Positions 1-6,353 of a DNA stretch of 6,353 nt are shown here, one piece after another. The first letter of the stretch is position 1, and every line of letters starts with the position of its first letter. This DNA comes from Ilumatobacteraceae bacterium (GTDB lineage: Bacteria > Actinomycetota > Acidimicrobiia > Acidimicrobiales > Ilumatobacteraceae): the NCBI GenBank assembly GCA_016650435.1, contig JAENVT010000019.1, positions 1 to 6,353 of the forward strand, in the 5' to 3' direction. A program made the translations under genes and the position numbers. The notes beneath the pieces were generated by a model. It was given only the letters and a program-made list of their open reading frames with translations, ran no database searches and was not told the origin of the DNA.

Positions 1-291
1 TTCCAGATCACTCACGGGGAGCTGATGCGATTCATTCCGTGCTACTGCGGCTGCGGTAAGGACGCCGGGCACCGCAGCAACCGCGACTGTTACGTCAAGA
101 GAATCGATGCCGATGGCACTGTGGTACTCGACTCGATGGCCCCCACTTGAGGCATCTGCCTCGGGGTCACGCGTGACGTGATGAACATGCTGAATGAAGG
201 AAAGACGCCACGAGAGATTCGCACGGCGATCGATCGCAAATACGCCAGCCACATCGACAACGCGACGCCCACGCCATACCCGTCCGCGTGA
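1..291 (+). CDS. PCYCGC (CYCXC) family selenoprotein, 5' partial, Sec encoded by TGA 148-150
   Basis: Frame 1 is open from the left edge to TGA 289-291, apart from one in-frame TGA at 148-150. The visible 96 residues carry the PCYCGC signature (residues 13-18 of the fragment), then GHRSNRDCYVK (23-33), a DGTVVLD strand, and U50-G-I-C53 followed by an EGKTPREIRTAID segment (66-78). PCYCGC proteins normally have CGIC or CGVC at that place, so the TGA falls exactly on a conserved, probably redox or metal-binding Cys, giving a UxxC motif. A hairpin fitting a bacterial SECIS follows (separate entry). Family members are often exported or lipoproteins, but the N-terminus lies outside the window, so localisation cannot be judged. 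Function is not established; the Cys-rich layout suggests metal handling or thiol redox. The stop lies 27 nt before the methyltransferase at 319, probably the same transcript. A conventional caller would miss the gene or start it at ATG 181. The alternative, a pseudogene with a nonsense mutation, is less likely. Confidence 0.88.
151..183 (+). promoter_or_regulatory. Candidate bacterial SECIS element for the PCYCGC selenoprotein
   Basis: Just after UGA 148-150, GTCA (166-169) pairs with TGAC (174-177) around the tetraloop CGCG (170-173), whose second base is G171. A lower helix CATC (153-156) with GATG (180-183) could close an internal loop. The gap from UGA to the loop is 19 nt (151-169). This fits the general bacterial SECIS description: short stem, G in the first two loop positions, loop about 16-37 nt after UGA. 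A second small palindrome, GAGGCA/TGCCTC (149-162), overlaps the UGA and could compete. The pairing was done by eye, without an energy calculation. Confidence 0.65.
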
Positions 292-318
292 CGTCGGGAG
301 CGCGTGAGAGGCTGAGAC

Positions 319-945
319 ATGGGCTTCTATGCCGACCGCCTCTTTCCACCGATCATGAATCGCGTGATGAACACCAAACAGAAGCGGCGTATCCGCTCAC
401 GAGTGTGCGCCCCGCTGTCCGGTGACGTCATCGAGATCGGCTTCGGCACAGGACTGAACCTGCCCCACCTGCCGCCCGGGGTCGAGGTCTTGCGGGCCGT
501 CGACCCGCTCGAACGCGGCAGAGTCCTCGCGTCCGAGCGCATCGCGAAAAGCGCAGTCCCGGTGGAATTCGTCGGACTGGACGGGCAGTCGCTGCCACTC
601 GACGACGATTCCGTCGATGCGGCGCTTTCCACGTGGACACTGTGCAGCATTCCCAATCCCGTCGCCGCCGTGCGCGAAATCGGCCGGGTGCTCCGTCCGG
701 GAGGGATCTTCCGGTTCGTCGAACATGGCCGATCGCCGGACCCGCAAGTACTCAAGTGGCAGAAGCGCCTGAACCCCGTGCAGCGTCGAGTTGCCTGCGG
801 CTGCACCCTTGACCGAGACATCCCGTCGATCATCGAGGAAGCTGGACTTCGCGTCGACTCTTTGGACACCTACTATGCGAAGGGAGATCCAAAGACCTTC
901 GGCTGGACGTTCGAAGGTACCGCGCGCGCCAGCCTTGGCGAGTAG
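319..945 (+). CDS. Class I SAM-dependent methyltransferase, METTL7/thiol-methyltransferase-like
   Basis: A 208-residue Rossmann methyltransferase, probably cytoplasmic. Motif I is VIEIGFGTG (residues 37-45), the acidic ribose-binding residue is D62 in AVDP, the motif II/III region is SVDAALSTWTLCSI (98-111), and RVLRPGG (123-129) is the classic UbiE/Methyltransf_11 segment. The tail has FVEHG (133-137) and GCTLDR (161-166), followed by IPSIIEEAGL. This GC-x-L-x-R pattern resembles METTL7/TMT1 proteins, which methylate alkyl thiols and hydrogen sulfide; the substrate here is inferred only. ATG 319 is preceded by GAGAGG (306-311) at 7 nt. It follows the PCYCGC selenoprotein by 27 nt and probably shares its mRNA. 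The TAG stop directly abuts the stop of the convergent rhodanese. It is full length with no internal stops. A ubiquinone or phospholipid methyltransferase is a less likely alternative. Confidence 0.85.
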   Translation: MGFYADRLFPPIMNRVMNTKQKRRIRSRVCAPLSGDVIEIGFGTGLNLPHLPPGVEVLRAVDPLERGRVLASERIAKSAVPVEFVGLDGQSLPLDDDSVDAALSTWTLCSIPNPVAAVREIGRVLRPGGIFRFVEHGRSPDPQVLKWQKRLNPVQRRVACGCTLDRDIPSIIEEAGLRVDSLDTYYAKGDPKTFGWTFEGTARASLGE

Positions 946-1371
946 TCACCGCTCAGGACTTCGGCCGGCCGGCCGCCTCAGGGCGTGTTCAGTGAACGCG
1001 TGCCAGGCTTGAAAGCCACCGACGAGGTCGGTCGCCCGGTGTAGCCCGACGTCGTGTAGCAGTGCGGCGGCGAGGCTCGATTGGTAGCCCTCGTTGCAGA
1101 CGATCACGATGCGAGCGTCGTATTCGGCCGCTTCGGCGATGTGGTGCTCGCAGGCTGGGTCGGGTCGCCACTCGAGGACGTTGCGGTCGATGACGATCGA
1201 ACCGGGTAGATCCCCGTCACGCGTGCGCTGCTCGACGGGCCGGATGTCGATGATCACAGCACCGGCGGTCCGCTCATTTTCGAGTGCGTCGGGTTCGACT
1301 CGGTCGAGGCGGGCGCGGGCGACGGTGAGGATCTCGTCGATCGAGCGAGTGTCGCGGCCCCGATCGTTCAT
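946..1371 (-). CDS. Single-domain rhodanese-like sulfurtransferase
   Basis: A 141-residue protein with one rhodanese domain: AGAVIIDIRP (residues 36-45), DLPGSIVIDRNVLEWR (54-69, the usual 'GHIPGA' position), and the active-site loop VCNEGYQSS (91-99) with catalytic Cys C92. It ends with DLVGGFQAWHAF (115-126), the usual rhodanese C-terminal signature. Rhodaneses carry sulfane sulfur (sometimes selenium) as a cysteine persulfide and pass it to acceptors. The first 30 residues form a polar helical extension. It is the last gene of the leftward operon: its ATG (1371-1369) overlaps the TGA of the MFS gene by 4 nt, implying translational coupling. The stop directly adjoins the stop of the rightward methyltransferase. 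No signal peptide is seen, so it is probably cytoplasmic. Confidence 0.9.
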   Translation of the reverse strand: MNDRGRDTRSIDEILTVARARLDRVEPDALENERTAGAVIIDIRPVEQRTRDGDLPGSIVIDRNVLEWRPDPACEHHIAEAAEYDARIVIVCNEGYQSSLAAALLHDVGLHRATDLVGGFQAWHAFTEHALRRPAGRSPER

Positions 1372-2621
1372 CTCGGATGCGTTTCGTACATGCGCATGGC
1401 AGCGACTATGCCAGACGCTGCGGTGAGTGCGGCGACGGCGTAGATCGCGGCGGGGATGGAGATCAGGTCAGCGAGGATGCCGGCGAGGAGTGCTCCGATG
1501 GCGAAGCCGCCGTCGCGCCACAGCCGATAGACGCCGACCGAGCGGGCGCGCCATGTCGGGTGGGCGACGTCGCCGATCGCCGCGAGCAGCGTTGGGTAGA
1601 CCATTGCGGTGCCGGCGCCGAGCACCATCGCACCGACCGCCCATGCCGCGAAGTTGCCGGTGGCGGCGATCCAAGCGATGGCGACTGCTTGGGTGAGCAT
1701 GCCGCCGACGATCAATGGTTTGCGGCCGATCCGATCGGACAGTCCACCGGTGTACAGCTGGCCGAGGCCCCACACGGCGGGGTAGAGCGCGGCGAGTACG
1801 CCGATCCGTCCGATCGACATCCCGGCGTTTGCGAAGAAGATCGGGAACAGTCCCCATGCGAGTCCGTCGTTGAGGTTGTTGACGAGGCCGGCCTGCGAGC
1901 ACGACGACAATGCCTTGTCGGTGAAGGAGGTGAGTCGAAAGATGTCGCCGGTGGTCAGTGTGGCGCGGTGGGAGTCGGTGGTAGCGACGTGGTTGGCGGC
2001 TTCGTAGCGGGCATGACCACGGGTCTCGCGCACGAAGAACACTGACAATCCGAGACCGAGACCGGCATAGGCGATGCCGAGGAAGAACGGCTCCGGGCGC
2101 AGTCCAGCGTGCTCGGCGATAAAACCGGTCGCCAGTGCGGTGATGGCGACGGCGCCGTAACCAGCTGCTTCGTTCATTCCCATCGCGAACCCGCGTCTCG
2201 TCGGCCCGACGAGGTCGATCTTCATGATCACTGTCGTCGACCATGTGAGCCCTTGGTTGACGCCGAGCAGAACGTTGGCGAAGATCACCCAGCCCCAGCT
2301 TGGTGCCCAGATCAGCAACAGCGGGACCGGTATGGCAATGATCCACCCGGCGACGAGAACGGGCTTGCGGCCGTAGCGGTCGGAGAGCGTGCCGGCGAAG
2401 AAGTTGGTCACTGCCTTGACTGCGCCGAAGGCGACGATGAACGTCAGGGTCGAGGTGAAAGCAGTGAGCCCGAACTCTTGCTTGGCGAGCAGCGGGAGGA
2501 CAGTGCGTTCCTGGCCGATCATGCCACCGACGAGTGCGTTGACGCCGACGAGGAGGGAAAACTGGGCGATGTTCTCCTTCAGACCGAGCCGCAGGGATGC
2601 CTCTGTAGTCGGCGTGCTCAC
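1368..2621 (-). CDS. MFS transporter, 12-TM type
   Basis: A 417-residue integral membrane protein of the Major Facilitator Superfamily. The loop 2-3 motif A is clear (AGTLSDRYGRKPV, residues 76-88) and its pseudo-repeat occurs in the second half (TGGLSDRIGRKPL, 291-303). Hydrophobic stretches on either side fit two six-helix bundles, with a polar cytoplasmic loop around 200-235. The segment SSCSQAGLVNNLNDGLAWG (239-257) at the start of the second half is distinctive, and C241 could contact a thiophilic substrate. The start is GTG (2621-2619), overlapping the TGA of the upstream MBL-rhodanese gene by 4 nt, and the stop overlaps the next ATG by 4 nt, so the three genes form one coupled operon. 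The substrate is unknown; the context suggests export of a sulfur, selenium or arsenic compound. It is not recognisable to me as ArsJ or another named arsenic exporter. Confidence 0.9.
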   Translation of the reverse strand: MSTPTTEASLRLGLKENIAQFSLLVGVNALVGGMIGQERTVLPLLAKQEFGLTAFTSTLTFIVAFGAVKAVTNFFAGTLSDRYGRKPVLVAGWIIAIPVPLLLIWAPSWGWVIFANVLLGVNQGLTWSTTVIMKIDLVGPTRRGFAMGMNEAAGYGAVAITALATGFIAEHAGLRPEPFFLGIAYAGLGLGLSVFFVRETRGHARYEAANHVATTDSHRATLTTGDIFRLTSFTDKALSSCSQAGLVNNLNDGLAWGLFPIFFANAGMSIGRIGVLAALYPAVWGLGQLYTGGLSDRIGRKPLIVGGMLTQAVAIAWIAATGNFAAWAVGAMVLGAGTAMVYPTLLAAIGDVAHPTWRARSVGVYRLWRDGGFAIGALLAGILADLISIPAAIYAVAALTAASGIVAAMRMYETHPR

Positions 2622-3964
2622 CGTGCGGTCTCGAGCAGCTTGCCGGTCGAGTCGGACCAGGTCTCGGGTCCGCCGTCGAGTACCGCGACGTCGCCCTTTC
2701 CGCGAGCCGTGAGGATGCTGGCAGCGGTCATTGCACGTTCACCGTGTCCGCACATCACGCTCACTGGTCCCGGCCTGAGGCGGGCGTCTTCGACGGCGCC
2801 GAGTTCGATGTTGAGCGCGCCGGGCACGTGGCCGGAGGCGTACTCGTTGGCCTGGCGCACATCGATCACCTGACCAGTCATCCCGGCGGGGTCGACGAGT
2901 GGGATCGTGCTCACCGGCCGCCCAGAATCGGTCCACGCCTCGATTCCACCGGCGAGTTCACCGACGAGGTGCTCGTGGCCGACATCGAGGCACTGCCGGA
3001 CGAGGTCAGCGCGATCTTGACCAGGGTCGAGGACGAAAGCGAGTGCCCGGTCGGGTTCGACCAGCCAGCCGAGCCAGCTCGCGAACACCGGTCGCAGCGT
3101 GTTCGACAACGACCCCGGTATATGACCGGCGGAGAATGCCGCGACCGGTCGGGCGTCGACGACGACGCCGCCCTCGGCGAGGTGGCGCTCGACGTCGTCG
3201 GGTTGAAGCGCGGCGAGGCGAGGGACGGCGTTGTATCTCGTGGGGCCGCGGCGGTTCAATTCCGGCAGGCGAGCGAAGTAGGTGGGGAAGGTGCCGAACC
3301 CGGCGACCAATCGCTTGACGAACAGGTCTTCGTCGGTGATAGAGAACAGCGGGTTGGTGTCTCGTTCGTGGCCGAGGGTTGAGGTGCGTTGCGAGGCACC
3401 GGGTGCCGAGCAGAACGATCCCGCACCGTGCGTCGGATACACCGCGAGACCATCGGGCAATTCGTCGAATCGGCGTAACGCGCTGAACATCTCGTGCGCG
3501 AGCGGAACGGCTAGCTCGGGGCCGCACAGGTCCGTTCGTCCGACTGCGCCGACCATCAGCGAACCGCCGGAGAACAACGCGACCGGCGAACCGTTCTCGA
3601 CGAGGATGTAGGCGTGGTGGTCGGGTGTGTGACCGGGCGTCGCCACAGCGATCAATTCGATACCGTCAGCGAGGGCTACATGTTCGCTGTCGGTGACCGG
3701 TCGATGTGGTGATTCGAGATGTGACGCGGCTGGTGCGACGAAGGTTGCGCCGGTCCGGTCGGCCAAGGCAGGGCTGCCGGTCACATAGTCGGCGTGGGAA
3801 TGGGTGTCCAGTGTCCATGCCAGTCGGAGGCGGAGCCGTTCGACGAGTGCATCGTGGGCGCTCGGGAATCGCGGTGGGTCGACGACAGCGGCGGTGCCGT
3901 CACCGAGGTCGATCACGTACGACGAGTGTCCGAGGCCCTCATCGACAAAGTCGTACACGCGCAT
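2618..3964 (-). CDS. Metallo-beta-lactamase fold protein with two rhodanese domains (persulfide dioxygenase-like)
   Basis: A 448-residue three-domain protein. The MBL domain (about 1-250) has THSHADY (54-60), PGHTPDHH (110-117), GRTDL (142-146) and YPTHGAG (176-182). By analogy with ETHE1/CstB persulfide dioxygenases, H55, H112 and D145 would bind mononuclear Fe(II). The residue after HxHxD is Y60, as in the Blh-type branch, not His. Rhodanese 1 (about 257-345) has lost its catalytic Cys: the loop reads FVLDPGQDR (310-318). Rhodanese 2 (about 362-448) is intact, with C405 in MCGHGER. Such fusions oxidise glutathione or other low-molecular-weight persulfides to sulfite or thiosulfate. ATG 3964 is preceded on the minus strand by GAGAGG (3976-3971) at 6 nt. 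It is first in the leftward operon, driven from the symmetric divergent promoter. The fold is firm; the exact substrate is inferred. Confidence 0.88.
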   Translation of the reverse strand: MRVYDFVDEGLGHSSYVIDLGDGTAAVVDPPRFPSAHDALVERLRLRLAWTLDTHSHADYVTGSPALADRTGATFVAPAASHLESPHRPVTDSEHVALADGIELIAVATPGHTPDHHAYILVENGSPVALFSGGSLMVGAVGRTDLCGPELAVPLAHEMFSALRRFDELPDGLAVYPTHGAGSFCSAPGASQRTSTLGHERDTNPLFSITDEDLFVKRLVAGFGTFPTYFARLPELNRRGPTRYNAVPRLAALQPDDVERHLAEGGVVVDARPVAAFSAGHIPGSLSNTLRPVFASWLGWLVEPDRALAFVLDPGQDRADLVRQCLDVGHEHLVGELAGGIEAWTDSGRPVSTIPLVDPAGMTGQVIDVRQANEYASGHVPGALNIELGAVEDARLRPGPVSVMCGHGERAMTAASILTARGKGDVAVLDGGPETWSDSTGKLLETAR

Positions 3965-3989
3965 CGTTCACCTCTCCGATGACGACTGA

Positions 3990-4005
3990 TCAAGTGACTG
4001 CTTGA
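3990..4005. promoter_or_regulatory. Operator-like palindrome 1 (TCAA-N8-TTGA)
   Basis: TCAAG-N6-CTTGA, a perfect 5-bp inverted repeat in a 16-bp site. It matches palindrome 2 in half-site and total length and lies exactly 40 bp from it, centre to centre. It covers the start-site side of the leftward promoter and touches the -35 of the rightward one. AT-rich dyads of this type are typical of ArsR/SmtB repressors, and the likely ligand is the ArsR-rhodanese encoded next door. Confidence 0.7.
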
Positions 4006-4030
4006 ATGTATCCCTTGCTGCCCCAATATT
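4002..4030 (+). promoter_or_regulatory. Predicted promoter for the ArsR-rhodanese/methyltransferase operon
   Basis: The -35 is TTGAAT (4002-4007) and the -10 is AATATT (4025-4030), with a 17-bp spacer; each hexamer matches the sigma70-type consensus at 4 of 6 bases. Transcription would start near 4037, giving a leader of about 34 nt to GTG 4071. It shares its spacer with the leftward promoter, and palindrome 2 overlaps its start region. Predicted by eye only. Confidence 0.5.
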
Positions 4031-4033
4031 CAA
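4005..4033 (-). promoter_or_regulatory. Predicted divergent promoter for the MBL-rhodanese/MFS/rhodanese operon
   Basis: Reading the minus strand, the -35 is TTGAAT (4033-4028) and the -10 is TACATT (4010-4005), with a 17-bp spacer. It lies on top of the rightward promoter in mirror image, so RNA polymerase probably cannot occupy both at once. Palindrome 1 overlaps its -10/start region and palindrome 2 its -35. Predicted by eye only. Confidence 0.5.
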
Positions 4034-4046
4034 GTAGTAGTTTGAA
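4029..4046. promoter_or_regulatory. Operator-like palindrome 2 (TTCAA-N8-TTGAA)
   Basis: TTCAA (4029-4033) and TTGAA (4042-4046) form a perfect 5-bp inverted repeat. Its 16-bp core (4030-4045) begins TCAAGT and ends TTGA, as in palindrome 1. It overlaps the -10/start of the rightward promoter and the -35 of the leftward one, so a bound repressor would silence both arms and autoregulate its own gene. Confidence 0.72.
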
Positions 4047-4070
4047 CACCGATGAGACGGAGACTTCAGG

Positions 4071-4739
4071 GTGGGTGACCGCGCAGCGAAGGACGCACTC
4101 TTCGACGCGTTCGCCGAGGTTGCCAAAGCGTTGGCCAGTGGACGTCGCGCCGAGATCGTCGATGTCCTCGCTCAGGGCGAACGGTCCGTCGAGCAACTCG
4201 CCGACGAAATCGGACAAAGTGTGGCTAACACCTCGCATCATCTGCGGGCGATGGCTAGAGCTGGTGTGCTTCGTACCCGCCGCGAGGGCACCCGGATCGT
4301 GTACATGCTGGCGAGCGACCGTGTCGGCGAAGTGTGGGCAGCCTTGCGCGACATCGCGACCGAACACGTCGCCGGCATCAACGAACTCGCCGACGCGTAT
4401 GTCGGAGATCGCGCCGGATTGGAACCGGTGACCCGCCGCGAACTCGAAGAGCGTCTCAAAGCCGGTGACACCATCGTGCTCGATGTTCGCCCATCGGCCG
4501 AGTTCGAGGCCGGCCACATCCCCGGTGCCAGGTCCGTGCCGATCGGCGAGCTGCGCCGGCTTCGTTCGGTGTCAAAGGACACCGAGATCGTCGCTTACTG
4601 CCGCGGGCCGTACTGCGTGTACGCGGACGAGGCCGTGCGCCAACTCCGCAGACGCGGGTTCAACGCCCGTCGTCTCGAGGACGGATTCCCTGAATGGAAA
4701 CGAGCCGGCCTACCGATTGCCGCCGGAACGGGAGGATGA
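4071..4739 (+). CDS. ArsR-family transcriptional regulator fused to a rhodanese domain
   Basis: A 222-residue repressor. Residues 1-105 form a winged helix-turn-helix of ArsR/SmtB type: SVEQLADEIGQSVANTSHHLRAMARAG (39-65) includes the recognition helix, followed by the wing (VLRTRREGTRIVYML). The family's usual ELCVC metal-binding Cys are absent and the HTH half contains no Cys at all. Residues 116-222 form a rhodanese domain: TIVLDVRPSAEFEAGHIPGA (134-153) and an active loop YCRGPYC (176-182) with catalytic C177 and a second Cys C182, ending LEDGFPEWKRAGLP. A plausible mechanism is release of DNA when C177 becomes persulfidated (or bound by selenium or As), perhaps through a C177-C182 bridge; this is inference. 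The start is GTG 4071, with GGAG (4059-4062) 8 nt upstream. The two palindromes just upstream are its likely operators. Its stop lies 2 nt before the next ATG, and the next RBS is within its last codons. Confidence 0.92.
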   Translation: MGDRAAKDALFDAFAEVAKALASGRRAEIVDVLAQGERSVEQLADEIGQSVANTSHHLRAMARAGVLRTRREGTRIVYMLASDRVGEVWAALRDIATEHVAGINELADAYVGDRAGLEPVTRRELEERLKAGDTIVLDVRPSAEFEAGHIPGARSVPIGELRRLRSVSKDTEIVAYCRGPYCVYADEAVRQLRRRGFNARRLEDGFPEWKRAGLPIAAGTGG

Positions 4740-4741
4740 CC

Positions 4742-5515
4742 ATGTCCAACGAAACACTCGTCGATGTCGACACCCTTCGCACACAGGTACGAGACAAGTA
4801 CCGTGACGTCGCCAACGACCCACACGGCACCCACCACTTCCACACTGGCCGCCCACTTGCGACCCGGCTCGGCTACGACCAAGCCGTCGTCGACGCTCTA
4901 CCGGATCGGGCGGTCGAATCGTTTGCCGGAGTCGGCAACCCATTCTCGCTCCGGCGACTCGAGCCCGGCGAGCGTGTCGTCGACGTCGGCTCCGGCGCAG
5001 GGTTTGACTCCTTTATTGCCGCAACCCAAGTTGCGCCGACCGGCCGTGTCATCGGGATCGACATGACCTTAGAGATGCTCGCCAAATCGCGAGCCACCGC
5101 CGGACAACTCGACTTCGATCATGTCGAGTTCCGCGAGGGCCTCGCCGAAACAATGCCCGTCGAGGATGGATGGGCAGACGTCGTCATCTCCAACGGCGTG
5201 ATCAACCTGTGCGCCGACAAGCGAGCGGTGTTCGCCGAGATCCATCGCGTGTTGCGCCCCGGTGGTGTGTTGCAGTTCGCCGATATTGCCAACGGACGCC
5301 CGGTGCCGATCGAGGCGATGCGCGACGTCGATCTGTGGACCGGTTGAATAGCCGGAGGGCTGCCCCGTGCGGGCTGGCAACAAATGCTCGAAGACTCCGG
5401 GTTCGAAGACGTCACCATCGGTCCACCCGTCGACACCTTCGGTGGTGCTATCGGTGAAGCCAACGCCCGTTCGTTCGAGGTGTTCGGCTACGCGTTCCTC
5501 GCCCGCCGGACCTAA
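4742..5515 (+). CDS. ArsM-like SAM methyltransferase, selenoprotein with Sec202 (TGA 5345-5347)
   Basis: Read through TGA 5345-5347, the protein is 257 residues, a normal size for bacterial ArsM-like enzymes; without readthrough it stops at 201 and loses its C-terminal domain. Motif I is VVDVGSGAGFD (79-89), the acidic ribose-binding residue is D107 (GID), and RVLRPGG (169-175) is the usual post-motif. The segment DLWTG-U-IAGGLPRAGW (197-212) aligns with the ArsM region carrying the third arsenic-binding Cys (about C224 of the algal CmArsM). After the UGA, 55 more codons keep family features (LEDSGFEDVTI, then VDTFGG) to TAA 5513-5515. Other usual ArsM Cys are replaced: GVGNP (63-67) has Val for Cys and SNGVINL (150-156) has Gly, leaving C157 as the only Cys. 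The substrate may therefore not be arsenite; a selenium, sulfur or other metalloid species is possible. ATG 4742 has GGAGG (4731-4735) 6 nt upstream. A longer start at 4694 inside arsR is unlikely. Confidence 0.9.
5348..5378 (+). promoter_or_regulatory. Candidate bacterial SECIS element for the ArsM-like selenoprotein
   Basis: After UGA 5345-5347, GCCC (5362-5365) pairs with GGGC (5371-5374) around the loop CGTGC (5366-5370), whose second base is G5367. C5360-G5376 extends the stem across a T-T mismatch, and GCC (5351-5353) can pair with GGC (5376-5378) as an alternative lower helix. The gap from UGA to the loop is 18 nt, nearly the same as the 19 nt in the PCYCGC gene, and both loops begin with CG. 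All four core pairs are G-C. Paired by eye. Confidence 0.68.
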
Positions 5516-5544
5516 CGAAAGAACCAACCAGAAAGGAGACTGCG

Positions 5545-5913
5545 ATGGCAGTTGATGACAAGGTCGTAGTCGGCCAAACCCACGCGGCGGATGACGCCGA
5601 GGCAGTGCTGATCGGGTACCTGCTCGGGGTCGAGGCATTGCGCGCCGGGAAGCAGGCCCTCATGTGGCTCACCAAAGACGGTGTACTACTTGCCACCAAG
5701 GGCTACTCCGACGACATCGTGGTGCCCGGAGCGCCGTCAATCAAAGATCTTCATGCCGAGTACATCGACAAAGGTGGCCGGTTCTTCGCCTGCCCCGTGT
5801 GTGTGAAGACTCACGGTCTCGACGCAGCCGAATGGGTGCAGGGCGCTGAAGTCAAAGGCGCCCCGTCGCTGTACGAGTTCACTGCCGGTGGAGCCTTGAT
5901 ATTCAACTACTGA
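5545..5913 (+). CDS. DsrE/DsrF-like family protein with CPVC motif
   Basis: A 122-residue small alpha/beta protein, probably cytoplasmic. The start has a short strand (KVVVGQTHAADDAEAVLIGYLLGVEAL, residues 6-32), then the helix-strand pattern typical of DsrE/F folds: QALMWLTKDGVLLATKGY (37-54), SIKDLHAEYIDKGGRFFACPVCVKTHGL (65-92) and a C-terminal ALIFNY strand. The Cys pair C83-P-V-C86 lies where DsrE/TusD-type proteins carry the Cys that receives and passes on sulfane sulfur. In this cluster it is a natural partner for the rhodaneses. ATG 5545 is preceded by AAGGAG (5533-5538) at 6 nt. It lies 29 nt after the ArsM-like stop, with no clear terminator between them, so it is probably in the same operon. 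The specific acceptor is unknown. Confidence 0.87.
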   Translation: MAVDDKVVVGQTHAADDAEAVLIGYLLGVEALRAGKQALMWLTKDGVLLATKGYSDDIVVPGAPSIKDLHAEYIDKGGRFFACPVCVKTHGLDAAEWVQGAEVKGAPSLYEFTAGGALIFNY

Positions 5914-5944
5914 TCGACAGTTGAAGCCGGCACAACGATCAGTA
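5902..5944. repeat. Two overlapping, mutually exclusive inverted repeats after the DsrE-like gene
   Basis: IR-a: TTCAACT (5902-5908) and AGTTGAA (5919-5925), perfect 7 bp with a 10-nt spacer. IR-b: TACTGATCG (5908-5916) and CGATCAGTA (5936-5944), perfect 9 bp with a 19-nt spacer. The left arm of IR-b lies mostly in the loop of IR-a, so the RNA could form one or the other, or a pseudoknot. The DsrE stop codon (5911-5913) is inside. There is no T-run after either, so this is not a standard intrinsic terminator. The TTCAA/TTGAA ends recall the operator half-sites, but the spacing is longer (14 rather than 8). Confidence 0.6.
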
Positions 5945-5977
5945 CCCGACGAGCGTTCAAAAAGGAATGGCCCGACC

Positions 5978-6353
5978 ATGACCAACTTCAATTCGGCACC
6001 GCACTTCGGGCTCGTGCTGGACTGCGCTGATCCCGAACGCCTCGCCGAATTCTGGGCCGAGGCGCTGGGCTACGCCAACGTCGGCTCTGCCGGTGTCTAC
6101 GTCGCGCTGTACCCGCGAGAAGGCAACGGCCCGAAGTTGCTGCTGCAACGAGTGACCGAACCAAAGGCGACCAAGAATCGGATGCACCTCGACATCGAGG
6201 TTCCCGACATCGATGTCGAAGCCGACCGCCTGTCCGGCCTCGGCGCACAACGGGTCAGCGACGACACATGCAGCGAACACGGCAGCACCTGGATCCTGAT
6301 GGCTGATCCCGAAGGCAACGAGTTCTGCATCTGCGACAACGGAAGCCCCGCAA
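5978..6353 (+). CDS. VOC (glyoxalase/dioxygenase) superfamily protein, 3' partial
   Basis: 125 codons are visible and the frame is still open at the right edge; VOC proteins of this type are often about 120-130 residues, so little is probably missing. The N-terminal half begins HFGLVLDCADPERLAEFWAEALGY (residues 9-32), the common betaalphabetabetabeta start of the Glyoxalase_6/PhnB-like group. The second half has RMHLDIEVPDIDVEADRL (68-85) and STWILMADPEGNEFCIC (103-119), with H70 and E115 near the usual metal-ligand positions. Substrate unknown; VOC proteins include glyoxalase I, extradiol dioxygenases, thiol transferases and C-As lyase (ArsI), but I see no ArsI-type vicinal Cys pair. ATG 5978 follows AGGA (5963-5966) at 11 nt, a rather long gap. 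It is probably the fourth gene of the operon, 64 nt after the DsrE-like gene across an inverted-repeat region. Confidence 0.82.
   Translation, partial: MTNFNSAPHFGLVLDCADPERLAEFWAEALGYANVGSAGVYVALYPREGNGPKLLLQRVTEPKATKNRMHLDIEVPDIDVEADRLSGLGAQRVSDDTCSEHGSTWILMADPEGNEFCICDNGSPA

What the first reader, a model, noticed from the sequence alone, without database searches (positions are those of the whole stretch)
5345..5347. ArsM-like methyltransferase is a selenoprotein (Sec202)
TGA 5345-5347 interrupts an otherwise continuous ArsM-like protein in the motif DLWTG-C/U-IAGG. The 55 codons after it keep the family's C-terminal features and end at TAA, 29 nt before the next gene. The replaced residue matches a catalytic arsenic-binding Cys of ArsM. 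Sec there would give a stronger nucleophile/ligand for As, Se or another soft element. A standard annotation would truncate the enzyme to 201 residues.
Basis: partly seen in the sequence, partly recalled or inferred. Interest (0 to 1): 0.93.

Follow-up and report, generated by a model that had tools for sequence, protein, structure and literature searches.

The report
Selenocysteine methyltransferase hidden by stop codon
A stop codon inside a bacterial methyltransferase gene is predicted to be read as selenocysteine: 30 related genes keep that stop codon and the protein beyond it, and in six genomes of one bacterial family the gene has a different stop codon there while the genome has a selenocysteine tRNA with the matching anticodon, but what the enzyme methylates is still unknown.

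Summary
TGA 5345-5347 interrupts one frame (4742-5515). The same codon is TGA in 30 further relatives read here and TAG in 6 genomes of the family of G008 (Geodermatophilaceae). The codons after it evolve as protein (dN/dS 0.05-0.20), Cys replaces it in sister branches, and a covarying hairpin follows it that Cys homologues lack. All 6 TAG genomes carry a tRNA-Sec with anticodon CUA; all 24 TGA genomes in which tRNA-Sec was found (of 31 searched) carry UCA. This match is the strongest evidence.

The interpretation needs correcting. Sec202 sits on Cys224 of the ArsM arsenic site, but Cys72 and Cys174 are Val64 and Gly152, the NCBI ArsM model stays below its cut-off, and the neighbours are sulfur-type genes (ArsR-rhodanese, persulfide-dioxygenase-like, DsrE). 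It is an ArsM-fold enzyme, not a demonstrated arsenite methyltransferase.

Sec at this ArsM position is already catalogued, so the kind is known. New, as far as the searches here show, are this single-Sec subfamily, its operon and its UAG form. The window's own genome is not held, so its Sec machinery is untested.

The parts
4742..5515 (+). Sec-containing ArsM-fold SAM methyltransferase, 257 aa with Sec202, stop TAA 5513-5515
   Evidence: (Methyltransf_31 E 5.7e-29)
5345..5347 (+). TGA read as selenocysteine 202 (inferred)
   Evidence: conserved stop codon, TAG with CUA tRNA-Sec, Cys in sister branches:
5362..5374 (+). candidate bacterial SECIS hairpin: GCCC stem, CGTGC loop, GGGC stem (nucleotides 18-30 counted from the T of TGA)
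   Evidence: this stem complete in all 5 TAG and 14 of 31 TGA sequences; a shifted stem (13-19 with 25-31, 6 or 7 of 7 pairs) in 15 more TGA sequences; neither in 12 Cys sequences
4731..4735 (+). GGAGG, likely ribosome-binding site for ATG 4742
   Evidence: read
4071..4739 (+). ArsR-family HTH plus rhodanese domain, immediately upstream; likely sulfane-sulfur or soft-metal sensor
   Evidence: near the methyltransferase in 14 fetched relatives:
5545..5913 (+). DsrE-family protein, next gene
2618..3964 (-). metallo-beta-lactamase fold plus two rhodanese stretches (persulfide-dioxygenase-like), divergent
1368..2621 (-). MFS transporter
946..1371 (-). rhodanese-domain protein

Best explanation
The gene 4742-5515 is predicted to encode a 257-residue selenoprotein methyltransferase of the ArsM fold in which TGA 5345-5347 would be read as selenocysteine, probably with the help of a hairpin just downstream. 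Shown here: one continuous frame; a conserved stop codon with conserved protein after it; Cys in sister branches; codon and tRNA-Sec anticodon matching across lineages; a covarying hairpin; residue 202 aligned with the active-site Cys224 of ArsM, and an ArsM-like predicted fold. Inferred mechanism: SelB with Sec-tRNA-Sec binds the hairpin and inserts Sec. In the folded enzyme the Sec selenolate, placed near the SAM methyl group and without the other two arsenic-site cysteines, captures a single soft atom (most likely sulfane sulfur, selenide, or a thiol-bound metalloid), which is methylated for export or volatilisation. The gene would be controlled by the ArsR-rhodanese sensor encoded just upstream. 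The Sec reading is held at about 0.96; a one-ligand soft-element methyltransferase at about 0.6; a sulfur or selenium substrate rather than arsenic at about 0.45.
Confidence: 0.78

Rival explanations
1. Canonical arsenite methyltransferase in which Sec replaces Cys224 and speeds arsenic binding.
For: Closest solved structures are ArsM; the position matches Cys224; the regulator is ArsR-like; in L009 a Cys-type ArsM is followed directly by a TGA-bearing paralogue.
Against: Cys72 and Cys174 positions are Val/Ile/Met and Gly in the stop-codon rows (0 Cys of 27 and of 29 with a letter there); no Cys before 157 so none at Cys44; below the ArsM cut-off; none of 9 window proteins and 20 flanking ORFs scanned matched an arsenic-resistance family other than ArsM-type or ArsR-type models, though 8 of the 20 matched nothing.
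Confidence: 0.25
2. The Sec is a thiol-redox or metal-trapping residue and methyl transfer is lost or secondary.
For: Most Sec proteins with known function are oxidoreductases (PMC2398784, passage read); only one Cys (157) accompanies Sec.
Against: The SAM-binding motif GSGAGFD and the class I fold are intact; Cys157 is Met, Val or Ser in 7 of 29 stop-codon rows, so no fixed Cys/Sec pair.
Confidence: 0.12
3. TGA is a true stop: a 201-residue protein or a decaying gene.
For: Gene callers end the protein here in 116 of the 120 listed homologues.
Against: Purifying selection after the codon; TAG with CUA tRNA-Sec; truncation would remove the last two core strands 221-226 and 248-256.
Confidence: 0.02
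4. The stop is read through as another amino acid (Trp suppression, or Pyl at TAG).
For: Trp stands at the site in P0092; ARAGORN labels the six CUA tRNAs as tRNA-Pyl.
Against: Those CUA tRNAs match the tRNA-Sec model at 65.3-66.9 bits, above its cut-off of 47; Cys is the usual replacement in the sister branches.
Confidence: 0.02

Closest known systems
Arsenite methyltransferase selenoprotein (NF008823 row, motif UxxG, WP_011987699.1; listed in PMC13188914 with reference 87, Fomenko 2007, not read)
   Same: Sec at the same motif position (U-I-A-G here fits UxxG), same fold family
   Different: That entry is filed as ArsM; the window protein lacks the Cys72 and Cys174 equivalents, scores below the ArsM cut-off and sits in a sulfur-type operon. 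WP_011987699.1 itself was not fetched or compared
NCBIfam NF041537, NF041536 and NF047649 (ArsM/AhpD, ArsM/DUF2284 and methyltransferase/UXPK-star selenoproteins)
   Same: The N-terminal 220-odd residues align with E 5e-65 to 6.2e-59; listed with a UxxG motif (PMC13188914)
   Different: By name and table they carry a second domain and 2 or 3 Sec; the window protein ends after the methyltransferase domain with one Sec
CmArsM of Cyanidioschyzon (4fr0, 4fsd, 5jx7)
   Different: No Cys72 or Cys174 equivalent; 29% identity over the aligned part
UAG-encoded selenoproteins of Geodermatophilaceae (formate dehydrogenase, UGSC protein, AhpC; PMC5330540)
   Same: Same bacterial family, TAG at the Sec site, tRNA-Sec with CUA
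   Different: No methyltransferase is among the three named in the section that I read

Membership tests
Bacterial selenoprotein | In-frame stop codon at a site that is Cys in homologues, conserved with coding sequence after it | tested here: met
Bacterial selenoprotein | SECIS hairpin just downstream with G in the apical loop | tested here: inconclusive
   Present and covarying across the family, absent from Cys homologues, but the folding-energy shuffle test was negative, for the window too
Bacterial selenoprotein | Sec machinery in the same genome | tested here: inconclusive
   Own genome not held; most relatives have SelA and tRNA-Sec
Bacterial selenoprotein | Selenium shown in the protein | not testable with these tools
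   needs 75Se label or mass spectrometry
ArsM arsenite methyltransferase | NCBIfam NF008823 curated cut-off 263 bits | tested here: not met
   218.3 bits
ArsM arsenite methyltransferase | At least 3 of the Cys at 44, 72, 174, 224 (criterion used in PMC5552862, passage read) | tested here: not met
   V64, G152, U202, no Cys before residue 157
ArsM arsenite methyltransferase | Class I SAM methyltransferase fold closest to ArsM | tested here: met
   (top three rows are ArsM; other ArsM entries lie lower)
ArsM arsenite methyltransferase | Methylates arsenite | not testable with these tools
   enzyme assay needed
NF041537 ArsM/AhpD selenoprotein | Curated cut-off 510 bits over both domains | tested here: not met
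   219.6 bits, methyltransferase part only
UAG-encoded selenoproteins | TAG at the Sec site with CUA tRNA-Sec in the genome | tested here: met
   for the 6 relatives in the family of G008 only, not the window:

The most novel reading that the evidence does not exclude
A new Sec-dependent soft-element methyltransferase: an ArsM scaffold that gave up the three-cysteine arsenic site for a single selenocysteine and turned to sulfane sulfur or selenide, wired to an ArsR-rhodanese sensor. Its gene family records a natural recoding series at one catalytic codon (UGA-Sec, then UAG-Sec with a CUA tRNA-Sec, then Trp), with Cys in sister branches.
Probability: 0.35. Interest if true: 0.75.

Novelty: new variant of a known kind. 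Interest (0 to 1): 0.58.

Why it matters
It leaves little doubt that this family, which gene callers cut to about 201 residues, is a selenoprotein: the same catalytic codon is UGA or UAG according to the anticodon of the tRNA-Sec. It would add a methyltransferase to the few proteins for which UAG-encoded Sec is named in the literature that I could read (PMC5330540, section 17). It also offers an ArsM-fold enzyme in which a single chalcogen stands where ArsM has three cysteines, so the role of the Cys224 position could be tested alone, and it links Sec to a sulfane-sulfur type operon in actinobacteria.

Tried and rejected
Rfam for a known structured RNA in the window: four hits, all below their gathering scores. 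Codon-shuffle test of folding energy after the codon: negative; told as evidence against. One RNAalifold of the 29 distinct TGA segments gave almost no structure, because two hairpin registers are mixed; splitting by register was done after seeing that, so those counts are not blind. SelA presence as a test: weak, since 260 of 395 genomes of the class have it (one-sided p 0.019). Window tandem repeats: none. Promoter scan of 3900-6353: none; terminator-like sites 3 against 2.0 expected. A fixed Cys157/Sec202 pair was considered and rejected (Cys157 varies). Deep-Sep paper PMC12013277: no occurrence of the four terms searched in its main text. The listings of ten literature searches (10 of 10 used, open-licence papers only, listings capped) show no paper that I recognise as describing this subfamily. 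Haft and Tolstoy 2025 and Mukai 2016 are not held, so they may already mention it.

Full report
Observation. The frame 4742-5515 runs from ATG to TAA 5513-5515 with one interruption, TGA 5345-5347, as codon 202; 55 codons follow and the next gene (DsrE) starts at 5545. The protein matches Methyltransf_31 and, below cut-off, several ArsM models.

Is the codon read? A scan of genome contigs gave 11 loci. Two of them (L009, L010) are Cys-type ArsM and one (L008) has an indel that shifts the frame before the codon, though TGA stands at the site; the other eight (L001-L007, L011) have TGA at the same codon and the same C-terminus. A search of 395 genomes of the class of G001 at E 1e-40 gave matches in 92, of which 23 genomes hold a TGA-bearing copy. 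The loci taken from these (L014 dropped as a duplicate of L001; two second copies not fetched) bring the set to the window plus 29 loci, with TGA at one column, and residue 202 is Cys in the 10 other rows aligned. One more TGA locus, L086, came from 374 genomes of the class of G008, of which 4 matched at E 1e-70. After the codon, synonymous changes dominate: dN/dS 0.05 to 0.20 in 11 of 12 comparisons with the window, the twelfth (L006) saturated at synonymous sites.

The codon swap. In the family of G008, 7 of 112 genomes match at E 1e-60, and six of them carry TAG, not TGA, at the site, inside the same words DLWTG-stop-IAGGLPR; the seventh is the frame-shifted G008 copy. G008 is called Geodermatophilaceae by its record title, and the named protein P0092 of Blastococcus deserti falls among the TAG rows in the tree. 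All six TAG genomes have a tRNA-Sec (65.3 to 66.9 bits against a cut-off of 47) with anticodon CTA; one of them, G464, has a second tRNA-Sec with TCA. Among 31 genomes with a TGA copy that were searched, a tRNA-Sec was found and its anticodon read in 24 (G008 included), always TCA; in seven (G005, G006, G043, G229, G287, G364, G372) none was identified, the search scoring only the best 83 first-look candidates per genome. In the quick tree the TAG rows form a starred group with P0092, which has Trp there, nested among TGA rows on branches that are partly open. This is one evolutionary event, so the count is not a set of independent trials; but a stop codon that follows the anticodon of tRNA-Sec is hard to explain unless the residue is Sec. 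PMC5330540 (section 17, read) reports CUA tRNA-Sec in this family and names formate dehydrogenase, a UGSC protein and AhpC as UAG-encoded selenoproteins; the methyltransferase is not among them.

Machinery. SelA was found in 10 of the 11 genomes behind the first loci; the miss is G010, a Cys form. In the class, 20 of the 23 TGA genomes have SelA at E 1e-30 against 240 of 372 others, a weak contrast since SelA is common. Of the three without it, G388 has a TCA tRNA-Sec (L044); in G372 and G229 neither was found. The window's own genome is not held.

Hairpin. Counting from the T of TGA, the window can pair 18-21 with 27-30 around the loop CGTGC (5362-5374). All 5 TAG sequences examined and 14 of 31 TGA sequences have this stem complete; 15 more have a stem in another register (13-19 with 25-31, at least 6 of 7 pairs), with a loop CGTGT or CGTGC in 13 of the 15. 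Two (L011, L023) have neither. None of 12 Cys sequences meets either criterion, but 8 of the 12 have 3 of the 4 pairs of the window's register, and the 36 stop-codon sequences hold only 14 distinct stretches. In 12 distinct sequences of the second register, 96.4% of cells pair, no shuffle of 500 reaches that, pair 14-30 is G-C in six and C-G in four, and pair 15-29 is reversed in one; the number of pairs changed on both sides (2) was reached by 47 of 500 shuffles. Against this, folding energy is no lower than in synonymous shuffles. G23-U24 in the loop matches the numbering that I recall for the E. coli fdhF element; that comparison is from memory.

Context. Upstream and overlapping the start region is an ArsR-rhodanese gene, downstream DsrE and a glyoxalase-fold gene; divergent are a metallo-beta-lactamase/rhodanese protein, an MFS transporter and a rhodanese. 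An ArsR-rhodanese homologue lies near the methyltransferase in L001, L003, L004, L016, L019, L020, L024, L026, L030, L033 and L047-L050, thus with TGA, TAG and Cys forms alike; the other fetched stretches, many of them short, show none (L002, L005, L006, L007, L051, L052 and others). L001 also has a DsrC/TusE gene and a second metallo-beta-lactamase/rhodanese gene. Of 20 flanking ORFs scanned in five relatives, 8 matched no family and none matched an arsenic-resistance family. ArsR-type repressors that respond to sulfane sulfur are known (PMC10451225, PMC12423496; search listing and abstract starts only). From this I infer a sulfur or soft-element role; the substrate is not shown.

Known or new. 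The 2026 review PMC13188914 (passages, and parts 2 and 3 of its reference list) lists an arsenite methyltransferase selenoprotein with motif UxxG and the fused ArsM families; PMC2398784 (passages) already mentions arsM among selenoprotein families in 2008. So Sec in ArsM is known. What the material that I could search does not describe is this subfamily with a single chalcogen at the site, its operon, and its UAG form.

Noticed in passing
window 1-291, TGA 148-150: A second in-frame TGA, in a PCYCGC/CYCXC protein (PF13798, E 2.5e-29; NF041379 'CYCXC family (seleno)protein' below cut-off), at ...MAPT-U-GICLGV; PMC13188914 lists this family as a selenoprotein (UxxC). The window likely holds two selenoprotein genes.
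   Followed up: partly
L009:1762-2640: Desulfobacteraceae MAG: a Cys-type ArsM (L009:864-1718) is followed directly by a TGA-bearing paralogue at the same site.
   Followed up: partly
L007:5042-5884; L021, L087, L088 upstream of the methyltransferase: Tandem arrangement: a second, different ArsM-like methyltransferase next to this one; in L007 it too has TGA at the site (TGA 5600), in L021, L087 and L088 it has Cys. Suggests partner enzymes.
   Followed up: partly
L054 and L060 (G464): One genome with two tRNA-Sec genes, anticodons TCA and CTA: a dual decoder or a mixed bin.
   Followed up: no
P0092 and P0094: Full-length members with Trp (Blastococcus deserti) and Leu at the Sec site; both codons could be one base from TAG. 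P0092 lies inside the TAG group; its DNA was not seen.
   Followed up: partly
L039, L040, G229:C244, G287:C115: More distant copies (45-49% identity) also carry one TGA; L039/L040 have it at the same site with a fully paired hairpin; the other two were not fetched.
   Followed up: partly
L008:6001-6625: A Geodermatophilaceae-labelled MAG has an 85% identical, frame-shifted copy with TGA at the site and a TCA tRNA-Sec, unlike its family; the contig or bin may be mislabelled.
   Followed up: partly
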